Below, piece by piece: positions 1 to 64,000 of a stretch of DNA of 64,000 nucleotides. A program made the position numbers and the translations under genes. The stretch is from Cellulomonas sp. WB94. Lineage in GTDB: Bacteria; Actinomycetota; Actinomycetes; Actinomycetales; Cellulomonadaceae. The notes under the pieces were generated by a model. It was not told where the DNA came from and ran no database searches. It saw only the letters and a list, made by a program, of their open reading frames with translations. The DNA is taken from contig NZ_QEES01000002.1 of NCBI RefSeq assembly GCF_003115775.1, positions 868,001 through 932,000 of the forward strand, written 5' to 3'. Each line of letters begins with the position of its first letter. Position 1 is the stretch's first letter.

Positions 1-833
1 GCGTCGAGCTCCATGCCGACGCCGGTCAGCGAGTAGCCCGATCGGGAGAAGATGCTGAACAGGAAGCCGCCGATGCCCGCGCACGTCCCGCTGATCACGT
101 ACACGAGGACCTTGGTGCGGGCGACGGGCAGACCCATGAGCACCGCGGAGCTCTCACCGCCGCCGATCGCGTACACGGTCCGGCCGAACCGCGTGTAGTG
201 CAGCACGTAGAACGCCACGGCGACGACGACGAGCGCGATGATGCCGCTCGGCGTGAGCGTCCACGTCTCCCCGAGGGGGATGCGCGTGCTGGAGAGCCAC
301 ACGATCGTGGGGTCGGTGATGGGGATCGACGACAGGCTGATGACGTAGCAGAGCCCGCGCGCGAGGAACATCGCAGCGAGCGTCGCGATGAACGGTTGGA
401 TCTCGAACACGCGGACCATGACGCCCACGACGAGCCCGAGCGCCGAGCCGATGAGGATCACGAGCGGGATCACGACGAACGCCGGCCACCCGCTCTCGAA
501 CAGCGAGGCCGCCGTGATGCCGGACAGCGCGACGACCGCGCCGACCGACAGGTCGATGCCGCCGGTGATGATGACGAACGTCATCCCCACCGCGAGCACG
601 ATCAGGTAGGAGTTGTTGATGAACAGGTTGGACACGACGCGGCCCGAGAGGAAGTTCTCGTAGCGCACGCCCCCGACCACGAACATCAGCACCAGGACGA
701 CCAGGGCGCCGAGGACCGGCAGGAACCGCCGGTCCACGTGCACGGACCGGGCCACGCGCGTGAGGCGTGCGCGGGGACCGTCCGGCTCTGCGCGGGTCAC
801 GTCCGTCGTCGGCAGGACGTCGGGAGTGGTCAT
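1..833 (-). CDS. yjfF: Sugar ABC transporter permease, YjfF/AraZ-like (partial at window edge)
   Basis: Inner-membrane permease of a pentose/hexose (CUT2 family) importer. It starts at an ATG at 833 sharing one base with the stop of the upstream permease (TGATG); the C-terminus lies beyond base 1, so about 277 residues are visible. After a short polar N-terminus there are alternating hydrophobic segments and the family hallmark GGIDLSVGAVVALSG. It is the fourth gene of a run whose order (binding protein, double ATPase, permease, permease) matches E. coli ytfQ-ytfR-ytfT-yjfF, the galactofuranose importer. Beside araBDA the likelier substrate is arabinose in furanose form, as in AraUVWZ of Shewanella. 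Family is secure; substrate is inferred. Confidence 0.88.
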   Translation of the reverse strand, partial: MTTPDVLPTTDVTRAEPDGPRARLTRVARSVHVDRRFLPVLGALVVLVLMFVVGGVRYENFLSGRVVSNLFINNSYLIVLAVGMTFVIITGGIDLSVGAVVALSGITAASLFESGWPAFVVIPLVILIGSALGLVVGVMVRVFEIQPFIATLAAMFLARGLCYVISLSSIPITDPTIVWLSSTRIPLGETWTLTPSGIIALVVVAVAFYVLHYTRFGRTVYAIGGGESSAVLMGLPVARTKVLVYVISGTCAGIGGFLFSIFSRSGYSLTGVGMELD

Positions 834-1876
834 CAGGCACCCACCTTCGCGGGGACGGGGGCGACGACGGGGATGCGCCGTCTCGAGGCGAGCCGGTTCC
901 GGACCACCGGGGACTGCATGATGCAGACGGCGATGACCACGACCGCCTTGAACAGCGGGGTCACCGCGGGCGGCACACCGAGGATCGTCACGGTGAGCGT
1001 GAGGGTCTGGATCACGAGCACCCCGACGAGCGTCCCGGCGAGCGAGAACTTGCCGCCCGCGAGCGACGTCCCACCTATCACGACCGCAAGGATCGCGTCG
1101 AGCTCGATGAAGAGCCCGGCGTTGTTCGCGTCGGCCGCCATGACGTTCGAGCTGATCATGAGCCCGGCGATGCCGGCGAACAGCCCGGCGATGGCGTACA
1201 CGGTCCAGATGATCGTCCGCGCCTGGACGCCCGCGAGCCGACTGGCCTGCGGGTTGATGCCGACCGACTCGATGAGCATGCCGAGGGCCGTGCGGCGGGT
1301 GACGACCGCGACGATCGCGAACAGGCTCCCTGCGATGAGGACCGCGACCGGGACGGCGAGCCAGAACCCGGAGCCGATCATCTTGTACGGCGGGCTGTTG
1401 ATCGTCGTGATCTGGCCGCCGGTGATGAGCATCGCGATCCCGCGACCGGCCGTCATGAGCACGAGCGTCGCGATGATCGGTTGGATGCCCACGACCGCGA
1501 CGAGGAACCCGTTCCACGCCCCGAGGACGAGCGAGAGGACCGCGGCGATCGCGACGGCGGTGAGCACGGTCACGACCCCAGTGGGGTTCGACGACGACGC
1601 GATGTAGCTGCACGCGACCGCGCCCGAGATCGCCACGACGGCACCCACCGAGAGGTCGATGCCGCGGGTGGCGATGACGAGCGTCATGCCGACGGCCACG
1701 AGGAGCAGCGGTGAGCTGTTGCGCAGGATGTCGATGAGTGCCCCGAACAGGTGCCCGTCCTGGACGCGGATGTTGACGAAGTTCGTCGTCTTGACGGTGT
1801 TGGCCACGAGCAGCGCGACCAGCGCCATGACGGGCCAGAAGATCTTGGTCCCGACGAACGTCTTCCACGCGGTCAT
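833..1876 (-). CDS. ytfT: Sugar ABC transporter permease, YtfT/AraW-like
   Basis: 347-residue CUT2-family permease with about eight to ten membrane segments and the signature RGIDLSVGAVVAISG near residue 75. Its ATG overlaps the stop of the upstream ATPase gene by 4 bp (1873-1876), and its own stop overlaps the next permease start by 1 bp, indicating translational coupling. It should pair with the adjacent YjfF-like permease as a heterodimeric channel. Length and order are normal for YtfT. The exact sugar (galactofuranose, arabinofuranose or related) cannot be read from this sequence. Confidence 0.9.
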   Translation of the reverse strand: MTAWKTFVGTKIFWPVMALVALLVANTVKTTNFVNIRVQDGHLFGALIDILRNSSPLLLVAVGMTLVIATRGIDLSVGAVVAISGAVACSYIASSSNPTGVVTVLTAVAIAAVLSLVLGAWNGFLVAVVGIQPIIATLVLMTAGRGIAMLITGGQITTINSPPYKMIGSGFWLAVPVAVLIAGSLFAIVAVVTRRTALGMLIESVGINPQASRLAGVQARTIIWTVYAIAGLFAGIAGLMISSNVMAADANNAGLFIELDAILAVVIGGTSLAGGKFSLAGTLVGVLVIQTLTLTVTILGVPPAVTPLFKAVVVIAVCIMQSPVVRNRLASRRRIPVVAPVPAKVGA

Positions 1877-3399
1877 GAGGCCCGCCCTCCGCTCGCGATG
1901 AGCTCGACGATGTCGTCGACGCCGACGTCCGAGTTCTCGATGTCGGCGATCTTGTGGTGGTCACGCAGGACCGCGACCCGGTGGCTGACCCGCAGGACCT
2001 CCTCGAGCTCCGAGGAGATGAACACCACGGACATGCCGTCCCGAGCCAGCTCGGTGACGAGCCGCTGGATCTCCGCCTTCGTGCCGACGTCGATGCCGCG
2101 GGTGGGCTCGTCGAGCACCAGGAGCTTGGGTGCGGTCGCGAGCCAGCGGGCGAGCAGGACCTTCTGCTGGTTGCCGCCCGACAGGTTCCGGGCGGGGATG
2201 TCGGGGTTCGGAGGCCGGATGTCGAGCGCAGCGATGTACTGCTGCACGATCTCCTCGGCGCGGCGCGCGGGGATGCGCCGGGTCCACCCGCGTTCGGCCT
2301 GCAGGCCGAGCAGGATGTTCTCGCGCATCGTGAGGTCCGCGACGATCCCCTCCGCCTTGCGGTCCTCCGAGGAGTACGCGATCTTGCGCGCGAGCGCCGA
2401 GCGCGGCGTGCGCAGGTGCACGACGGCGTCGCCCATGCGCGTCTGGCCGTGGTCCGGCCGGTCGGCGCCCGTGAGCAGGCGAGCGAGCTCGGTGCGGCCC
2501 GAGCCGAGCAGGCCCGCGAGCCCGACGACCTCCCCCGCGTACAGGTCGAGGTCGAACGGCTCGATGGCTCCGCGTCGGCCGAGGCCGATGGCCTGGAGGT
2601 ACGGGGTGGTGTGCGCGAGGGCCGCGACCGACTGCTTGGGTGCGTCCTCGAGCTCCTCGAGGACGGCGAGCGACGTGCCGATCATCTTCGAGATCAGGTC
2701 GAGCCGCGGCAGCGCGCTCGTGGCGTACTCGCCGACGAGCTGTCCGTTGCGCAGGACCGTCATGCGGTCGGAGATCTCGTAGACCTGCTCGAGGAAGTGG
2801 GAGACGAAGAGGATCGCGACGCCGCGGTCGCGCAGCGAGTGCATGACCGTGAACAGCTGCTCCACCTCGCCCGCGTCGAGGCTCGACGTCGGCTCGTCGA
2901 GGATGAGGACCTTGGCGTCGACGACCATGGCCCGGCAGATGGCCACGAGCTGCTGCACCGCGAGCGAGTGGGCGGACAGCGACGACCTCGGGTCGATCGT
3001 GAGGTTGAGGCGCGCGAGGTACGTCGCGGCCTCGGCCCTCGTGGCCCGCCAGTCGATCGAGCTCCCGCGCCGCGGCTCGTGGCCGAGCATGATGTTCTCC
3101 GCGACCGTGAGGTTGGCGCAGAGGTTGACCTCTTGGTAGACGGTGCTGATGCCGGCGGCCTGTGCGGCCGCGGGACCGGCGAAGGCCTGCTCGGTGCCGT
3201 CGACCACGATGGACCCGGAGTCGATCGTGTAGACGCCCGTGAGGGCCTTGATGAGCGTGGACTTGCCTGCGCCGTTCTCCCCCATGAGCGCATGGATCTC
3301 GCCGGGGCGGAGGGTGAAGTCGACGTTCTGGAGCGCCTTCACGCCGGGGAACTCGATCGAGATGGCGCGCATCTCGACGGCGGCGGGTGATTCGGTCAT
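1873..3399 (-). CDS. ytfR: Sugar ABC transporter double-domain ATPase, YtfR/AraV-like
   Basis: 508-residue ATPase with two tandem nucleotide-binding domains, as in RbsA/MglA/YtfR. Domain 1 has Walker [10 protein letters not shown] (about residue 40) and Walker [14 protein letters not shown]. Domain 2 has a degenerate P-loop (GLLGSGRTELAR) but an intact signature LSGGNQQKV and Walker [15 protein letters not shown]. This asymmetry is typical of the family, with one hydrolytically competent site. It energises the two downstream permeases. The gene follows the binding-protein gene after a gap of about 110 bp and overlaps the next gene by 4 bp. Confidence 0.92.
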   Translation of the reverse strand: MTESPAAVEMRAISIEFPGVKALQNVDFTLRPGEIHALMGENGAGKSTLIKALTGVYTIDSGSIVVDGTEQAFAGPAAAQAAGISTVYQEVNLCANLTVAENIMLGHEPRRGSSIDWRATRAEAATYLARLNLTIDPRSSLSAHSLAVQQLVAICRAMVVDAKVLILDEPTSSLDAGEVEQLFTVMHSLRDRGVAILFVSHFLEQVYEISDRMTVLRNGQLVGEYATSALPRLDLISKMIGTSLAVLEELEDAPKQSVAALAHTTPYLQAIGLGRRGAIEPFDLDLYAGEVVGLAGLLGSGRTELARLLTGADRPDHGQTRMGDAVVHLRTPRSALARKIAYSSEDRKAEGIVADLTMRENILLGLQAERGWTRRIPARRAEEIVQQYIAALDIRPPNPDIPARNLSGGNQQKVLLARWLATAPKLLVLDEPTRGIDVGTKAEIQRLVTELARDGMSVVFISSELEEVLRVSHRVAVLRDHHKIADIENSDVGVDDIVELIASGGRAS

Positions 3400-3508
3400 G
3401 CGACGGCCTTCCGACGGGCGGGTGCCGGGCCGGACGATGCCGGTGGCGAACCACCGACATCGTCCGGCCGTGACACTCTGCTGACCAGTGGAGCGAGGCT
3501 CCCGGCGC

Positions 3509-4519
3509 TCAGTACTTGCGCGTCGGGAGAGCAGCCTTGGCCTGCTCCTGCGTGAACGTGGTCTCCGTCGTGATGATGCGCTTCTCGGGCGTCTTGCCCG
3601 CCATGACCTGCTTCACGACGTCGGCGAGCTGCTGACCGAGCAGCGGCGAGCACTCGGCGATGAAGTTGATCTTGCCGTCGGCCAGCGCCTGCATGCCGTC
3701 GTGGACCGCGTCGACCGTGACGATCTTGATGTCCTTGCCCGGGACCTTGCCCGCGGCCTCGATGGCCTCGATCGCGCCGAGACCCATGTCGTCGTTGTGG
3801 GCGAAGACGAGGTCGATGCTCGGGTTGGCCTGCAGGAAGCCCTCCATGACCGTCTTGCCCTCGGACCGCGTGAAGTTGCCGGTCTGGGACGCGATGATCT
3901 TGAGGTTCGTGTGCGACGCGATGGCCTCCTTGAAGCCTGCCATGCGGTCGTTGGCCGGGGCCGAGCCCGTCGTGCCCTGCAGCTCGACGATGTTGGTCGG
4001 CTTGTCGCCGAACTCGGTGACGGCCCAGTCGCCCGCAGCCTTGCCCTCCTTGATGAAGTCGGAACCGAGGAACGTCACGTACAGCGACGTGTCCTTGGAG
4101 TCGACCGCACGGTCGGTGAGCACGACGGGGATCTTGGCGGCCTTGGCCTCTTCCAGCACCGCGTCCCAGCCGGACTCGACGACCGGGGAGAACGCGATGA
4201 CGTCGACACCCTGCGCGATGTAGGTCCGGATCGCCTGGATCTGGTTCTCCTGCTTCTGCTGGGCGTCGGAGAACTTCAGGTCGAACCCGTTCTCCTTGGT
4301 GAGCGTCTCCTGGATGTCCTTGGTGTTGGCCGCGCGCCAGCCGCTCTCCGAGCCGACCTGGGAGAAGCCGACGGTGATGAGCTTGTCGCCCGAGCCGGCC
4401 GCGGCGCCCGACGTCGTGGTGCCCGTGCTCCCGCCGCTGCTGCAGGCCGCCAGGGCCATGAGTGCGGTCGCGGCCAGGGCCCCGACGACGCTGATCCGCT
4501 TGTGCTTGCTGTGGGACAT
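3509..4519 (-). CDS. ytfQ: Sugar-binding lipoprotein, YtfQ/AraU-like
   Basis: 336-residue solute-binding protein of the periplasmic-binding-protein type I fold. I place the start at the ATG at 4519 because a strong AAGGAGGAG site precedes it; the longer open frame to 4645 would run through the operator and lacks a signal peptide. The N-terminus is a lipoprotein signal (hydrophobic run, lipobox LAAC followed by SSGG and a Ser/Thr/Gly linker), so it is surface-anchored. The mature start VGFSQVGSESGWRAANT is characteristic of YtfQ rather than RbsB or XylF. A LacI-type operator lies about 100 bp upstream. E. coli YtfQ binds galactofuranose; arabinofuranose is the contextual guess here. Confidence 0.9.
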   Translation of the reverse strand: MSHSKHKRISVVGALAATALMALAACSSGGSTGTTTSGAAAGSGDKLITVGFSQVGSESGWRAANTKDIQETLTKENGFDLKFSDAQQKQENQIQAIRTYIAQGVDVIAFSPVVESGWDAVLEEAKAAKIPVVLTDRAVDSKDTSLYVTFLGSDFIKEGKAAGDWAVTEFGDKPTNIVELQGTTGSAPANDRMAGFKEAIASHTNLKIIASQTGNFTRSEGKTVMEGFLQANPSIDLVFAHNDDMGLGAIEAIEAAGKVPGKDIKIVTVDAVHDGMQALADGKINFIAECSPLLGQQLADVVKQVMAGKTPEKRIITTETTFTQEQAKAALPTRKY

Positions 4520-4616
4520 GGATCTCCTCCTTGAGATGCAGGGCCGGCATCGTCGCCGGCATCGTCCTCGGGTGGGTGAGTCCGCTGAGAGCGGTCCCCA
4601 CCGCCCTCGGTCCGAC

Positions 4617-4630
4617 GTTAGCGTTAACAT
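4617..4630 (-). promoter_or_regulatory. LacI-type operator upstream of the ytfQ-like operon
   Basis: GTTAGCGTTAACAT on the plus strand, an imperfect palindrome centred on CG. Near-identical copies occur at 8870-8883 and 13090-13103, each upstream of an arabinose-related transcription unit. The predicted binder is the LacI-family protein encoded at 13117-14175. Binding itself is inferred. Confidence 0.75.
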
Positions 4631-4730
4631 GCACCGCTTTGACACGACTTCAGGTCACGGCTGGGTAACAGTTAGGCGACCCTGTCAACCCGGTCACGTA
4701 CCCGCCGACCCACGCCCCCGTGAACGACGA

Positions 4731-4774
4731 AGCGGGCGGTGCCGACGACCCGTGGGTCGCAAGCACCGCCCGCT
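4731..4774 (-). terminator. Hairpin terminator after the gguB-like permease
   Basis: Perfect 12-bp inverted repeat, AGCGGGCGGTGC paired with GCACCGCCCGCT, enclosing a loop with a smaller GACCC/GGGTC stem. It lies 27 bp beyond the stop of the permease gene and before the ytfQ-like promoter region. There is no U-tract, as is common in actinobacteria. It should separate the two transporter transcripts. Confidence 0.7.
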
Positions 4775-4800
4775 CTGCTGCGTCGGTCAGGGCATCCAGG

Positions 4801-5982
4801 TCAGCGCCCGGCGCCGGCCCGCCGCTTGTTGTAGACGTCGAACGCGACGGCCAGCAGCAGGACGAGGCCCTTGATGGCCTGCTGGTAGTCGATGCCGACG
4901 CCCATGATCGACATGCCGTTGTTCATGACACCGATGATCAGACCACCGATGATCGTGCCGATGACCGTGCCGACACCGCCGGTCACCGCCGCGCCACCGA
5001 TGAAGCACGCCGCGATCGCGTCGAGCTCGAAGCCCGTGCCAGCCTTCGGGTTGGCCAGGTTGAGGCGGGCGGTGAAGACGATGCCCGCCAGACCGGACAG
5101 CACGCCCATGTTCACGAAGATCCAGAAGTTGACCCACTTGACCTTGATGCCCGAGAGCATCGCCGCGTTGAGGTTGCCACCGATCGAGTAGACGTGGCGA
5201 CCGAAGACGCTGCGCTTGGCGATGGCCGAGTACGCGAGGATCAGGACCGCCAGGACGACCAGGACGATCGGCAGGCCCTTGTACTTCGCGAGCTCCCAGG
5301 CGAACGCCATCGCGACGATGCCCATGAGCACGATGCGCCCGATGAACATGGGCAGGGAGTCCACGACCTGCTGGTAGGCGATGCGGGCACGCCGGCTCCT
5401 CCACTGGCTCACCGCGAAGCCGGCCACCCCGACCGCGCCGAGCACGAGCGTGAAGACGTCGACCCCGTTGCCGCCGAGCCACCCGTTCACGTACCCCGAC
5501 GCGATGTTGCGGAACGCGTCCGGGAACGGCGAGATCTGCGTGTTCCCGAGCGTCACCATCGTCGCGCCGCGGAAGATGAGCATGCCCGCGAGGGTGACGA
5601 TGAACGCGGGGATGCCGACGAACGCGACCCAGTACCCCTGCCACGCACCGACGACCGCGCCGATGACGAGCGCGCCGATCACGCCGACCCACCACGGCAG
5701 GCCCTGGCGGACCGTCAGGACACCCGCGACAGCGCCGGTGAATGCGACCACCGAGCCGACCGAGAGGTCGATGTGCCCGGCGATGATGACGATCACCATG
5801 CCGATCGCGAGGATCAGGATGTAGGAGTTCTGCACGACGATGTTCGTGACGTTCTGCGGCGTCAGGAGGATGCCGTCGGTCAGGAAGTAGAACAGGATGA
5901 TGATGGCGACGAACGCCAGGTAGATACCGCTCTGGCGAAGGTTCTTGGTGAAGAGTGACTTCACCGATTCGAGGGCGCCCAT
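4801..5982 (-). CDS. gguB: Multiple-sugar ABC transporter permease, GguB/MmsB-like
   Basis: 393-residue CUT2 permease, longer than RbsC-type permeases as is usual for GguB/XylH. It has about ten or more hydrophobic segments and the motif GHIDLSVGSVVAFTG around residue 70. It begins 5 bp after the stop of the double ATPase and is the last gene of a chvE-gguA-gguB-type operon, which ends in a strong hairpin at 4731-4774. Known relatives import L-arabinose, xylose, glucose and galactose. The position downstream of araBDA and the shared operator favour arabinose. Confidence 0.9.
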   Translation of the reverse strand: MGALESVKSLFTKNLRQSGIYLAFVAIIILFYFLTDGILLTPQNVTNIVVQNSYILILAIGMVIVIIAGHIDLSVGSVVAFTGAVAGVLTVRQGLPWWVGVIGALVIGAVVGAWQGYWVAFVGIPAFIVTLAGMLIFRGATMVTLGNTQISPFPDAFRNIASGYVNGWLGGNGVDVFTLVLGAVGVAGFAVSQWRSRRARIAYQQVVDSLPMFIGRIVLMGIVAMAFAWELAKYKGLPIVLVVLAVLILAYSAIAKRSVFGRHVYSIGGNLNAAMLSGIKVKWVNFWIFVNMGVLSGLAGIVFTARLNLANPKAGTGFELDAIAACFIGGAAVTGGVGTVIGTIIGGLIIGVMNNGMSIMGVGIDYQQAIKGLVLLLAVAFDVYNKRRAGAGR

Positions 5983-5987
5983 CCGGC

Positions 5988-7517
5988 TCAGTCCTTTACC
6001 TTGGTCATGTACTGCATGAGGGTTTCCTGGGTCGCACGCTCGCGCGGTACCTCGCCGGTGATCCGGCCCGCGCTCATCGCGTAGATCCGGTCACACATGC
6101 CGAGCAGCTCGGGCAGCTCGGAGGAGATGAAGATGACCGCTTTGCCGGCGTCGGCCATGCGGTTGATGATCGTGTAGATCTCGTACTTGGCACCGACGTC
6201 GATCCCGCGGGTCGGCTCGTCGAGGATGAGCACGTCCGGGTCAGCGAAGATCCACTTGCTCAGGACGACCTTCTGCTGGTTCCCGCCGGACAGCTTTCCG
6301 GCGATCGCGAGCACCGAGGGCGCCTTGATGTTCATGCTGACGCGGTACTCCTGCGCGATCTTCGTCTCCTCGTTGTCGTTGACCCACCCGCGGCGGGACA
6401 GCTTGCGGAGGGCGGAGACCGAGATGTTGCGCTTGATGTCCTCGATGAGGTTCAGGCCGTACCGCTTGCGGTCCTCGGTCGCGTACGCGATGCCCGCGTC
6501 GATGGCGTCCGAGACGGTGTGCAGGTGGACCTCCTGGCCGTCCTTGTAGACCCGGCCGGAGATGTTGGCACCGTACGCACGGCCGAACAGGCTCATCGCG
6601 AGCTCGGTGCGGCCGGCGCCCATGAGCCCGGCGAGCCCGACGATCTCCCCGCGACGCACCGTGATGCTCGCGCCGTTGACGACGATGCGCTCGTGCTGGA
6701 TCGGGTGGTGCACGGTCCAGTCCTCGATGCGCAGGACCTCGGCGCCGACGTTCGACGTGTGCTCCGGGAACCGGTGCTCCAGGTCGCGACCGACCATCCC
6801 GCGGATGATCCGGTCCTCGCTGACGTCGTCGCGGACCATGTTGAGCGTCTCGATGGTCTTGCCGTCGCGGATGATCGTCGTGGAGTCGGCGATCGCGGCG
6901 ATCTCGTTGAGCTTGTGGGAGATCATGATCGACGTGATCCCCTCCGCCTTCAGCTGGCGGAGCAGGTCGAGCAGGTGGGCCGAGTCGTCGTCGTTGAGCG
7001 CCGAGGTCGGCTCGTCGAGGATCAGCAGCCTGACCTCCTTGGACAACGCCTTGGCGATCTCCACGAGCTGCTGCTTGCCGACACCGATGTCGGCGATGCG
7101 CGTCACGGGGTTCTCATCGAGGCCGACGCGCTCGAGCAGCTTGGCCGCCTCGGCGTTCGTCTTGTTCCAGTCGATGAAACCGCGCGAGCTCTGCTCGTTG
7201 CCCATGAAGATGTTCTCGGCGATCGAGAGCAGCGGGCTCAGCGCGAGCTCCTGGTGGATGATGACGATGCCGCGGGCCTCGCTCGCATTGATGCTCGCGA
7301 ACTCGCACAGCTCGCCGTCGAAGTAGATCTCGCCCTCATAGGTGCCGTGCGGGTACACGCCCGAGAGCACCTTCATCAGCGTGGACTTGCCGGCGCCGTT
7401 CTCTCCGCAGATCGCGTGGATCTCACCACGCGCCACGGACAGGCTGACGTCCTGCAGTGCCTTCACGCCGGGAAACGTCTTGGTGATGCTGCGCATCTCC
7501 AGGATGTCGTCGCTCAT
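5988..7517 (-). CDS. gguA: Multiple-sugar ABC transporter double-domain ATPase, GguA/MmsA-like
   Basis: 509-residue ATPase with two nucleotide-binding domains. The first has GENGAGKST and [13 protein letters not shown] with a non-canonical signature (IGVGKQQL). The second has a degenerate P-loop [12 protein letters not shown], signature [10 protein letters not shown] and [14 protein letters not shown]. It is a paralogue of the ATPase at 1873-3399 but belongs to the GguA/XylG branch, in keeping with its ChvE-like partner. A 14-bp perfect hairpin sits between the binding-protein gene and this start, probably lowering expression of the membrane components. Confidence 0.92.
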
Positions 7518-7548
7518 GTCCCAGCCGATCTCACTAGTTCGGGGCGGT

Positions 7549-7580
7549 GCTCCGCCGGCGGGGGTTCCCGCCGGCGGAGC
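7549..7580 (-). terminator. Intercistronic hairpin between chvE-like and gguA-like genes
   Basis: Perfect 14-bp inverted repeat, GCTCCGCCGGCGGG and CCCGCCGGCGGAGC, with a 4-nt loop. It sits 28 bp after the binding-protein stop and 31 bp before the ATPase start. It could be a leaky terminator or an mRNA-stabilising stem giving excess binding protein, as is known for several importer operons. Confidence 0.75.
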
Positions 7581-7608
7581 GCCGTACTGCGATGGAAGCG
7601 CCTGAGCG

Positions 7609-8760
7609 TCAGCTCAGGTCGGCCTCCGTGTAGTAGCCGCCGTCGACGAGGACCTTCTTGTAGTTGTCCTTGACGATGATCTGCGAGTCGAGCAGGTACG
7701 ACGGGACGACCTTCACCCCGTTGTCGTAGGTCTTCGTGTCCGTCACCTCGGGGGTGTTCCCCTTGAGGATGGCATCGGTCATGGCGACCGTCACCTTGGC
7801 GAGCTCACGGGTGTCCTTGTAGATCGTCGAGTACTGCTCGCCCGCGATGATCGACTTGACCGAGGCCGCCTCGGCGTCCTGGCCGGTCACGATCGGCCAC
7901 GGCTGGCTGGCCGTGCCGTAGCCGACGCCCTTGAGGGCGCCGAGGATGCCGATCGACAGACCGTCGTACGGGGACAGGACGCCCGAGACGAGCGAGCCGT
8001 CCGAGTACGTCGAGGTGAGCAGGTTCTCCATGCGGGACTGGGCCGTGGCCGGGTCCCAACGCAGGGTGGCGACGGTCTTGAAGTCCGTCTGGCCGCTCTT
8101 GACGACGAGGACCTTGGAGTCGATGTACGGCTGCAGGATGCTCATGGCGCCGTTGAAGAAGAACGTCGCGTTGTTGTCGTCCGGCGAGCCGGCGAACAGC
8201 TCGACGTTGAGCGGGCCGGTCTTGCCCGCGTCCTTGCCGGAGGCGTCGAGGACGCCGAGCCCGGTGAGGAGCGAGGTGGCCTGCTGCACGCCGACCTTGA
8301 AGTTGTCGAAGGTCGAGTAGTAGTCGACGTTCGCCGAGTTCCGGATCAGGCGGTCGTACGCGATGACCTGGATGCCGTTGGCGTGCGCCTGCTCGAGCTG
8401 GCTCGTCAGCGCCGTGCCGTCGATCGAGGCGATGATCAGGAGCTTGGCGCCCTTGGTGATCATCGTGTCGATCTGGTTGACCTGGGTCGGGATGTCGTCC
8501 TCGGCGTACTGGAGGTCGACCTTGTAGCCGAGCGCCTCGAGCTGGGTCTTGACGTTGTTGCCGTCAGCGATCCAGCGCTCGGAGGACTTGGTCGGCATCG
8601 CGACGCCCACGAGGGCGCCCTCTGCTGCAGGTGCTGCGGCGGCGGCGGAACCCGACGTGCTGGGCTCGGCCGTCGTACCTGCACCGCCACCACTGCAGGC
8701 CGCGAGGCCCAGTGTGAGGGTGAATGCCGCCGCGATGGCGGCAACGTGCTTGATGCGCAT
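7609..8760 (-). CDS. chvE: Multiple-sugar-binding lipoprotein, ChvE-like
   Basis: 383-residue solute-binding protein. The N-terminal signal ends in lipobox LAAC followed by SGGG and an Ala/Ser linker, so it is predicted to be lipid-anchored outside the membrane. [13 protein letters not shown] near residue 50 and the following LQYAEDDIP segment are diagnostic of the ChvE/GguA/GguB family, which binds arabinose, galactose, glucose and xylose. The start at 8760 is preceded by GAGGAGAGCAC. A LacI-type operator lies 110 bp upstream. It is the first gene of its operon. Confidence 0.92.
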
Positions 8761-8869
8761 GTGCTCTCCTCGTTGAGATTGACTGACGGCTGCATCGCCG
8801 GTCGATCGATGGTGCGGGCCTGACGTTCAGGACGTTCTGAGCGTCCAGCCGTTCAGGCCAGAAACTCAG

Positions 8870-8883
8870 GTTAGCGCTCACAT
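8870..8883 (-). promoter_or_regulatory. LacI-type operator upstream of the chvE-like operon
   Basis: GTTAGCGCTCACAT on the plus strand. It differs at a few positions from the copies at 4617-4630 and 13090-13103. It lies about 110 bp before the chvE-like start, in the gap after araA, showing that this importer has its own regulated promoter. Confidence 0.75.
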
Positions 8884-8945
8884 CGGCATGCTGACCGCCA
8901 TGGCGGGTCACATGTCTATAACACTTGAACTCAGTTTGGTGACGG

Positions 8946-10454
8946 TCAGAGGCTCTGGGCGAGCCGGTAGTAGGCCGCGTTCCAGCGAACCTCCTGGCGG
9001 AAGCCGCGCCGCGTCGTGTCCTTGTCGATCACGAGCAGCTCGGTCCTGGCGATCTCGGCGAAGTCCTCGAACGCGTCGACGCCGACGGCCGTCGTCAGCA
9101 CCGTGTGGTGCGCCCCGCCCGCGGTCAGCCAGGCCTCGGCGGACGTGGCGAAGTCGGGCTGCGGCTTCCAGACGGCACGCGCGACGGGGAGCTTCGGCAG
9201 CGCCTCGTCGGGCGGGACGATGTCGACGACGTTGGCCGTCAGCCGGAACCGGTCACGCATGTCGGCCAGCGAGACGACGACGCCGGGGCCCGAGTCGGTG
9301 TCGAAGACCAGGCGGACCGGGTCCTCCTTGCCGCCGATGCCGAGCGGGTGGATCTCGAGCGAGGGCTTCGTCGCAGTCAGCGACGGGCACACCTCGAGCA
9401 TGTGCGCGCCGAGGATCTTCTCGGCACCCGGCACGAGGTTGTACGTGTAGTCCTCCATGAGCGAGGCGCCACCGGGCAGCCCGGCGCCCATCACCTTCGC
9501 GGCGCGGACGAGCACGGCCGTCTTCCAGTCGCCCTCGGCGCCGAAGCCGAAGCCCTGCGACATGAGCCGCTGGACGGCGAGGCCGGGCAGCTGGCGCAGC
9601 GCACCGAGGTCCTCGAAGTTCGTCGTGAACGCGGTCGCCCCGATCTCGCCGAGGAAGGAGAGGAGCGCGAGCTCCTGACGCGCGCCGTAGCGCAGCGAGT
9701 CGTGCCGCTCGCCGCCACGACGCAGCTCGGCGGCGACGTCGTACAGGTCCTCGTACTCCGCGACGAGCGTGTCGATGTCCGCGTCGGCGACGGCGTCGAC
9801 CGCGGCCACGAGGTCATTCACGCCCCACGTGTTGACCGAGACCCCGAAGCGCAGCTCCGCCTCGGTCTTGTCCCCCTCGGTGACCGCGACGTTGCGCATG
9901 TTGTCGCCGAACCGCGCGAGCTTGAGCTCGTGCGTCGCCGACCACGCGGCCGCCGCCCGCACCCAGGTGCCGATCGACGCGGTCACGGCCGGGTTCGAGA
10001 CGTGACCCACGACGGTCTTGCGGGCGACCCCGAGCCGGGTCTGGATGTAGCCGAACTCACGGTCGCCGTGCGCGGCCTGGTTCAGGTTCATGAAGTCCAT
10101 GTCGATCGTCGACCACGGCAGCTCGACGTTGGCCTGCGTGTGCAGGTGCAGCAGCGGCGTCCGCAGCGCGTCGAGACCGGCGATCCACATCTTCGCGGGC
10201 GAGAACGTGTGCATCCAGGCGATGACCCCGATGACGGCGTCGTCGGCGTTCGCGTCGAGCGCTGCCCGGCGGATGGCGCCCGAGTCGGTCAGGACGGGCT
10301 TCCAGACGATCTTGACCGGGACGTCGCCCGACGCGTCGAGCGCGCGCGCGATCTCCTGGGACTGCTCGGCGACCTGCCGCAGCGTGTCCTTGCCGTAGAG
10401 GCCCTGGCTGCCGGTGAGGAACCAGACCTCACGGTCGGCGTACGGCTTGCTCAT
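8946..10454 (-). CDS. araA: L-arabinose isomerase
   Basis: 502-residue cytoplasmic enzyme converting L-arabinose to L-ribulose, close to the 500 residues of E. coli AraA. The start at 10454 ([21 protein letters not shown]) overlaps the stop of araD by 4 bp. Expected Mn-site residues are present: Glu307 in [10 protein letters not shown], a second Glu in [11 protein letters not shown], His in GAHMLEVCP and His in GGAHHT. It is the third and last gene of an araB-araD-araA operon. The product is phosphorylated by the adjacent ribulokinase. The assignment is secure. Confidence 0.97.
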
Positions 10455-11224
10455 CGCGCGTTCTCCTGATCTGCGTCGGCGTCGCCGTCGCTCGGTGGGG
10501 TGCTGCTGACTGCGGTGCTGGCCTGCCCGTACACGTTCTGGTACCGGTCGAACAGCGCGTCGATGTCGGACTGCGGGATCGGCAGGGGCTCGCCCAGCTG
10601 GCGGGAGATGTGCACGGTGCGCGCCACCTCCTCGACCATGACGGCCGCCTTGACGGCGGACTTCGCGTCCTTGCCGATCGTGAACGGGCCGTGGTTGCGC
10701 ATGAGCACGGCCGGGCTCCGCGACTCCCGCAGGGTCTCGACGATGCCGCGGCCGATCGAGTCGTCGCCGATGAGCGCGAACGGGCCGATCGGCACCGGGC
10801 CGCCGAACTCGTCGGCCATCATCGTCAGGACGCACGGCACGGGCTCGGCGCGCGCGGCCCACGCGGTCGCGTACGTGGAGTGCGTGTGCACGACGCCGCC
10901 CACCTCGGGCATGTGCCGGTACACGTAGGCGTGCGCCGCGGTGTCCGACGACGGTGCGCGGGTGCCGTCGACGAGGTTCCCGTCGAGGTCGCACACGACC
11001 ATCGACTCGGCGGTCAGCTCGTCGTACGTCACCCCCGAGGGCTTGATCACGAGCAGGTCGGGCGAGCCCGGGACGCTCACGCGCTGCGAGACGTTGCCCG
11101 CGGTCCACACGACGAGCCCCCACCGCGGCAGCTCGGCGTGCAGCCGGGCCACGACCTCCCGGACGCGTTCGACCTCCGCCCGGACCTCGAAGGGGTACCC
11201 GGCCAGCCCGCTCGCCCCGCTCAC
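10451..11224 (-). CDS. araD: L-ribulose-5-phosphate 4-epimerase
   Basis: 257-residue class II aldolase/epimerase fold. It converts L-ribulose 5-phosphate to D-xylulose 5-phosphate, feeding the pentose phosphate pathway. The zinc ligands are visible in [14 protein letters not shown], and the substrate-binding segment [10 protein letters not shown] lies near residue 45. It is about 25 residues longer than E. coli AraD (231). It overlaps araB upstream (11221-11224) and araA downstream (10451-10454) by 4 bp each, so the three enzymes are translationally coupled. Confidence 0.96.
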
Positions 11225-13032
11225 GCGAACACCGCCGTCGCCGAGACTGCGCTGATGGTTGTCTCAGTACCGTCGGGACCAGCCATGGGCGCAGTCTCGG
11301 CGGGGGGTGCCGGCTGGGGGGAGGTTGCTGCGCGGCGGATCGCGCGGAGTCGGTGCATCACGTCGTTCGTACCTCTTCCGAAGTAGTCGTGGAGGAGCGT
11401 GTACTCGGCGAAGATCGCGTCGTAGCGGAGCGCGTTCGGCTCGATCGGGGTGTACGCCGCGACCGTGCGCCGGCCCATGACCTGGGCGGCCGCGCGCACG
11501 TCGGGGTAGGCGCCGGCAGCGACCGCCGCGTGGATCGCCGAGCCGAGCGCCGGGCCCTGGTCGGACGCGATCGTGGACAGCGGCAGGCGCGTCACGTCGG
11601 CGTAGATCTGCATGAGCAGGGCGTTCTTGAGCAGCCCGCCCGCCACGACGAGCTCGGTGACCGGGACGCCCGAGGAGTTGAACGCCTCGACGATCGTGCG
11701 GGTGCCGAACGCGGTCGCCTCGAGGAGCGCGCGGTACTGGTCCTCCGGGGTGGTCGCGAGCGCCTGCCCGACGACGACCCCGGACAGCTCGTGGTCGACG
11801 AGCACCGAGCGGTTGCCCGAGTGCCAGTCGAGCGCGACGAGACCGTGCTCGCCGATCTGCTGACGCGCGGCGAGCTCGGTCAGGTGCTCGTGCACCGAGA
11901 TCCCGCGCGCGGCGGCCGCGTCGACGTACGCCGGGGGCACCGACGTGTCGACGAACCACCCGAAGATGTCACCGACACCGGACTGCCCGGCCTCGTAGCC
12001 CCACAGGCCGTCGACGATCCCGCCGTCGACCACGCCGCACATGCCGGGGACCTCGTGGAGCGACTCGCCGTTCATCACGTGGCACGTCGAGGTGCCCATG
12101 ATCGCGGTCATCTGCCCCGGCTCGACGGCGCCCGCCGCGGGGGCCGTGACGTGCGCGTCGACGTTGCCGACCGCGACCGCGATGCCCTCGGGCAGCCCGG
12201 TCCACGCGGCGGCCTCGGCGGTCAGCGTGCCGGCGGCGGCGCCGAGGCTGCCGATCTCGTGGGCGAGCTTGTCCGCGACGAAGCCCGCGAAGTCGGGGTT
12301 GAGCGCCGCGAGGAACCCCTCGCTCGGGTACGCGCCGTCCTGGTAGATGCCCTTGTACCCGGCCGTGCAGGCGTTGCGGACGTAGCGACCCGAGAGCTGC
12401 CAGACGATCCAGTCGGCGGCCTCGACCCAGTGCTCGGTCGCGTCGTAGACCTCGCGGTCCTCCTCGAGGAGCTGCAGGCCCTTGGCGAACTCCCACTCGG
12501 ACGAGATGAGGCCGCCGTAGCGGTTGATCCAGGACTCGCCGCGGGCGTGGGCGAGGTCGTTGATGCGGTCGGCCTGACCCTGCGCGGCGTGGTGCTTCCA
12601 CAGCTTGACGTACGCGTGCGGGCGGTCCGCGAACTGCGGCAGCTCGCTCAGCGGCGTGCCGTCGGAGGTCGTCGGGACCATCGTGCACGCGGTGAAGTCG
12701 GTGCCGATGCCGATGACGAGGCTCGGGTCGACGACGTCGGCGCCGTGCTCGGCCCGGGCGGCGGCGAGCGCGGCCGGAACGGCGGACCTGAGCACGTCGA
12801 CGTAGTCGGACGGGACCTGGAGCGCCCAGTCGGGGCGCAGCGCCACGGGGGTGCCGGCGACACCGGCCGGTCCGGCGGTGAGCGTGCGGTCCATGACCGC
12901 GTGCGGGTAGGCCAGGACGGCAGAGCCGAGCTCGGCGCCGTCGTGCACCCGGACGATGACGGCCCGTCCGGAGAGCGTCCCGTAGTCGACACCCACCACG
13001 AGGGCCCGTCGGGGATCTACCGTCGTCGCCAT
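11221..13032 (-). CDS. araB: Ribulokinase
   Basis: 603-residue FGGY-family carbohydrate kinase that phosphorylates L-ribulose. The nucleotide-binding motif [17 protein letters not shown] lies near the N-terminus, and [20 protein letters not shown] in the C-terminal domain is typical of AraB. I use ATG 13032 ([10 protein letters not shown]); an in-frame ATG at 13059 would add nine residues and neither has a compelling ribosome-binding site. It is the promoter-proximal gene of araBDA, with a LacI-type operator 58 bp upstream, between it and the regulator gene. E. coli AraB is 566 residues. Confidence 0.95.
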
Positions 13033-13089
13033 CGAGTCGCTGTCCCGTCGCCATCGCACGGCCCCCGACGGACGTCGGTGGCCTCGGCA

Positions 13090-13103
13090 ATGTTAACGCT
13101 CAC
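13090..13103 (-). promoter_or_regulatory. LacI-type operator upstream of araBDA
   Basis: ATGTTAACGCTCAC on the plus strand; on the minus strand it reads GTGAGCGTTAACAT, aligning with the copies before the two importer operons. It lies in the short gap between the regulator stop (13117) and araB, so araBDA can be controlled separately from the proC-regulator transcript. Confidence 0.78.
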
Positions 13104-13116
13104 ACGGCGGGGGAAG

Positions 13117-14175
13117 TCAAGCCTTGCGCGGGTACGGCTCCTCGAGCGAGCTGGCGCGGACCACGAGGGTCGTCGGGATCGGCGCCAACAGCTCGTCGAC
13201 GCCCGCGAGCGCATCCGTGAGTGCGCGGATCGCGAGCCGGCCGAGCGCCGCGAAGTCCTGCCGGACGGTCGTCAGCGGCGGGATGAAGTACGCCGAGCTC
13301 GAGATGTCGTCGAAGCCGACCACGGCCACGTCGTGCGGCACCCGCAGGCCCGCCTCCCAGAACGCGCGCAGCAGGCCGAGAGCGAGCTCGTCGTTCGCGG
13401 CGAACACCGCGGTCGGCGCGCCCTGGCGCGCGAGGTCCCGGCCGACCGCGTACCCGCGCTCGGCCGTCCAGTCGCCGACGATGGGCTCCGGGAGGACCAG
13501 GCCCGCCGCGGTGCACTCCGCGGTCCACCCCTCGAGCCGGGCGCGGCCGTCGAAGCAGTTGAGCGGACCGGTGAGGTGCACGATCTCGCGGTGCCCGGCC
13601 TCGATGAGGTGCCGGGTCGCCATCCGCGCGCCGTCGAACTGCTCGACGCCGACCCACCGCAGCGACTCGGTGGGCGCCTGCACCCCGGACATGACCATCA
13701 CGACAGGAACCTCGGCGTCGAACGTCTCGACCGCGGCCGACGCCTCGTCCTGCGGCGCGATGATGACGATGCCCTCGACGCCCTGGCCCATGAAGTGCTC
13801 GAGCGCGCGGTGCATGGCCTCGGAGTCGAACTGGCTGATCGTCGCGACGCTGACGAAGTACCCGATGTCACGCGCCGCCCCACCGAGAGCGACCAGCGTG
13901 CTCGTCGGGCCGTACAGCGCCGACTCGGTCGTCACGACCCCGATGATCCCCGAGCGCCTGGTCACGAGCGCGCGGGCCGCGCTGTTGCGGCGGTAGCCGA
14001 GCTGGGCGATGGCGTCCTGGACCCGCGCGCGCGTCTCGGGACGCACGCTGTCGTGGTCGTTGAGCACGCGCGAGACGGTCTGGTGGGAGACGCCCGCGAG
14101 CGCGGCCACGTCGCTCATGGCCGGCGGCCGACGACGCTGCGGCGCAGAGGTGGACACGGGCACGATGGTGGACAC
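13117..14175 (-). CDS. LacI-family transcriptional regulator of arabinose genes (AraR-like)
   Basis: 352-residue regulator. The N-terminal helix-turn-helix reads MSDVAALAGVSHQTVSRVLN (from residue 20), followed by the hinge and a periplasmic-binding-protein-like sensor domain starting at RRSGIIGVVTTESALYGPTS. It sits directly upstream of and co-directional with araBDA. Three LacI-type operators in this locus share one consensus, so it is the natural candidate repressor, released by arabinose or a derivative. Firmicute AraR is a GntR/LacI chimera; this protein has a LacI-type DNA-binding domain throughout. The ligand is inferred from context only. Confidence 0.88.
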   Translation of the reverse strand: MSTIVPVSTSAPQRRRPPAMSDVAALAGVSHQTVSRVLNDHDSVRPETRARVQDAIAQLGYRRNSAARALVTRRSGIIGVVTTESALYGPTSTLVALGGAARDIGYFVSVATISQFDSEAMHRALEHFMGQGVEGIVIIAPQDEASAAVETFDAEVPVVMVMSGVQAPTESLRWVGVEQFDGARMATRHLIEAGHREIVHLTGPLNCFDGRARLEGWTAECTAAGLVLPEPIVGDWTAERGYAVGRDLARQGAPTAVFAANDELALGLLRAFWEAGLRVPHDVAVVGFDDISSSAYFIPPLTTVRQDFAALGRLAIRALTDALAGVDELLAPIPTTLVVRASSLEEPYPRKA

Positions 14176-14183
14176 GCGCGGTC

Positions 14184-15047
14184 CTACTTCGCCGACTCGG
14201 CGGCGAGCTCGCGCGAGCGGTCACGCGCAGCCTCGGCCGCAGCCACGAACGCCGCCCGGACGCCGTGCGCGTCGAGCTCGCGCACCCCGGCGACCGTCGT
14301 GCCGCCCGGGGACGACACCCGTTCGCGGAGCACGACCGGATGCTCGCCCGACTGCTGCGCGAGGGCCGCGGACCCCTCCACGGTCGCGACCGCGAGCCGG
14401 GTCGCGAGCTCGCGCGTGAGCCCGAGCAGCACCCCCGCCTCCGCGAGCGCGTCGATGACGTAGAAGACGTAGGCCGGTCCCGACCCGGAGATCGCGGTCA
14501 CGGCATCGAGGTCCTTCTCGGGGACGCGGACGACGAGGCCCGTCGCACCGAGCACGCGTTCGACGAGTGCGAGGTGGTCCTCGGTCGCGTGCGTCCCCGC
14601 CGCGATCGCGCTCGCGCCGTGGCCGATGACGGCGGGAGTGTTCGGCATGACGCGCACGACCGGTGTGCCCGCCGGCAGCCGCTGCTCGTAGGCCGCGATC
14701 GGGACACCCGCCGCGACGCTGACGACGAGGGTGCCCGGACGCAGCGCCGGGGCGATCTCGTCGAGCACCTCCGGCACGACGGCGGGCTTGAGCGCGATGA
14801 GGACGACGTCGGCCCGGCGCACCGCGGTCGGGTTCGTCTCGGAGGAGTTGACGCCGTACAGCTGCGAGAGCTCCGTCGCGCGCGCCGCGTAGCGCTCGGT
14901 CACGTCCACGTCGTCGGCCGACCAGCCGGCCTGCAGCACCGCCGCGACGAGCGTGGCGCCCATGACACCGCCGCCCAGCACCGCCACGTGCATACCTGGT
15001 ACCGCCGTGGGGGTCTCGTCCGTCGTCGTGCCCTCGTCGTCGGCCAT
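14184..15047 (-). CDS. proC: Pyrroline-5-carboxylate reductase
   Basis: About 287-residue NAD(P)H-dependent enzyme for the last step of proline synthesis. The Rossmann motif MHVAVLGGGVMGATLVAAVL starts near residue 20. The C-terminal dimerisation domain carries the ProC signature around SPGGTTVAGVRELD. Two adjacent ATGs (15050, 15047) exist; the second is better spaced from a GAGG site. The gene ends 8 bp before the LacI-family gene, so the two are probably co-transcribed although functionally unrelated. Confidence 0.93.
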   Translation of the reverse strand: MADDEGTTTDETPTAVPGMHVAVLGGGVMGATLVAAVLQAGWSADDVDVTERYAARATELSQLYGVNSSETNPTAVRRADVVLIALKPAVVPEVLDEIAPALRPGTLVVSVAAGVPIAAYEQRLPAGTPVVRVMPNTPAVIGHGASAIAAGTHATEDHLALVERVLGATGLVVRVPEKDLDAVTAISGSGPAYVFYVIDALAEAGVLLGLTRELATRLAVATVEGSAALAQQSGEHPVVLRERVSSPGGTTVAGVRELDAHGVRAAFVAAAEAARDRSRELAAESAK

Positions 15048-15156
15048 CATGTCCTCGTCGTCGCGTGCCCGTCACCTGGGGGTGAGCCTAGCCACAGCAC
15101 GAGGCCGTCATCGCGAGATCAGGCGCGATCGGGCGCGCGGACCCCCGCTCGGGTCG

Positions 15157-15888
15157 TCAGGGCGTGCGGCGGCGCAGCGTCGTCGACCCGACCACGACGG
15201 CCAGCGTGATGAAGCCGACGATCACGAGCACGTCGTCGCGGACGTCCGTGAACGTCGCGCCCACCTCGAGCCGCTGCAGCGCGTCGATGCCGTACGTGAG
15301 CGGGAGCACGCGCGAGATCGCCTCGAGCACCGACGGCATCGCCGCCCGCGGGATGAGCAGGCCGCACGTGATGAGCTGGGGGAACAAGAACACCGGCATC
15401 ATCTGCACCGCCTGGAACTCGGTGCGGGCGAGCGCCGAGGCGGCCAGGCCCAACGTCGAGCCGAGGATCGCGTCGAGCACCGCGACGAGCATGATCAGGC
15501 CCAGCGATCCCCGGCTGTTCATGCCGAGCACCCCGACCGTGAAGGACGTCAGCACGACGGCCTGGACCACCGCGAGCAGCGCGAACGCGACCGCGTAGCC
15601 CGCGATCACGTCGCCCTTGCCGATCGGGCTCGCCATGAGGCGCTCGAGCGTGCCCGTCGTGCGCTCGCGCAGCGTCGCGACGCTGGTCACGATGAACATC
15701 ACGATGAGCGGGAACAGCCCGAGCAGGAGCGGGCCGAACTGGTCGAGCACCGGGGTGCCCTCGAACATCCACGAGATCAGCCACAGCAGCAGGCACGGCA
15801 GCAGGAGCAGGATCGCGATCGTCCGCGGGTCGTGCCGGACCTGCGACAGCACCCGCCCCGCGGTCGCCCACGTCAGGCGCGCGCTCAT
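15157..15888 (-). CDS. ABC-2 type exporter permease
   Basis: 243-residue membrane protein with about six transmembrane segments and the ABC2_membrane layout. It has a cytoplasmic segment LRERTTGTLERLMASPI after the second helix, which is typical of DrrB/YadH-like permeases. The ATG at 15888 overlaps the stop of the ATPase gene by 4 bp; longer open frames upstream are antisense-style noise in the ATPase. It works with the ATPase at 15885-16646 as a two-gene exporter. The substrate is unknown; relatives export antibiotics or lipids. Confidence 0.88.
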   Translation of the reverse strand: MSARLTWATAGRVLSQVRHDPRTIAILLLLPCLLLWLISWMFEGTPVLDQFGPLLLGLFPLIVMFIVTSVATLRERTTGTLERLMASPIGKGDVIAGYAVAFALLAVVQAVVLTSFTVGVLGMNSRGSLGLIMLVAVLDAILGSTLGLAASALARTEFQAVQMMPVFLFPQLITCGLLIPRAAMPSVLEAISRVLPLTYGIDALQRLEVGATFTDVRDDVLVIVGFITLAVVVGSTTLRRRTP

Positions 15889-16646
15889 CGGTCCTCCTCC
15901 GGTCGGCGGCGCTGATGGTCGACGAGCTCCAGGAACGCGTGCTCGACGTCCGGGGCGCCGGTCTCCTCGAGCAGGTCCGGGAGCGTCGCATCGGCGATGA
16001 CCTCGCCGTCGCGGAGCAGCACCAGCCGGTCGCAGCGCGTCGCCTCGTCCATCACGTGGCTCGAGACGAGCAGCGACGTCCCGCGTTCGGCGAGGCGCCC
16101 GAACAGGTCCCACAGGTCGCGGCGCAGCACCGGGTCGAGCCCGACCGTCGGCTCGTCGAGCACGAGCAGGTCGGGCGAGGCCAGCAGTGCGACCGCGAGC
16201 GACACGCGCGACCGCTCGCCGCCCGACAGCCGGTCGACCCGGCGTCCGGCCATCCGGGCGAGGTCGACGTCCTCGATCGCACGGTCCACGTCCCCCGGAC
16301 CCGCGTGCGCGACGGCGGCGAAGTACCGGAGGTTCTCGGTGATCGTCAGGTCGCCGTACACGCTCGGGGCCTGCGTCACGTACCCGACGCGTCGGCGCAG
16401 GTCCGGGTGCCCGGCGGGCAGGCCGAGCACCTCGACCGTGCCGCTCTCGACGGTCTGGACGCCGACGATCGCCCGCATCAGCGTCGTCTTGCCGCTCCCG
16501 CTCGGGCCCAGCAGCCCGACGACCTGCCCGGCCGGGACCAGCAGGTCGAGGCCCGGCAGGACGACGACACCGCGCCGGCCGCCGCGCACGACGCGCAGGG
16601 CCTCGATCCGGATGGCGACGTCCGCGGCGTGGTGGCCCATGCGCAC
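15885..16646 (-). CDS. ABC exporter ATPase (DrrA/CcmA-like)
   Basis: 253-residue single nucleotide-binding domain with Walker A LLGPSGSGKTTLM, signature LSGGERSRVSLAVALL, Walker B LLVLDEPTVGLDP and H-loop VSSHVMDEATRCD. A C-terminal extension of about 40 residues follows the core. It is co-transcribed with the permease through a 4-bp overlap. Start is 16646 or the ATG two codons later. No self-resistance or biosynthetic genes lie nearby, so the cargo is undetermined. Confidence 0.9.
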   Translation of the reverse strand: MRMGHHAADVAIRIEALRVVRGGRRGVVVLPGLDLLVPAGQVVGLLGPSGSGKTTLMRAIVGVQTVESGTVEVLGLPAGHPDLRRRVGYVTQAPSVYGDLTITENLRYFAAVAHAGPGDVDRAIEDVDLARMAGRRVDRLSGGERSRVSLAVALLASPDLLVLDEPTVGLDPVLRRDLWDLFGRLAERGTSLLVSSHVMDEATRCDRLVLLRDGEVIADATLPDLLEETGAPDVEHAFLELVDHQRRRPEEDR

Positions 16647-16705
16647 ACCTTGGCCGCTCGACCGGGTGCGGTCAACGACGGCTCGCGGGCGACGGCGGCT
16701 CGCAA

Positions 16706-17404
16706 TCAGCTGGTCGGCGCCGGGTTCGCCTCCGGCCGAGCGCCGTCGCCCTGGCCGCCGAAGCCACCGAACCCGCCGGTGCCCTCACTGATCCGCTGCG
16801 CCGCGACCGAGCCGTCCGCCGCGGCCTCCCCGACGACCGTCACCGTGTCGCCGGTCGCGAGCGATGACACGTCCGACTCGGCCGTCGTCGACACCGTCGT
16901 GCTCGACGTGGTCGTGACCGTGACGGTCGTGCCGTCCGACGTCGTGATCGTGAGCGTGGAGCCGTCGATCGACGTGATCTTCCCGGACGTGAAGCCGCCC
17001 GGGCCGCCGAGGGCCCCCGCGTCGTCGGCTCCGCCGGTCCGGCCGACACCGGCGGCACTGCCCGCGCCGCCTGGACCACCCGCTCCACCGAAGGCCCGGC
17101 CGTTCCCGGCGAAGCCGCCGGCGGCGTCCTGGGCGGTCGCGGTCGACGAGGTGGCGTGGCCGACGAGCAGCCCGCCGGCGAACAGCAGGGCCGCCACGAC
17201 GGCACCGGCGAGGATCGTCGTCACCGACGGCCGACCGCGGGTCGGGATCGAGGCGCGGACCGGCTCGGCGATGGCCGCGGGTCGCTGCGCGAGGAGGTCC
17301 TCAGCGGGGATCCCGTGCTGCGGCTGCGCAGGGTTCGGCTCCGCGGGGTTCGGCTGCGCGGGGTTCGGCTGCGCGGGGTTCGGCTGCGGGTCGGGGGTCG
17401 TCAT
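16706..17404 (-). CDS. Membrane-anchored DUF5666-like protein (copy 1)
   Basis: 232 residues. The cytoplasmic N-terminus is a run of PNPAQ pentapeptides encoded by a 15-nt tandem repeat (about 17330-17388). AEDLLAQRPA and one transmembrane segment (about residues 65-90, ending LLVGHATSS) follow. After a Gly-rich linker comes an extracytoplasmic beta-type domain containing ITSIDGSTLTITTSDGTTV and TGDTVTVVGEA, the pattern of DUF5666. A close paralogue lies at 19067-19654, and each follows an efflux-adaptor gene on the same strand. Function is unknown; association with the exporters is contextual. Confidence 0.8.
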   Translation of the reverse strand: MTTPDPQPNPAQPNPAQPNPAEPNPAQPQHGIPAEDLLAQRPAAIAEPVRASIPTRGRPSVTTILAGAVVAALLFAGGLLVGHATSSTATAQDAAGGFAGNGRAFGGAGGPGGAGSAAGVGRTGGADDAGALGGPGGFTSGKITSIDGSTLTITTSDGTTVTVTTTSSTTVSTTAESDVSSLATGDTVTVVGEAAADGSVAAQRISEGTGGFGGFGGQGDGARPEANPAPTS

Positions 17405-17534
17405 GGTCGTGCCTCTCGTGCGGGGGTGAGTGGGCTGTCGGACGGGCCCGTGGTTCCGATCGCTCGGGTCGGTGCAGGCGCGCGCCGGGCGGGTTCGCCG
17501 AACGCCCCCGCGGAGGTGGGTGGCGCGCCAGCCA

Positions 17535-18893
17535 TCAGCCGCCGTTCCGGCCGCCGGTGAACCCGGCGCCGCCCGGGAACGCGCCCGCGCCGCCGAAGCT
17601 GCCCCGGAGCTGCTGCAGGTTCGTCGTCGTGACCGCGGTGTCGAGGGAGACCTCGACCGTGTCACCCGCTGCGACGCCCGCGACGACCTGGGTCGTCGAG
17701 TCGCCCTGCAGGCCGATCGTCACGGCCGTCGGGGTCGTCGTGCCGTCGGCCGCGACGAGCCGGACCGTTCCCGTCGTCGTGCCGTCCGCCGCCACCGTCC
17801 CGACCGTCACCGCGGTGCTCGGCAGCGTGACCACGTCGACCGCCTGGGCGGTCGTCACCGTGACGTCCGCGGTCTGCCCGAGCCTGACACCGGCGGGCGG
17901 GGCGTCGAGCGTGAGGGTCGCCGCGTACGTGACCACGCCGTTGGTCGTCGTGCCGGTCGGCGAGATCGAGGTGACCGTGGCCGTCGCGGACGCGCTCGGG
18001 ACGGCGGGGAACGTCACCGCGGCGGACTGACCCACGCTGAGGTGGGCCGCGTCGGCCTCCGCGAACGACGCCGAGGTCGTCAGGACCGTCAGGTCGGCGA
18101 TCGTCACGAAGCCGCTCGACGCGGTCGTCGCCGACGAGGAGCTCGCGCCCGTCGACCCGCTCGACCCGCTCGACGCGCTGCCCACCGTCGAGCCGACTGT
18201 GGCGCCGACCGCCGTGACGGTGCCCGCGATCGGCGCGGTCAGCACCGCCTTGCCGACGTTCTCCTGCGCTGTCGCGAGGTCCGCCTTGGCCTGCGCCACC
18301 GCAGCCACGGCGGTCGTCACCTGGGACGTCGCGCTGCTGACCTGGGCCTTCGCGTTCGTGACCTGGGAAGCGGAGCCCTGGGTCGTCGTGACGCCCGTCG
18401 GGCTCGTCGTCGTGGTCGCCAGCGCCGTCTGCGCGTCGGCCAGCGACTGCTTCGCGGCCGTGAGCTGGAGGCCCGCAGTCGTCACCTGCTGCTGCGCGCT
18501 CGTCACCGTGGCCTGCGCCTGCGTGACCGCGTCGTCGAGCGCGGCGGTGTCGAGCGTCCCGAGCCGCTGCCCGACCGTCACGACGTCGCCGACCTTGACG
18601 TCGACGGTCGCGACCGTCCCGGCGACGACGAACGTCGGGGACGACGTCGTCGCGGCGGCGATGTTGCCCTGCGCGGAGATGGTCGAGGTGACCGTGCCGA
18701 CCGTGGCCGTCGCGGTACGGACGGTCGCGCCGGTCTCCGCCTGGGCGCTCGACGGGTGCAGGTACCACCAGGTGCCCGCGCCGGTCAGGGCGAGCACGGC
18801 GACGAGCCCGGCGTTCGTCAGGGTCTTCGCGCGACTGCCGCGCCGTGGCGCGCGCGCACCTGCCGTCCGCTCCGCGCGGGACATCCGAGTCAT
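17535..18893 (-). CDS. HlyD/MacA-like periplasmic adaptor protein (copy 1)
   Basis: 452 residues. Start ATG 18893 is preceded by AGGGTGACGTC. One N-terminal transmembrane anchor (GLVAVLALTGAGTWWYL) is followed by a barrel/lipoyl half with VATVDVKVGDVVTVGQRLG. A Thr/Ala/Gln-rich coiled coil (about residues 115-215) carries a Ser/Gly insert, then come the second lipoyl half and the barrel, with a Gly-rich tail. It is strongly similar along its length to the adaptor at 21674-23050, but has no ATPase or permease of its own. It may share the neighbouring MacB-like exporter or be a duplicate gaining another role. Confidence 0.85.
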   Translation of the reverse strand: MTRMSRAERTAGARAPRRGSRAKTLTNAGLVAVLALTGAGTWWYLHPSSAQAETGATVRTATATVGTVTSTISAQGNIAAATTSSPTFVVAGTVATVDVKVGDVVTVGQRLGTLDTAALDDAVTQAQATVTSAQQQVTTAGLQLTAAKQSLADAQTALATTTTSPTGVTTTQGSASQVTNAKAQVSSATSQVTTAVAAVAQAKADLATAQENVGKAVLTAPIAGTVTAVGATVGSTVGSASSGSSGSTGASSSSATTASSGFVTIADLTVLTTSASFAEADAAHLSVGQSAAVTFPAVPSASATATVTSISPTGTTTNGVVTYAATLTLDAPPAGVRLGQTADVTVTTAQAVDVVTLPSTAVTVGTVAADGTTTGTVRLVAADGTTTPTAVTIGLQGDSTTQVVAGVAAGDTVEVSLDTAVTTTNLQQLRGSFGGAGAFPGGAGFTGGRNGG

Positions 18894-19066
18894 GACGTCA
18901 CCCTGGCGGGGGTTGCTGAGATTCCTCCTGGGTAACTTGTGTGCCACCTATGGATCTGCTGACAGTGCGCCGCCACGCCCGCGCCCCCGCCCGCCGCGCA
19001 GGGGGCAGGGGCCGGGGGCACGGGCCGAGGGTGCCGGGCCGAGGGGGGCCGGGCCCAGGGGAAGGG

Positions 19067-19654
19067 TCAGCTCTGGGCGCCGCCCGGCAGGCCGAACCCG
19101 GTCGAGCCCTCGGTGATCGCCTGGGCCGCGACCGAGCTGTCGTCGGCGGTCTGGCCGACGACCGTCACGGTGTCGCCCACGGCGAGCGCCGAGACGTCCG
19201 CGTCGGCGGTCTGCGACACGGTGGTGTCGGAGCTCGTCGTGACCGTGACCGTGGTGCCATCGGACGTCGTGATCGTCAGCGTCGAGCCGTCGATCGACGC
19301 GATCTCCCCGGACGTGAACCCGCCCGGGCCGCCCGATCCGGAGCCGCCGCCGGCCGCGATCCCGCCGCCCGTCGCGCCGTAGCCACCCGCACCGCCCGGC
19401 ATGCCGTTCGCACCGGGTCCCGTCTGGGCCGTGGTGCTCGACCCCGTGGCGTGCCCGACGAGCAGGCCGCCCGCGAACAGGACGGCCGCGCCGACGACGC
19501 CGCCCAGGATCATCGTGAGCGACGGCCGGCGACGGGGTGCCGCCGCGATCGGCGCGGGACCGGCGAGGACCGCGGGCCGCTGCGCGAGGAGGTCCTGCGC
19601 GAGGAGGTCCTCGGCGACGTCGTTCCTGGCGGGGGTGGGGCTGGGGATCGTCAT
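19067..19654 (-). CDS. Membrane-anchored DUF5666-like protein (copy 2)
   Basis: 195 residues, paralogue of the protein at 16706-17404. It has a short cytoplasmic N-terminus with AEDLLAQDLLAQRPA (DLLAQ duplicated compared with copy 1), a transmembrane segment ending LLVGHATGS, a Gly-rich linker and a DUF5666-like domain (IASIDGSTLTITTSDGTTV, VGDTVTVVGQT). It lacks the PNPAQ repeats of copy 1. It is the last gene of the adaptor-ATPase-permease operon, 62 bp after the permease. The start at 19654 is chosen because the preceding open frame is Pro-rich and unsupported. Function is unknown. Confidence 0.8.
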   Translation of the reverse strand: MTIPSPTPARNDVAEDLLAQDLLAQRPAVLAGPAPIAAAPRRRPSLTMILGGVVGAAVLFAGGLLVGHATGSSTTAQTGPGANGMPGGAGGYGATGGGIAAGGGSGSGGPGGFTSGEIASIDGSTLTITTSDGTTVTVTTSSDTTVSQTADADVSALAVGDTVTVVGQTADDSSVAAQAITEGSTGFGLPGGAQS

Positions 19655-19716
19655 GGTGCTGCCTTTCGTCACGGGGAGGTCGAGCGGGTGTCGTCCGAGG
19701 GGGTCAGGGGATGGGC

Positions 19717-20937
19717 TCACTCGTGCCTCAACGCGTCGACCGGGCGCATCTTGGCGGCGCGGAAGGCGGGGTAGCCCCCGAAGAACACGCCGATCCCGAT
19801 GGACACACCCAGGGCCAGGACCACCGAGGAGCCGACGATCGCCGGCTTCACGCCGAGGATCTCGAACTGCGAGCCGATGACCGCACCGAGCACCCCGAGC
19901 GCCCCGCCGAGCAGCGACAGCAGGGTCGCCTCCGTCAGGAACTGGCCGAGGATCGCGCCGCGGGTCGCGCCGAGCGCCTTGCGGATCCCGATCTCCCGGG
20001 TCCGCTCCGTGACGGTCACGAGCATGATGTTCGTGACCCCGATGCCCCCGACGAGCAGGGAGATGCCGGCGACCGCGGCGAGCATCGCCGAGAACGTCGA
20101 GGCGGTCGACGTGCTGGCGGCGAGGAGCTGCGCCTGGTTGCTGATCGTGTAGGTCGCGTCGTCGGTGCTCTCGATCTTGAGCTCCGTGTTGATGACGGTC
20201 GTGGCCTCGGCCTCGGCCACGTCGACCGCGCCCGCGTCGGAGGCCTGCAGCACGATCGAGGAGAGGTTGCCGTAGCCGGCGATCGACTGCTGGACCCGGG
20301 TCAGCGGGACGACGAGCACGTTGTTGGTGCTCTCCGTCCCGGTCGAGTCCTTGGCCGCCATGACGCCGTTCACGAGGTACGGCGTCGAGCCGACGACGAC
20401 GGTCTGACCGACCGGGTCGACATAGTCGGCGTCGCCCTGCGAGCCGAACAGCGTCGTGGCCAGCTCGGCGCCGATCACCACGACCCGGCGCGACTGCGTG
20501 AGGTCGTTCGCGGTGAACGCCGTGCCCTGGGCGACCTTGGAGCTCGTCACGTCGAAGTAGTTCGCCGTCGTGCCGATGATCTGCGCGGTCGTCGAGCTCG
20601 TCCCGGCCGTGATGGTCTGCGAGCTCGTGACCTCGGGGACGACGGCGATCAGCGCCGTCGCGTCGCCCGAGTCGACCGACGACTGGAGCGCGTCGGCCAC
20701 GCCGGTCGTGAGGTCCTGGAAGCGGATCCCGCCGCCGGAGCCCGACCGGACCGTGAGCGTCGTCGTCCCGAGCGAGTCGATCTGGTCCGAGACGGCCTTC
20801 GCCGAACCGGCACCCACGCCGACGAGCAGGATGACCGACCCGACCCCGATGAGGACCCCGAGCAGGGTCAGGACCGAGCGCATCGGGTTCGACGTCATCC
20901 CCCGCAGGGACGACCGCAGGATCTCCATGGCGTTCAT
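19717..20937 (-). CDS. MacB/FtsX-type ABC transporter permease
   Basis: 406 residues with the MacB topology. An N-terminal helix (RSVLTLLGVLIGVGSVILLV) is followed by a large extracytoplasmic domain (about residues 50-270) and three C-terminal helices with the FtsX signature region (TERTREIGIRKALGATRGAI). The ATG overlaps the ATPase stop by 4 bp. It forms a mechanotransmission-type exporter with the ATPase at 20934-21677 and adaptor at 21674-23050. In a monoderm cell there is no TolC, so the adaptor probably acts at the wall side. Substrate is unknown. Confidence 0.92.
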   Translation of the reverse strand: MNAMEILRSSLRGMTSNPMRSVLTLLGVLIGVGSVILLVGVGAGSAKAVSDQIDSLGTTTLTVRSGSGGGIRFQDLTTGVADALQSSVDSGDATALIAVVPEVTSSQTITAGTSSTTAQIIGTTANYFDVTSSKVAQGTAFTANDLTQSRRVVVIGAELATTLFGSQGDADYVDPVGQTVVVGSTPYLVNGVMAAKDSTGTESTNNVLVVPLTRVQQSIAGYGNLSSIVLQASDAGAVDVAEAEATTVINTELKIESTDDATYTISNQAQLLAASTSTASTFSAMLAAVAGISLLVGGIGVTNIMLVTVTERTREIGIRKALGATRGAILGQFLTEATLLSLLGGALGVLGAVIGSQFEILGVKPAIVGSSVVLALGVSIGIGVFFGGYPAFRAAKMRPVDALRHE

Positions 20938-21677
20938 GCGACGTCCTCGGTGTGCGTGCCGAACCCGCCGAGCGAGGGGGTCGACGGGCCGTCGGACACG
21001 ATGCGTCCGTCCCGCATCCGCACGACGCGACGCGTGCGTGCGGCGACGTCCGGCTCGTGGGTGATCAGGACGATCGTGCGACCCATGGTCCCGAGCCGCT
21101 CGAACACGTCGAGGACCTCCTCGGTCGAGCGCGAGTCGAGGTTGCCCGTCGGCTCGTCCGCGAGGATGAGCGCCGGGGCGTTGACGAGCGAGCGAGCCAC
21201 CGCGACGCGCTGCTGCTGGCCGCCCGAGAGCTGGTTCGGGCGGTGGCCGGCCCGCGGGGCGAGCCCCACGAGCTCGAGCGCGGCCTGTGCCCGGTCCCGG
21301 CGCTCACCGGCGCCCACCCCGGCGTACAGCATGGGCAGCTCGACGTTCGCGCGGGCCGTCATGCTCGGGATCAGGTTGAACGACTGGAAGATGAAGCCGA
21401 TCGACCGGTTGCGGACCGCCGAGAGCTGCTTCTCGCTCAGCGTGGACACGTCGGTCCCGTCGAGCCGGTAGGTCCCCTCGGTGGGGACGTCCAGGCAGCC
21501 AAGGATGTTCATCATCGTCGACTTGCCCGAGCCAGAGGCGCCCATCACGGCCACGAACTCGCCGGTCTCGACCATGAGGTCGACACCGTCGACGGCCCGC
21601 ACCTCGCCCTCACCCTCGCCGTACACCTTGTGGATCCCGCGCAGCTCGAGGACCGGGGGACGCAGGGCGCCGGTCAT
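20934..21677 (-). CDS. MacB/LolD-type ABC transporter ATPase
   Basis: 247-residue nucleotide-binding protein with Walker A VMGASGSGKSTMM, signature LSGGQQQRVAVARSL, Walker B ALILADEPTGNLDS and H-loop ITHEPDVA. The sequence after Walker A (NILGCLDVPTEGTY) and the GFIFQSFNLIP stretch are typical of the MacB/LolD class. It overlaps both neighbours by 4 bp in an adaptor-ATPase-permease operon. It drives the adjacent FtsX-like permease. Confidence 0.93.
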   Translation of the reverse strand: MTGALRPPVLELRGIHKVYGEGEGEVRAVDGVDLMVETGEFVAVMGASGSGKSTMMNILGCLDVPTEGTYRLDGTDVSTLSEKQLSAVRNRSIGFIFQSFNLIPSMTARANVELPMLYAGVGAGERRDRAQAALELVGLAPRAGHRPNQLSGGQQQRVAVARSLVNAPALILADEPTGNLDSRSTEEVLDVFERLGTMGRTIVLITHEPDVAARTRRVVRMRDGRIVSDGPSTPSLGGFGTHTEDVA

Positions 21678-23050
21678 CCGTTGCCACCAGGCCCGCCCTG
21701 GAAGCCGCCGGCGGGCAACTGACCGCCGCCGCCGCCGAACTGGGAGGTGGTCGTGGTCGTCGTCGTGCCGACCGCGGTGTCGAGAGAGACCACGACGGTG
21801 TCACCCTCCGCCACGCCCGACACGATCTGGGTGGTGGTGTCGCCCTGCACCCCGATCGTCACGGTCGTCACGGTCGTGGTGCCGTCGGCCGCCTGCAGGC
21901 TGACGGTCCCGGTCGTCGTGCCGTCGGCGGCCGTGGTGCCGACCGTGACCGCGTTGCTCGGCAGCGTGATCGCGTCGGTCGCCTGCGCTGTCGTCACAGT
22001 GACGTCGGCGGTCTGACCGAGCCGGACCCCGGCCGGGGCCGAGTCGAGGGTGATCGTCGCGGCGTAGGTCACGACGCTGTTGGTGGCGGTGCCGGTCGGT
22101 GAGATCGAGGTGACCTTCGCGGTGGCGGTCGCGCCGTCGACCGCGGGGAACGTCACCGCTGCGACCTGCCCGACGCTGAGCTGGGCCGCGTCGGCCTCCG
22201 CGAACGACGCCGAGGTCGTCAGGACCGTCATGTCGGCGATCGTCACGAACCCGCTCGAGGCCGTCGACGTCGTCCCGGTCGTGGTCGCGGCGGTCGTGGT
22301 CCCGCTCGCGGAGCTGCTCGACGAGCCCCCGCTGACCGTCGAGCCGGCCGTACCCGTAACCGCGGTGACGGTGCCGGCGATGGGCGCGGTCAGCACCGCC
22401 TTGGAGACGTTCGCCTTGGCGGTCGCGAGGTCGGTCGTGGCCTGCGTCAGGGAAGCCTGCGCCGTCGTCACCTGGGCGGCAGCGTTGTTGACCTGCGCCT
22501 TCGCGCTCGTGACCTGCGACGCGCTGCCCTTGCTCGTCGTCGTCGACACGCCCGTGCTGGGATCGGTCGTCGTCGTGGTGGTCGCGAGCGCGGTCTGGGC
22601 CTCCGACAGCGACTGCTGGGCCGCCGTCAGCTGCAGGCCTGCGGTCGTGACCTGCGCCTTCGCGCTCGCCACCTGCGCCTGCGCCTGCGTCACCGCGTCG
22701 TCGAGGTCGCTCGTGTCGAGGGTCCCGAGCTGCTGCCCGACCGTGACCACGTCACCGACCTTGACGTCGACCGTCGCGACGGTCCCCGACACCGCGAACG
22801 ACGGGGACGCCGTCGTCGCCGCCGCGATGCTGCCCTGAGCCGAGATGGTCGTGGACACCGTCCCGACGGTCGCGGTCGCGGTCCGCGCCGTCGCGCTGCT
22901 GTCGGCCTGCGCGGCCGAGGGGTGCAAGAACCACCACGTGCCGCCCGCGGTCAGGGCGAGGGCTCCCACCAGGAAGCTGTTGATGAGGAGCTTGGTGCGG
23001 CGGGACCTGCCGCGCGCACCGCCTCGGTCTGTTCGCGTCTTTCGGCTCAT
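21674..23050 (-). CDS. HlyD/MacA-like periplasmic adaptor protein (copy 2)
   Basis: 458 residues and first gene of the MacAB-like operon. N-terminal anchor (FLVGALALTAGGTWWFL), lipoyl half VATVDVKVGDVVTVGQQLG, a long Ala/Gln/Thr-rich coiled coil (about residues 110-220), a Ser/Thr/Gly-rich insert, then second lipoyl half and barrel with a Gly/Gln-rich tail. It mirrors copy 1 at 17535-18893. Two hairpins (23066-23122) separate it from the upstream methyltransferase gene, so it probably has its own promoter in the 60-bp gap. Confidence 0.88.
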   Translation of the reverse strand: MSRKTRTDRGGARGRSRRTKLLINSFLVGALALTAGGTWWFLHPSAAQADSSATARTATATVGTVSTTISAQGSIAAATTASPSFAVSGTVATVDVKVGDVVTVGQQLGTLDTSDLDDAVTQAQAQVASAKAQVTTAGLQLTAAQQSLSEAQTALATTTTTTDPSTGVSTTTSKGSASQVTSAKAQVNNAAAQVTTAQASLTQATTDLATAKANVSKAVLTAPIAGTVTAVTGTAGSTVSGGSSSSSASGTTTAATTTGTTSTASSGFVTIADMTVLTTSASFAEADAAQLSVGQVAAVTFPAVDGATATAKVTSISPTGTATNSVVTYAATITLDSAPAGVRLGQTADVTVTTAQATDAITLPSNAVTVGTTAADGTTTGTVSLQAADGTTTVTTVTIGVQGDTTTQIVSGVAEGDTVVVSLDTAVGTTTTTTTSQFGGGGGQLPAGGFQGGPGGNG

Positions 23051-23065
23051 GACCCGAAGACTCCC

Positions 23066-23122
23066 GGCGGGGGCTGGGACCCCCGCCAGCGGACCCTATG
23101 ACCCGCCTGTGAATCAGGCGGG
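23066..23122 (-). terminator. Tandem hairpins after the methyltransferase gene
   Basis: Two perfect 8-bp stems: GGCGGGGG/CCCCCGCC at 23066-23087, and CCCGCCTG/CAGGCGGG at 23102-23122, the latter overlapping the methyltransferase stop codon. Likely terminator for that gene before the exporter operon. Confidence 0.6.
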
Positions 23123-24712
23123 GGCCAGCAGCCCGTCCAGGACGAGCCCGCGCACGGACGGGACGACGTCGGCCGCGACCTCGGCGGCCCCGACGCCGAG
23201 CAGCGACCCGAGCGCCCCGACGATCTGCCCGACCGTCAGCTCGCCGTCGCACGCCCCGACGAACCCCGCGAGCGCTGTGCCCGCCCGGACCGTGCGGCCG
23301 AACCCGCGCCCCTGGCATAGCAGCACGACGCTCGGGTCCGCGTCCCCGGGCGTCAGGTAGCGCTCCTCGGTGACGTCCCCCGCGACGACAAGATGCTCGA
23401 CAGCGATCGCGTCGTCGTCCCTCGTGGCGAGCCAGTCGTGGGCCGCGATCGTCGCGGCCACGACGGGTCCGAGCGGCTGGCGGACCGAGCCCGTGACCTC
23501 CTCGAGCCGGCGCAGCGTCGCCGGACCGGACACCGGCCGCCGCAGGGTCACGATCCCGAAGCCGATCGCCTCGACGTCCCGCGACGCGAAGTCGTCGAGC
23601 CACGCGCCGTAGCGCCCCGCCCACGCCGGCCTGTCACGGTCCGGGGTCGTGCCGCCGTCGCGGATCCACGTCTCGGCGTACTGCGCCGGGTCCTGGAGCT
23701 CGCGCTGCACGACCCAGCCGTCGAGGCCCGACTCGTCGAGCCACTCCCCCACGCGCTCGTGCCACTCCTCGCCGCGACGCACCTCCCAGTTGCCGAGCAG
23801 CTGCGCGACCCCGCCCGGTGCGAGCACGGCGCCGACGCCCGTCACGAGCTCGCGCACGATCGCGTCGCCCGCGCGACCGCCGTCGCGGTACTCGTACGCG
23901 GGGACCCCGGCGACCCGTGGGGTGATGACGAACGGCGGGTTCGAGACGACGAGGTCGAACAGCTCCTCTCCCGCACCGGTGACCGGCTCGAGCATCGAGC
24001 CCGCGCGCAGCTCGAACCTGCCGGGCGCGAGCCCCGCGAGCTCGGCGTTGAACCGGGCGAAGGCCAGGGCGCGGTGGGAGATGTCCGTGCCGACGACCCT
24101 CGCGGCATGACGGCTCGCGTGCAGCGCCTGGATGCCGCAGCCCGTGCCGAGGTCGAGCACGCGCCGGCGCGGGTCCCGGACGGTGACCTGCGCGAGCGTC
24201 GTGGACGCGCCGCCGACGCCGAGGACATGGTCGGTCCGCAGTGCGCGGCCGGTCGCGAGCTCGCCGAGGTCGGACGCGATCCACCAGTCGACCGCGCCGG
24301 ACGCGTCGTGGCCGTCGGCCGGGTCGAGCCCGTCGACCGCCTCGTAGGGACGCAGGTCGACGCGCGCGTGGACGGCGTCACCGGGCCCGGACCCCGCGGC
24401 CTCGACCAGCCCGAGCCGCTCGGCGCCCGCGACACCGAGCGTCCCGAACGCCCCCTCGGCCGCGGCGCGCGACACCTCGACGCCCAGGACGAACGCCCTG
24501 ACCAGCGTGGCACGGGGGTCGGCGCGGACGCCTGCGACGTCGGCGGTCGCCCGGAGCGCCGGGACCGGCTCCTCGCGGTGCAGCGCGGCGGACGCCACCG
24601 GGCCGAGCAGGTCCTCGACGCCGTCGACCGTGTACCCCGCGACGGTGAGGTCGCGGCGCAGGGCGTCGAGCAGCGCGCGGTCGGGGCGGAGGGTGTCGGC
24701 CGGTTCGCTCAC
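23114..24712 (-). CDS. Class I SAM-dependent methyltransferase with NPPF motif
   Basis: 532 residues. Start is GTG 24712 (VSEPADTLRPDRALL); the longer open frame upstream is low-complexity noise. An N-terminal domain (residues 1-150) precedes a Rossmann methyltransferase core with motif I VLDLGTGCGIQALHASRH and catalytic motif IV VSNPPFVI. The Asn-Pro-Pro-Phe motif is typical of N5-glutamine or N6-adenine methyltransferases (HemK/RsmC/TrmN6-like). A C-terminal domain of about 180 residues resembles an extension common in actinobacterial homologues. The target (RNA, DNA or protein glutamine) cannot be decided from sequence. It stands alone between the exporter and an EEP-family gene. Confidence 0.85.
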   Translation of the reverse strand: MSEPADTLRPDRALLDALRRDLTVAGYTVDGVEDLLGPVASAALHREEPVPALRATADVAGVRADPRATLVRAFVLGVEVSRAAAEGAFGTLGVAGAERLGLVEAAGSGPGDAVHARVDLRPYEAVDGLDPADGHDASGAVDWWIASDLGELATGRALRTDHVLGVGGASTTLAQVTVRDPRRRVLDLGTGCGIQALHASRHAARVVGTDISHRALAFARFNAELAGLAPGRFELRAGSMLEPVTGAGEELFDLVVSNPPFVITPRVAGVPAYEYRDGGRAGDAIVRELVTGVGAVLAPGGVAQLLGNWEVRRGEEWHERVGEWLDESGLDGWVVQRELQDPAQYAETWIRDGGTTPDRDRPAWAGRYGAWLDDFASRDVEAIGFGIVTLRRPVSGPATLRRLEEVTGSVRQPLGPVVAATIAAHDWLATRDDDAIAVEHLVVAGDVTEERYLTPGDADPSVVLLCQGRGFGRTVRAGTALAGFVGACDGELTVGQIVGALGSLLGVGAAEVAADVVPSVRGLVLDGLLAPA

Positions 24713-24779
24713 CGGACCATCCTGCCGTCTGTGGGCGCGCGGCAGCGCGGGGTTCAGGAGCGCGGGGTGCGCCGGTGCG

Positions 24780-25481
24780 TCAGTGCGGCAGCGCGAGGTC
24801 CGCGACGACCGGGCGGTGGTCACTCCCACGCTCGGCAGCTGTGCCGGACGGGACGTGCGAGGCGACGACGCGCAGCCCGTCGCTCACCAGGACCACGTCG
24901 ATGCGCTGACCGGGCCGCAGCGCGGTGAACGTCGGCTGGGGGTCGGTCGCGGAGTCGCGCAGGTGCACGCCGAACCGCGCCCAGGCCGGACCGTCCGGCA
25001 GCTCGTTCAGGTCGCCGACGACGACGCACTGCCCACCCGCGTCGAGCCGGGACCGGACGTCGGCCAGGATGCGGGTCACGTGCCGGGCGCGCTCGGCCGG
25101 GTCGAGCGAGAGGTGCACGACGACGACCTGCACGCCCGCGACCGTCGCGCGCGCGTACCCGCGCGGGATCGGCGGCGCGAGGAGCTCCCGACGCCCGAGC
25201 ATCGGGAGCCGGACCGCGGCGGCGGCCTCGACCGTGCCCACGCGGAGATCGGCGACGAGCAGCGCCGTCGTGCGCGCGCCGTGCCCCGTGACGACCGGCC
25301 GCATGCCGACGTCGGCCGCGAACCGGCGCAGGCGCGCGGCACCGACCGGTCCGCGCGGCGGTTCCTGGATGCCGAGGACGTCGGGGTCGGCGTCCCGGAC
25401 GACCTGCGCGGCAGCCTCGGCGTCGACCGACAGGCCCTTCACGTTGTAGGTCATGATGCGGAGGCGATCGGGCTCGGGCAC
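24780..25481 (-). CDS. Endonuclease/exonuclease/phosphatase family protein
   Basis: 233 residues of the EEP superfamily (DNase I/ExoIII fold). Visible motifs are MTYNVKG (N-terminal Asn), GIQEPP (metal-binding Glu), VVVGDLNELPDG (catalytic Asp/Asn) and GSDHRPVVADL (general-base Asp-His). There is no signal peptide or membrane anchor, so it is cytoplasmic. Start is GTG 25481 with GGAG close upstream; ATG 25454 is an alternative that would begin exactly at the fold. Substrate is unknown: nucleic acid, phosphoinositide-like or other phosphodiester. Confidence 0.82.
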   Translation of the reverse strand: MPEPDRLRIMTYNVKGLSVDAEAAAQVVRDADPDVLGIQEPPRGPVGAARLRRFAADVGMRPVVTGHGARTTALLVADLRVGTVEAAAAVRLPMLGRRELLAPPIPRGYARATVAGVQVVVVHLSLDPAERARHVTRILADVRSRLDAGGQCVVVGDLNELPDGPAWARFGVHLRDSATDPQPTFTALRPGQRIDVVLVSDGLRVVASHVPSGTAAERGSDHRPVVADLALPH

Positions 25482-25527
25482 GTCTCCGAGTCTGCCGGGC
25501 GGACGTGCCTTCGCGCGCGGCGAACTG

Positions 25528-27843
25528 TCAGGGGCGCGTGACGTCAGGGAGGAGCTCGGCGATCTCCAGCTCGAGTCGCCCCTCCCGGTCGACGCGCGCG
25601 GCCCGGAACCGCGACGCGATCACGGCGCCGAAGGCGACGGCCGCGGCGAGGACCGCGATCCCGATCCGGATCCAGTGGTTCGCGCCGTCGCCGACGCTCA
25701 CCGCCACGATCGCCGGCGCGATCAGCAGGGCCACGAGGTTCATCACCTTGATGAGCGGGTTGATCGCCGGCCCGGCGGTGTCCTTGAACGGGTCGCCGAC
25801 CGTGTCGCCGATGACGACCGCCGCGTGCGCCGGAGAGTTCTTGCCGCCGAAGCTGCCGTCCTCGACGATCTTCTTGGCGTTGTCCCACGCGCCGCCCGAG
25901 TTCGCCAGGAACACGGCCATGAGCACGCCCGTCGCGATGGCGCCGGCGAGGAACCCCGCGAGCGGCCCGACGCCGAGGCCGAAGCCCACGGCGATCGGTG
26001 CGAACGCTGCGAGCAGGCCGGGCGTCGCGAGCTCACGCAGCGAGTCGCGCGTGCAGATGTCGACGACGCGCGCGTACTCGGGGCGGACCTCGCCCGTCAT
26101 GATGCCCGGGTTCTCGCGGAACTGGCGGCGGACCTCGAACACGATCGCCCCGGCAGCGCGGGTCACGGCGTCGATCGCCAGACCCGAGAACAGGAAGACG
26201 GTGGCGCCACCGAGGATCACGCCGACGAGGGTGATCGGGGAGATGACCGAGTAGGTCATCATCGCCTTGACGATGTCGGCCGTCCCGGCGACGTCCCCCG
26301 CCTGGCCGATCGCCGTGGTGACCGCCTGGGCGTACGAGCCGAACAGCGCGGTCGCCGCGAGGACGGCCGTCGCGATCGCGATGCCCTTGGTGACGGCCTT
26401 GGTCGTGTTGCCCACGGCGTCGAGGTCGGTGAGGATCTGGGCGCCGGCCGGGCTGACGTCGCCCGACATCTCGGCGATGCCCTGCGCGTTGTCGCTCACC
26501 GGGCCGAACGTGTCCATCGCGACGATCACGCCGACCGTCGTGAGGAGCCCGCAGCCGGCGAGCGCGACGAGGAACAGGGCGAGCGGGACGGAGCCGCCGG
26601 AGATGAGGAACACCCCGCAGATCGCGGCCGCGATGATGCCCGCGGTGTAGACGGCCGACTCGAAGCCGATCCCGATCCCGGAGAGCACGACGGTCGCGGC
26701 GCCGGTGAGCGACGTCCGGGCGACGTGCATGGTGGGCTTCGACGTCGTGCCCGTGAAGTAGCCCGTGACCCACAGGATGATGCCGGCGAGCAGGACGCCG
26801 ATGAGGACCGCGGTCGCCGCGATGAGCCGCGGGTCGCCGCCGTGGGTCTCGATCCCGGCGGTCCCGCCGGTGAGCTCGCTGAAGGACGACGGCAGGTACA
26901 CGAACGCGGCCACGGCGGCGAGCACCACGCCGACCAGCGCGGAGGTGTAGAAGCCGCGGTTGATCGCCGCGAGCCCGCTCTCGGTGCCGCGGATGCGCGT
27001 GATGACGACGCCGAGCACCGCGACGAACGCCCCGACCGCGGTCACGATGAGCGGGAACACGAGACCGCGCTCGCCGAACGCCGCCTTGCCGAGGATCAGC
27101 GCCGCGACGAGCGTCACGGCGTAGGACTCGAACAGGTCGGCGGCCATGCCCGCGCAGTCCCCGACGTTGTCGCCCACGTTGTCCGCGATGGTCGCGGCGT
27201 TGCGCGGGTCGTCCTCGGGGATCCCCTGCTCGACCTTGCCGACCAGGTCGGCGCCGACGTCGGCCGCCTTCGTGAAGATCCCGCCGCCGACCCGCATGAA
27301 CATCGCCAGCAGGGCCGCGCCGAAGCCGAAGCCCTCGAGGACCGCGGGCGCCTCGCCGCGGTAGAGCAGCACGACCGAGGTGGCGCCGAGCAGGCCGAGG
27401 CCGACGACGGACATCCCGACGACCCCGCCGGTACGGAACGCGATGCGTGCACCGGTGGCCCGACCACCGGGCTCGGACGCGGCCGCGGCGACCCGCACGT
27501 TCGCCCGCGTCGCGAGCCACATGCCGAGATAGCCGATGCTCGCGGAGAAGCCCGCGCCGAGCAGGAAGAACAGCGAGCGACCGACCCGGATCCCGGTCTC
27601 GCCCGGGAGCAGGAAGAGCAGCCCGAAGACCACGGCCGCGAACACGGCGAGGGTCCGGAACTGCCGTGACAGGTAGGCGGAGGCGCCCTCCTGCACTGCC
27701 GTCGCGATGTCCTGCATGGCCGGCGTCCCCTCGCCCGCCGCGAGGACCTGACGCCGCAGCACCAGCGCGACGACCAGCGACACGACTGCGATCGCCGCGA
27801 TGACCCCGACGATCGTGAGGCTCGTCGTTCCGACAGTGAGCAT
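25528..27843 (-). CDS. hppA: Membrane-bound proton-pumping pyrophosphatase
   Basis: 771 residues with about 16 transmembrane segments. It hydrolyses pyrophosphate while pumping H+. The substrate site DVGADLVGKVE is followed by the Asp-rich ATIADNVGDNVGDCAGMAAD, and the C-terminal counterpart GAWDNAKKIVEDG plus GDTVGDPFKDTAGPA are intact. The segment GNTTKAVTKG has Lys where K+-dependent enzymes have Ala, so this is predicted to be the K+-independent type. Start ATG 27843 follows GGGGAGG. Monocistronic by appearance. Na+ pumping is unlikely for this clade. Confidence 0.95.
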   Translation of the reverse strand: MLTVGTTSLTIVGVIAAIAVVSLVVALVLRRQVLAAGEGTPAMQDIATAVQEGASAYLSRQFRTLAVFAAVVFGLLFLLPGETGIRVGRSLFFLLGAGFSASIGYLGMWLATRANVRVAAAASEPGGRATGARIAFRTGGVVGMSVVGLGLLGATSVVLLYRGEAPAVLEGFGFGAALLAMFMRVGGGIFTKAADVGADLVGKVEQGIPEDDPRNAATIADNVGDNVGDCAGMAADLFESYAVTLVAALILGKAAFGERGLVFPLIVTAVGAFVAVLGVVITRIRGTESGLAAINRGFYTSALVGVVLAAVAAFVYLPSSFSELTGGTAGIETHGGDPRLIAATAVLIGVLLAGIILWVTGYFTGTTSKPTMHVARTSLTGAATVVLSGIGIGFESAVYTAGIIAAAICGVFLISGGSVPLALFLVALAGCGLLTTVGVIVAMDTFGPVSDNAQGIAEMSGDVSPAGAQILTDLDAVGNTTKAVTKGIAIATAVLAATALFGSYAQAVTTAIGQAGDVAGTADIVKAMMTYSVISPITLVGVILGGATVFLFSGLAIDAVTRAAGAIVFEVRRQFRENPGIMTGEVRPEYARVVDICTRDSLRELATPGLLAAFAPIAVGFGLGVGPLAGFLAGAIATGVLMAVFLANSGGAWDNAKKIVEDGSFGGKNSPAHAAVVIGDTVGDPFKDTAGPAINPLIKVMNLVALLIAPAIVAVSVGDGANHWIRIGIAVLAAAVAFGAVIASRFRAARVDREGRLELEIAELLPDVTRP

Positions 27844-28014
27844 GCGACCTCCCCTCACCGGCACAGACCCCTGACTGCGCCACACCGCCCGGCGTCGTTG
27901 CCGTGCGGACGGGCCAACCATATCCAGATCGGACCAACGTTCCGGACCTCAGGGTCGTCCTGATGAGTGAGCGTGCGACCTCGCGCGCCGATCGGACTCG
28001 GCCGCGCAGGCGCA

Positions 28015-28293
28015 GTGTCGGACTGGGAGCACGTGCTCGACGCGTTGGTGCGCGAGCGCGGTCCGGCCCTCGTGCGGTACGCCGCGCTCCTCACGGGCAA
28101 CCTCGGCGACGCCGACGACCTGGTCCAGGAGGCCCTCGTCCGCTCGTTCAGCCAGGGTCGACCGCTCCGCCAGACGCTGGCTGCCGAGAGCTACGTGCGA
28201 CGCGCGATCCTGTCGATCTTCCTCGACGGCTACCGGCGCCGGCGCCGCTGGGCGGGGGTGCGGCACCTGCTGGCGCGGCTCGACGACGCCGAG
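28015..28293 (+). pseudogene. Truncated ECF/SigE-type sigma factor (region 2 only)
   Basis: From GTG 28015 about 92 residues match an ECF sigma factor. Sequence RGPALVRYAALLTGNLGDAD and LVQEALVRSF are region 2.1-2.2, and YVRRAILSIFLDGYRRRRRW is region 2.3-2.4. At about 28290 homology stops; the frame continues as Arg/Pro-rich junk to 28653 and no region 4 is present anywhere downstream. The gene therefore lost its 3' half. A GTG at 27967 could add 16 residues. Without region 4 a normal ECF factor cannot recognise -35 elements, so I treat it as a pseudogene. Confidence 0.72.
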
Positions 28294-28600
28294 GGGGGAG
28301 GTCCCGCTCCGCTCCGGCCTGCCCGCCGGATTCCCCGCCGACGTGCCGATCATCGGCGGACGGCTCCTCGAGGCGAAGCAGCTCGACGGCACGACCGCCT
28401 CGGGGTGGACCGTGACGGTGGCTGTCGACGGTGTCGACGGTCTGACCCGCGCGATCGACGCCCTGGGCTACTGGCCGGAGTCGGCCGGCTCCACACAGCT
28501 CGAGGCCCCGACGCCCGACGGCCGGTGGCAGGTCAGGGTCACGGGCAGTCTCACGAGCGACGGCGAGGCCACGGTCGTCTACCTGATCAGCCCGAGCTGA
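28286..28600 (+). pseudogene. 3' remnant of an unidentified extracytoplasmic-type protein
   Basis: In another frame from the sigma fragment, the sequence resumes as coherent protein: GLPAGFPADVPIIGG, then GWTVTVAVDG and a C-terminal beta-rich segment ending at 28600. The phrase (G)LPAGFPADVP resembles a region of actinobacterial lipoprotein-like hypothetical proteins encoded next to such sigma factors. No ribosome-binding site precedes the only internal start (GTG 28343). The simplest reading is a deletion that fused the 5' part of the sigma gene to the 3' part of its neighbour out of frame. Confidence 0.6.
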
Positions 28601-28612
28601 GCAGCCGGCAGG

Positions 28613-28948
28613 TCAGTCTGCGAGCGCCGCGTCGAGCGTCTCGTGGATCGTGAAGACCTGCGTCAGCGCGGTGATCCGGAAGACCTTGAGCAGCCGCTCG
28701 GAGTCGATGACGAGCTGGAGGCGGCCGTCGTGCCCGCGCACCTTCTTCAGCACGCCGACCAGCACACCGAGGCCTGTGGAGTCCATGAACTTCACGGCCG
28801 TGAGGTCGACGACGAGGTCAGTCCGCCCCGACTCGACGAGGTTCGACAGCTGCTCACGCAGCACCGAGGCCGTGTAGACGTCGATCTCGCCCGACACGTC
28901 GACGACGGTCCGGTCACCGACGTCCTTGCTCGTCACGCTGACATCCAT
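28613..28948 (-). CDS. STAS-domain anti-sigma factor antagonist
   Basis: 111-residue single STAS domain (RsbV/SpoIIAA/BldG type). [12 protein letters not shown] contains the phosphorylatable Ser of partner-switching antagonists. Start ATG 28948 follows a strong AAAGGAGG. No cognate anti-sigma kinase or sigma-B-type factor lies beside it; the only sigma sequence nearby is the truncated ECF fragment on the opposite strand. It presumably acts in a partner-switching pathway encoded elsewhere. Confidence 0.92.
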
Positions 28949-29080
28949 CGATGGCCTCCTTTCGTCGCGCTGGTGAGAAGTCTCCCATCACCCGGCGACG
29001 CCTCCTGACACGCTCGGTCGTTTCACCCGGACGCAGGCAGCCCGGACGACCCTGCAGGGACCGCCCGGCGGCGGGCGCCG

Positions 29081-29770
29081 TCAGCTCGCACGCACCGCAG
29101 CGAGCGCTGCCCGATACTCCGGCGTGGTCCCGTCCGGTCGCACCTCCTGCAGCACGTGCGACCGCACGCCGAGCTTGCGGAGCGTGACCCCGAGCTCGGC
29201 CATGTCGCCCGCCGACAGGACCGTCGGGTCGACCGTCGTCCGCACCTGGACGTCGACGCCCGAGTCGAGCACGAGCCGCAGCGACGTGAACGCCGCGTCG
29301 GCGCTCGCACCCACCCCGGTGATCGCCCTGTAGAGGGCTGCTGGAGCCTTGACGTCGAACCCGACCCAGTCGACGAAGGGCAGCACGGCCGCCAGGCGAC
29401 GCGGGTAGGCGCCCGACGTGTGCAGCCCGACCCCGAACCCCAGGGCGCGGACCTCGCGAGCGGCGTCGAGCAGCCCGTCCTGGCGTGTCGGCTCCCCGCC
29501 CGAGAGCACGAGGCCGTCGAGCAGCCCGTGCCGCCGCGAGAGCAGCCCACGCACGCGCGACCACGGCACCTGCCCGGCCGCTCGCGGGTCGATGAGCTCC
29601 GGGTTCTGGCAGTAGGTGCACTTCCACGGGCAGCCCTGCAGGAACACCGTCGCGACGAGCTTGCCGGGCCAGTCGCACGACGACAGCGGCGTCAGGCCCG
29701 CGATCGCGAGCGAGTCCGCGCCGCCAGTCGCGGCCTGCGGGTGACGCACCGCTCCCGCCGCGTCGGGCAT
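29081..29770 (-). CDS. nrdG: Anaerobic ribonucleotide reductase activating protein (radical SAM)
   Basis: 229 residues. The radical-SAM cluster motif QGCPWKCTYCQNPE (CX3CX2C) lies near residue 45, and LVLSGGEPTRQDG is the SAM-binding region. It installs the glycyl radical on NrdD. I choose ATG 29770 with GGAGG 5 nt upstream; a GTG at 29800 overlapping the nrdD stop as GTGA is the alternative. At about 230 residues it resembles the longer NrdG/PflA-like form rather than the 154-residue E. coli NrdG. Co-transcribed with nrdD under the NrdR box. Confidence 0.93.
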   Translation of the reverse strand: MPDAAGAVRHPQAATGGADSLAIAGLTPLSSCDWPGKLVATVFLQGCPWKCTYCQNPELIDPRAAGQVPWSRVRGLLSRRHGLLDGLVLSGGEPTRQDGLLDAAREVRALGFGVGLHTSGAYPRRLAAVLPFVDWVGFDVKAPAALYRAITGVGASADAAFTSLRLVLDSGVDVQVRTTVDPTVLSAGDMAELGVTLRKLGVRSHVLQEVRPDGTTPEYRAALAAVRAS

Positions 29771-29796
29771 GACGACCTCCGTCACCTGCTCCTCGG

Positions 29797-31623
29797 TCAC
29801 TTCACCCCGGCGGGCTCGCGGAACATCAGGCGCTCGGCGTGCTCGCCCTTCTTGCCGATGTTGAACGAGCTGACCGGACGGTGGTAGCCCATGACGCGCG
29901 TCCAGACCTCGCAGACGACCGGCGCGGCGTCCGGGTGCTCGGCGCTGCAGCGGTCGCACGTCTGGTGCTCGCCCGCGAGGTAGCCGTGGTTCGGGCAGAT
30001 CGAGAACGTCGGCGTCACTGTGATGTACGGCAGCCGGAACGTGGACAGCGACCGGCGCACGAGCTCGCGGCACGCGTCGGGGGTGGAGAGCCGCTCGGAC
30101 ATGTACAGGTGCAGGACCGTCCCGCCCGTGTACTTGCGCTGCAGCTCTTCCTGCCGCTCGAGCGCCTCGAACGGGTCGTCGGTGAAGCCGACGGGCAGCT
30201 GCGAAGAGTTCGTGTAGTACGGGTTGGACTCCGAGCCGGCCTGGAGGATGTCCGCGAACCGCTTCTTGTCCTCCTTGGCGAACCGGTACGTGGTCCCCTC
30301 GGCCGGCGTGGCCTCGAGGTTGAACAGGTGGCCGGTCGCCTCCTGGAACTCGACCATCCGCGCCCGGACGTGGTCCAGCAGCCGGATCGCGAGCGCGTGG
30401 CCGCGCGGGTCCGTGATGTCCACGGGCTCGTCGTCGTCCCGCGTGAAGTTGCGGATCATCTCGTTGATGCCGTTGACGCCGATCGTCGAGAAGTGGTTGT
30501 CGAGCGTGCCGAGGTACCGCTTCGTGTACGGGAACAGACCCTCGTCGATGTACTTCTGGATGACGACACGCTTGACCTCGAGCGAGTCGCGCGCGAGCTC
30601 GAGCAGGTAGTCGAGCTCCTTGATGAGGATCTCCTCGTTGCCCCGGTACAGGTAGCCGAGGCGCGCGCAGTTGATCGTGACGACGCCGAGCGAGCCGGTC
30701 TGCTCGGCCGAGCCGAACAGACCGTTGCCCCGCTTGAGCAGCTCGCGCAGGTCGAGCTGGAGGCGGCAGCACATCGAGCGCACGTCGCCGGGCTGCAGCT
30801 CGGAGTTGATGAAGTTCTGGAAGTACGGCAGGCCGTACTTGGCGGTCATCGCGAACAGCCGCTCCGCATTCTCGGAGTCCCAGTCGAAGTCCTCGGTGAT
30901 GTTGTACGTGGGGATCGGGAACGTGAACACCCGGCCCGACGCGTCACCCGCGGTCATGACCTCGATGTACGCGCGGTTGATCATGTCCATCTCGGCCTGC
31001 AGCTCGCCGTACGTGAAGTCGACGGGCTCCTCGCCGATGAACGGCACCTGGTCGCGCAGGTCGGCCGGGCACACCCAGTCGAACGTGAGGTTCGTGAACG
31101 GCGTCTGCGTGCCCCACCGCGACGGCACGTTGAGGTTGTAGACGAGCTCCTGGACGCACTGCAGCACGTCCTTGTACGACAGGTCGTCGAGCCGGACGAA
31201 CGGCGCCATGTACGTGTCGAACGAGCTGAACGCCTGCGCGCCCGCCCACTCGTTCTGCATCGTCCCGAGGAAGTTGACGATCTGCCCGACGGCGGAGCTG
31301 AAATGCTTCGGCGGGCGCGCCTCGACCTTGCCGGGAACGCCGTTGAGGCCTTCCTGGAGGAGCGTCCGCAGCGACCATCCAGCGCAGTAGCCGGCAAACA
31401 TGTCGAGGTCGTGGATGTGCAGGTCGCCCTCGCGGTGCGCGCGCCCGATCTCCGGGGCGTACACGTGGCTGAGCCAGTAGTTCGCGACGACCTTGCCCGC
31501 GGTGTTCAGGATCATCCCGCCCAGCGAGTAGCCCTGGTTCGCGTTCGCATTGACGCGCCAGTCACTGCGGTCGAGGTATTCATCGATCGACGTACCGACC
31601 TCGACGACGGGCAGATGATCCAT
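29797..31623 (-). CDS. nrdD: Anaerobic ribonucleoside-triphosphate reductase (class III)
   Basis: 608 residues. The glycyl-radical motif RVMGYHRP is near the C-terminus (Gly579), preceded by the zinc site CPNHGYLAGEHQTCDRCS. The 10-stranded barrel core and REGDLHIHDLDMF are typical of NrdD. There is no obvious N-terminal ATP-cone of normal length, suggesting altered or absent allosteric activity control. Start ATG 31623 follows GAGGAG. A GTG at 31665 would extend it, but that codon lies inside the NrdR box, so I reject it. It makes dNTPs without oxygen, implying facultative anaerobiosis. Confidence 0.95.
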   Translation of the reverse strand: MDHLPVVEVGTSIDEYLDRSDWRVNANANQGYSLGGMILNTAGKVVANYWLSHVYAPEIGRAHREGDLHIHDLDMFAGYCAGWSLRTLLQEGLNGVPGKVEARPPKHFSSAVGQIVNFLGTMQNEWAGAQAFSSFDTYMAPFVRLDDLSYKDVLQCVQELVYNLNVPSRWGTQTPFTNLTFDWVCPADLRDQVPFIGEEPVDFTYGELQAEMDMINRAYIEVMTAGDASGRVFTFPIPTYNITEDFDWDSENAERLFAMTAKYGLPYFQNFINSELQPGDVRSMCCRLQLDLRELLKRGNGLFGSAEQTGSLGVVTINCARLGYLYRGNEEILIKELDYLLELARDSLEVKRVVIQKYIDEGLFPYTKRYLGTLDNHFSTIGVNGINEMIRNFTRDDDEPVDITDPRGHALAIRLLDHVRARMVEFQEATGHLFNLEATPAEGTTYRFAKEDKKRFADILQAGSESNPYYTNSSQLPVGFTDDPFEALERQEELQRKYTGGTVLHLYMSERLSTPDACRELVRRSLSTFRLPYITVTPTFSICPNHGYLAGEHQTCDRCSAEHPDAAPVVCEVWTRVMGYHRPVSSFNIGKKGEHAERLMFREPAGVK

Positions 31624-31661
31624 GACGCGCGACTCCTCTTCGAGCGACGTCCGCTTTGTCC

Positions 31662-31677
31662 CCACTATATCTTGTGG
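31662..31677 (-). promoter_or_regulatory. nrdR box: NrdR box upstream of nrdDG
   Basis: CCACTATATCTTGTGG on the plus strand, matching the 16-bp NrdR consensus (aCACwATATaTwGTGt) at nearly every conserved position. It lies about 40 bp before the nrdD start. Genes for nrdR and the aerobic reductase are not in the window. Confidence 0.85.
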
Positions 31678-31968
31678 TCATCGCAGCGTCGAGCAACTAG
31701 ATGTGCCATTTCTATGCCGTATGGGCGTAACGCGGGCGGGACCTTGGTCCCTCGCGCCAGCCGCGTGCCGGGGGTTGACGCGCCACCTCGCGCTGAACTC
31801 ACCCGCCACGCCCGGCGTGTCGCGGACGACGCGCGGAGACGCCTGTCCCTCGGCACCGCCGACCCCCGTCGACATGTGCGTCGCACGACCGTCCCCGCGG
31901 CGATGCGGACCGCGCTGGGGCATCCGTGGGGCACAGGTCAGCCCGCCGCCGGGTGCGAGGATGGCCGC
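31678..31968. other. Intergenic region between nrdD and the helicase gene
   Basis: Divergent promoter region. Bases 31680-31730 are AT-richer than the surroundings and contain CAACTAGATGTGC, a possible weak second NrdR half-pair. From about 31730 to the helicase start the sequence is GC-rich, with several short open frames lacking ribosome-binding sites. An in-frame ATG at 31903 could extend the helicase but has no such site either. Nothing else recognised. Confidence 0.5.
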
Positions 31969-34728
31969 GTGGTCGGAACCGGTGAGCTGCTGGACGTGCT
32001 GCTCGCCGGCGGGCTCCGCGCCGATCGGGTGACGCACGTCGAACGACTGCCCGCCCGACCCGGCGAGCAGGTCGACTGGCCCGCCTGGGCGGACACCGAC
32101 CTCGTCGCCGGGTACCGGTCGCTCGGCGTGACGCGGCCGTGGCGTCACCAGGTCGAGGCGGCCGACGCAGCCTGGTCCGGCCGGCACACGGTCCTTGCCA
32201 CCTCGACCGGATCGGGCAAGTCGCTCGCGTTCTGGCTCCCGTCGCTGACCGCCGTGCGTGCCGACGTCGCCGCAGCCGCGCTCGACCCCGGGCGCATCGA
32301 GACCGTCGGACGCCGCGGCTCCGTGCTCTACCTGTGCCCGACCAAGGCCCTCGCCGCCGACCAGCTCGTCAGCGTCGAGAAGCTCCTGACCGCCGGCCAT
32401 GCCCGCGACGTCCGGGTCGCGACGTGCGACGGCGACACCGGGTTCGACGAGCGCCGGTGGGTGCAGCAGTACGGCGACGTCGTCCTGACCAACCCCGACT
32501 TCCTCCACTTCGCCCTGCTGCCGAACCACCGGCGGTGGGCGCGGCTGCTCGGGTCGCTGCGGTACGTGGTCGTCGACGAGTGCCACGCGTACCGGGGGGT
32601 GTTCGGCGCCCACGTCGCGGAGGTGCTGCGGCGGCTCCAACGGCTCGCGGCGTCGTACCAGTCCGGATCTGCCGGCGGCGTGACTGCTCCCGGGGGACTG
32701 GCCGGCGGCACCTCACGAGGACCCGTCGGGGCGACGACAGCCTCGGGCGGGCGAGCCCCGCGGCGCGGGCCCGTGTTCCTGCTCGCGTCCGCGACGACGT
32801 CCGACCCCGCCGCGAGCGCCGCACGCCTGCTCGGGGTCAGCCCCGACGACGTGACCGCCGTGACCGCCGACACCTCGCCCGCCGGCCGCAAGACGTTCGT
32901 CCTGTGGCAGCCGCCGGAGATCCCCGGTGAGCGGGCCGCACTCCTCGACGACGAGGACCCCTGGGCCGTACCGCTCCCCCTGCCGCCGGTCGACCGGGAC
33001 GCGCTCGACGACGCCACCGGCTCGCCGGGGACCGGTGACTCGGCAGGTTTCGACCCGTCGGTGGCGGTCGGCGGCTCCGCGGGGCTCGTCGGCGCAGCCG
33101 GGGTCGACGGCTTCGCAGGGCTGGACGCCTCCGCCGGGGTCGGCCGCCCCGCAGGGCTGGGCGTCATGGCTCCACTCGAGCCGACCGAGGGTTCCGGACC
33201 GCTCGGCACGGGCGAGCGAATCGTCGCCGACGAGCCCGACCGCCCCCGCCGGTCGGCCACGGCCGAGGTGGCCGACCTGCTCGCCGACCTCACAGCCGCG
33301 GGCGCCCGGACCCTGGCGTTCACCCGCTCGCGCCGGGCGGCCGAGTCGGTCGCGACCGTGACCCAGTCGCACCTGCGCGAGATCGACGACTCGCTCGCAG
33401 GCACGGTCGCGGCGTACCGCGGCGGGTACCTGCCCGAGGAGCGGCGCGCACTCGAGGCCGCGATCAGGGACGGACGGTTGCGGGCCCTCGCGACGACCAA
33501 CGCGCTCGAGCTCGGCGTCGACATCACGGGCCTGGATGCCGTGCTCATCGCCGGCTGGCCCGGGACGCGGGTCTCGCTGTGGCAGCAGGCCGGGCGGGCG
33601 GGCAGGGCGGGCTCGGAGGGGCTGGTCGCGCTGGTCGCGCGCGAGGACCCGCTCGACACGTACCTCGTGCACCATCCCGAGGCGATCTTCGACACCCCGG
33701 TCGAGGCGACAGTGTTCGACCCGACCAATCCGTACGTGCTGGCACCGCACCTGTGCGCGGCCGCCGCCGAGCTGCCGCTCCGCACCGAGGACCTGCCGCT
33801 GTTCGGACCGGGCACGCGCGAGCTCCTCGACGTGCTCGTCGAGCGCGGCGCCCTCCGCCGCCGGCCGTCGGGCTGGTACTGGACGCACGCCGATCCCGCA
33901 TCGCGGCTGACCGACCTGCGCGGCACCGGCGGCTACCCCGTCCGCGTCATCGAGACGACGACGGGCCGCGTGCTCGGGACGGTGGACGCCGCGGCAGCCG
34001 ACTCGACCGTGCACCCCGGTGCGGTGTACGTGCACCAGGGCGCCACCTACGTGGTCGACGAGCTGCGTCTCGACGACGACGTCGCGTTCGTCGGACGGCG
34101 CGACGTCGACTACGGCACCTGGGCCCGCTGGCTGACCTCGACGGAGATCACGTCGGTCACCTCCGAGCTGCAGTGGGGACCGGTGACCTGGGGGTTCGGG
34201 ACCGTCGACGTCACGACGCAGGTCATGAACTATCAGCGCAAGCACATCCCCGACTTCCAGGTGATCGGCACCGAGGAGCTCGAGCTGCCGGCGCGGACCC
34301 TTGCCACGACAGCCGTGTGGTGGACCGCCCCCGAGTCAGTGCTGGAGGCCGCCGGCGTCACCGCCGAGCTCGCCCCGGGCGCGCTGCATGCCGCCGAGCA
34401 CGCGTCCATCGGACTCCTTCCTCTTCTGGCGACGTGCGACCGCTGGGACCTCGGCGGCCTGTCGACCGAGCTGCACACCGACACCGGTCAGGCCACCGTG
34501 TTCGTCCACGACGCCTACCCGGGCGGCGCGGGGTTCGCCGAGCGCGGCTTCGCCCTGGGTGCGACCTGGCTGCGCGCCACCCGCGACGCGATCGCGGGCT
34601 GCCGCTGCGCGAACGGCTGCCCCGCCTGCGTGCAGTCGCCGAAGTGCGGCAACTCGAACCACCCGCTCGAGAAGGCGGCGGCCGTCCGCCTGCTCGACGC
34701 GGTGCTCGCGCACGCACCGCACGGCTGA
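31969..34728 (+). CDS. DEAD/DEAH-box helicase with C-terminal DUF1998-type Cys cluster (MrfA/YprA-like)
   Basis: 919 residues. Start GTG 31969 has GAGG 8 nt upstream. Motif I is ATSTGSGKSLAFWLP, motif II VVDECHAY (DECH), then motif III LLASATTSDP; domain 2 includes TNALELGVDITGLDAV and QQAGRAGRAGS. The C-terminal domain ends with CRCANGCPACVQSPKCGNSN, the four-Cys cluster of DUF1998 helicases, of which B. subtilis MrfA repairs mitomycin damage. Two Gly/Ala-rich low-complexity inserts interrupt the motor (about residues 230-265 and 347-415). In mycobacteria the homologue Rv3649 also lies near the Tad-like cluster. A DNA-repair role is inferred from MrfA. Confidence 0.9.
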   Translation: MVGTGELLDVLLAGGLRADRVTHVERLPARPGEQVDWPAWADTDLVAGYRSLGVTRPWRHQVEAADAAWSGRHTVLATSTGSGKSLAFWLPSLTAVRADVAAAALDPGRIETVGRRGSVLYLCPTKALAADQLVSVEKLLTAGHARDVRVATCDGDTGFDERRWVQQYGDVVLTNPDFLHFALLPNHRRWARLLGSLRYVVVDECHAYRGVFGAHVAEVLRRLQRLAASYQSGSAGGVTAPGGLAGGTSRGPVGATTASGGRAPRRGPVFLLASATTSDPAASAARLLGVSPDDVTAVTADTSPAGRKTFVLWQPPEIPGERAALLDDEDPWAVPLPLPPVDRDALDDATGSPGTGDSAGFDPSVAVGGSAGLVGAAGVDGFAGLDASAGVGRPAGLGVMAPLEPTEGSGPLGTGERIVADEPDRPRRSATAEVADLLADLTAAGARTLAFTRSRRAAESVATVTQSHLREIDDSLAGTVAAYRGGYLPEERRALEAAIRDGRLRALATTNALELGVDITGLDAVLIAGWPGTRVSLWQQAGRAGRAGSEGLVALVAREDPLDTYLVHHPEAIFDTPVEATVFDPTNPYVLAPHLCAAAAELPLRTEDLPLFGPGTRELLDVLVERGALRRRPSGWYWTHADPASRLTDLRGTGGYPVRVIETTTGRVLGTVDAAAADSTVHPGAVYVHQGATYVVDELRLDDDVAFVGRRDVDYGTWARWLTSTEITSVTSELQWGPVTWGFGTVDVTTQVMNYQRKHIPDFQVIGTEELELPARTLATTAVWWTAPESVLEAAGVTAELAPGALHAAEHASIGLLPLLATCDRWDLGGLSTELHTDTGQATVFVHDAYPGGAGFAERGFALGATWLRATRDAIAGCRCANGCPACVQSPKCGNSNHPLEKAAAVRLLDAVLAHAPHG

Positions 34729-34790
34729 CGCCGGTCTGCAGCGGATGCACCGCACGGCTGACGCCGGCAGCCCCGGACGTTCGCTGCTGC

Positions 34791-35279
34791 TCAGCGGGCC
34801 GAGCGCGGACCGGCACGCGCCTGCGCCGTCGCCGCCCCCGCCGCGGCCCGACGGCTCGTCGCGACGCGCAGCACGCCACCGGGCTCGCTCACGCACGCTG
34901 TCATCTGCGCGCCGTTCCGCCGGGCCGCCTCGGCGGCCGTCGCACAGGCGGCAGACTCGGACGACGCCGTCGTCGCACCCCGCCCGGCACCTCCCCTGCC
35001 CGAGTCCTCGACCGCCGCCCGCAGGAGCTGCGAAGCACCGGCGAGCGCGGCGAGGTCCGCCGCCGCCTGCGCCTGTCCGCGTGCCGCCTGGGCGCCGGCG
35101 AGGAGGCCGAGCGCGGTCGTCACGACCAGGACCACCGCGATGACCGCGAGCGCGAGTACGGTCCCGGATCCGCGGTCGCCGGCACCGTCACGAACCCCTG
35201 AGCGGCGAGGGGGCGCTGAACTACGAGCGGGCGCTGAGCCGAGACGAGCACCAGCACCAACACCGGCAGCACCCGTCAC
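34791..35279 (-). CDS. Rv3654c-family TadE/TadG-like protein
   Basis: 162 residues. GTG 35279 overlaps the stop of the upstream TadE-like gene (GTGA). After about 40 residues, DRGSGTVLALAVIAVVLVVTTAL marks the prepilin-like junction and single transmembrane helix. The Ala-rich exported part AQAAADLAALAGASQLL is typical of the Rv3654c family of pseudopilins. The C-terminal third is Ala/Arg-rich. It is the last gene of the Tad/Flp operon and convergent with the helicase gene. Probably a minor pilin of the secretion/pilus system. Confidence 0.78.
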   Translation of the reverse strand: MTGAAGVGAGARLGSAPARSSAPPRRSGVRDGAGDRGSGTVLALAVIAVVLVVTTALGLLAGAQAARGQAQAAADLAALAGASQLLRAAVEDSGRGGAGRGATTASSESAACATAAEAARRNGAQMTACVSEPGGVLRVATSRRAAAGAATAQARAGPRSAR

Positions 35280-35617
35280 GGCTCCGCCAGGGCGACCGCG
35301 CTCGCGGCGGCCCTGAGCGGGGCGCCGCCGAGAGGACCGGACGCGACGGCCCGGCTGACCGTCACGGTGACCCAGTCGCCGTCGTGGCTGAGGACGACCC
35401 GCGCACCCGCGCCGGCGAGCCTCGTGGCGGTCGCCGTCACGGTTGCGGTCGACTCGCCGAGCGCCGCCGCTCGGGCCCCCGCCCGTGCGGCATCCGCGCA
35501 ACGGAGCTGAGCACTCGCGGACGCTGCCAGCACGAGGACCACGGCGATCAGCAGGACCACGGCGGGCAGGGCGACGGCAAGCTCCGCCGTCGCACTGCCA
35601 CGCTCCGCGTCCCGCAT
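35276..35617 (-). CDS. TadE-like minor pilin (Rv3655c-like)
   Basis: 113 residues. Short basic leader MRDAERG, then SATAELAVALPAVVLLIAVV, a class III prepilin-like site and transmembrane helix, followed by an extracytoplasmic domain. A GTG at 35695 in the same frame would add 26 residues and has AGAAGG upstream; I keep the shorter form with low confidence in the start. It overlaps the next gene by 4 bp. Likely pseudopilin of the Flp apparatus encoded by this cluster. Confidence 0.78.
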   Translation of the reverse strand: MRDAERGSATAELAVALPAVVLLIAVVLVLAASASAQLRCADAARAGARAAALGESTATVTATATRLAGAGARVVLSHDGDWVTVTVSRAVASGPLGGAPLRAAASAVALAEP

Positions 35618-35709
35618 CCCCGGGGACCGCCGGCTCCTCGGTGCTGCGATCGACCGCCGCTCCGCCGGCGGTGGCGTGCCCCGGGGCCAGCTCACGCAGC
35701 CGCGCCTTC

Positions 35710-36120
<411 letters not shown>

Positions 36121-36260
36121 GTGACTCTCCCTCGTTCGTCGGACCCTCCGACTGAGCGCCCGTCGGACCCGACGATCCGCGCTCCAGACCCGCGCCCGGA
36201 CGGTCGCGGCGCCAGACCGTGCGCCGCCGCGGCCTCCGACGGGCTGTGGGTGGACGGACC

Positions 36261-36875
36261 TCACAGCGTGAGACCGCTCGCGAGCGACACCAGCACCGGC
36301 ACCAGCCCGAGCAGGACGAACGCTGGCAGGAAGCAGAGTCCGAGCGGCAGCACGAGGTGCACCCCCAGGCGCCCGGCGGCCTCGCGCGCGTCCCGACGCC
36401 GATCCCGGCGGACCGCACCCGCTCGCGCCCGCAGGGCGGGGCCAGGGGCGGCGCCCTGCACCCAGGAGGCCTCGAGGCACTCGGCGATCGGTCGGAGGTC
36501 GTCCGAGGTCGCCGCCCAGGCGGCGGTCCACGGGGCGCCGAGCAGGAGCTCGACGGACACCCGGGTGAGCCGTTCACCGTCGGCACCCCTGACCGCCTCA
36601 CCCACTGCCTCGAGGGCCCGCGGGACGCCCGCGCCCGCGGTCACTGCCATGTCCAGGAGGTCGAGCAGCAGCACGACGTCCCGGCACGGTTCGGCGCGGT
36701 CGTGCCGAGGGCCGCGCCAACCCTGCCGGGGCCCGCGACCGCTGGGGGCGCCCAGCGCAGCCCGACCGGGCGCTCGGACAGCAGCGAGCCGGCCACCGCT
36801 CCCTCCGCGCCACGGCACCGTGGCTCCAGCGAGCAGCCCACTGACCTCGAGCGCGAGGACGAGGACCGACGTCAC
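36261..36875 (-). CDS. Type II secretion F / TadC-like membrane protein
   Basis: 204 residues from GTG 36875. Membrane segments lie at the N-terminus (SVLVLALEVSGLLAG) and C-terminus (LVLPLGLCFLPAFVLLGLVP), flanking a cytoplasmic helical domain beginning LLLDLLDMAVTAGAGVPRAL, which is the T2SSF pattern. It is shorter than proteobacterial TadC (about 300), as in mycobacterial Rv3657c. It partners the TadB-like protein upstream and the TadA ATPase to assemble Flp-type pilins. Confidence 0.82.
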   Translation of the reverse strand: MTSVLVLALEVSGLLAGATVPWRGGSGGRLAAVRAPGRAALGAPSGRGPRQGWRGPRHDRAEPCRDVVLLLDLLDMAVTAGAGVPRALEAVGEAVRGADGERLTRVSVELLLGAPWTAAWAATSDDLRPIAECLEASWVQGAAPGPALRARAGAVRRDRRRDAREAAGRLGVHLVLPLGLCFLPAFVLLGLVPVLVSLASGLTL

Positions 36876-36903
36876 GACACACCCCGCACGACCGGCTGAC
36901 CGC

Positions 36904-37680
36904 TCATGCGCTGCCCGCGTGCATCGCCCGAGACACCAGACGCCCCGTCCAGCGGCGGCCGCCGAGCAGCAGCAGCCCACCGATGACGGCCGAGGTGGTT
37001 CCCGCCCCGCCGCGCAGCACCACGCCCACCGGATCGGCCCCCAGCGCGAACCCGAGGCCGATCCCCAGGAACGGCAGCCAGCCGAGAAGCGTGGCGGTCG
37101 ACCTTGGCCCGGAGAGCGCGGCACGACGCTCGCCCTCGACCTCGTCGTCGGCGACGATCGACTCGGCCACCCGGTCGAGCACCGGCGCCAGCGGGGCACC
37201 CAGCGCTGCGGCCAGGCGTCCAGCGGCGACGACCGCCTCCGCGCGGCGTTCGAGAGCTGCCCGCCGGGGCGAGCGACCACCGGAGCGCGTGGCCGAGACG
37301 AACGGCACCCGGGCCAGCAGGGCCTCGGTGCGAGCGGCGAGCCGTCCGGAGCCGGGTTCACTGGTCGCCGCGAGGAGGTCGTCGACCGTGGGCACCCCGT
37401 CCGGCCCGACCGGGCAGCCCAGCACGGCGCGCCACGCCGACGCAGGCGGCTGACCGGAACGGAGCGCGGAGCTGACGGCTGTGACGGCGCCTGACAGCGA
37501 GGGGACCGAGGAGCCGTCCGGCTCTCCGGCGAACCCGCGGGGACGTCGCGTCCCGGCCCCGTCACGTCCGCCGCGTCGTAGCGCGGGCGGCCCGCCGGCC
37601 AGAGCCTCAGGGCTGCGGCCCCGCGGACCGAGCGCGCCGAGCGCAGCCGCCGCGACCAGGAGCCCGACGAGCGCGCTCAT
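36904..37680 (-). CDS. Type II secretion F / TadB-like membrane protein
   Basis: 258 residues from ATG 37680, overlapping the tadA stop by 4 bp. An N-terminal helix (SALVGLLVAAAALGAL) is followed by a T2SSF domain with VTAVSSALRSGQPPASAWRA and further membrane segments near the C-terminus (LLGWLPFLGIGLGFALG). Gene order tadA, tadB-like, tadC-like, pilin matches Rv3659c to Rv3656c of M. tuberculosis. Inner-membrane platform of the pilus machine. Confidence 0.84.
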   Translation of the reverse strand: MSALVGLLVAAAALGALGPRGRSPEALAGGPPALRRGGRDGAGTRRPRGFAGEPDGSSVPSLSGAVTAVSSALRSGQPPASAWRAVLGCPVGPDGVPTVDDLLAATSEPGSGRLAARTEALLARVPFVSATRSGGRSPRRAALERRAEAVVAAGRLAAALGAPLAPVLDRVAESIVADDEVEGERRAALSGPRSTATLLGWLPFLGIGLGFALGADPVGVVLRGGAGTTSAVIGGLLLLGGRRWTGRLVSRAMHAGSA

Positions 37681-38888
37681 GCGGCACCCAGCCCTATCCG
37701 CATCGCGAGTGCCGACCAGCCGGTCCCTCGCACCGGCAGCCCGCCGGCGGCGACCGTGACGGCCGCCTCGACGACGAGCTCCCCCGCGGGACCACGGCGC
37801 ACCACGGCGATCTCCGCGAGGTACCGGCGCGGGCCGTCGCGGCGCAGGTGCAGCACGGCGTCGAACGCACTCGCGGCCTGGGCGGCCACGGCCTCGCGGC
37901 CCATCCCGGCGAGGGACGCCAGTGCCTCGAGCCGGGCCGGGACGTCGGCGGCTGCGTTGGCGTGCAGGGTCGCGCACCCGCCCTCATGACCGGTGTTGAG
38001 TGCCGTGAGGACGTCCCGGACCTCGGCGCCGCGACACTCCCCCAGCACGATCCGGTCGGGCCGCATGCGCAGCGCCTGGCGGACGAGCTCCGCGAGCGGG
38101 ACCTCACCGGCGCCGTCGACGTTCGCCCGCCGGGCCAGCAGCCGCACGACGTGCGGGTGGTGCGGGGTGAGCTCGCCGGACTCCTCGATGCAGACGATGC
38201 GTTCGTCGTCCGGGACGACCGACAGCAGGGCGGACAGCAGCGTCGTCTTGCCCGAGCCGGTCGCCCCGGTGACGAGCAGGTTCGCGCGGGTCAGGACCAG
38301 CGCGCGCAGCACAGGCGCCAGGGCCGGCGCGACACCGCCGCTCGCGACCAGCTCGGCGAGCGTGAACGCCCGCCGCCGCAGCACCCGGAGCGAGATGAGC
38401 GCGCAGCCGTCGGCGACCGGCGGGAGGACCGCGTGGAGCCGCGTGCCGTCCGGCAGGCGTGCGTCGACTGTCGGGCTGGAGTCGTCGAGGCGCTGGCCAC
38501 CCGCGGCGGCGAGCCGGACCGCGAGCTCGCGGACCCGGGCAGGGGTGCCGAGGTCGACAGGGGCGCGCACCAGCCGCCCCGACCGTTCGACCCACACCTC
38601 GTCGGGCGCGTTCACCAGGACATCCGTGACGTCCGGATCCTCGAGCAGGACCTGCAACGGACCGGCCCCGAGCAGCTCGGCCCGGACCGCGACGTCGAGC
38701 TCCGCGAGCGCGCGGCTGCCGAGCATGACGCCGGAGGCCCGCACGGCAGCGGTGACGTCGGAGGACGTCGGGGCACCGCCGCGTCGAGCGAGCCGCGCCC
38801 GGACGTCGTCGACCAACGTCGCGTCGGGCGCGCCGACCGGGACCGCGCGCCGCGGGTCAGCCGCTCCCACCTGCCCGACGACCGTCAC
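37677..38888 (-). CDS. tadA: TadA-family secretion ATPase
   Basis: 403-residue type II/IV secretion ATPase. Walker A VTGATGSGKTTLLSALL (about residue 215), the Asp box IVCIEESGELTPHHPH, Walker B RPDRIVLGECRGAEV and the His box TGHEGGCATLHAN are all intact. It starts 4 bp inside the end of the CpaE-like gene. It powers assembly of the Flp/DUF4244 pilin and minor pilins encoded downstream. Confidence 0.94.
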   Translation of the reverse strand: MTVVGQVGAADPRRAVPVGAPDATLVDDVRARLARRGGAPTSSDVTAAVRASGVMLGSRALAELDVAVRAELLGAGPLQVLLEDPDVTDVLVNAPDEVWVERSGRLVRAPVDLGTPARVRELAVRLAAAGGQRLDDSSPTVDARLPDGTRLHAVLPPVADGCALISLRVLRRRAFTLAELVASGGVAPALAPVLRALVLTRANLLVTGATGSGKTTLLSALLSVVPDDERIVCIEESGELTPHHPHVVRLLARRANVDGAGEVPLAELVRQALRMRPDRIVLGECRGAEVRDVLTALNTGHEGGCATLHANAAADVPARLEALASLAGMGREAVAAQAASAFDAVLHLRRDGPRRYLAEIAVVRRGPAGELVVEAAVTVAAGGLPVRGTGWSALAMRIGLGAA

Positions 38889-39634
38889 GCGAGCGCCCCG
38901 GCCACGCGGGTCACGGCCCGCCCGAACGCGCCGCGCCGCACCGCCGGGCCGCCGCCGCGCTCGGCGTCCGACGCGAGCCTGCGGTCATGACGCATCGAGA
39001 CGGCGAGCGGCAGGTCGACGACGTGCGCCAGCTCGAGCGCCCCGAGCCCGCCGGGCGCAGGACCCCGCGCGACGAGCCGGACGTCGGCGACGAGCTCGAC
39101 CAGCGCGGGCCGCAGCGCCAGCGCACCTGCCACCGACCGCAGGTCGCGCGGCACGACGACGAGAACCGTCCGACAGCTCGCGAGCACCGCGCCCCGGTCG
39201 AGGACGTCGCACCGGTCGAGGTCCAGGACGACGGTGGGGTGCTCCTCGGCGACGGCCACGAGGACGTCGAGCAACGCACCCGGCGGCGGGGCACCGGGCC
39301 GCGTCCGGTCCGCGCTGAGCACGGCGCACCCGCCCCACCGGGGCAGCAGGGCAGCGAGCTCACGAGCGTCGACCGTCCCGCGGGCGTCCACGAGGTCGGG
39401 CCACCGGAGCCCTCCGGCGCCCTCGATCCCGACGACCACGTCGATCCCGCCGCCCGCACGCTCGAGGTCGACGAGGGCCGTCGCACCGGTCCGGGCGAAC
39501 CGGTGCGCCAGCGCCGCCGCCAACGTCGAGGCCCCGGCTCCACCGCGGGCACCGACGACACCGACGACACCGGCCCCTGTCCGCGCCGACGCGACCCCGC
39601 GCGTCCTCGCGCCCCGCACCGTCGTCCCGACCAT
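38885..39634 (-). CDS. CpaE/Ssd-like MinD-family protein (Rv3660c-like)
   Basis: 249 residues from ATG 39634, preceded by GGGGGAGG. It has a deviant Walker A GARGGAGASTLAAALAH, lacking the usual C-terminal Lys-Thr pair, and a switch segment TVVLDLDRCD. Mycobacterial Ssd (septum site determining protein, Rv3660c) and CpaE of Tad systems belong here. It is the promoter-proximal gene of the Tad cluster and probably localises the machine. At 249 residues it is shorter than Ssd (about 350), with the N-terminal receiver-like part missing. Confidence 0.82.
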   Translation of the reverse strand: MVGTTVRGARTRGVASARTGAGVVGVVGARGGAGASTLAAALAHRFARTGATALVDLERAGGGIDVVVGIEGAGGLRWPDLVDARGTVDARELAALLPRWGGCAVLSADRTRPGAPPPGALLDVLVAVAEEHPTVVLDLDRCDVLDRGAVLASCRTVLVVVPRDLRSVAGALALRPALVELVADVRLVARGPAPGGLGALELAHVVDLPLAVSMRHDRRLASDAERGGGPAVRRGAFGRAVTRVAGALA

Positions 39635-39844
39635 CGATGACCTCCCCCGTGGTGTGCCGGACCGACCGGAACCGACCCGCGCATGCTTGCCCGGACCCGC
39701 CCGAGCCGGCGGCGGCGGTCTGCCGACAGTGGAGGTGCGCACCCCCTGATTCGGCTGTGGGTGCGCCGCGGGATGTGCGGCGCGCGCGGAGCAGACCGCT
39801 GTCACCTCGGCCCGTTAGGCTCGGCGCGGGCAACGGAGGGGGCC

Positions 39845-40705
39845 ATGGCTACGCACCGATCGAGCGCACGCGGTGGCAGGCGCGCCCCCCGCGCGGCCGC
39901 GTTCTTCGACCTCGACAAGACGATCATCGCCACGTCGTCGGCCACCGCGTTCTCGCGCCCGTTCCTCGCGGGCGGGCTCCTGACGCGCCGCGCGATCCTG
40001 CGCTCGGCCTACGCCCAGCTGCTGTACCTCGTCGGCGGCGCGGACGCCGGCCAGACCGAGCGGCTGCGCGCGCAGCTCTCGCGGACCGTCACGGGCTGGG
40101 ACGTCGCGCAGGTGACGGAGATCGTCGAGCGGACGCTGCACGAGTCGATCGACGCCGCGGTCTACGCCGAGGCGGTCGCGCTCATCGAGGAGCACCACGC
40201 GGCGGGCCGCGACGTCGTGATCGTCTCCGCGTCGGGCAGCGACGTCGTGCGCCCCATCGCCGCCCTGCTGGGCGCCGACCAGGTCATCGCGTCCCACATG
40301 CAGGTCGTGGACGGGCGCTACACGGGCGAGATCGACTTCTACGCGTACGGCGAGAACAAGGCGGTCGCGATCCGCGAGCTCGCGACCCGGCTCGGCTACG
40401 ACCTCGCCGCGAGCTACGCGTACTCGGACTCGATCACCGACGCACCGATGCTGGCGGTCGTCGGGCACGCGTTCGCCGTCAACCCGGACCGTGCGCTGCG
40501 CCGGACGGCCGCCGACGAGGGCTGGGGGGTGCTCACGTTCGACCGGCCCGTCCTGCTCCGGGCGTTCCTGCGTCCCTCGACGCCGGTCGTGGTCGTCGCC
40601 AGCGGAGTGCTCGTCGTCGCTGTCGCGGTGCTCGCGTGGCGGCTCTCGCGGCGGAGACGATCCGTCCCGCCATCCGGACGTGCGTCCCGCCATCCGGCCG
40701 CATGA
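39845..40705 (+). CDS. HAD-superfamily phosphatase (SerB-like, Rv3661-like)
   Basis: 286 residues from ATG 39845, with GGAGGGGGCC upstream. HAD motif I is FFDLDKTIIATSS, motif II IVSASGSDVV and motif III YSDSITDAPML. It also has the C1 cap, and a C-terminal transmembrane helix (PVVVVASGVLVVAVAVLAW) followed by a basic tail. Actinobacterial relatives are annotated as phosphoserine-phosphatase-like or CicA-like; its mycobacterial homologue likewise flanks the Tad cluster. Substrate is unknown. Confidence 0.88.
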   Translation: MATHRSSARGGRRAPRAAAFFDLDKTIIATSSATAFSRPFLAGGLLTRRAILRSAYAQLLYLVGGADAGQTERLRAQLSRTVTGWDVAQVTEIVERTLHESIDAAVYAEAVALIEEHHAAGRDVVIVSASGSDVVRPIAALLGADQVIASHMQVVDGRYTGEIDFYAYGENKAVAIRELATRLGYDLAASYAYSDSITDAPMLAVVGHAFAVNPDRALRRTAADEGWGVLTFDRPVLLRAFLRPSTPVVVVASGVLVVAVAVLAWRLSRRRRSVPPSGRASRHPAA

Positions 40706-40739
40706 GCCCGCCCACCTGGACGGATGCCGGTTCCTCTTC

Positions 40740-40920
40740 CCATCGCGGCGAATCAGGCGTACCAAAGGTTCACAACTGGATGACCCGAGAGGACCCACGC
40801 GCGATGAGTCCACGCATAGGACTTGTCGACCGGGCTCGACCCGTCGCGACAACTGAGTTGCACGCTTGATACCCCTCGAGTCATTCGTTCGACAACGGCG
40901 CCCCGCAAGGGCGCCGTTGC
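40740..40920 (+). ncRNA. Candidate structured small RNA (Ms1/MTS2823 position)
   Basis: The 264-bp gap after the HAD gene has lower GC than its surroundings, no plausible reading frame and several stems. TTGTCG/CGACAA (40823-40852) encloses CGGG/CCCG, and a terminator-like hairpin lies at 40893-40919. In mycobacteria the abundant RNA-polymerase-binding RNA Ms1 (MTS2823) lies just downstream of the Rv3661 homologue. Synteny plus structure make a homologue plausible; no sequence match was tested and the 5' end is a guess. Confidence 0.4.
40893..40919 (+). terminator. Strong hairpin terminator
   Basis: Perfect 11-bp stem CAACGGCGCCC/GGGCGCCGTTG with a 5-nt loop, between the HAD gene and the convergent Fic-like gene. 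It could end the candidate small RNA or act in both directions. Confidence 0.7.
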
Positions 40921-40969
40921 TCGGTCCGGACCACCCCGGCGCCCACGAACGACCCGCGCCGGCCCCGAC

Positions 40970-41863
40970 TCAACGCGTCAGGCGCCCCGCCACCACCGCG
41001 TCGGCGACCTCCCCTGCGGCCTGGGCACCCGCGACCACGGCGTCCGCGTACGCCCGCACCCACGCACCCACACCCTCGGGCGTCCCGGTGGCGAACCCCG
41101 CCGCGGCGCCGAGGTAGGCGTTGGGCGCCTCGGCCCACGCCACCTCCGGCAGGAGCGAACCGGTCGGGTCCAGCCCCCGCGCGGTCAGGACGAGCCGGGC
41201 GACGGCCCGCGCGACGACGCCGTTGCCCGCGGCGAACGGTCGCAGCGCCAGCAGCTCGCCGTGCACGACCGCGGCCACCACGTGCGCCGGCGCACGCGTG
41301 CCGGCGAGAACCCGGGCCAGCAGGTCGATCCGCCCCGCGAGGTCGGCACCGTCGGGCGCGGGGCCGAGGCCGTACAGGTCCTGGGGTGCGGTGTCGGTGC
41401 GCAGCCGGCCGAGCGCGTCGTCGGGCAGCCAGCCCCGCCCGGCAGCGGCGTGCATGCGCGCCACGAGCTGCCCCAGGGGCGGTAGCACCGGGGCGCCGCG
41501 CGCGCCCAGGTCCGGCATGTGCCTCTCGACCTCGACCGCGGCCCGCAAGGCGCCCATGGCGACGTCGACGTCGGGCCCGGCTCGGCCCGCACCGGTCCCC
41601 CGGGTCGCGTCACCACCCAGCGCGAGCACGCGCACGACGTCGACCGGCACGCGCGCGCCGTCGAGCGCTGCGCTCGCGCGAGCGGAGCGGATCCCCGCCT
41701 CGGCCCGGACCTCGCGCCAGCGCCGACGGTAGGCCTCGTGCCAGCGCAGCTCCTCGCACGCCCGCCGCGCGGCGTCGACCGCGTCGGCCACGCCGGGCAG
41801 GGCGACGACACCGGCGAGCGGGTCGTCGGCGGCGACGGACCTCGGGGCTGCCGGCTCGAGCAC
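40970..41863 (-). CDS. Fic-family-like protein with divergent active-site motif
   Basis: 297 residues from GTG 41863, with TAGGGTGA upstream. Helical N-terminal half, then HGELLALRPFAAGNGVVARA, which aligns with the Fic motif HxFx(D/E)GNGRxxR. The catalytic His is replaced by Arg and the GNGR Arg by Val; the alternative His (HGEL) is upstream. AMPylation by the canonical mechanism therefore looks impaired. Related actinobacterial proteins are common single genes here. Divergent from malic enzyme and convergent with the candidate RNA. Function uncertain. Confidence 0.68.
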   Translation of the reverse strand: MLEPAAPRSVAADDPLAGVVALPGVADAVDAARRACEELRWHEAYRRRWREVRAEAGIRSARASAALDGARVPVDVVRVLALGGDATRGTGAGRAGPDVDVAMGALRAAVEVERHMPDLGARGAPVLPPLGQLVARMHAAAGRGWLPDDALGRLRTDTAPQDLYGLGPAPDGADLAGRIDLLARVLAGTRAPAHVVAAVVHGELLALRPFAAGNGVVARAVARLVLTARGLDPTGSLLPEVAWAEAPNAYLGAAAGFATGTPEGVGAWVRAYADAVVAGAQAAGEVADAVVAGRLTR

Positions 41864-41999
41864 CCGGTCACCCTACGGTGCGCCGCCGGAACCGCCGGGC
41901 TCGCGAAAGGTCCCGTTCGATGGCCATCTTCGATGCTCGACCCGGTGGTCCGAGGTGTCGAGACCGCCCAGGTACCGCCGGAACAGACAGAATGTCCGC

Positions 42000-43388
42000 A
42001 TGGTCTCAGCGCCGAGCGTCTCGTCGTCCATCACTGCCCGCCTCGAGGTGCTCGCCCGCCCGACGGCGGTCTCCGAGCTCACGACCGCGATCGAGCGTGA
42101 GGGCGGGATCGTCACCGCGCTCGACGTCACGGCGTCGGGGCACGAGCACATGACCGTCGACGTGACGTGCGCGACGCGCGGCGAGGAGCATGCGGCGCAG
42201 ATCGTCGACGCGCTCCGCATCCTGCCCGGCGTCGTCGTCGACCGCGTCAGCGACCGCACGTTCCTGATGCACCTCGGCGGGAAGCTCTCGATCGAGTCGA
42301 AGGTGCCGCTGCGCAACCGCGACGACCTGTCGATGGCCTACACGCCCGGTGTGGCGCGCATCTGCCTGGCGATCGCGGCGCACCCGGAGGACGCGCGTCG
42401 CCTGACGATCAAGCGGAACACGATCGCGGTCGTGACCGACGGCACCGCGGTGCTCGGGCTCGGCGACCTCGGTCCGCTCGCGGCCCTGCCGGTCATGGAG
42501 GGCAAGGCGGTCCTCTTCAAGCGGTTCGCGGGCATCGACGCGTTCCCCATCGCGCTCGACACGACCGACGTCGACCAGATCGTCGAGACGGTGTGCGCGA
42601 TCGCGCCCGTGTTCGCGGGGATCAACCTCGAGGACATCTCGGCGCCGCGTTGCTTCGAGATCGAGCGCCGGCTGCGCGAGCGGCTCGACATCCCCGTGTT
42701 CCACGACGACCAGCACGGCACCGCGATCGTCGTGGTCGCTGCGCTGACGAACGCGCTCAAGGTCGTCCGCAAGGAGATCGGCACGGTCCGGATCGTGCTG
42801 TCGGGCGCGGGGGCCGCGGGCACGGCCGTCCTGAAGCTGCTGATCGCGGCGGGTGCGCGCGACGTCGTCGTCGCGGACATCGACGGAGTGGTGCACGCCG
42901 GCCGGCCCGACCTCGCGCCCTCTCTCGTGTGGACCGCCGAGCACACCAACCCCCGCGGGGTCACCGGGACCCTGCGGGCCGCGCTCGCGGACGCCGACGT
43001 GTTCATCGGGGTCAGCGCGCCCGACATCCTGACCGGCGACGACATCGCGACGATGGCGGCGGACTCGATCGTGTTCGCGCTCGCGAACCCGCGGCCCGAG
43101 GTGGATGCGGACGAGGCAGCGCTGCACGCGGCCGTCGTCGGGACGGGCCGCAGCGACTTCGCGAACCAGATCAACAACGTGCTCGCGTTCCCCGGGGTGT
43201 TCCGCGGGCTGCTCGACTCGCGGTCGCACAAGGTCACGGAGGCGCTGCTGCTCGCGGCGGCTCGCGCGCTCGCGTCGGTCGTCACCGACGCAGAGCTCAA
43301 CCCGACCTACATCGTGCCGAGCGTGTTCCACCCCGACGTCACCGCGGTCGTCGCCGCCGCGGTCGCCGAGGCGGCGCAGGCGCAGTAG
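42000..43388 (+). CDS. NAD(P)-dependent malic enzyme with N-terminal ACT domain
   Basis: 462 residues. An N-terminal ACT-like regulatory domain (residues 10-85; [17 protein letters not shown]) precedes the malic domain, which has [36 protein letters not shown] and [15 protein letters not shown]. The Rossmann motif is [13 protein letters not shown]. It decarboxylates malate to pyruvate. ATG 42000 has no clear ribosome-binding site; a GTG at 41955 would add 15 Arg-rich residues. ACT-fused bacterial malic enzymes are known in actinobacteria and may be amino-acid regulated. Confidence 0.92.
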
Positions 43389-43424
43389 CCGACGCGCCGC
43401 CTGACCGCTCGCTGCCGCCGTTAG

Positions 43425-44513
43425 CTACCGCCAGGTGCCCCGCAGGTACTGCGGCTGCCACCCGGCCTGGTCGGTGTCGACCCCGAGCTCGTGCGCGGCG
43501 CGCAGCGGCCAGTGCGGGTCGCGCAGGGCGGCGCGCGCGACGAGCACCGCGTCCGCCGCGCCGTCGACGAGCACCTGCTCGGCCTGGCGCGCGTCGGTGA
43601 TGAGCCCGACCGCGGCCACGGGCAGCCCCGACCCGGCCCGGACCGCGCGGGCGGCGGGCACCTGGTACCCCGGCCCGACGGGGACGTCGGCAGGTGCGTT
43701 GCCGCCCGTCGAGACGTCGACCAGGTCCACGCGGTGCGCAGCGAGCTCCTTCGTGACCTGGGTGACGTCGTCGAGCGTCAGGCCGCCCTCGGCCCAGTCG
43801 GTCGCCGAGACGCGCACGAAGAGCGGCCGGTCGTCGGGCCACACCGCGCGGACCGCGTCGGTGACCTCGACGAGCAGCCGGGAGCGGTTCTCGAGCGAGC
43901 CGCCGTACTCGTCGGTCCGGGTGTTCGACAGCGGCGACAGGAACTCGTGGAGCAGGTAGCCGTGCGCGGCGTGCAGCTCGACGACGTCGAACCCGGCTGC
44001 CAGCGCACGCCGCGCAGCCGCGGCGAACGCGCGCGGCACGTCGGCGATCTGGGCTGCGCTCAGGGCGACCGGCGCAGCGAGCCCGGGGTACGCGAGCGCT
44101 GACGGCCCGACCGTCTGCCAGCCGCCGTCGGCCACCGGGACCGATCCGCGCCGGCGCTGCTCTCCGGCCATGGCGAACAGCGGGTACGTCGAGGCCTTGC
44201 GGCCCGCGTGAGCGAGCTGGACGCCGGCGAGCGTCCCGCGGTCGTGCACGAAGTCCGTGACTCGGCGCCACGCCGCGACCTGCTCGTCGTTCCACAGCCC
44301 GGTGTCCCGCGCGGAGATCCGTCCCTCGGGAACGACGGCCGTGGCCTCGGCGATCACGAGGCCGAACCCGCCGGACGCGCGCGCCCCGAGGTGGACGAGG
44401 TGCCAGTCGTTCGGCACGCCGTCGACCGCCGAGTACTGGCACATCGGGGCGAGCCAGATGCGGTTGGCGAAGGTGGTCCCGCGCAGCGTCAGCGGGTCGA
44501 AGAGGAGGGGCAC
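43425..44513 (-). CDS. Old yellow enzyme family NADH:flavin oxidoreductase (YqjM-like)
   Basis: 362-residue FMN-dependent TIM barrel. WLAPMCQYSAVDG carries the Cys typical of the YqjM/thermophilic-like branch. Sequence ELHAAHGYLLHEFLSPLSN contains the catalytic His region, and EYGGSLENRSRLLVEV and GAADAVLVARAALRDPHWPL are FMN-phosphate-binding parts. It reduces activated alkenes; physiological substrate is unknown. Convergent with malic enzyme, divergent from the FNT transporter. Confidence 0.92.
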   Translation of the reverse strand: MPLLFDPLTLRGTTFANRIWLAPMCQYSAVDGVPNDWHLVHLGARASGGFGLVIAEATAVVPEGRISARDTGLWNDEQVAAWRRVTDFVHDRGTLAGVQLAHAGRKASTYPLFAMAGEQRRRGSVPVADGGWQTVGPSALAYPGLAAPVALSAAQIADVPRAFAAAARRALAAGFDVVELHAAHGYLLHEFLSPLSNTRTDEYGGSLENRSRLLVEVTDAVRAVWPDDRPLFVRVSATDWAEGGLTLDDVTQVTKELAAHRVDLVDVSTGGNAPADVPVGPGYQVPAARAVRAGSGLPVAAVGLITDARQAEQVLVDGAADAVLVARAALRDPHWPLRAAHELGVDTDQAGWQPQYLRGTWR

Positions 44514-44621
44514 GCCGACCTAACCTGCCGCGGCACCCGCCGATTCCCGCACCTGTGTGATGCGCGCCACGCGTGGCTTTCGTCCCAGGATTTCCGCCGG
44601 TCGACCAGGGACCCTGGAGGC

Positions 44622-45470
44622 ATGTTGACGATCGCCGAGACCGTGAAGTACCACACGGGTGCCGCCCGTACGAAGGCCGACCTCGCACGCCGGCCGGGGG
44701 TCTACCTCGTGCACTCGATGCTCGCGGGCGCCTACATCGGCATCGGTGTCATCATCATGGCCACCGCAGGCGGGCCGCTGGCCGACGTCCACTCGGGGTG
44801 GACACCACTCGTGCAGGGCCTCGTGTTCGGGGTCGCGCTGACGATCGTCGTGATGGCCGGGGGTGAGCTCGCGACCTCCGCGATGATGATCCTCACGCAG
44901 GGCGCCCTGGGCCGGTCGATCTCGTGGGGACGCGCCGCCGCGACCCTTCTCTTCTGCATGGTCGGCAACCTCCTGGGCGCGATGGTGTTCGCCGCGATCG
45001 TGCACGAGTCCGGTGCGCTCGGCCCGAAGACCGCGGGCGGCCGGATGATCGCCACGATGATCGAGCACAAGGCGGCCGAGACGACGTCGCAGCTGTTCTT
45101 CCGCGGGATCCTGTGCAACGTGCTCGTGTGCCTCGCGATCTGGTCCGCGGCCCGGCTGCAGAGCGAGGGCGCCAAGATCGCCATGATCTTCGCGTGCGTC
45201 ATGGTCTTCATCACGTCCGGGTTCGAGCACGTCGTGGCCAACATGACGACGTTCTCCCTTGGCCTCCTCGGCGGGCTGCCGGGCGCGACCTGGGCCGAGT
45301 TCGCGCGGAACGTCGGGGCCGTCGGGCTCGGGAACCTCGTCGGCGGCGGGCTGCTCGTGGGTGCCGCGTACGTCGTCGCCGCAGGTCGGAGCATGCCCGC
45401 GGTTCCCCTGGCACAGTCCGCCACGATCGGGACAACAGTGGGCGAGCCGGTCGCAACCGCTCTACGGTGA
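44622..45470 (+). CDS. Formate/nitrite transporter family channel
   Basis: 282-residue FNT (FocA/NirC) protein with six membrane segments and conserved stretches AGAYIGIGVIIM, NLLGAMVFAAI, FFRGILCNVLVCLAIW and SGFEHVVANMT. The ATG at 44622 is only 1 nt after GGAGG, so the TTG at 44625 or the ATG with a less ideal site are both possible. A formate or nitrite role suits an organism with class III ribonucleotide reductase (which uses formate in some lineages), but no nir or pfl genes are visible here. Confidence 0.88.
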   Translation: MLTIAETVKYHTGAARTKADLARRPGVYLVHSMLAGAYIGIGVIIMATAGGPLADVHSGWTPLVQGLVFGVALTIVVMAGGELATSAMMILTQGALGRSISWGRAAATLLFCMVGNLLGAMVFAAIVHESGALGPKTAGGRMIATMIEHKAAETTSQLFFRGILCNVLVCLAIWSAARLQSEGAKIAMIFACVMVFITSGFEHVVANMTTFSLGLLGGLPGATWAEFARNVGAVGLGNLVGGGLLVGAAYVVAAGRSMPAVPLAQSATIGTTVGEPVATALR

Positions 45471-45522
45471 GCCGTAGGCCACGTCGACTGACGTGACCCG
45501 ACTCGGCGACGAAGGAGCACAC

Positions 45523-46332
45523 GTGAGCACCTCCGACCCGCACATCCCCAGCGGTGAGCCCGACCCCATGATCGACTCGACGTCACCCCCGAGCACGACG
45601 CGCGGCGCGGCAGCCCGCGCGGCCGCGGCACATGCCGCGGACCGGCCCGCACCGACGCCGCCGCCCGGAACCGACGCGACGGACACGCCCTCGAGCGTCG
45701 TCCGCGAGCCGGTCGCTGAGCCTGTTGTCGAGCCCGTCGCGGGCCGACCCTCGTACGCGGCGACGGCGACGCACACCCCGGCCGCACATGCCGACGTCAC
45801 GCCCCCGCCCGTCGCCCCCACGACCCGCACCGACGTCGTCGAGCCCGTGCCGCCGCGTTCGACCGGGTTCGGCGGTCACCTGTGGGGCGTCCTGATCGGC
45901 GTGCTCGCGACGGCCGCTGCCCTCGCGCTGGGGCTCGTGGGCCAGGGGCGCATCCTCGGCGTCCAGGCGGACACCTGGGACGCGTCGCTCGACGTGTGGG
46001 GGATCGCGTTCGTGACCGCCGCCGTCCTCGTGCTGGCCGTCGTCGTCTACCTCGGTGCGCGGACCGCCGCGGCGCCGATCTCGGGTGGCATCCTCGCGGC
46101 GGTGGCCGGCGCTGTCTTCCTGTACGCGCCCGGGATCGCCCGCAACGAGACGATGCGGTGGCTCGCGACGACCAACTCGCGCGACACCGTCTCGCACGCG
46201 ACCGTGGCCGGTACGTCGGGGACGATCCTGCTCGTCGGGTTCCTGCTGCTCATGGCGGGCGTCGCGACCGCGGCGGCCAAGCGGCGCGGTCGGGTGCTCG
46301 GGGAGTTCCGCGAGCGGGGACGGGCCGCCTGA
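45523..46332 (+). CDS. Hypothetical membrane protein with disordered N-terminus
   Basis: 269 residues from GTG 45523, with GAAGGAG upstream. The first 120 residues are Pro/Ala/Thr-rich and probably disordered; then come four predicted membrane segments (GVLIGVLATAAALALGLVG, GIAFVTAAVLVLAVVVYLGA, GGILAAVAGAVFLYAPGI, TILLVGFLLLMAGVATAAA). No recognisable catalytic motif. It lies 111 bp upstream of acs. Function unknown. Confidence 0.75.
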   Translation: MSTSDPHIPSGEPDPMIDSTSPPSTTRGAAARAAAAHAADRPAPTPPPGTDATDTPSSVVREPVAEPVVEPVAGRPSYAATATHTPAAHADVTPPPVAPTTRTDVVEPVPPRSTGFGGHLWGVLIGVLATAAALALGLVGQGRILGVQADTWDASLDVWGIAFVTAAVLVLAVVVYLGARTAAAPISGGILAAVAGAVFLYAPGIARNETMRWLATTNSRDTVSHATVAGTSGTILLVGFLLLMAGVATAAAKRRGRVLGEFRERGRAA

Positions 46333-46443
46333 GCCTGCGGGCGCCCGGTCCGACCGAGCGCTCGGGACCGTCGTCCTACTAGAGTGCCGAGCGGGGGACA
46401 GAGCCGTTCCCCGACGCATCGTCGCTGCCCAGGAGGTACCGCC

Positions 46444-48444
46444 GTGGCTGACGCCCTGGAGAACTTGTCGACCGAGGTCCGTCGCTTCGCCCCGGACCCG
46501 GAGTTCGCTGCTCAGGCCAACGCGCGACCCGAGGGCTACGCCTGGGCGAAGGCCGACCCGCAGGGCTTCTGGGCCGAGCAGGCACGCGAGCTGCTCACCT
46601 GGTCGACGCCGTTCGAGGAGGTCCTCGACTGGTCGGGCGCCCCGGTGGCCCGCTGGTTCGCTGACGGGACGATCAACGCGGCCTACAACGCGGTCGACCG
46701 GCACGTCGAGGCCGGCCACGGCGACCGCGTTGCGATCTACTTCGAGGGCGAGCCGGGCGACACCCGCACGCTGACCTACGCCGACCTCCAGCGCGAGGTG
46801 TCCAAGGCGGCGAACGCCCTCGTCGCGCTCGGGGTCGGGACGGGTGACCGGGTCGCGGTGTACATGCCGCTCATCCCCGAGGCCGTCATCGCGATGCTCG
46901 CGTGCGCCCGGATCGGCGCCCCGCACTCGGTCGTGTTCGGCGGGTTCTCGGCCGAGGCGCTGCACTCCCGCATCCTCGACGCCGAGGCGAAGCTCGTCAT
47001 CACGTCCGACGGCGGCTACCGGCGCGGCTCGGCGAGCGCGCTCAAGCCCGCGGTCGACGAGGCCCTCGCGAAGGGTGCCCCGACGGTCGACCATGTCCTC
47101 GTGGTGCGTCGGACCGGTCAGGACGTGGAGTGGACCGAGGGCCGCGACGTGTGGTGGCACGACGCGCTCGAGGCCGCGAGCGACCAGCACGAACCGGTCG
47201 CGCTCGAGGCCGAGCACCCGTTGTTCATCCTGTACACGTCGGGCACGACGGGGAAGCCCAAGGGGATCCTGCACACGACCGGCGGCTACCTGACGCAGGC
47301 GGCGTACACGCACCTCAACGTCTTCGACCTCAAGCCCGAGACGGACGTCTACTGGTGCACGGCCGACATCGGCTGGATCACGGGCCACACGTACGTCGTG
47401 TACGCGCCGCTCATCAACGGCGCGACGCAGGTCATCTACGAGGGCACGCCGGACACGCCGCACCGCGGCCGCTGGTGGGAGATCGTCGCGAAGTACAAGG
47501 TCTCGATCCTCTACACGGCGCCCACGGCGATCCGGACCTGCATGAAGTGGGGCGACGACATCCCCGGCGCCCACGACCTGTCGAGCCTGCGGGTCCTCGG
47601 CTCGGTCGGCGAGCCGATCAACCCCGAGGCGTGGGTCTGGTACCGCCACGTCATCGGCGGCGACCGGACCCCGGTCGTGGACACGTGGTGGCAGACGGAG
47701 ACGGGCGCGATCATGATCTCGCCGCTGCCGGGGGTGACGACCGCCAAGCCGGGCTCGGCGCAGGTACCCCTCCCGGGTATCGCCGCCGACGTGGTGGACG
47801 ACGACGCGAAGCCCGTGCCGAACGGCGGAGGCGGCTACCTCGTCCTGACCGAGCCGTGGCCCTCGATGCTGCGCGGGATCTGGGGCGACATGGAGCGCTA
47901 CCAGGACACGTACTGGTCCCGCTTCAAGGGCCTGTACTTCGCGGGCGACGGCGCGAAGAAGGACGACGACGGCGACATCTGGCTGCTCGGACGCGTCGAC
48001 GACGTCATGAACGTCTCCGGTCACCGGCTCTCGACGACCGAGATCGAGTCGGCCCTCGTGTCCCACCCGAGCGTCGCGGAGGCGGCGGTCGTGGGGGCGA
48101 ACGACGAGACGACCGGGCAGGCCGTCGTCGCGTTCGTCATCCTGCGCCAGGACGCGGTGAGCGACCGGCCCGCCGAGGAGATCGCGACCGAGCTGCGCAA
48201 CCACGTCGCGAAGGAGATCGGGCCGATCGCCAAGCCCCGGACGATCCTCGTCGTCGCGGAGCTGCCAAAGACCCGGTCGGGCAAGATCATGCGCCGGCTG
48301 CTGCGGGACATCGCCGAGCACCGCACGGTCGGGGATGCGACGACGCTCGCCGACTCGTCCGTGATGGACCTCATCTCGGCAGGTCTTGCGGCGCCCGCTA
48401 CATCGAAGGCGTCACCGGCCGAGCCGACGTCGGCCACCGACTGA
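46444..48444 (+). CDS. acs: Acetyl-CoA synthetase
   Basis: 666 residues from GTG 46444, with AGGAGG 8 nt upstream. Adenylate-forming motifs [20 protein letters not shown] and [16 protein letters not shown] are present. The C-terminal acetylation-site motif [18 protein letters not shown] contains the Lys regulated by acetylation in other bacteria. It activates acetate for entry into central metabolism. Length and domain layout are normal. A + strand hairpin at 48470-48501 ends the unit. Confidence 0.96.
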
Positions 48445-48469
48445 CGTCTCCGCCGCACCGCGCCACGGC

Positions 48470-48501
48470 AGAGAGCCGTCGTCTCAGGACGGCGGCTCTC
48501 T
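48470..48501 (+). terminator. Terminator between acs and the DMT permease gene
   Basis: 14-bp stem AGAGAGCCGTCGTC/GACGGCGGCTCTCT with a TCAG loop and one G-U wobble, 25 bp after the acs stop. The next gene is convergent, so it may act in both directions. Confidence 0.8.
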
Positions 48502-48523
48502 GGCCGTCCGAAGCCCGGACGGG

Positions 48524-49372
48524 CTACCTCGCGGCGGCGGGTACGACGGGGACGTGCCCCGTGGCCGTCGTCGCGGGGCTCGCGGCGAGGGCCACGCACG
48601 CGGCCAGCGCGAGCGCTGCGGCAACCAGCGCGGCACCAGGCCAGCCCGGCCGGACGGAGTCGTGCAGGACCGCGAGACCGACCGCGGCGGGGATGACGAC
48701 CTCCACGACCGCCATCACGGCGGCGGTCGCCCCGACCCCGGCGCGCTCGAGCGCACGCGCGTACGCCACCGTCATCAGCAGCCCGAACCCCGCCACGGCC
48801 CAGGCGAGCGGCTCGGTGGCGACTGCCCGGACGAGCTCCCCGCTGACCGCACCCGCCGGCAGGGTGACGGCCCGCGCGCAGATCGCCGCGCCCGATGCGC
48901 CCAGCGCGGCGAGCAGCGCGAAGAGCCAGCCAGGTCCGTGGCGGTAGCAGGCCGCGGTCACCGCGGCGAGGAGGCCCAGCGCGACGAGGACGATCGCCGT
49001 GAACCCGTCGGGCAACGCCCGCACGAGCGACTCCGGGCCCGCCGCCCCGGCCAGCACGACGAGCGCACCCACGACGACGACCACAGCCACCGCGTCGACG
49101 CGTCGCAACGGCGCGTGCAGGACGACCCGCGCGAGCAGCACCGTGACGACGAGAGAGCCCGCGAGGAGCGCCTGGACGGTGAAGAGCGGCAACGACTGCA
49201 GCGCGACGAGCGACGCGAGCCAGCCCAGCAGGTCGCACCCGAGCCCGGCGACGTACCAGGGATGACGCAGCACCCCCGGTCCGGAGGCTCGCCGGGCAGC
49301 CAGCGCCTGCAGGACCGTCCCTGAGCCGTACAGGAGCGCGCCCGCGACCGCTGCCAGCAGCGCGGCACTCAC
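48524..49372 (-). CDS. DMT/EamA-like membrane transporter
   Basis: 282 residues with about nine or ten short hydrophobic segments (ALLYGSGTVLQALAARR at the start, VAVVVVVGALVVLAGAAGP and LLMTVAYARALERAGVG later). This is the DMT-superfamily layout of EamA-like exporters. GTG 49372 overlaps the stop of the MprF-like gene (GTGA), so it is translated from the same message. Substrate unknown; coupling to a lipid-modifying enzyme is noteworthy. Confidence 0.8.
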   Translation of the reverse strand: MSAALLAAVAGALLYGSGTVLQALAARRASGPGVLRHPWYVAGLGCDLLGWLASLVALQSLPLFTVQALLAGSLVVTVLLARVVLHAPLRRVDAVAVVVVVGALVVLAGAAGPESLVRALPDGFTAIVLVALGLLAAVTAACYRHGPGWLFALLAALGASGAAICARAVTLPAGAVSGELVRAVATEPLAWAVAGFGLLMTVAYARALERAGVGATAAVMAVVEVVIPAAVGLAVLHDSVRPGWPGAALVAAALALAACVALAASPATTATGHVPVVPAAAR

Positions 49373-51069
49373 GCGCCGCGACCCAGGAACCGCCCGACGA
49401 CCGGCAGCTCGGTCACGCCCTCGGCGCCCGCCATGACGAGCCCCTGCGTCGCCACGAACTCGACCGAGTCGAGCACCGCGAACCGCGGCTGCCAGCGCGG
49501 GTCGAACTTGGCGTTGAACTTCCATAGCGACTCGACCTGCGCGTGGCCCGAGACCCCGCGCAGCGCCGCACGGGACAACCGGGCCCCGGCGGTCTGCGAG
49601 TCGCCGACGAGCACCTCCCGGAGGACCGCGAAGTTGAGCGAGAGCGCACCGCCGCTCGGCGCGACGTGGAAGATCGTCGCGAGCACGGCGAAGTCGATGA
49701 GGCCGTTCGGCAGCGAGCGGTCGGGGCTGCGGCGCATCACGTCGAGCGACCAGCCGTGGAGGCCCGCGGCCGGCACCCACTGCAGGAACGCCTGCGCCAC
49801 GCCGGCCGAGTCCCGCACCACGGTGAGCATCAGGTCGCGGTCGTGCGGGTTGAACAGCCGCGACAGCGTCATCGAGTACCCGCGCTCGGCGGCGCCGCGC
49901 CGGTTCGCCGCCGCGAGGCTCTCGAGCTCGGCCCGCTCGTCCGGCCCGAGGTCGCACGGGTTCACGAAGGTCGCGGTGAACCCCGCACGCGTGACCCGTC
50001 CGTACGCGCCGCGCAGGCTCTTCATCGACCGGCCGTCGAGGCTGAACGTCGCGCAGTCGACGACCGCCTCGTCGCCGAGGTAGACCGGACGCAGGCCCGA
50101 CGCCTCGTAGATGCCGAGCCACCCCTCGCCGGCCCCGATCACCGCGATCGACCAGCCGCCGCGCTCCGCATACGCCATGAATTCGGCCCACACGAGCTCG
50201 CGCTCGTCGGCCGGCCCGATCGGGTCGGGCGACACGAGGCACACGCCGCGCCGGACCGAGTGCGCGACGACGCTGCGGCCCGCGAAGAACCAGTCCTTGT
50301 CGTCGCGCAGGGCGAAGTAGTCGAGCGTCCCCCCGCCGTACGCGGCGACCACGGCCCGCGCCCGCTCGCGTTCGGCGACGTGCGTCGCGCCGGTGAGGTG
50401 ACGCCCCTGTCGCGGCGACAGCAGGACCCACAGCGTCGAGATGACGATGCCGACGCCGACCGCCACGAGGGCCGGCGTGACGAAGTGCCCGACGCCGGGC
50501 AGCGGGAGGAGCGAGCTGCCGCCGAGCCGTTCGGCGACAGCGCGGGCCGACTCGCCGAGCCGGGGGTGGTGGCGGTGCCCGAACGCCATCGACATCCCGG
50601 TGCCGAGCAGCAGCGCGCCGACCGTCCCGCCGACCCCGAGCACAACGGCCCGGCGGACCGCTGACGTGGACGGGAGCACGGGGAACGCCCCACGATGAGG
50701 CGCGAGCCACACAGCCGCCGCGAGCGCCAGCGCGGCCTCCTCGACGTCGAGGCCCTTGACGACGTTCAGCGTGGCGGAGACGAGCAGCAGCGCGAGCGTC
50801 GCCCCCCAGGCCAGCCGCTGCCCACGGCGCAGGCCACGCGCGGTCAGCAGGAGCGCGAACGACACGAGCACGAGGGTCGACGCCGCCGCGCGGGGCACGT
50901 GGAACGGCAGGATCTCGAGCACCACGGCGAGGCGGCGGTACATCGGGACGCTGACGGCCGAGAGGATGCCCACGACCCCGACGACCGCGACGCCGACGGC
51001 AGCCTGGGTGCGCACGCGGTCGCGGCGACGCCAGTCGTCCAGGGTGGAGGTCGGATGGGGCACAGCCAC
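49369..51069 (-). CDS. MprF-like aminoacyl-phosphatidylglycerol synthase (DUF2156)
   Basis: About 566 residues. The N-terminal half has roughly six membrane segments, fewer than the 14 of full MprF. The C-terminal DUF2156/GNAT-like catalytic domain contains DWFFAGRSVVAHSVRRGVCL, VVDCATFSLDGRSMKSLRGA and LWKFNAKFDPRWQPR, the hallmark tRNA-dependent lysyl/alanyl transferase segments. It modifies phosphatidylglycerol to reduce surface negative charge. Start GTG 51069 is tentative; ATG 51162 is in frame. It overlaps the DMT gene downstream and diverges from an esterase gene. Confidence 0.87.
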   Translation of the reverse strand: MAVPHPTSTLDDWRRRDRVRTQAAVGVAVVGVVGILSAVSVPMYRRLAVVLEILPFHVPRAAASTLVLVSFALLLTARGLRRGQRLAWGATLALLLVSATLNVVKGLDVEEAALALAAAVWLAPHRGAFPVLPSTSAVRRAVVLGVGGTVGALLLGTGMSMAFGHRHHPRLGESARAVAERLGGSSLLPLPGVGHFVTPALVAVGVGIVISTLWVLLSPRQGRHLTGATHVAERERARAVVAAYGGGTLDYFALRDDKDWFFAGRSVVAHSVRRGVCLVSPDPIGPADERELVWAEFMAYAERGGWSIAVIGAGEGWLGIYEASGLRPVYLGDEAVVDCATFSLDGRSMKSLRGAYGRVTRAGFTATFVNPCDLGPDERAELESLAAANRRGAAERGYSMTLSRLFNPHDRDLMLTVVRDSAGVAQAFLQWVPAAGLHGWSLDVMRRSPDRSLPNGLIDFAVLATIFHVAPSGGALSLNFAVLREVLVGDSQTAGARLSRAALRGVSGHAQVESLWKFNAKFDPRWQPRFAVLDSVEFVATQGLVMAGAEGVTELPVVGRFLGRGA

Positions 51070-51184
51070 ATCATGACGGCCGCGGACGGCCGGCGCGCAC
51101 GTCAGAGGTCGGGCAGGGGCAGCTCCCAGCAAGCCTTCGCCGAGTTCCCAGGCGGCTCCCATGTGGACGTGAGCCAATGGTGCC

Positions 51185-52273
51185 GTGGACAGCCCGCAGC
51201 CGGTGCCCGCGCCGACGCTGCCGCGCGACGTGCTGGTCGCCCTGAGCGACAACCATGACCTGCTGTCCACGTGGTGGCCGGCCGTCGTCGCCGCCGGCGT
51301 CGCGGTGGCGCTCGTCGTCCTGGCGGTGGCGCGTCGTCGTCGCGGCCGGCGCGCGTGGCCCGCGCGCACCGGGGCGGGGGTCGCCCTCGTCGTCGCGGCT
51401 GCCCTCGGGCTCAACGCGTGGGTCGGGTACGTCCCGTCCGTCGCCGCGGCCGCGCTGCTGCTGACCTCGCACGAGTCGGTCGGGACGGCCGCGACCGGCG
51501 GCGTCGTCCCCGTGACCATCGCCGCCCCTGCCGCGCTGCGCATGCCCACCTCGACGACGTGGGTCTACACCCCGCCGGGCTACGACCCGAGCGCCTCGAC
51601 CCGCTACCCGGTCGTGTACCTCGTCCACGGCACGCCGGGCACGTCCGCCGACTGGATGTCCGGCGGCGACATCGCGCATGTCATGGACGTGCTGATCGCG
51701 CACCACCTCGTGCGGCCGATGATCGTGGTCGCCCCCGACGTCAACGGCGTCGGGCAGAGCGACACCGAGTGTCTCGACTCGACGCGCGGCGGCTCGCAGG
51801 TCGAGACGTACCTGAACCAGGTCGTCGTGCCATGGGTGGACGCCCACTACACGACGGCTGCCGACTGGAGCCACCGGGCGATCGGCGGGATGTCGTCGGG
51901 CGGCTTCTGCGCGCTCGACCAGGGCCTGCGCCACCCCGAGCTGTACGGCGCGATCATCGCGCTCGAGGCGTACGACAACCCGGGCAGCGGGGGTCGGGCG
52001 ATGCTCGCGACCGACGCTGAGATCGCGGCGCACTCCCCCCGCCGGTACCTGCCCACGATGACGTTCGCGCACCCCGTGACGGTGTTCCTCGCCGCGGGTG
52101 GCGCGGCCCGCGGCGGCGACGCGTCCGAGGCGGCCGGACTCGCTGCCCAGCTCACCGCGCGCGGGCAGTCCGTGCTGTACCGCATCGAGCCGGGCCAGTT
52201 CCACACCTGGACGATGGCCCGCACGGCGATCCCGTACGGCCTGCGGGCCATCTCGGCCGCACTCGCGCCGTAG
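51185..52273 (+). CDS. Membrane-anchored alpha/beta-hydrolase esterase (antigen 85/EstD-like)
   Basis: 362 residues from GTG 51185. Two N-terminal membrane segments (WWPAVVAAGVAVALVVLAVA, GVALVVAAALGLNAWVGY) place the hydrolase outside. Catalytic core: oxyanion region VYLVHGTPGTSADW, nucleophile elbow GGMSSGGFCAL (Ser), and a C-terminal His in GQFHTWTMA. Divergent from the MprF-like gene. In several bacteria an alpha/beta-hydrolase next to an aminoacyl-PG synthase hydrolyses the modified lipid, which would fit here; that is inference. Start codon lacks a clear ribosome-binding site. Confidence 0.83.
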   Translation: MDSPQPVPAPTLPRDVLVALSDNHDLLSTWWPAVVAAGVAVALVVLAVARRRRGRRAWPARTGAGVALVVAAALGLNAWVGYVPSVAAAALLLTSHESVGTAATGGVVPVTIAAPAALRMPTSTTWVYTPPGYDPSASTRYPVVYLVHGTPGTSADWMSGGDIAHVMDVLIAHHLVRPMIVVAPDVNGVGQSDTECLDSTRGGSQVETYLNQVVVPWVDAHYTTAADWSHRAIGGMSSGGFCALDQGLRHPELYGAIIALEAYDNPGSGGRAMLATDAEIAAHSPRRYLPTMTFAHPVTVFLAAGGAARGGDASEAAGLAAQLTARGQSVLYRIEPGQFHTWTMARTAIPYGLRAISAALAP

Positions 52274-52279
52274 CGCACG

Positions 52280-53005
52280 CTAGCGCGACAGCCGACCGTC
52301 GACCATCTCGAGCACCCGGTCGCAGTGGTGCAGCACGTCGTGGTCGTGCGTGACCATGACGGTCGCGACGCCGGACCGCCTCGTCTCGCGGGCGAGCAGC
52401 TCGACGACCTCCTGGCTCCGCGCCCGGTCGAGGGCCGCGGTGGGCTCGTCGACGAGGAGCAACGAGGGCTTGGTCATGAGCGCCCGGGCGATCCCGACGC
52501 GCTGCCGCTCACCGCCCGACAGCTCGTGCGGGCGACGCGTCGCCTTGGCCGTCATGCCGACGTCGGCAAGCAGCTCGAGCGGGTCGCGCGACGCCTGATG
52601 GCGGCCCGCGACGTGGGCGACGAGCCGCAGCTGGTCGATCGCGGTGAGAGCCGGCAGGAGGTTCCCGGACTGGAAGACGAATCCGATGTGCTCCCGGCGG
52701 AACCGGGCCCGACCCTTCGCGCTCAGGGTCGCCAGGTCGACGCCGTCGATGACGACAGTGCCCTCGTCCGGCGTAGTGAGCGTGCCCGCGACGGCGAGCA
52801 GGCTCGACTTGCCCGAGCCCGACGGGCCGACGACGGCGACGAGCTCGCCAGGCTGGACGTCGAGGTGGACGTCGTCGAGCGCCGTGACGACGCTGTCGCC
52901 GTCTCCGAGCCGGAGCGTGACCCCGGTCAGGCGAAGACCGGGGTCACGCTCGGTCGTCGCGCTCGCGCCCCGGGTGGTGCTCATCATGGGTTCCTGGCTG
53001 GTCAT
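52280..53005 (-). CDS. LolD/MacB-type ABC transporter ATPase
   Basis: 241 residues from ATG 53005 (GGAGG 6 nt upstream), overlapping the permease stop by 4 bp. Walker A VVGPSGSGKSSLLAVAG, signature LSGGERQRVGIARAL, Walker B LLLVDEPTAALD, H-loop VTHDHDV. It partners the FtsX-like permease upstream. Convergent with the esterase gene, 6 bp apart. Confidence 0.92.
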   Translation of the reverse strand: MTSQEPMMSTTRGASATTERDPGLRLTGVTLRLGDGDSVVTALDDVHLDVQPGELVAVVGPSGSGKSSLLAVAGTLTTPDEGTVVIDGVDLATLSAKGRARFRREHIGFVFQSGNLLPALTAIDQLRLVAHVAGRHQASRDPLELLADVGMTAKATRRPHELSGGERQRVGIARALMTKPSLLLVDEPTAALDRARSQEVVELLARETRRSGVATVMVTHDHDVLHHCDRVLEMVDGRLSR

Positions 53006-54135
53006 CGCTGTCCTCCGAGCGCCGCGAGCGGGTCGATCCGGGTGATGCGGACGATCGCTGCGGCCGCACCGATCATGCCGAGCACGACGAGCAGCCCCGA
53101 GCCGAGTCCGATCGCCGGCGCCTCGAGCGCGAACGGCATGCTGGTACCGGACAAGAGCCCACCTCCGGCCACGCCGACGCCCACGCCGAGCGCGGTCGCA
53201 CTCACAAGAATGAGGAGCGCCTGCACCAGGCCGTCGCGCAGCAGGTAGGACGTCGAGGCGCCCATGGCCCGCAGCACCGCCAGCTCGTGCTGCCGGTGGA
53301 TGGTCCAGACCATGAAGAACGAGCCGACGACGAGCGCCGAGATCGCGTAGAGGAACACCTGGATGAGCATCAGGGTCGAGGTCTCGGCCGTGTAGCCCGG
53401 CGAGGCGGCGAACGACGCCGCGCGCGTCATGCTCGTGGTGCCGACCGCGGCGTCGCCGGCTGCGAGATCGATCGTCGCACCGTCGACGGCTCGCAGGGCG
53501 ACGGCGGTCGCCTCGGAGTAGGCGTCCGCGCGCACGGGGTCGCCCGGACCCGTGCCGGCGTGCAGCTCCTGCCAGAGGCGCAGCGGTACGTAGGCCACGT
53601 CGACATGACCGAACGTGTGCTGGTCGCTGGTCGCGCCGATCACGGTCATCGTGGTGCCGAGCCGGTCGACGGTGATGACGTCGCCGATCGCGAGACCTGC
53701 ATCGAGGGCCGTCCGGCTGACGACGATGTCGTCCGGCGTGGTGCCGAGCGCCGCACCCTGCGCGGCCTGCGGGGCGAGGAACGAGCCGGCCTCGACACCG
53801 AACAGGGCGAGGTCGACGGGCAGTCCGGCCTGGTTCTTCGCGTTGATGAGCAGGTTGCCGAACGGTGCCGCATCGGCGACGCCGGCGCGACCCTGCCACG
53901 CCGCCACCTCGGCGACGTCGATCGTGCTGCGCGAGAAGGCGGAGTCGGTCTTGGTGCCGCCCGCGAAGGCGAAGGCGGTGGCGGGGACGCGCTGCAGCCC
54001 CGAGACGCCGTCGGTCACCAGGCAGGACGACAGCCCTGAGAGCAGGACCACGAGCACGGCGATGAGCGCGACGACACCTCCCATGAGGCCGAACCGGGAA
54101 CGTGCGAAGCTCAGCTCGCGCCAGGCCAAGAACAT
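53002..54135 (-). CDS. FtsX-family ABC transporter permease (DevC-like)
   Basis: 377 residues from ATG 54135, with GAGAGGAG upstream. An N-terminal helix ([21 protein letters not shown]) is followed by an extracytoplasmic domain of about 200 residues and three C-terminal helices with the FtsX segment ([20 protein letters not shown]). No adaptor gene accompanies it. A 20-bp inverted repeat about 50 bp upstream of the start suggests control by a TetR/MarR-like repressor encoded elsewhere. Substrate unknown; relatives include heme and peptide exporters. Confidence 0.88.
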
Positions 54136-54182
54136 GGGACTCCTCTCGTCGCGCCAGGTTCCCGACGCGCTGTCGAGACAGA

Positions 54183-54202
54183 TACCGACACTTGTGTCGA
54201 TA
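54183..54202 (-). promoter_or_regulatory. 20-bp inverted repeat, probable repressor operator
   Basis: TACCGACACTTGTGTCGATA: 9-bp arms around a central TT with one mismatch, typical of TetR/MarR-class operators. A smaller palindrome TGTCGAGACA abuts it at 54171-54180. It lies in the promoter gap of the FtsX-type ABC genes and mshD. No regulator gene of either class is in the window. Confidence 0.6.
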
Positions 54203-54307
54203 ACGCAGCGCGTCGAGTCCTGCCCGGTGCACGCCTCGTCGCCCCAGGACCCCGGCAGGCTGCGGCCACGACGCAGCACCTCGCACCGACCTCGCGACCG
54301 TGGTGGG

Positions 54308-55300
54308 ATGACTCCCATGACCCTCCCCGACGTCCGGATCGAGACGGTTCGCGGATCGCTCGAACCCGGCATGGCTGCCGCTGTCCGGTCGCTCGCGGCC
54401 ACGGCTGCCGCGGTGGACGGCGTCGCGCCGCTGTCCGAGCAGCCGCTCCTGCGCCTCGACGGCACGACCGAGACGGACGTCGTCCACCTGATCGCGCGCG
54501 ACGACGTCGGCGTCGTCGGGTACGCCCAACTCGACCTCGGCGCCCCGGACGCGAGCAGCGAGCTCGTCGTGGCGCCGCGGGCGCGCGGACGAGGCATCGG
54601 GACGACTCTCCTCGCGCGCCTGGACGCGTTGGTCGACGCGCCACGCCACCTCGCGGTCTGGGCGCACGGCGACCTCCCCGCGGCGCGTGCTCTCGCGGCG
54701 CAGGCCAACCTCGTCGTCGTCCGCGAGCTGTGGCAGATGAGCCTCGACCTCACCGCACGCCCGGCGGACGCGCCCGGGCAGGGAGCCTCCGTGCTCCCCG
54801 CCGGCGTCCAGGTGCGAGCCTTCGTGCCGGGCCGCGACGAGGACGCGTGGCTCCGGCTCAACGCGCGCGCGTTCGCCCACCACCCCGAGCAGGGCCGCAT
54901 GACCCGCACCGACCTCGACGCGCGCGAGCACGAGCCGTGGTTCGACCCCGCCGGTCTGCTCCTGGCCGAGCGCGACGGACAGCTGCTCGCAGCCGTCTGG
55001 ACCAAGGTGCACCCGACCGACGGCGCGGAGCCGGCCGTCGGCGAGCTCTACGTCGTCGGGGTCGACCCCGACGCCCAGAGCCTCGGACTGGGCACCGCGC
55101 TGACCGCGCTCGCCCTCGACCACCTGACCGACGCGGGTCTGCGGACCGCGATCCTCTACACCGAGGCCGACAACACGGCCGCGGTGCGCACCTACACGCG
55201 CGCCGGGTTCACGCGCAGCGCGGTCGATGTGATGTTCGGTTCCGGATCTGCCCCGTCCGGCACCGCGAGTTCACCGACGAGTGGAACGATAGGCCGATGA
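54308..55300 (+). CDS. mshD: Mycothiol synthase
   Basis: 330 residues with two tandem GNAT domains, as in MshD. The first contains [20 protein letters not shown], the second [23 protein letters not shown] with [18 protein letters not shown]. It acetylates Cys-GlcN-Ins in the last step of mycothiol synthesis, which identifies the host as an actinobacterium. ATG 54308 used; ATG 54317 is an alternative. Its stop overlaps the ppk start (ATGA). Confidence 0.93.
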
Positions 55301-57753
55301 CCGACGCCACACCCTCCAGGCCCACCCGAGCACGGACGCCGCGTGCGCCCCGCCAGACGCGACCGCGCACCCCTCGCGCGGCCGCCGGGGCCGACCTTGC
55401 CGTCGCGTCGGTCGCGTCGGTCGTCGAGGAGGTCATGGCGGAGGAGAACGGCCGGTTCCAGGACGGCGTGACCGAGCGCCTGCGCGGCGGCCGCCCGCTC
55501 GCACCCCAGCTGGCCGCGCACATCGCCGAGCACATCGCGACCGAGGACGCACCCCAGACGCAGGCCGAGTACGAGCGCACCGAACGCGTGGCGCTCCCCG
55601 ACGACCGGTTCCTCGACCGCGAGATCAGCTGGCTCGCGTTCAACCAGCGCGTCCTCGAGCTCGCGGAGGACCCCGACGAGCCGCTGCTCGAGCGGGTCCG
55701 CTTCCTCGCGATCTTCGCCTCGAACCTCGACGAGTTCTTCATGGTGCGGGTCGCCGGGCTCAAGCGGCGGATCGCGACCGGGATCGCCGTGACGGCCGCG
55801 TCGGGGCTGAGCCCGCGGCAGGTGCTCGAGGAGATCAGCGCGCGCGCCCACGAGCTGACGGCCCGCCACTCGCGCGTCTTCGCCGAGCAGGTCCAGCCCG
55901 CGCTCGCGGCCGAGGGCATCACGCTCGTGCGCTGGGACGAGCTGCAGGAGGCCGAGCAGGAGCGCCTGCACAAGTACTTCCGCCGCCAGATCTTCCCCGT
56001 GCTGACGCCGCTCGCCGTCGACCCCGCGCACCCGTTCCCCTACATCTCCGGGCTCTCGCTCAACCTCGCGGTCATGCTCGTCAACCCCGCGACCGGCAAG
56101 GAGCACTTCGCCCGCGTCAAGGTCCCGCCGCTGCTCCCCCGCTACATCGCGGTCGACGCGAAGGGCCGCCCGAGCGCACCGACCGCCAAGACGACCGGCG
56201 GCAAGCTCGGCCCCACGTCGTTCGTGCCGCTCGAGGACGTCATCTCCCAGCACCTCGACCACCTGTTCCCGGGCATGGAGGTGCTCGAGCAGCACACGTT
56301 CCGGGTGACCCGCAACGAGGACGTCGAGGTCGAGGAGGACGACGCCGAGAACCTCCTGCAGGCCATGGAGAAGGAGCTGCTGCGGCGCCGGTTCGGCCCG
56401 CCCGTCCGGCTCGAGCTCGCCGACGGCACGAGCCCGCGCATCCGCGAGCTGCTCACACGCGAGCTCGGGGTCGTCCCGGCCGAGGTCTACGACATGCCCG
56501 CGCCCCTGGACCACACCGGCCTGCACCTCATCGCCGACATCGAGCGCTCGGACCTGCACTTCCCCAACTTCGTCCCGTCCACGCACCGGCTCCTCGCCGA
56601 GGTCGAGTCGGCGACCCCGACCGACATCTTCGCGGCGATCCGCGCGCACGACGTTCTGCTGCACCACCCGTACGACTCGTTCTCGACGTCGGTCCAGACG
56701 TTCCTGCAGCAAGCCGCCGCCGACCCGGCGGTCCTCGCCATCAAGCAGACGCTGTACCGGACGTCGGGCGACTCCCCCATCGTCGACTCGCTCATCGACG
56801 CCGCCGAGGCCGGCAAGCAGGTCCTCGCGCTCGTCGAGATCAAGGCGCGGTTCGACGAGGAGGCGAACATCTCCTGGGCGCGCAAGCTCGAGCAGGCGGG
56901 CGTCCACGTCGTGTACGGCATCGTCGGGCTCAAGACCCACTGCAAGCTCAGCCTCGTCGTGCGGCAGGAGTCGGACGGGCTGCGCCGCTACTGCCACGTC
57001 GGCACGGGCAACTACAACCCGAAGACCGCGCGCATGTACACCGACCTGGGCCTGCTCACGTGCGACCCCGACGTCGGCCAGGACCTGACGCGGCTGTTCA
57101 ACCAGCTGTCGGGCTACGCGCCCAAGTCGCGGTTCCACCGGCTGCTCGTCGCGCCGCGCTCGGTCCGCTCGGGGCTCATCGAGCGCATCGACCGGGAGGC
57201 CGCCGCCGCCCGGGACGGCCGACCCGCGTGGATCAAGATCAAGGTCAACTCGATGGTCGACGAGGACACGATCGACGCGCTGTACCGCGCCTCGCAGGCC
57301 GGCGTGCCGGTCGACCTCGTCGTGCGCGGCATCTGCGCGCTGCGGCCGGGCGTGCCGGGCCTGAGCGAGACCGTCCGGGTGCGCTCGATCCTCGGCCGGT
57401 TCCTCGAGCACTCCCGCATCTTCGCGTTCGCCGCGTCCGACGGCGTGCTGAGCATGAGCGGCGGCGTCCCGGCGCGGGCCTCGGACGGTCCCGAGGTGTT
57501 CATCGGCTCGGCCGACCTGATGCACCGCAACCTGGACCGGCGCGTCGAGGCGCTCGTGCGGATCGCCGACCCCGACGAGATCACCGAGCTGATCGACCTG
57601 CTGACCGAGTCGGCCGACGACCGCACCGCGTCGTGGCACCTCGAGGCCGACGGCACGTGGGTCCGCCACCACGTCGGACCGACCGGCCCGCTGCGCAACC
57701 TGCAGACCGAGCTCATCGCCCGCCAGCGTCGACGCTTCGGTTCCGCCCGGTGA
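55297..57753 (+). CDS. ppk: Polyphosphate kinase 1
   Basis: 818 residues, longer than the usual 690-740 because of an N-terminal extension of about 100 residues that is Arg/Pro/Thr-rich then acidic. The PPK1 core begins [20 protein letters not shown]. The phosphorylated His is in [12 protein letters not shown] (His548), with [20 protein letters not shown] following and a second conserved His in [12 protein letters not shown]. It reversibly makes polyphosphate from ATP. Sits in an mshD-ppk-mutT1 run with 4-bp overlaps, next to phosphate transport genes. Confidence 0.96.
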
Positions 57754-58724
57754 AGACTGCTGCCCCACCCGTCGTCGAGGCAGCGGGCGCGCTGGTCTGG
57801 CGGCTGCGCCAGGGCCGGCTGCAGGTCGTGCTCGTGCACCGGCCGCGCTACCAGGACTGGTCCTGGCCCAAGGGCAAGCTCGACGCGGGCGAGTCCCTGC
57901 CGGGAGCCGCGGTGCGTGAGGTCTCCGAGGAGACCGGCTACGACGTGGTCCTCGGGATCCCGCTGCCGTCGCTCGAGTACCCGCTCGTCGACGGCCGGGT
58001 CAAGCGCGTCACCTACTGGGCCGCGCAGATCGCCGGGCGGCCCGACGCGGCCGCGCTGGTCGCCCGGCCGCCCGTGCCGCGCGCCTCGACCGACGAGATC
58101 GACCGGACCCGGTGGCTCGACGTCGCCGCCGCCGCGAAGAAGCTGACGAACGTGCTCGACTGCGAGCCGCTGAACGCGCTCGTCGACGCCCACACCAGGG
58201 GCCGGCTCGTGACGCGTGCTGTGGTGATCGCACGGCACGGCAAGGCCCGCCGCCGCTCGACCTGGCCGGGCACCGAGCTGGACCGGCCGCTCACGCCCGT
58301 GGGCGTCCTGCAGTCCGCGGCCCTCGTCCCCGTGCTGTCCGCGTTCGGGGTCACCGACATCGTGACGAGCCACTGGGCGCGGTGCCGGACGACCATCGAG
58401 CCGTACGCCGAGGCGACCTCGATCGTGCCGCGCGACTCGGTCCACCTGACCGAGGCGGAGCACGACAGCTCACCCCAGCGGGTCGAGGCGGAGGTCGACG
58501 GGCTGCTCCGGTCCGGCCGCGACGTCGTCGTGTGCACGCACCGACCGGTCCTGCCGACGGTGCTCAAGGTCCTGGCGTCCCATGCGGTGCACGCCGCCGA
58601 GGTGGCACTGCCCTCGAAGGACCCGTACCTCAAGCCGGGCGCCGTGCTGGTGGCGCACGTCGCGCACAGCGAGAAGGGTCCGCGGGTCGTGGCCACCGAG
58701 ACGCACCGGCCGCCGGTCGCCTGA
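57750..58724 (+). CDS. mutT1: Nudix hydrolase fused to histidine phosphatase (MutT1-like)
   Basis: 324 residues from GTG 57750, overlapping the ppk stop. The N-terminal Nudix domain has the box [20 protein letters not shown] completed by TGY. The C-terminal histidine-phosphatase domain carries [10 protein letters not shown] and a late catalytic His in [10 protein letters not shown]. This two-domain architecture and its position after ppk match mycobacterial MutT1, which hydrolyses 8-oxo-GTP/dGTP and Ap4A-type nucleotides. Functional assignment by architecture. Confidence 0.92.
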
Positions 58725-58739
58725 CGGGTTGGCCGGACC

Positions 58740-59744
58740 TCAGACGAGTCCGACGAGCCTGACTGCGGTGTAGACGGCCGCGGCGACGAGAGCCGCCATG
58801 GGGATCGTCAGGATCCAGGCGACACCGATGTTCCGGGCGACGCCCCAGCGGACCGCGGACAGCCGCTTCGTGGCGCCGACGCCCATGATCGCCGAGGTGA
58901 TCGTGTGGGTCGTCGAGATGGGCGCCTGGAAGACGAACGCCGTCGTGTACAGGACCGAGGCCGCGGCCGTCTCCGCGACGAACCCGCGGGCCGGGTCGAG
59001 CTCGATGATCTTGCGCCCGAGCGTGCGCATGATGCGCCAGCCGCCCGAGTACGTGCCGAGCGAGATCGCCGACGCGGCACACAGCTTGACCCACAGGGGG
59101 ATGTCCGTGCCGCTGTGGAACCCGCCCGCGACGAGCGCGAGCACGATGACGCCCATGGTCTTCTGCGCGTCCTGCAGGCCGTGCCCGAGCGCCATGGCGG
59201 CGGCCGAGGCCGTCTGCGCGAGCCGGAACCGTCGCTGGGTCTTCGTCGGCGCCATGTTCCGGACGATCCACAGCACACCGACCATCGCGACGTACGCGAG
59301 CCCGAAGCCCACGAGCGGCGAGATGACCATCGGCAGGACGACCTTGTCCAGGATGACGGCCCAGTGCACCGTCGTGGCCGACGCGAGCCCGGCGCCGGTG
59401 AGGCCACCGATCAGTGCGTGCGTCGAGGACGACGGCAGGCCGAGCCACCACGTGACCAGGTTCCACGCGATCGCGCCGATCAGCCCGGACAGGACGATCA
59501 CGAGACCGTGCACCCCGGCCTCAGGGCCGATGTCGATGATGCCGGAGCCGATCGTGTGCGCGACGCCCGTGCCGAGCAGCGACCCGAGCAGGTTGAACAC
59601 GGCGGCCATCAGCAGTGCGGCGCGGGGTGTCAGGGCCCGCGTGGACACCGACGTCGCGATGGCGTTCGCCGCGTCGTGGAATCCGTTGGTGTAGTCGAAG
59701 CCGAGGGCGACGACCACCACGACGACGACGAGCGCGATCTCCAC
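58740..59744 (-). CDS. pit: PiT-family inorganic phosphate transporter
   Basis: 334-residue permease with about ten membrane segments and the two PiT signature repeats: GFDYTNGFHDAANAIATSVS at the N-terminus and FQAPISTTHTITSAIMGVG near the C-terminus, with WWLGLPSSSTHALIGG between. It lies 6 bp after the DUF47 gene, with which it is co-transcribed, and is convergent with mutT1. Low-affinity phosphate uptake, plausibly feeding polyphosphate synthesis. Confidence 0.94.
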   Translation of the reverse strand: MEIALVVVVVVVALGFDYTNGFHDAANAIATSVSTRALTPRAALLMAAVFNLLGSLLGTGVAHTIGSGIIDIGPEAGVHGLVIVLSGLIGAIAWNLVTWWLGLPSSSTHALIGGLTGAGLASATTVHWAVILDKVVLPMVISPLVGFGLAYVAMVGVLWIVRNMAPTKTQRRFRLAQTASAAAMALGHGLQDAQKTMGVIVLALVAGGFHSGTDIPLWVKLCAASAISLGTYSGGWRIMRTLGRKIIELDPARGFVAETAAASVLYTTAFVFQAPISTTHTITSAIMGVGATKRLSAVRWGVARNIGVAWILTIPMAALVAAAVYTAVRLVGLV

Positions 59745-59750
59745 CTGGGC

Positions 59751-60371
59751 TCAGGACTCCTTGAGCGCGATGGTCTCGACCGTGTTGGCCACCTTCTCGA
59801 AGGCGTCCGCCGCGTCCTCGAGCTTCTCGACGACCTCCTTGAGCTTCATGAGGAGGATCGGGTCGGTGATCTCGTCGAACAGCTGGGCCAGCAGCTTGCG
59901 GTGGGCCTTGTCGGCCTGGTTCTCGAGGCGGTTGATCTCGACCCAGTACTCGGCGAGGTCGGACATCGAGCGCAGCCGGGGCATCGCCTCGGCGGTGAGC
60001 TCGGCGGCCCGCTGGAGCACCTGGACCTGGTCCGCGACGCGCGCCGGGAGCGCCTCGAGCTTGTAGAGCACGATGAGGTCCGACGCCTCCTCCATGTAGT
60101 CCATGCAGTCGTCGAGGCTCGCGGCGAGCATGTAGATGTCGTCGCGGTCGAACGGTGTCACGAACGTCTGGTTGAGGCGTCGCATGATCGAGTGCGTGGC
60201 CTCGTCGGCCAGGTGCTCGGCCTCGCCGATGCGCTTGTTGATCTCCTTGCGGCCGGCGCGGTCGGCGCCGAGCATCTCGCTGAGGAGGTTGGCCCCTGTC
60301 ACGAGGTGTTGCGCCGAGGCGGCGAAGAGATCGAAGAAGGTGTTGTCACGCGGCGTCAGGCGCAGGCGCAC
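59751..60371 (-). CDS. DUF47/PhoU-like regulator of the PiT transporter
   Basis: 206 residues, all-helical, from GTG 60371. Carries the PhoU/DUF47 metal-binding-type motifs with repeated Glu/Asp (ASLDDCMDYMEEASDLIVLY, EVVEKLEDAADAFEKVANTV). The gene pair DUF47-pit is widespread and the small protein is thought to regulate or assemble with the transporter. First gene of a two-gene operon. Confidence 0.92.
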   Translation of the reverse strand: MRLRLTPRDNTFFDLFAASAQHLVTGANLLSEMLGADRAGRKEINKRIGEAEHLADEATHSIMRRLNQTFVTPFDRDDIYMLAASLDDCMDYMEEASDLIVLYKLEALPARVADQVQVLQRAAELTAEAMPRLRSMSDLAEYWVEINRLENQADKAHRKLLAQLFDEITDPILLMKLKEVVEKLEDAADAFEKVANTVETIALKES

Positions 60372-60487
60372 AGGAGGCTCCGGTGGAGGGGAAACATGTC
60401 ACCACAGGCTAGGGCAACGCGGAGGTGAACACGTAACGCGGTGGGCGACCGCCAGGTGTACGCCGGGCCGTCGAGCGGGTGAACTGC

Positions 60488-60525
60488 GGGGGCAGCGAGG
60501 ATCGGGGGCAGCGAGGATCGGGGGC
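60488..60525. repeat. 16-bp tandem repeat in an intergenic region
   Basis: GGGGGCAGCGAGGATC occurs twice in direct tandem (60488-60503, 60504-60519), followed by a third partial copy GGGGGC. It sits in the 271-bp gap (60372-60642) upstream of the DUF47 gene; nothing else recognised in that gap. Confidence 0.8.
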
Positions 60526-60642
60526 GACGCCGGACCGCAGAGCGCCTGTCGGCGCGGAGGCCGCTCGTAGCGGCTGTGTGTGGAGCCCGGGGCTACCGCG
60601 GCCCGACGTCGCCGCCCATTCTACGACGCACCCTTGTGAGGG

Positions 60643-61290
60643 TCAGTCGAGCCGTTCAGCGCGCCACAGGCCGGCCGCCTCCTCGAGCTCCTCGGACGTC
60701 CTGACCAGGGACGACGCCCCGCGGGTCAACCGCTGCGCCGCGCTCGCGTCGGCTCCCTCGAGGTAGTCGGCGTCGAACGCCGCGCCGGTCGCGAGGACCC
60801 GGCAGAACGCGGCGCCGCGCTCGAGCGCGACCGCGAGGTCGCCGGTGTAGACGCCCGACAGGACGGCGTCGACCATGTCGCGCAGCTCGGCCGGCCCCGT
60901 GGGCTCGGCGACCCCCGCCACCACCTCGTGCACGGGCGCTGCCGAGACGCCGAGCCGGTAGCGCTCCGCGAGGGTCTGCGGGTCGCGCCGCACCCACTCG
61001 CGCAGCACGTACAGGCGCCACAGGGCGCCGGGCAGGGTCCGGGGCGGACTGTCGGCCCACATGGCCGCCACCACGTCGAGCCCCTCGGCCTCGACGAGAC
61101 CGACGAGCCGCGCGACGAGCTCGGGGTCGTCTCCGCCGCGTCGCCCCTGGTGCACGATCGCGCTCGCTGTCGTGTGGGCGACCTCGGACCGCAGCGCCGG
61201 GTCGAGGTCACCCGGCAGCTCGTCCGCCTGCGCCGGGCTCAGCATCGCCGGCCGCCGGGGCCGTCGCGCCGTGCCGTCTGTGTCGGTCAT
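60643..61290 (-). CDS. Conserved hypothetical protein
   Basis: 215 residues from ATG 61290; a GTG at 61326 in the same frame could add 12 and has a weak AGG upstream. Predicted mostly helical. Sequence LPGALWRLYVLREWVRRDP and VLSGVYTGDLAVALERGAAFC suggest a compact alpha-helical soluble protein. No signal peptide, membrane segment or catalytic motif. Divergent from the arabinofuranosidase gene, sharing a 116-bp promoter region. I do not recognise a function. Confidence 0.72.
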   Translation of the reverse strand: MTDTDGTARRPRRPAMLSPAQADELPGDLDPALRSEVAHTTASAIVHQGRRGGDDPELVARLVGLVEAEGLDVVAAMWADSPPRTLPGALWRLYVLREWVRRDPQTLAERYRLGVSAAPVHEVVAGVAEPTGPAELRDMVDAVLSGVYTGDLAVALERGAAFCRVLATGAAFDADYLEGADASAAQRLTRGASSLVRTSEELEEAAGLWRAERLD

Positions 61291-61349
61291 CGTTCGATTG
61301 TCGGTGACGTCGGTCGTCGAGCGCACATCGGCCTGGGATTGCCCTAGTC

Positions 61350-61367
61350 TTTACAACGTTGTGCAAA
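61350..61367 (+). promoter_or_regulatory. LacI-type operator upstream of the arabinofuranosidase gene
   Basis: TTTACAACGTTGTGCAAA contains a perfect 10-bp palindrome ACAACGTTGT centred on CG. It differs clearly from the three ara-locus operators, so a second LacI-family regulator is likely. It lies 40 bp before the ATG, in the divergent promoter region. Confidence 0.65.
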
Positions 61368-61406
61368 CTCGGCCGACGGCGGCCGACCGACCGACCAGGA
61401 GCTCCG

Positions 61407-62993
61407 ATGTCCGAGAACGCGCAGGCCCGGATCACCCTGCACCCCGACTTCCGGATCGGCGACGTCGACCGTCGCGTCTTCGGGTCGTTCGTCGAGCACC
61501 TCGGCCGCGCGGTCTACACCGGCATCTACGAGCCCGGCCACCCGACCGCCGACGCGGAGGGGTTCCGGGGCGACGTCGCCTCCCTGACGCGTGAGCTCGG
61601 CGTGAGCATGGTGCGCTACCCCGGCGGCAACTTCGTCTCGAACTACGTGTGGGAGGACGGCGTCGGACCCGCCCGGGACCGCAAGCCGTTCATCGACCTG
61701 GCCTGGCGCACCATCGAGCCCAACACCGTCGGCACCGACGAGTTCCTGCAGTGGGCCGAGCGCGAGGGCATCGAGCCGATGATGGCCGTCAACCTCGGCA
61801 CCCGCGGGGTCGCCGCCGCGGCCGCGCTCGTCGAGTACTGCAACGGCGAGGCGGGCAGCCGCTGGGCCGACCTGCGCATCGCGAACGGACGCACCGAGCC
61901 GTACGGCGTGCACCTGTGGTGCCTCGGCAACGAGATGGACGGCCCCTGGCAGATCGGCCACAAGGACGCCCACGAGTACGGCAAGCTCGCGGCCGAGGCC
62001 GGCAAGGCCATGAAGCTCGTCGACCCGAGCATCGCGCTCGTCGCGTGCGGTTCGTCGTCGATGCAGATGGACACGTTCGGCGAGTGGGAGCGCATCGTCC
62101 TGTCGCACACGTTCGACGTCGTCGACCACATCTCGATGCACGCGTACTACGAGGAGCTCGGTGGCGACCGCGCGAGCTTCCTCGGCTCGGGCACCGCGAT
62201 GGACACGTTCATCCGCCGGGTCGTCGCCTCGGTGGACGCCGTCGCCGCGCAGCGCCGCTCGGACAAGACGGTCACCATCTCGTTCGACGAGTGGAACGTC
62301 TGGTACCTCGAGACCCGGTTCGTCGGCGAGCAGAACCTGCCGCTGCAGCGTGACGCCCCGCGCATCATCGAGGACGTCTACTCGGGCCTCGACGCCGTCG
62401 TCGTCGGCGACCTGCTCGTGACCCTCCTCAACCACGCCGACCGCGTGCCCGTCGCCTGCCTCGCGCAGCTCGTCAACGTGATCGCGCCGATCATGACCGA
62501 GCCGGGCGGGCCGGCCTGGCGCCAGCCCACGTTCTACCCGTTCGCCACGACCGCCCGCCTCGCGCGCGGCACCGCCCTGGACGTGCGCGTCACGTCGCCC
62601 ACGACGACGACCGCGCGGCACGGCGAGGTCCCGCTCGTGACGGCCGCGGCGACGTGGGACACGGCCGAGGTCGACGACGGCACGCCGGGCGGAGACGCCG
62701 GCGCGCTCGCCCTGTTCCTCGTCAACCGGTCAGCCGAGCCGGTCGACGTCGAGATCGACCACCCGGGCGTCGCGGTGACGCTCACCGGAGGCGTGCAGGT
62801 CGTCGCCGACCACGAGCCGGCCGTCGAGGGTCCCGAGCACGCGGCCGGAGTGGCGGCGTCATGCGTCCGCGAGCTGACCGCGGCGCAGCTCATCGAGGGC
62901 GGCGCGGGCCGTCCCGAGGTCGCCGGGCGCACCGTCCTCACGCTCGCCCCGGAGTCGTGGACGGCCATCCACGGGGCGGCCACGCGGGCCTGA
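61407..62993 (+). CDS. abfA: Alpha-L-arabinofuranosidase, GH51
   Basis: 528 residues. ATG 61407 with an AGGAG site upstream; a TTG at 61359 would place the start inside the operator. TIM barrel plus C-terminal jelly roll. Acid/base Glu176 is in LGNEMDGPW and nucleophile Glu295 in ISFDEWNVW; the N-terminal YPGGNFVSNYVWEDG is conserved. No signal peptide, so it is intracellular and acts on imported arabino-oligosaccharides, releasing L-arabinose for araBDA. Confidence 0.95.
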   Translation: MSENAQARITLHPDFRIGDVDRRVFGSFVEHLGRAVYTGIYEPGHPTADAEGFRGDVASLTRELGVSMVRYPGGNFVSNYVWEDGVGPARDRKPFIDLAWRTIEPNTVGTDEFLQWAEREGIEPMMAVNLGTRGVAAAAALVEYCNGEAGSRWADLRIANGRTEPYGVHLWCLGNEMDGPWQIGHKDAHEYGKLAAEAGKAMKLVDPSIALVACGSSSMQMDTFGEWERIVLSHTFDVVDHISMHAYYEELGGDRASFLGSGTAMDTFIRRVVASVDAVAAQRRSDKTVTISFDEWNVWYLETRFVGEQNLPLQRDAPRIIEDVYSGLDAVVVGDLLVTLLNHADRVPVACLAQLVNVIAPIMTEPGGPAWRQPTFYPFATTARLARGTALDVRVTSPTTTTARHGEVPLVTAAATWDTAEVDDGTPGGDAGALALFLVNRSAEPVDVEIDHPGVAVTLTGGVQVVADHEPAVEGPEHAAGVAASCVRELTAAQLIEGGAGRPEVAGRTVLTLAPESWTAIHGAATRA

Positions 62994-63199
62994 GGGCTGC
63001 CGTCGAGCGCGCGTTCGAGGGGTTCGGCGTCGAGCGGCTCATGATCGGCAGCAACTGGCCGTCCGCACCGCTCGCCGCCGACTCGTACGGCGACGCGTGG
63101 ACGGGGACGCGCGCCACGCTCACCCAGCTCACCGACGAGGAGCGCGCGCACGTCCTGAACGGCACCGCGACCCGGACGTGCCGGTTGCCGGTGGACTGA
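62991..63199 (+). pseudogene. 3' remnant of an amidohydrolase gene
   Basis: Immediately after the abfA stop, in another frame, about 69 residues match the C-terminus of TIM-barrel amidohydrolases (sugar-lactonase/fuconolactonase type): VERAFEGFGVERLMIGSNWP with LTQLTDEERAHVLNGTA near the end. SNWP replaces the usual SDWP, losing the metal-site Asp. No start codon or ribosome-binding site; the rest of the gene is absent. It is a truncated leftover of an adjacent sugar-metabolism gene. Confidence 0.72.
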
Positions 63200-63238
63200 G
63201 CCCGACCGCCCGCGCGCGAACCGCCTCCAGACGCACCG

Positions 63239-63271
63239 CGACCCGGGCCCCCATGCTGGGGACCCGGGTCG
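63239..63271 (-). terminator. Bidirectional hairpin between clpC and the amidohydrolase remnant
   Basis: 15-bp stem CGACCCGGGCCCCCA/TGGGGACCCGGGTCG with a 3-nt loop. The single mismatch is a G-U wobble in minus-strand RNA, so it best serves clpC. Confidence 0.8.
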
Positions 63272-63273
63272 TG

Positions 63274-63324
63274 GTGTCGTGCGTCAAGCGGTGTCGCGCG
63301 TCAGACGGTGTCGCGCGTCAGAGG
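63274..63324. repeat. Three 17-bp tandem repeats at the clpC stop
   Basis: GTGTCGTGCGTCAAGCG, GTGTCGCGCGTCAGACG and GTGTCGCGCGTCAGAGG lie in direct tandem (63274-63290, 63291-63307, 63308-63324). The third contains the clpC stop codon (63318-63320). Confidence 0.8.
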
Positions 63325-64000
63325 TGCTTCGGCAGCGTCCCGGTGCCCGCGTCGTACCCGCCGGCCGACGGCGGTGCCGCCGGCAGGTCGGTGCCCGACG
63401 TGGACGTCGTCACGGAGGCGGCGACGGGCACCTTGGCGGCGTCGTCCTTGGCCGTCCCCTTCGGGACGCCCTTGAACGTGAACTCGCCGAGGATCCCCTC
63501 GCCGGTCGCGTCGACGATGATCTTCTGACCGGCGTGGATCTCGCCGAACAGGATCTTCTCCGAGAGCTGGTCCTCGATGTCGCGCTGGATCGCGCGACGC
63601 AGGGGCCGGGCCCCGAGGACCGGGTCGTACCCCTTCTCGGACAGCAGCTTCTTGGCCGCCTCGGTGACCTCGATCGACATGTCCTTGTCCGCGAGCCGCA
63701 GGCCGAGCTTGGCGATCATCAGGTCGACGATCGAGAAGATCTCGCTCTGGGACAGCTGCGGGAACACGATGACGTCGTCGACACGGTTGAGGAACTCGGG
63801 CCGGAAGTGCTGCTTGAGCTCGTCGTTGACCTTCGACTTCATCCGCTCGTAGGACGTCGACAGGTCCCCGCCGGCCTGGAAGCCGGTCATGAGGCCCTTG
63901 GCGATGTCCCGCGTGCCGAGGTTGGTCGTCATGATGATGACGGTGTTCTTGAAGTCGACGACCCGACCCTGCGAGTCGGTCAGGCGGCCGTCCTCGAGGA
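63318..64000 (-). CDS. clpC: ATP-dependent Clp protease ATP-binding subunit ClpC (C-terminal part)
   Basis: About 227 visible residues; the N-terminal domains lie beyond base 64000. The visible part runs from the second AAA+ module (FKNTVIIMTTNLGTRD) through sensor 2 (YDPVLGARPLRRAIQRDIED) to a C-terminal D2-small domain and an Ala/Gly/Pro-rich tail ending KHL. This layout is ClpC (M-domain class, partner of ClpP). The chaperone unfolds substrates for degradation. Terminator and 17-bp repeats follow the stop. Confidence 0.9.
   Translation of the reverse strand, partial: LEDGRLTDSQGRVVDFKNTVIIMTTNLGTRDIAKGLMTGFQAGGDLSTSYERMKSKVNDELKQHFRPEFLNRVDDVIVFPQLSQSEIFSIVDLMIAKLGLRLADKDMSIEVTEAAKKLLSEKGYDPVLGARPLRRAIQRDIEDQLSEKILFGEIHAGQKIIVDATGEGILGEFTFKGVPKGTAKDDAAKVPVAASVTTSTSGTDLPAAPPSAGGYDAGTGTLPKHL

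Follow-up and report, generated by a model that had tools for sequence, protein, structure and literature searches.

The analyzed window is a stretch of 64,000 nucleotides (nt) from Cellulomonas sp. WB94, whose 3.87-Mb genome is assembled in 7 contigs; all positions refer to this window. The minus strand of its Tad region carries genes for the ATPase TadA (37677-38888; TIGR03819) and for Ssd (38885-39805; TIGR03815), followed on the plus strand by a HAD-IB hydrolase gene (39845-40705; TIGR01490 with 185.7 bits against a cut-off of 98.3, and PF12710). Following PMC9130861, the latter is of the SCO3558/MSMEG_6173 type; its closest relatives among the matches listed came from Cellulomonas, Pengzhenrongella, and Cellulosimicrobium. 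A gap of 264 nt (40706-40969), below the 300 nt named for the Streptomyces search in PMC9130861, separates it from a convergent Fic-like gene on the minus strand (40970-41863; PF02661 with 21.2 bits, below the Pfam cut-off of 24). The detection of TadA, Ssd, and HAD-IB confirmed the synteny of the Tad-HAD block claimed in a preliminary description of this DNA, which had proposed an Ms1-like small RNA at 40740-40920. A Gly-Val repeat stretch (GVGVGV...) was also seen in a minus-strand ORF of the Tad region, at about 36040-36090.

The depressed GC content noted earlier for the gap was evident: 62.2% at 40740-40919 versus 69.4%-80.6% in the surrounding non-overlapping 180-base steps (39600-41759). 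ORFs of at least 60 amino acids do span the gap, but in the alignment the relatives are offset from one another by one- or two-base gaps, so that no reading frame is kept; in this sense, the earlier statement that the gap holds no convincing ORF is correct.

Promoter-like elements precede the conserved part of the gap on the plus strand. The -10-like element TACCAA (40760-40765) lies within GTACCAAAGG and was scored with a ten-base motif, GTACAAAGGA and its variants, which was derived from the upstream regions of 19 mycobacterial-type loci and is preceded there, as judged by eye, by CTTG; the score exceeded those of all 50 mononucleotide shuffles. The -35-like element TTCCCA (40737-40742), recognized by eye 17 nt ahead of the -10, was set beside CTTG(A/C) of the mycobacterial and Nocardioides loci. 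A sigma-70 consensus scan of the window locus found nothing. In the conserved -10 (TACAAA/TACCAA/TAGAAA), the final T of the usual hexamer is mostly missing, and GG often comes next. The ten-base motif was present at 49 of 66 other loci (at most 1 of 50 shuffles as good; about 2.6 loci expected by chance), a somewhat generous count, as a few passing loci (L038, L035) have it at odd distances. The 17 failing loci include several from Cellulomonas with TACGACAGG. The distance from the promoter motif to the conserved ACCCAC is 34 nt in the window versus about 87-101 nt at Streptomyces-type loci. Three RNA copies inverted relative to the HAD gene (L010, L066, and L072) retain the motif on their own side. 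Since these copies keep it and the neighbours vary across the loci found by the covariance model described below, the RNA is probably its own transcription unit.

Structure and covariation of the RNA

The RNA, about 150 nt long, was placed at about 40772-40921 on the plus strand and begins about 66 nt past the HAD stop codon, on the same strand. Its predicted 5' end (A40772 or the next base) was placed by analogy with matches to the Rfam Ms1 family RF02566, which start 7-8 bases past the -10, and its 3' end is approximate. The span given in the preliminary description thus shifts slightly, 40737-40765 being promoter-like. Two alignments were used, one of 28 sequences including the terminator-like hairpin, and A2, a 66-sequence core of closing stem, bubble, and apical hairpins. 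The closing stem, the bubble, and the hairpins recur in these alignments.

The arms of the closing stem P1 (40774-40792 and 40872-40889) pair with each other, and the bubble-side part has two-sided changes. The mean number of pairs in the whole stem is 15.4 in the 28 sequences but 4.6 once the arms are shuffled, and 15 of 560 shuffles did as well as the real arms. The 5' strand of the bubble, ACCCACGCG (40793-40801), contains ACCCAC in 66 of 66 rows of A2, a count on which the selection of these rows by a profile bears. It faces the 3' strand GCACGCUUGAUA (40860-40871), also conserved in A2, with ACCCAC opposite CGC-n-UG in most rows. Two apical hairpins follow, both on the plus strand. The short P3 (GUCC...GGAC, 40808-40822) is defined by A2 pair columns; columns 26-41 hold C-G in 42 rows, U-A in 23, and U-G in one, with none unpaired, and columns 25-42 are unpaired in 26 of 66. 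P4 (40823-40852) is the nested inverted repeat reported previously, visible directly in the letters. It shows two-sided change in the 28 sequences (one pair is U-A in 16 and C-G in 8), and its outer part is paired in only about 61%-75% of cells in the 66 rows. The strong hairpin noted at 40893-40919 is likewise real, an 11-bp perfect inverted repeat (40893-40903/40909-40919). It is G+C-rich and terminator-like, has no T run, and shows some two-sided changes in relatives; a scan for T-tract terminators found none. Three Cellulosimicrobium loci (L012, L017, and L024) have an insertion of about 20-30 nt in the apical part, and the promoter motif was unrecognized there.

The plus strand folds at -81.6 kcal/mol versus -69.0 for dinucleotide shuffles (z -3.0), better than 200 of 200. 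For the minus strand, z was -2.7, almost as extreme, and 2 of 200 shuffles folded at least as well. Pairing in the alignment gives no preference for the plus strand, with 86.5% of cells paired in the minus reading versus 81.5% in the plus reading. A.C cells number 128 versus 47 G.U cells, mainly owing to one C.A in the bubble stem that would be G.U on the opposite strand. At columns 15/129 of A2 (40800 and 40862), 43 of 66 rows show a mismatched C.A and 11 show U-A.

RNAalifold retained just 10 pairs (-6.5 kcal/mol) over the 66 rows, among them the bubble-side closing stem, three pairs of P3, and two of P4. In the closing stem, columns 2-144 are C-G in 27 rows and G-C in 26, and columns 3-143 are C-G in 23, A-U in 14, and G-C in 10. 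The stem inside the bubble, P2, has two possible registers. Register A is paired in 94.5% of cells with no two-sided change, and register B is paired in 76.4% with two-sided changes at 14-130, 15-129, and 16-128; columns 14-130, beside ACCCAC, are GC in 58 rows and AU in 8, with none unpaired. The two named structures had covariation scores of 0.262 and 0.272 versus 0.142 and 0.136 after shuffling, with 0 of 500 shuffles as high, and structures slid along the alignment scored at most 0.117. Two counts did not exceed the shuffles: that of pairs with two-sided change, reached by 276 and 129 of 500 shuffles, and that of further pair types, reached by 73 and 57 of 500. These are the measures graded by the tool as least prone to false signal.

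Distribution of the RNA in Actinomycetota

With 40740-40930 as the query, nhmmer was run against 84 downstream flanks of HAD genes, each no longer than 700 nt; 28 of them, the window's own included, gave a relative at E < 1e-4. One pass of a 28-sequence profile raised this number to 50 of 84 (E ≤ 1e-3 over at least 70 positions), with new members including Nocardioides, Embleya, and Streptomyces-type sequences, and iteration raised it to 66. The covariance model R1, trained on 66 sequences, none of them mycobacterial, and using register A of P2, added copies further downstream at L032, L054, and L080. No profile match of 70 positions was found in 588 kb of dinucleotide-shuffled sequence. The 523 kb of other locus sequence gave five matches, the three copies just named and two at E 1.6 and 7.9. 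The L080 copy (3016-3111, plus strand; R1 E 3e-7) comes from a MAG labelled Geodermatophilaceae, whereas six further loci from this family carry none; no Ms1 is reported for the family in PMC9130861.

At loci selected by the HAD protein alone, the RNA was present in 64 of 79, a set drawn from the best 80 of 473 HAD relatives and therefore biased toward close kin. The own locus, L002-L005 (fetched via the RNA region), and L074, which has no downstream sequence, were left out of this count. The 15 loci where no RNA was detected (L006, L030, L036, L041, L044, L047, L048, L049, L053, L059, L063, L064, L075, L079, and L084) include six of Geodermatophilus/Blastococcus/Modestobacter and four of Promicromonospora; L036 reached just E 0.23. 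The distance between the HAD gene and the RNA ranges from 9 to 201 nt (28 loci). The three inverted copies, all on the minus strand (L010:4319-4474, L066:4349-4445, and L072:1051-1149), belong to Cellulomonas sp. URHD0024, Nocardioides flavescens, and a Marmoricola MAG.

In the window's genome, R1 detected a single copy (E 1.5e-16). Five of the seven genomes of its genus, this one included, carry the RNA. The remaining two, G004 and G006, yielded no copy by DNA search or R1 (G006 only E 0.98), and the RNA may be lost, diverged, or outside the assembly there. Among 394 genomes of the class, 168 had an R1 match at E ≤ 0.01 under strict filters, with one copy per genome in the rows listed, save for G104 with two. 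All of the 30 best R1 loci, the own one included, have at least one expected neighbour, though none was used in the search: HAD in 15, Ssd in 14, a Fic-like gene in 26, and TadA in 2.

In a set of 396 genomes of the phylum, 19 had an R1 match at E ≤ 0.01, and four of these belong to classes other than Actinomycetes. The only strong match outside the class was G405 (E 1.8e-6). Its copy (L171:3002-3098, minus strand) directly follows TadA-T2SSF-TadE-Tad genes, with a patatin gene coming next, and no HAD, Ssd, or Fic-like relative was found within the 6.1 kb fetched. The predicted closing stem has 16 unbroken pairs, one of them G-U, and is unlike the window's stem in sequence; the bubble is the same, ACCCACGCG opposite GCGCGCAUGGUACC, and the fold has a z of -3.8. 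The RNA occurs in one of three genomes of this class, and the carrier is a fragmented assembly of about 250 contigs. The other three matches (G490, G625, and G730; E 0.002-0.007) lack all four neighbour proteins over about 6 kb and were discarded as chance-like.

Relation to mycobacterial Ms1 and alternative explanations

The preliminary description had suggested a search with the Rfam Ms1 model, and the result was negative: RF02566 had no match in the whole window, and none in the gap even at E ≤ 10. The family's gathering score (162 bits) was not reached, so the window RNA is not filed in RF02566. This negative result says little at such a distance, because two Streptomyces loci bearing the same RNA beside the HAD gene also lack a match. 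The RF02566 model is narrower than the published Ms1 class; according to PMC9130861, Rfam detects Ms1 only near mycobacteria, and BLAST sees no similarity between the Ms1 RNAs of S. coelicolor and M. smegmatis. Passages of PMC8467220 and PMC6582537 give no Rfam accession for Ms1.

A link to Ms1 proper was sought in genomes encoding PE-domain proteins, assigned to Mycobacteriaceae by inference and unused in model training; of 30 such genomes, 21 contributed their HAD locus, and G072, G088, G175, G185, G211, G246, G328, G335, and G351 were left out. RF02566 matched at gathering score in six of nine of these loci tested, downstream of the HAD gene and on its strand, and in no other locus among the sets of seven, nine, and six scanned with Rfam. 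All 21 loci contain ACCCACGCG(G/T)AG and GCACGCnTGGTA, 144-223 nt apart, and in 6 of 6 matched loci the RF02566 match encloses both strands of the bubble in the same orientation. Weak R1 matches covered at least one bubble strand in 19 of the 21 loci and both in 12, with a best E of 9e-4. Over the 21 whole genomes, it gave 45 matches at E ≤ 10; the best of the genome lay directly downstream of the HAD gene in five (G124, G155, G304, G359, and G389) and was elsewhere or missing in the other 16. A relative of the window's Fic-like protein was found by tblastn at 18 of the 21 loci. Other Rfam matches were below gathering score and set aside: CcsR1 and ar14 at Streptomyces loci, and sR53 near ssd in the window. 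The 6C RNA (RF01066) had no match in the window; it occurs upstream of HAD on the opposite strand at the Streptomyces loci L068 (3115-3192) and L040 (3193-3270) and at 9 of 9 Mycobacteriaceae-type loci tested.

The window RNA therefore shares sequence with studied Ms1 through the bubble strands (21 of 21 loci) and the promoter motif (49 of 66). Its locus has the arrangement of the class, with HAD-IB adjoining and CpaE/Ssd and Fic-type genes around, and it has the long hairpin with an internal bubble, subject to the reservations on pair statistics given above. From the promoter motif and the strand of RF02566 at the six loci, we infer that transcription would run in the HAD direction. Position, promoter motif, closing stem, and bubble together uphold the original proposal of an Ms1-like small RNA.

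6S RNA proper, a ligand of the primary-sigma holoenzyme and a template for product RNAs, resembles the window RNA in overall shape and in length. However, Rfam gives no 6S match at gathering score in the window and none at E ≤ 10 in the gap, and the bubble and the promoter motif are those of Ms1 loci. Moreover, S. coelicolor Ms1 binds the core and not HrdB (PMC9130861), although PMC11077062 reports a weaker stationary-phase HrdB enrichment; this identity is very unlikely. Still less likely is a functional RNA encoded on the minus strand; Bobek et al. 2021 (PMC8539372) proposed such an arrangement for the 6S-like scr3559 of S. coelicolor and described a transcript with that orientation. The good fold of the minus strand and the excess of A.C over G.U cells fit such a product, but the promoter motif is upstream of the plus-strand RNA and travels with the three inverted copies (a minus-strand promoter was sought by the sigma-70 consensus scan only), RF02566 is on the HAD strand in six loci, and 5'/3' RACE puts S. 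coelicolor Ms1 downstream of SCO3558 in the same direction (PMC9130861). Promoter position and published mapping thus favour the plus strand.

The invariant ACCCAC, predicted to be unpaired or weakly paired, could suit a trans-acting small RNA whose C-rich segment pairs with ribosome binding sites of mRNAs. This is as doubtful as a minus-strand product, given that ACCCAC is conserved jointly with the opposing strand in an internal loop, the neighbouring pair 14-130 changes on both sides, and the studied homologues act on RNA polymerase. The least credible of the alternatives is a structured 3' UTR in the HAD transcript with no independent RNA: the short distance from the HAD stop and the shared strand agree with it, but the RNA has its own promoter motif, lies at a variable distance from the HAD gene, and is inverted relative to it in three copies, and 15 of the 30 best R1 loci have no HAD gene in the fetched flanks, yet have Ssd or a Fic-like gene.

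Proposed role and comparison with known RNA polymerase-associated RNAs

The segment 40772-40921 of the plus strand is, with high probability, the gene of a compact Ms1-type RNA with its own promoter, ended by a G+C-rich hairpin, as judged from sequence. Transcription would start from the predicted promoter at 40737-40765 and end at this hairpin. By analogy with the Ms1 work in M. smegmatis and S. coelicolor, the RNA may accumulate in the stationary phase, resemble melted promoter DNA, and occupy the RNA polymerase core without the primary sigma factor, which could affect the polymerase level and help outgrowth. According to PMC4191392, Ms1 is a long hairpin with a bubble that is important for binding of the core polymerase, and the bubble and the adjacent stems are most conserved. 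Since the bubble strands are retained and the stems around them vary, we propose that these strands would make the contact with the polymerase.

Ms1 candidates are described for 824 species in PMC9130861, in genera including Cellulomonas, Actinotalea, and Oerskovia, and the words used there for flanking genes include Fic and CpaE. Outside the mycobacterial group, they so far rest on gene order and local BLAST. Ms1 in Cellulomonas is therefore already published as a synteny-based candidate, and the window RNA is an instance of the published class. The shared bubble motif, the shared promoter motif, the size of about 150 nt, and one candidate outside the class Actinomycetes are possibly new. A sequence motif of Ms1 common across groups was not found in print, the text of PMC9130861 included, in a survey of openly accessible article text.

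A broader reading, to which we give even odds, treats all Ms1 RNAs of the phylum Actinomycetota as homologous: they would have in common a bubble of fixed sequence (ACCCACGCG facing GCACGCnUGRUA), stems free to vary, and a single conserved promoter (CTTG, 17-18 nt, GTAnAAAGGA). On this view, the bubble would be a sequence-specific ligand of the actinobacterial core that predates the class Actinomycetes and is tied to the Tad locus, and the cellulomonad RNA, at about 150 nt, would come near the minimal functional unit. If the bubble and the promoter motif are shared, the candidates would be united as one family by homology, a search model independent of annotation would become available, and some twenty bases could be named for mutation to find out how RNA polymerase devoid of sigma is recognized by an RNA. 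Because of its small size, the cellulomonad RNA would lend itself to structural work.

6S RNA is similar to the window RNA in being a long hairpin with a central bubble and in length, but the bubble sequence here is of the Ms1 type and the window has no Rfam 6S match. The CoRP RNA of Corynebacterium (PMC11077062) is also an actinobacterial RNA polymerase-associated RNA; it differs in its length of about 500 nt, its location at tRNA genes, and in having close homologues only in Corynebacterium.

Mycobacterial Ms1 (RF02566; MTS2823) has the same upstream HAD gene, surrounding Ssd and Fic-like genes, strand, promoter motif, closing stem, and bubble strands (ACCCACGCG and GCACGCnUG). The window RNA is about half as long (about 150 nt versus about 304 nt in M. 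smegmatis), the starts of its bubble strands are 67 nt apart (40793 to 40860) rather than 144-223 nt, and it has UGAUA in place of UGGUA, besides lacking the RF02566 match. P3 and P4 sit apical to the bubble here; the two additional short hairpins of published Ms1 are described near the ends. S. coelicolor Ms1 (scr3559) has the same HAD neighbour, and the Streptomyces and Kitasatospora loci share the core and mostly the promoter motif, this comparison being with other Streptomyces-type loci and not S. coelicolor itself. The S. coelicolor RNA exceeds that of the window both in length, RACE having given 228 nt (PMC9130861), and in the extent of the 5' arm. The closest known counterparts are the Ms1 candidates of Cellulomonas, Actinotalea, and Oerskovia (PMC9130861, Table 4), from the same organism family and locus. 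They were obtained as intergenic regions from annotation words and BLAST, and the main-text parts of that paper give no motif, structure, or boundaries for them; the window RNA is presumably an orthologue of these Cellulomonas-group candidates.
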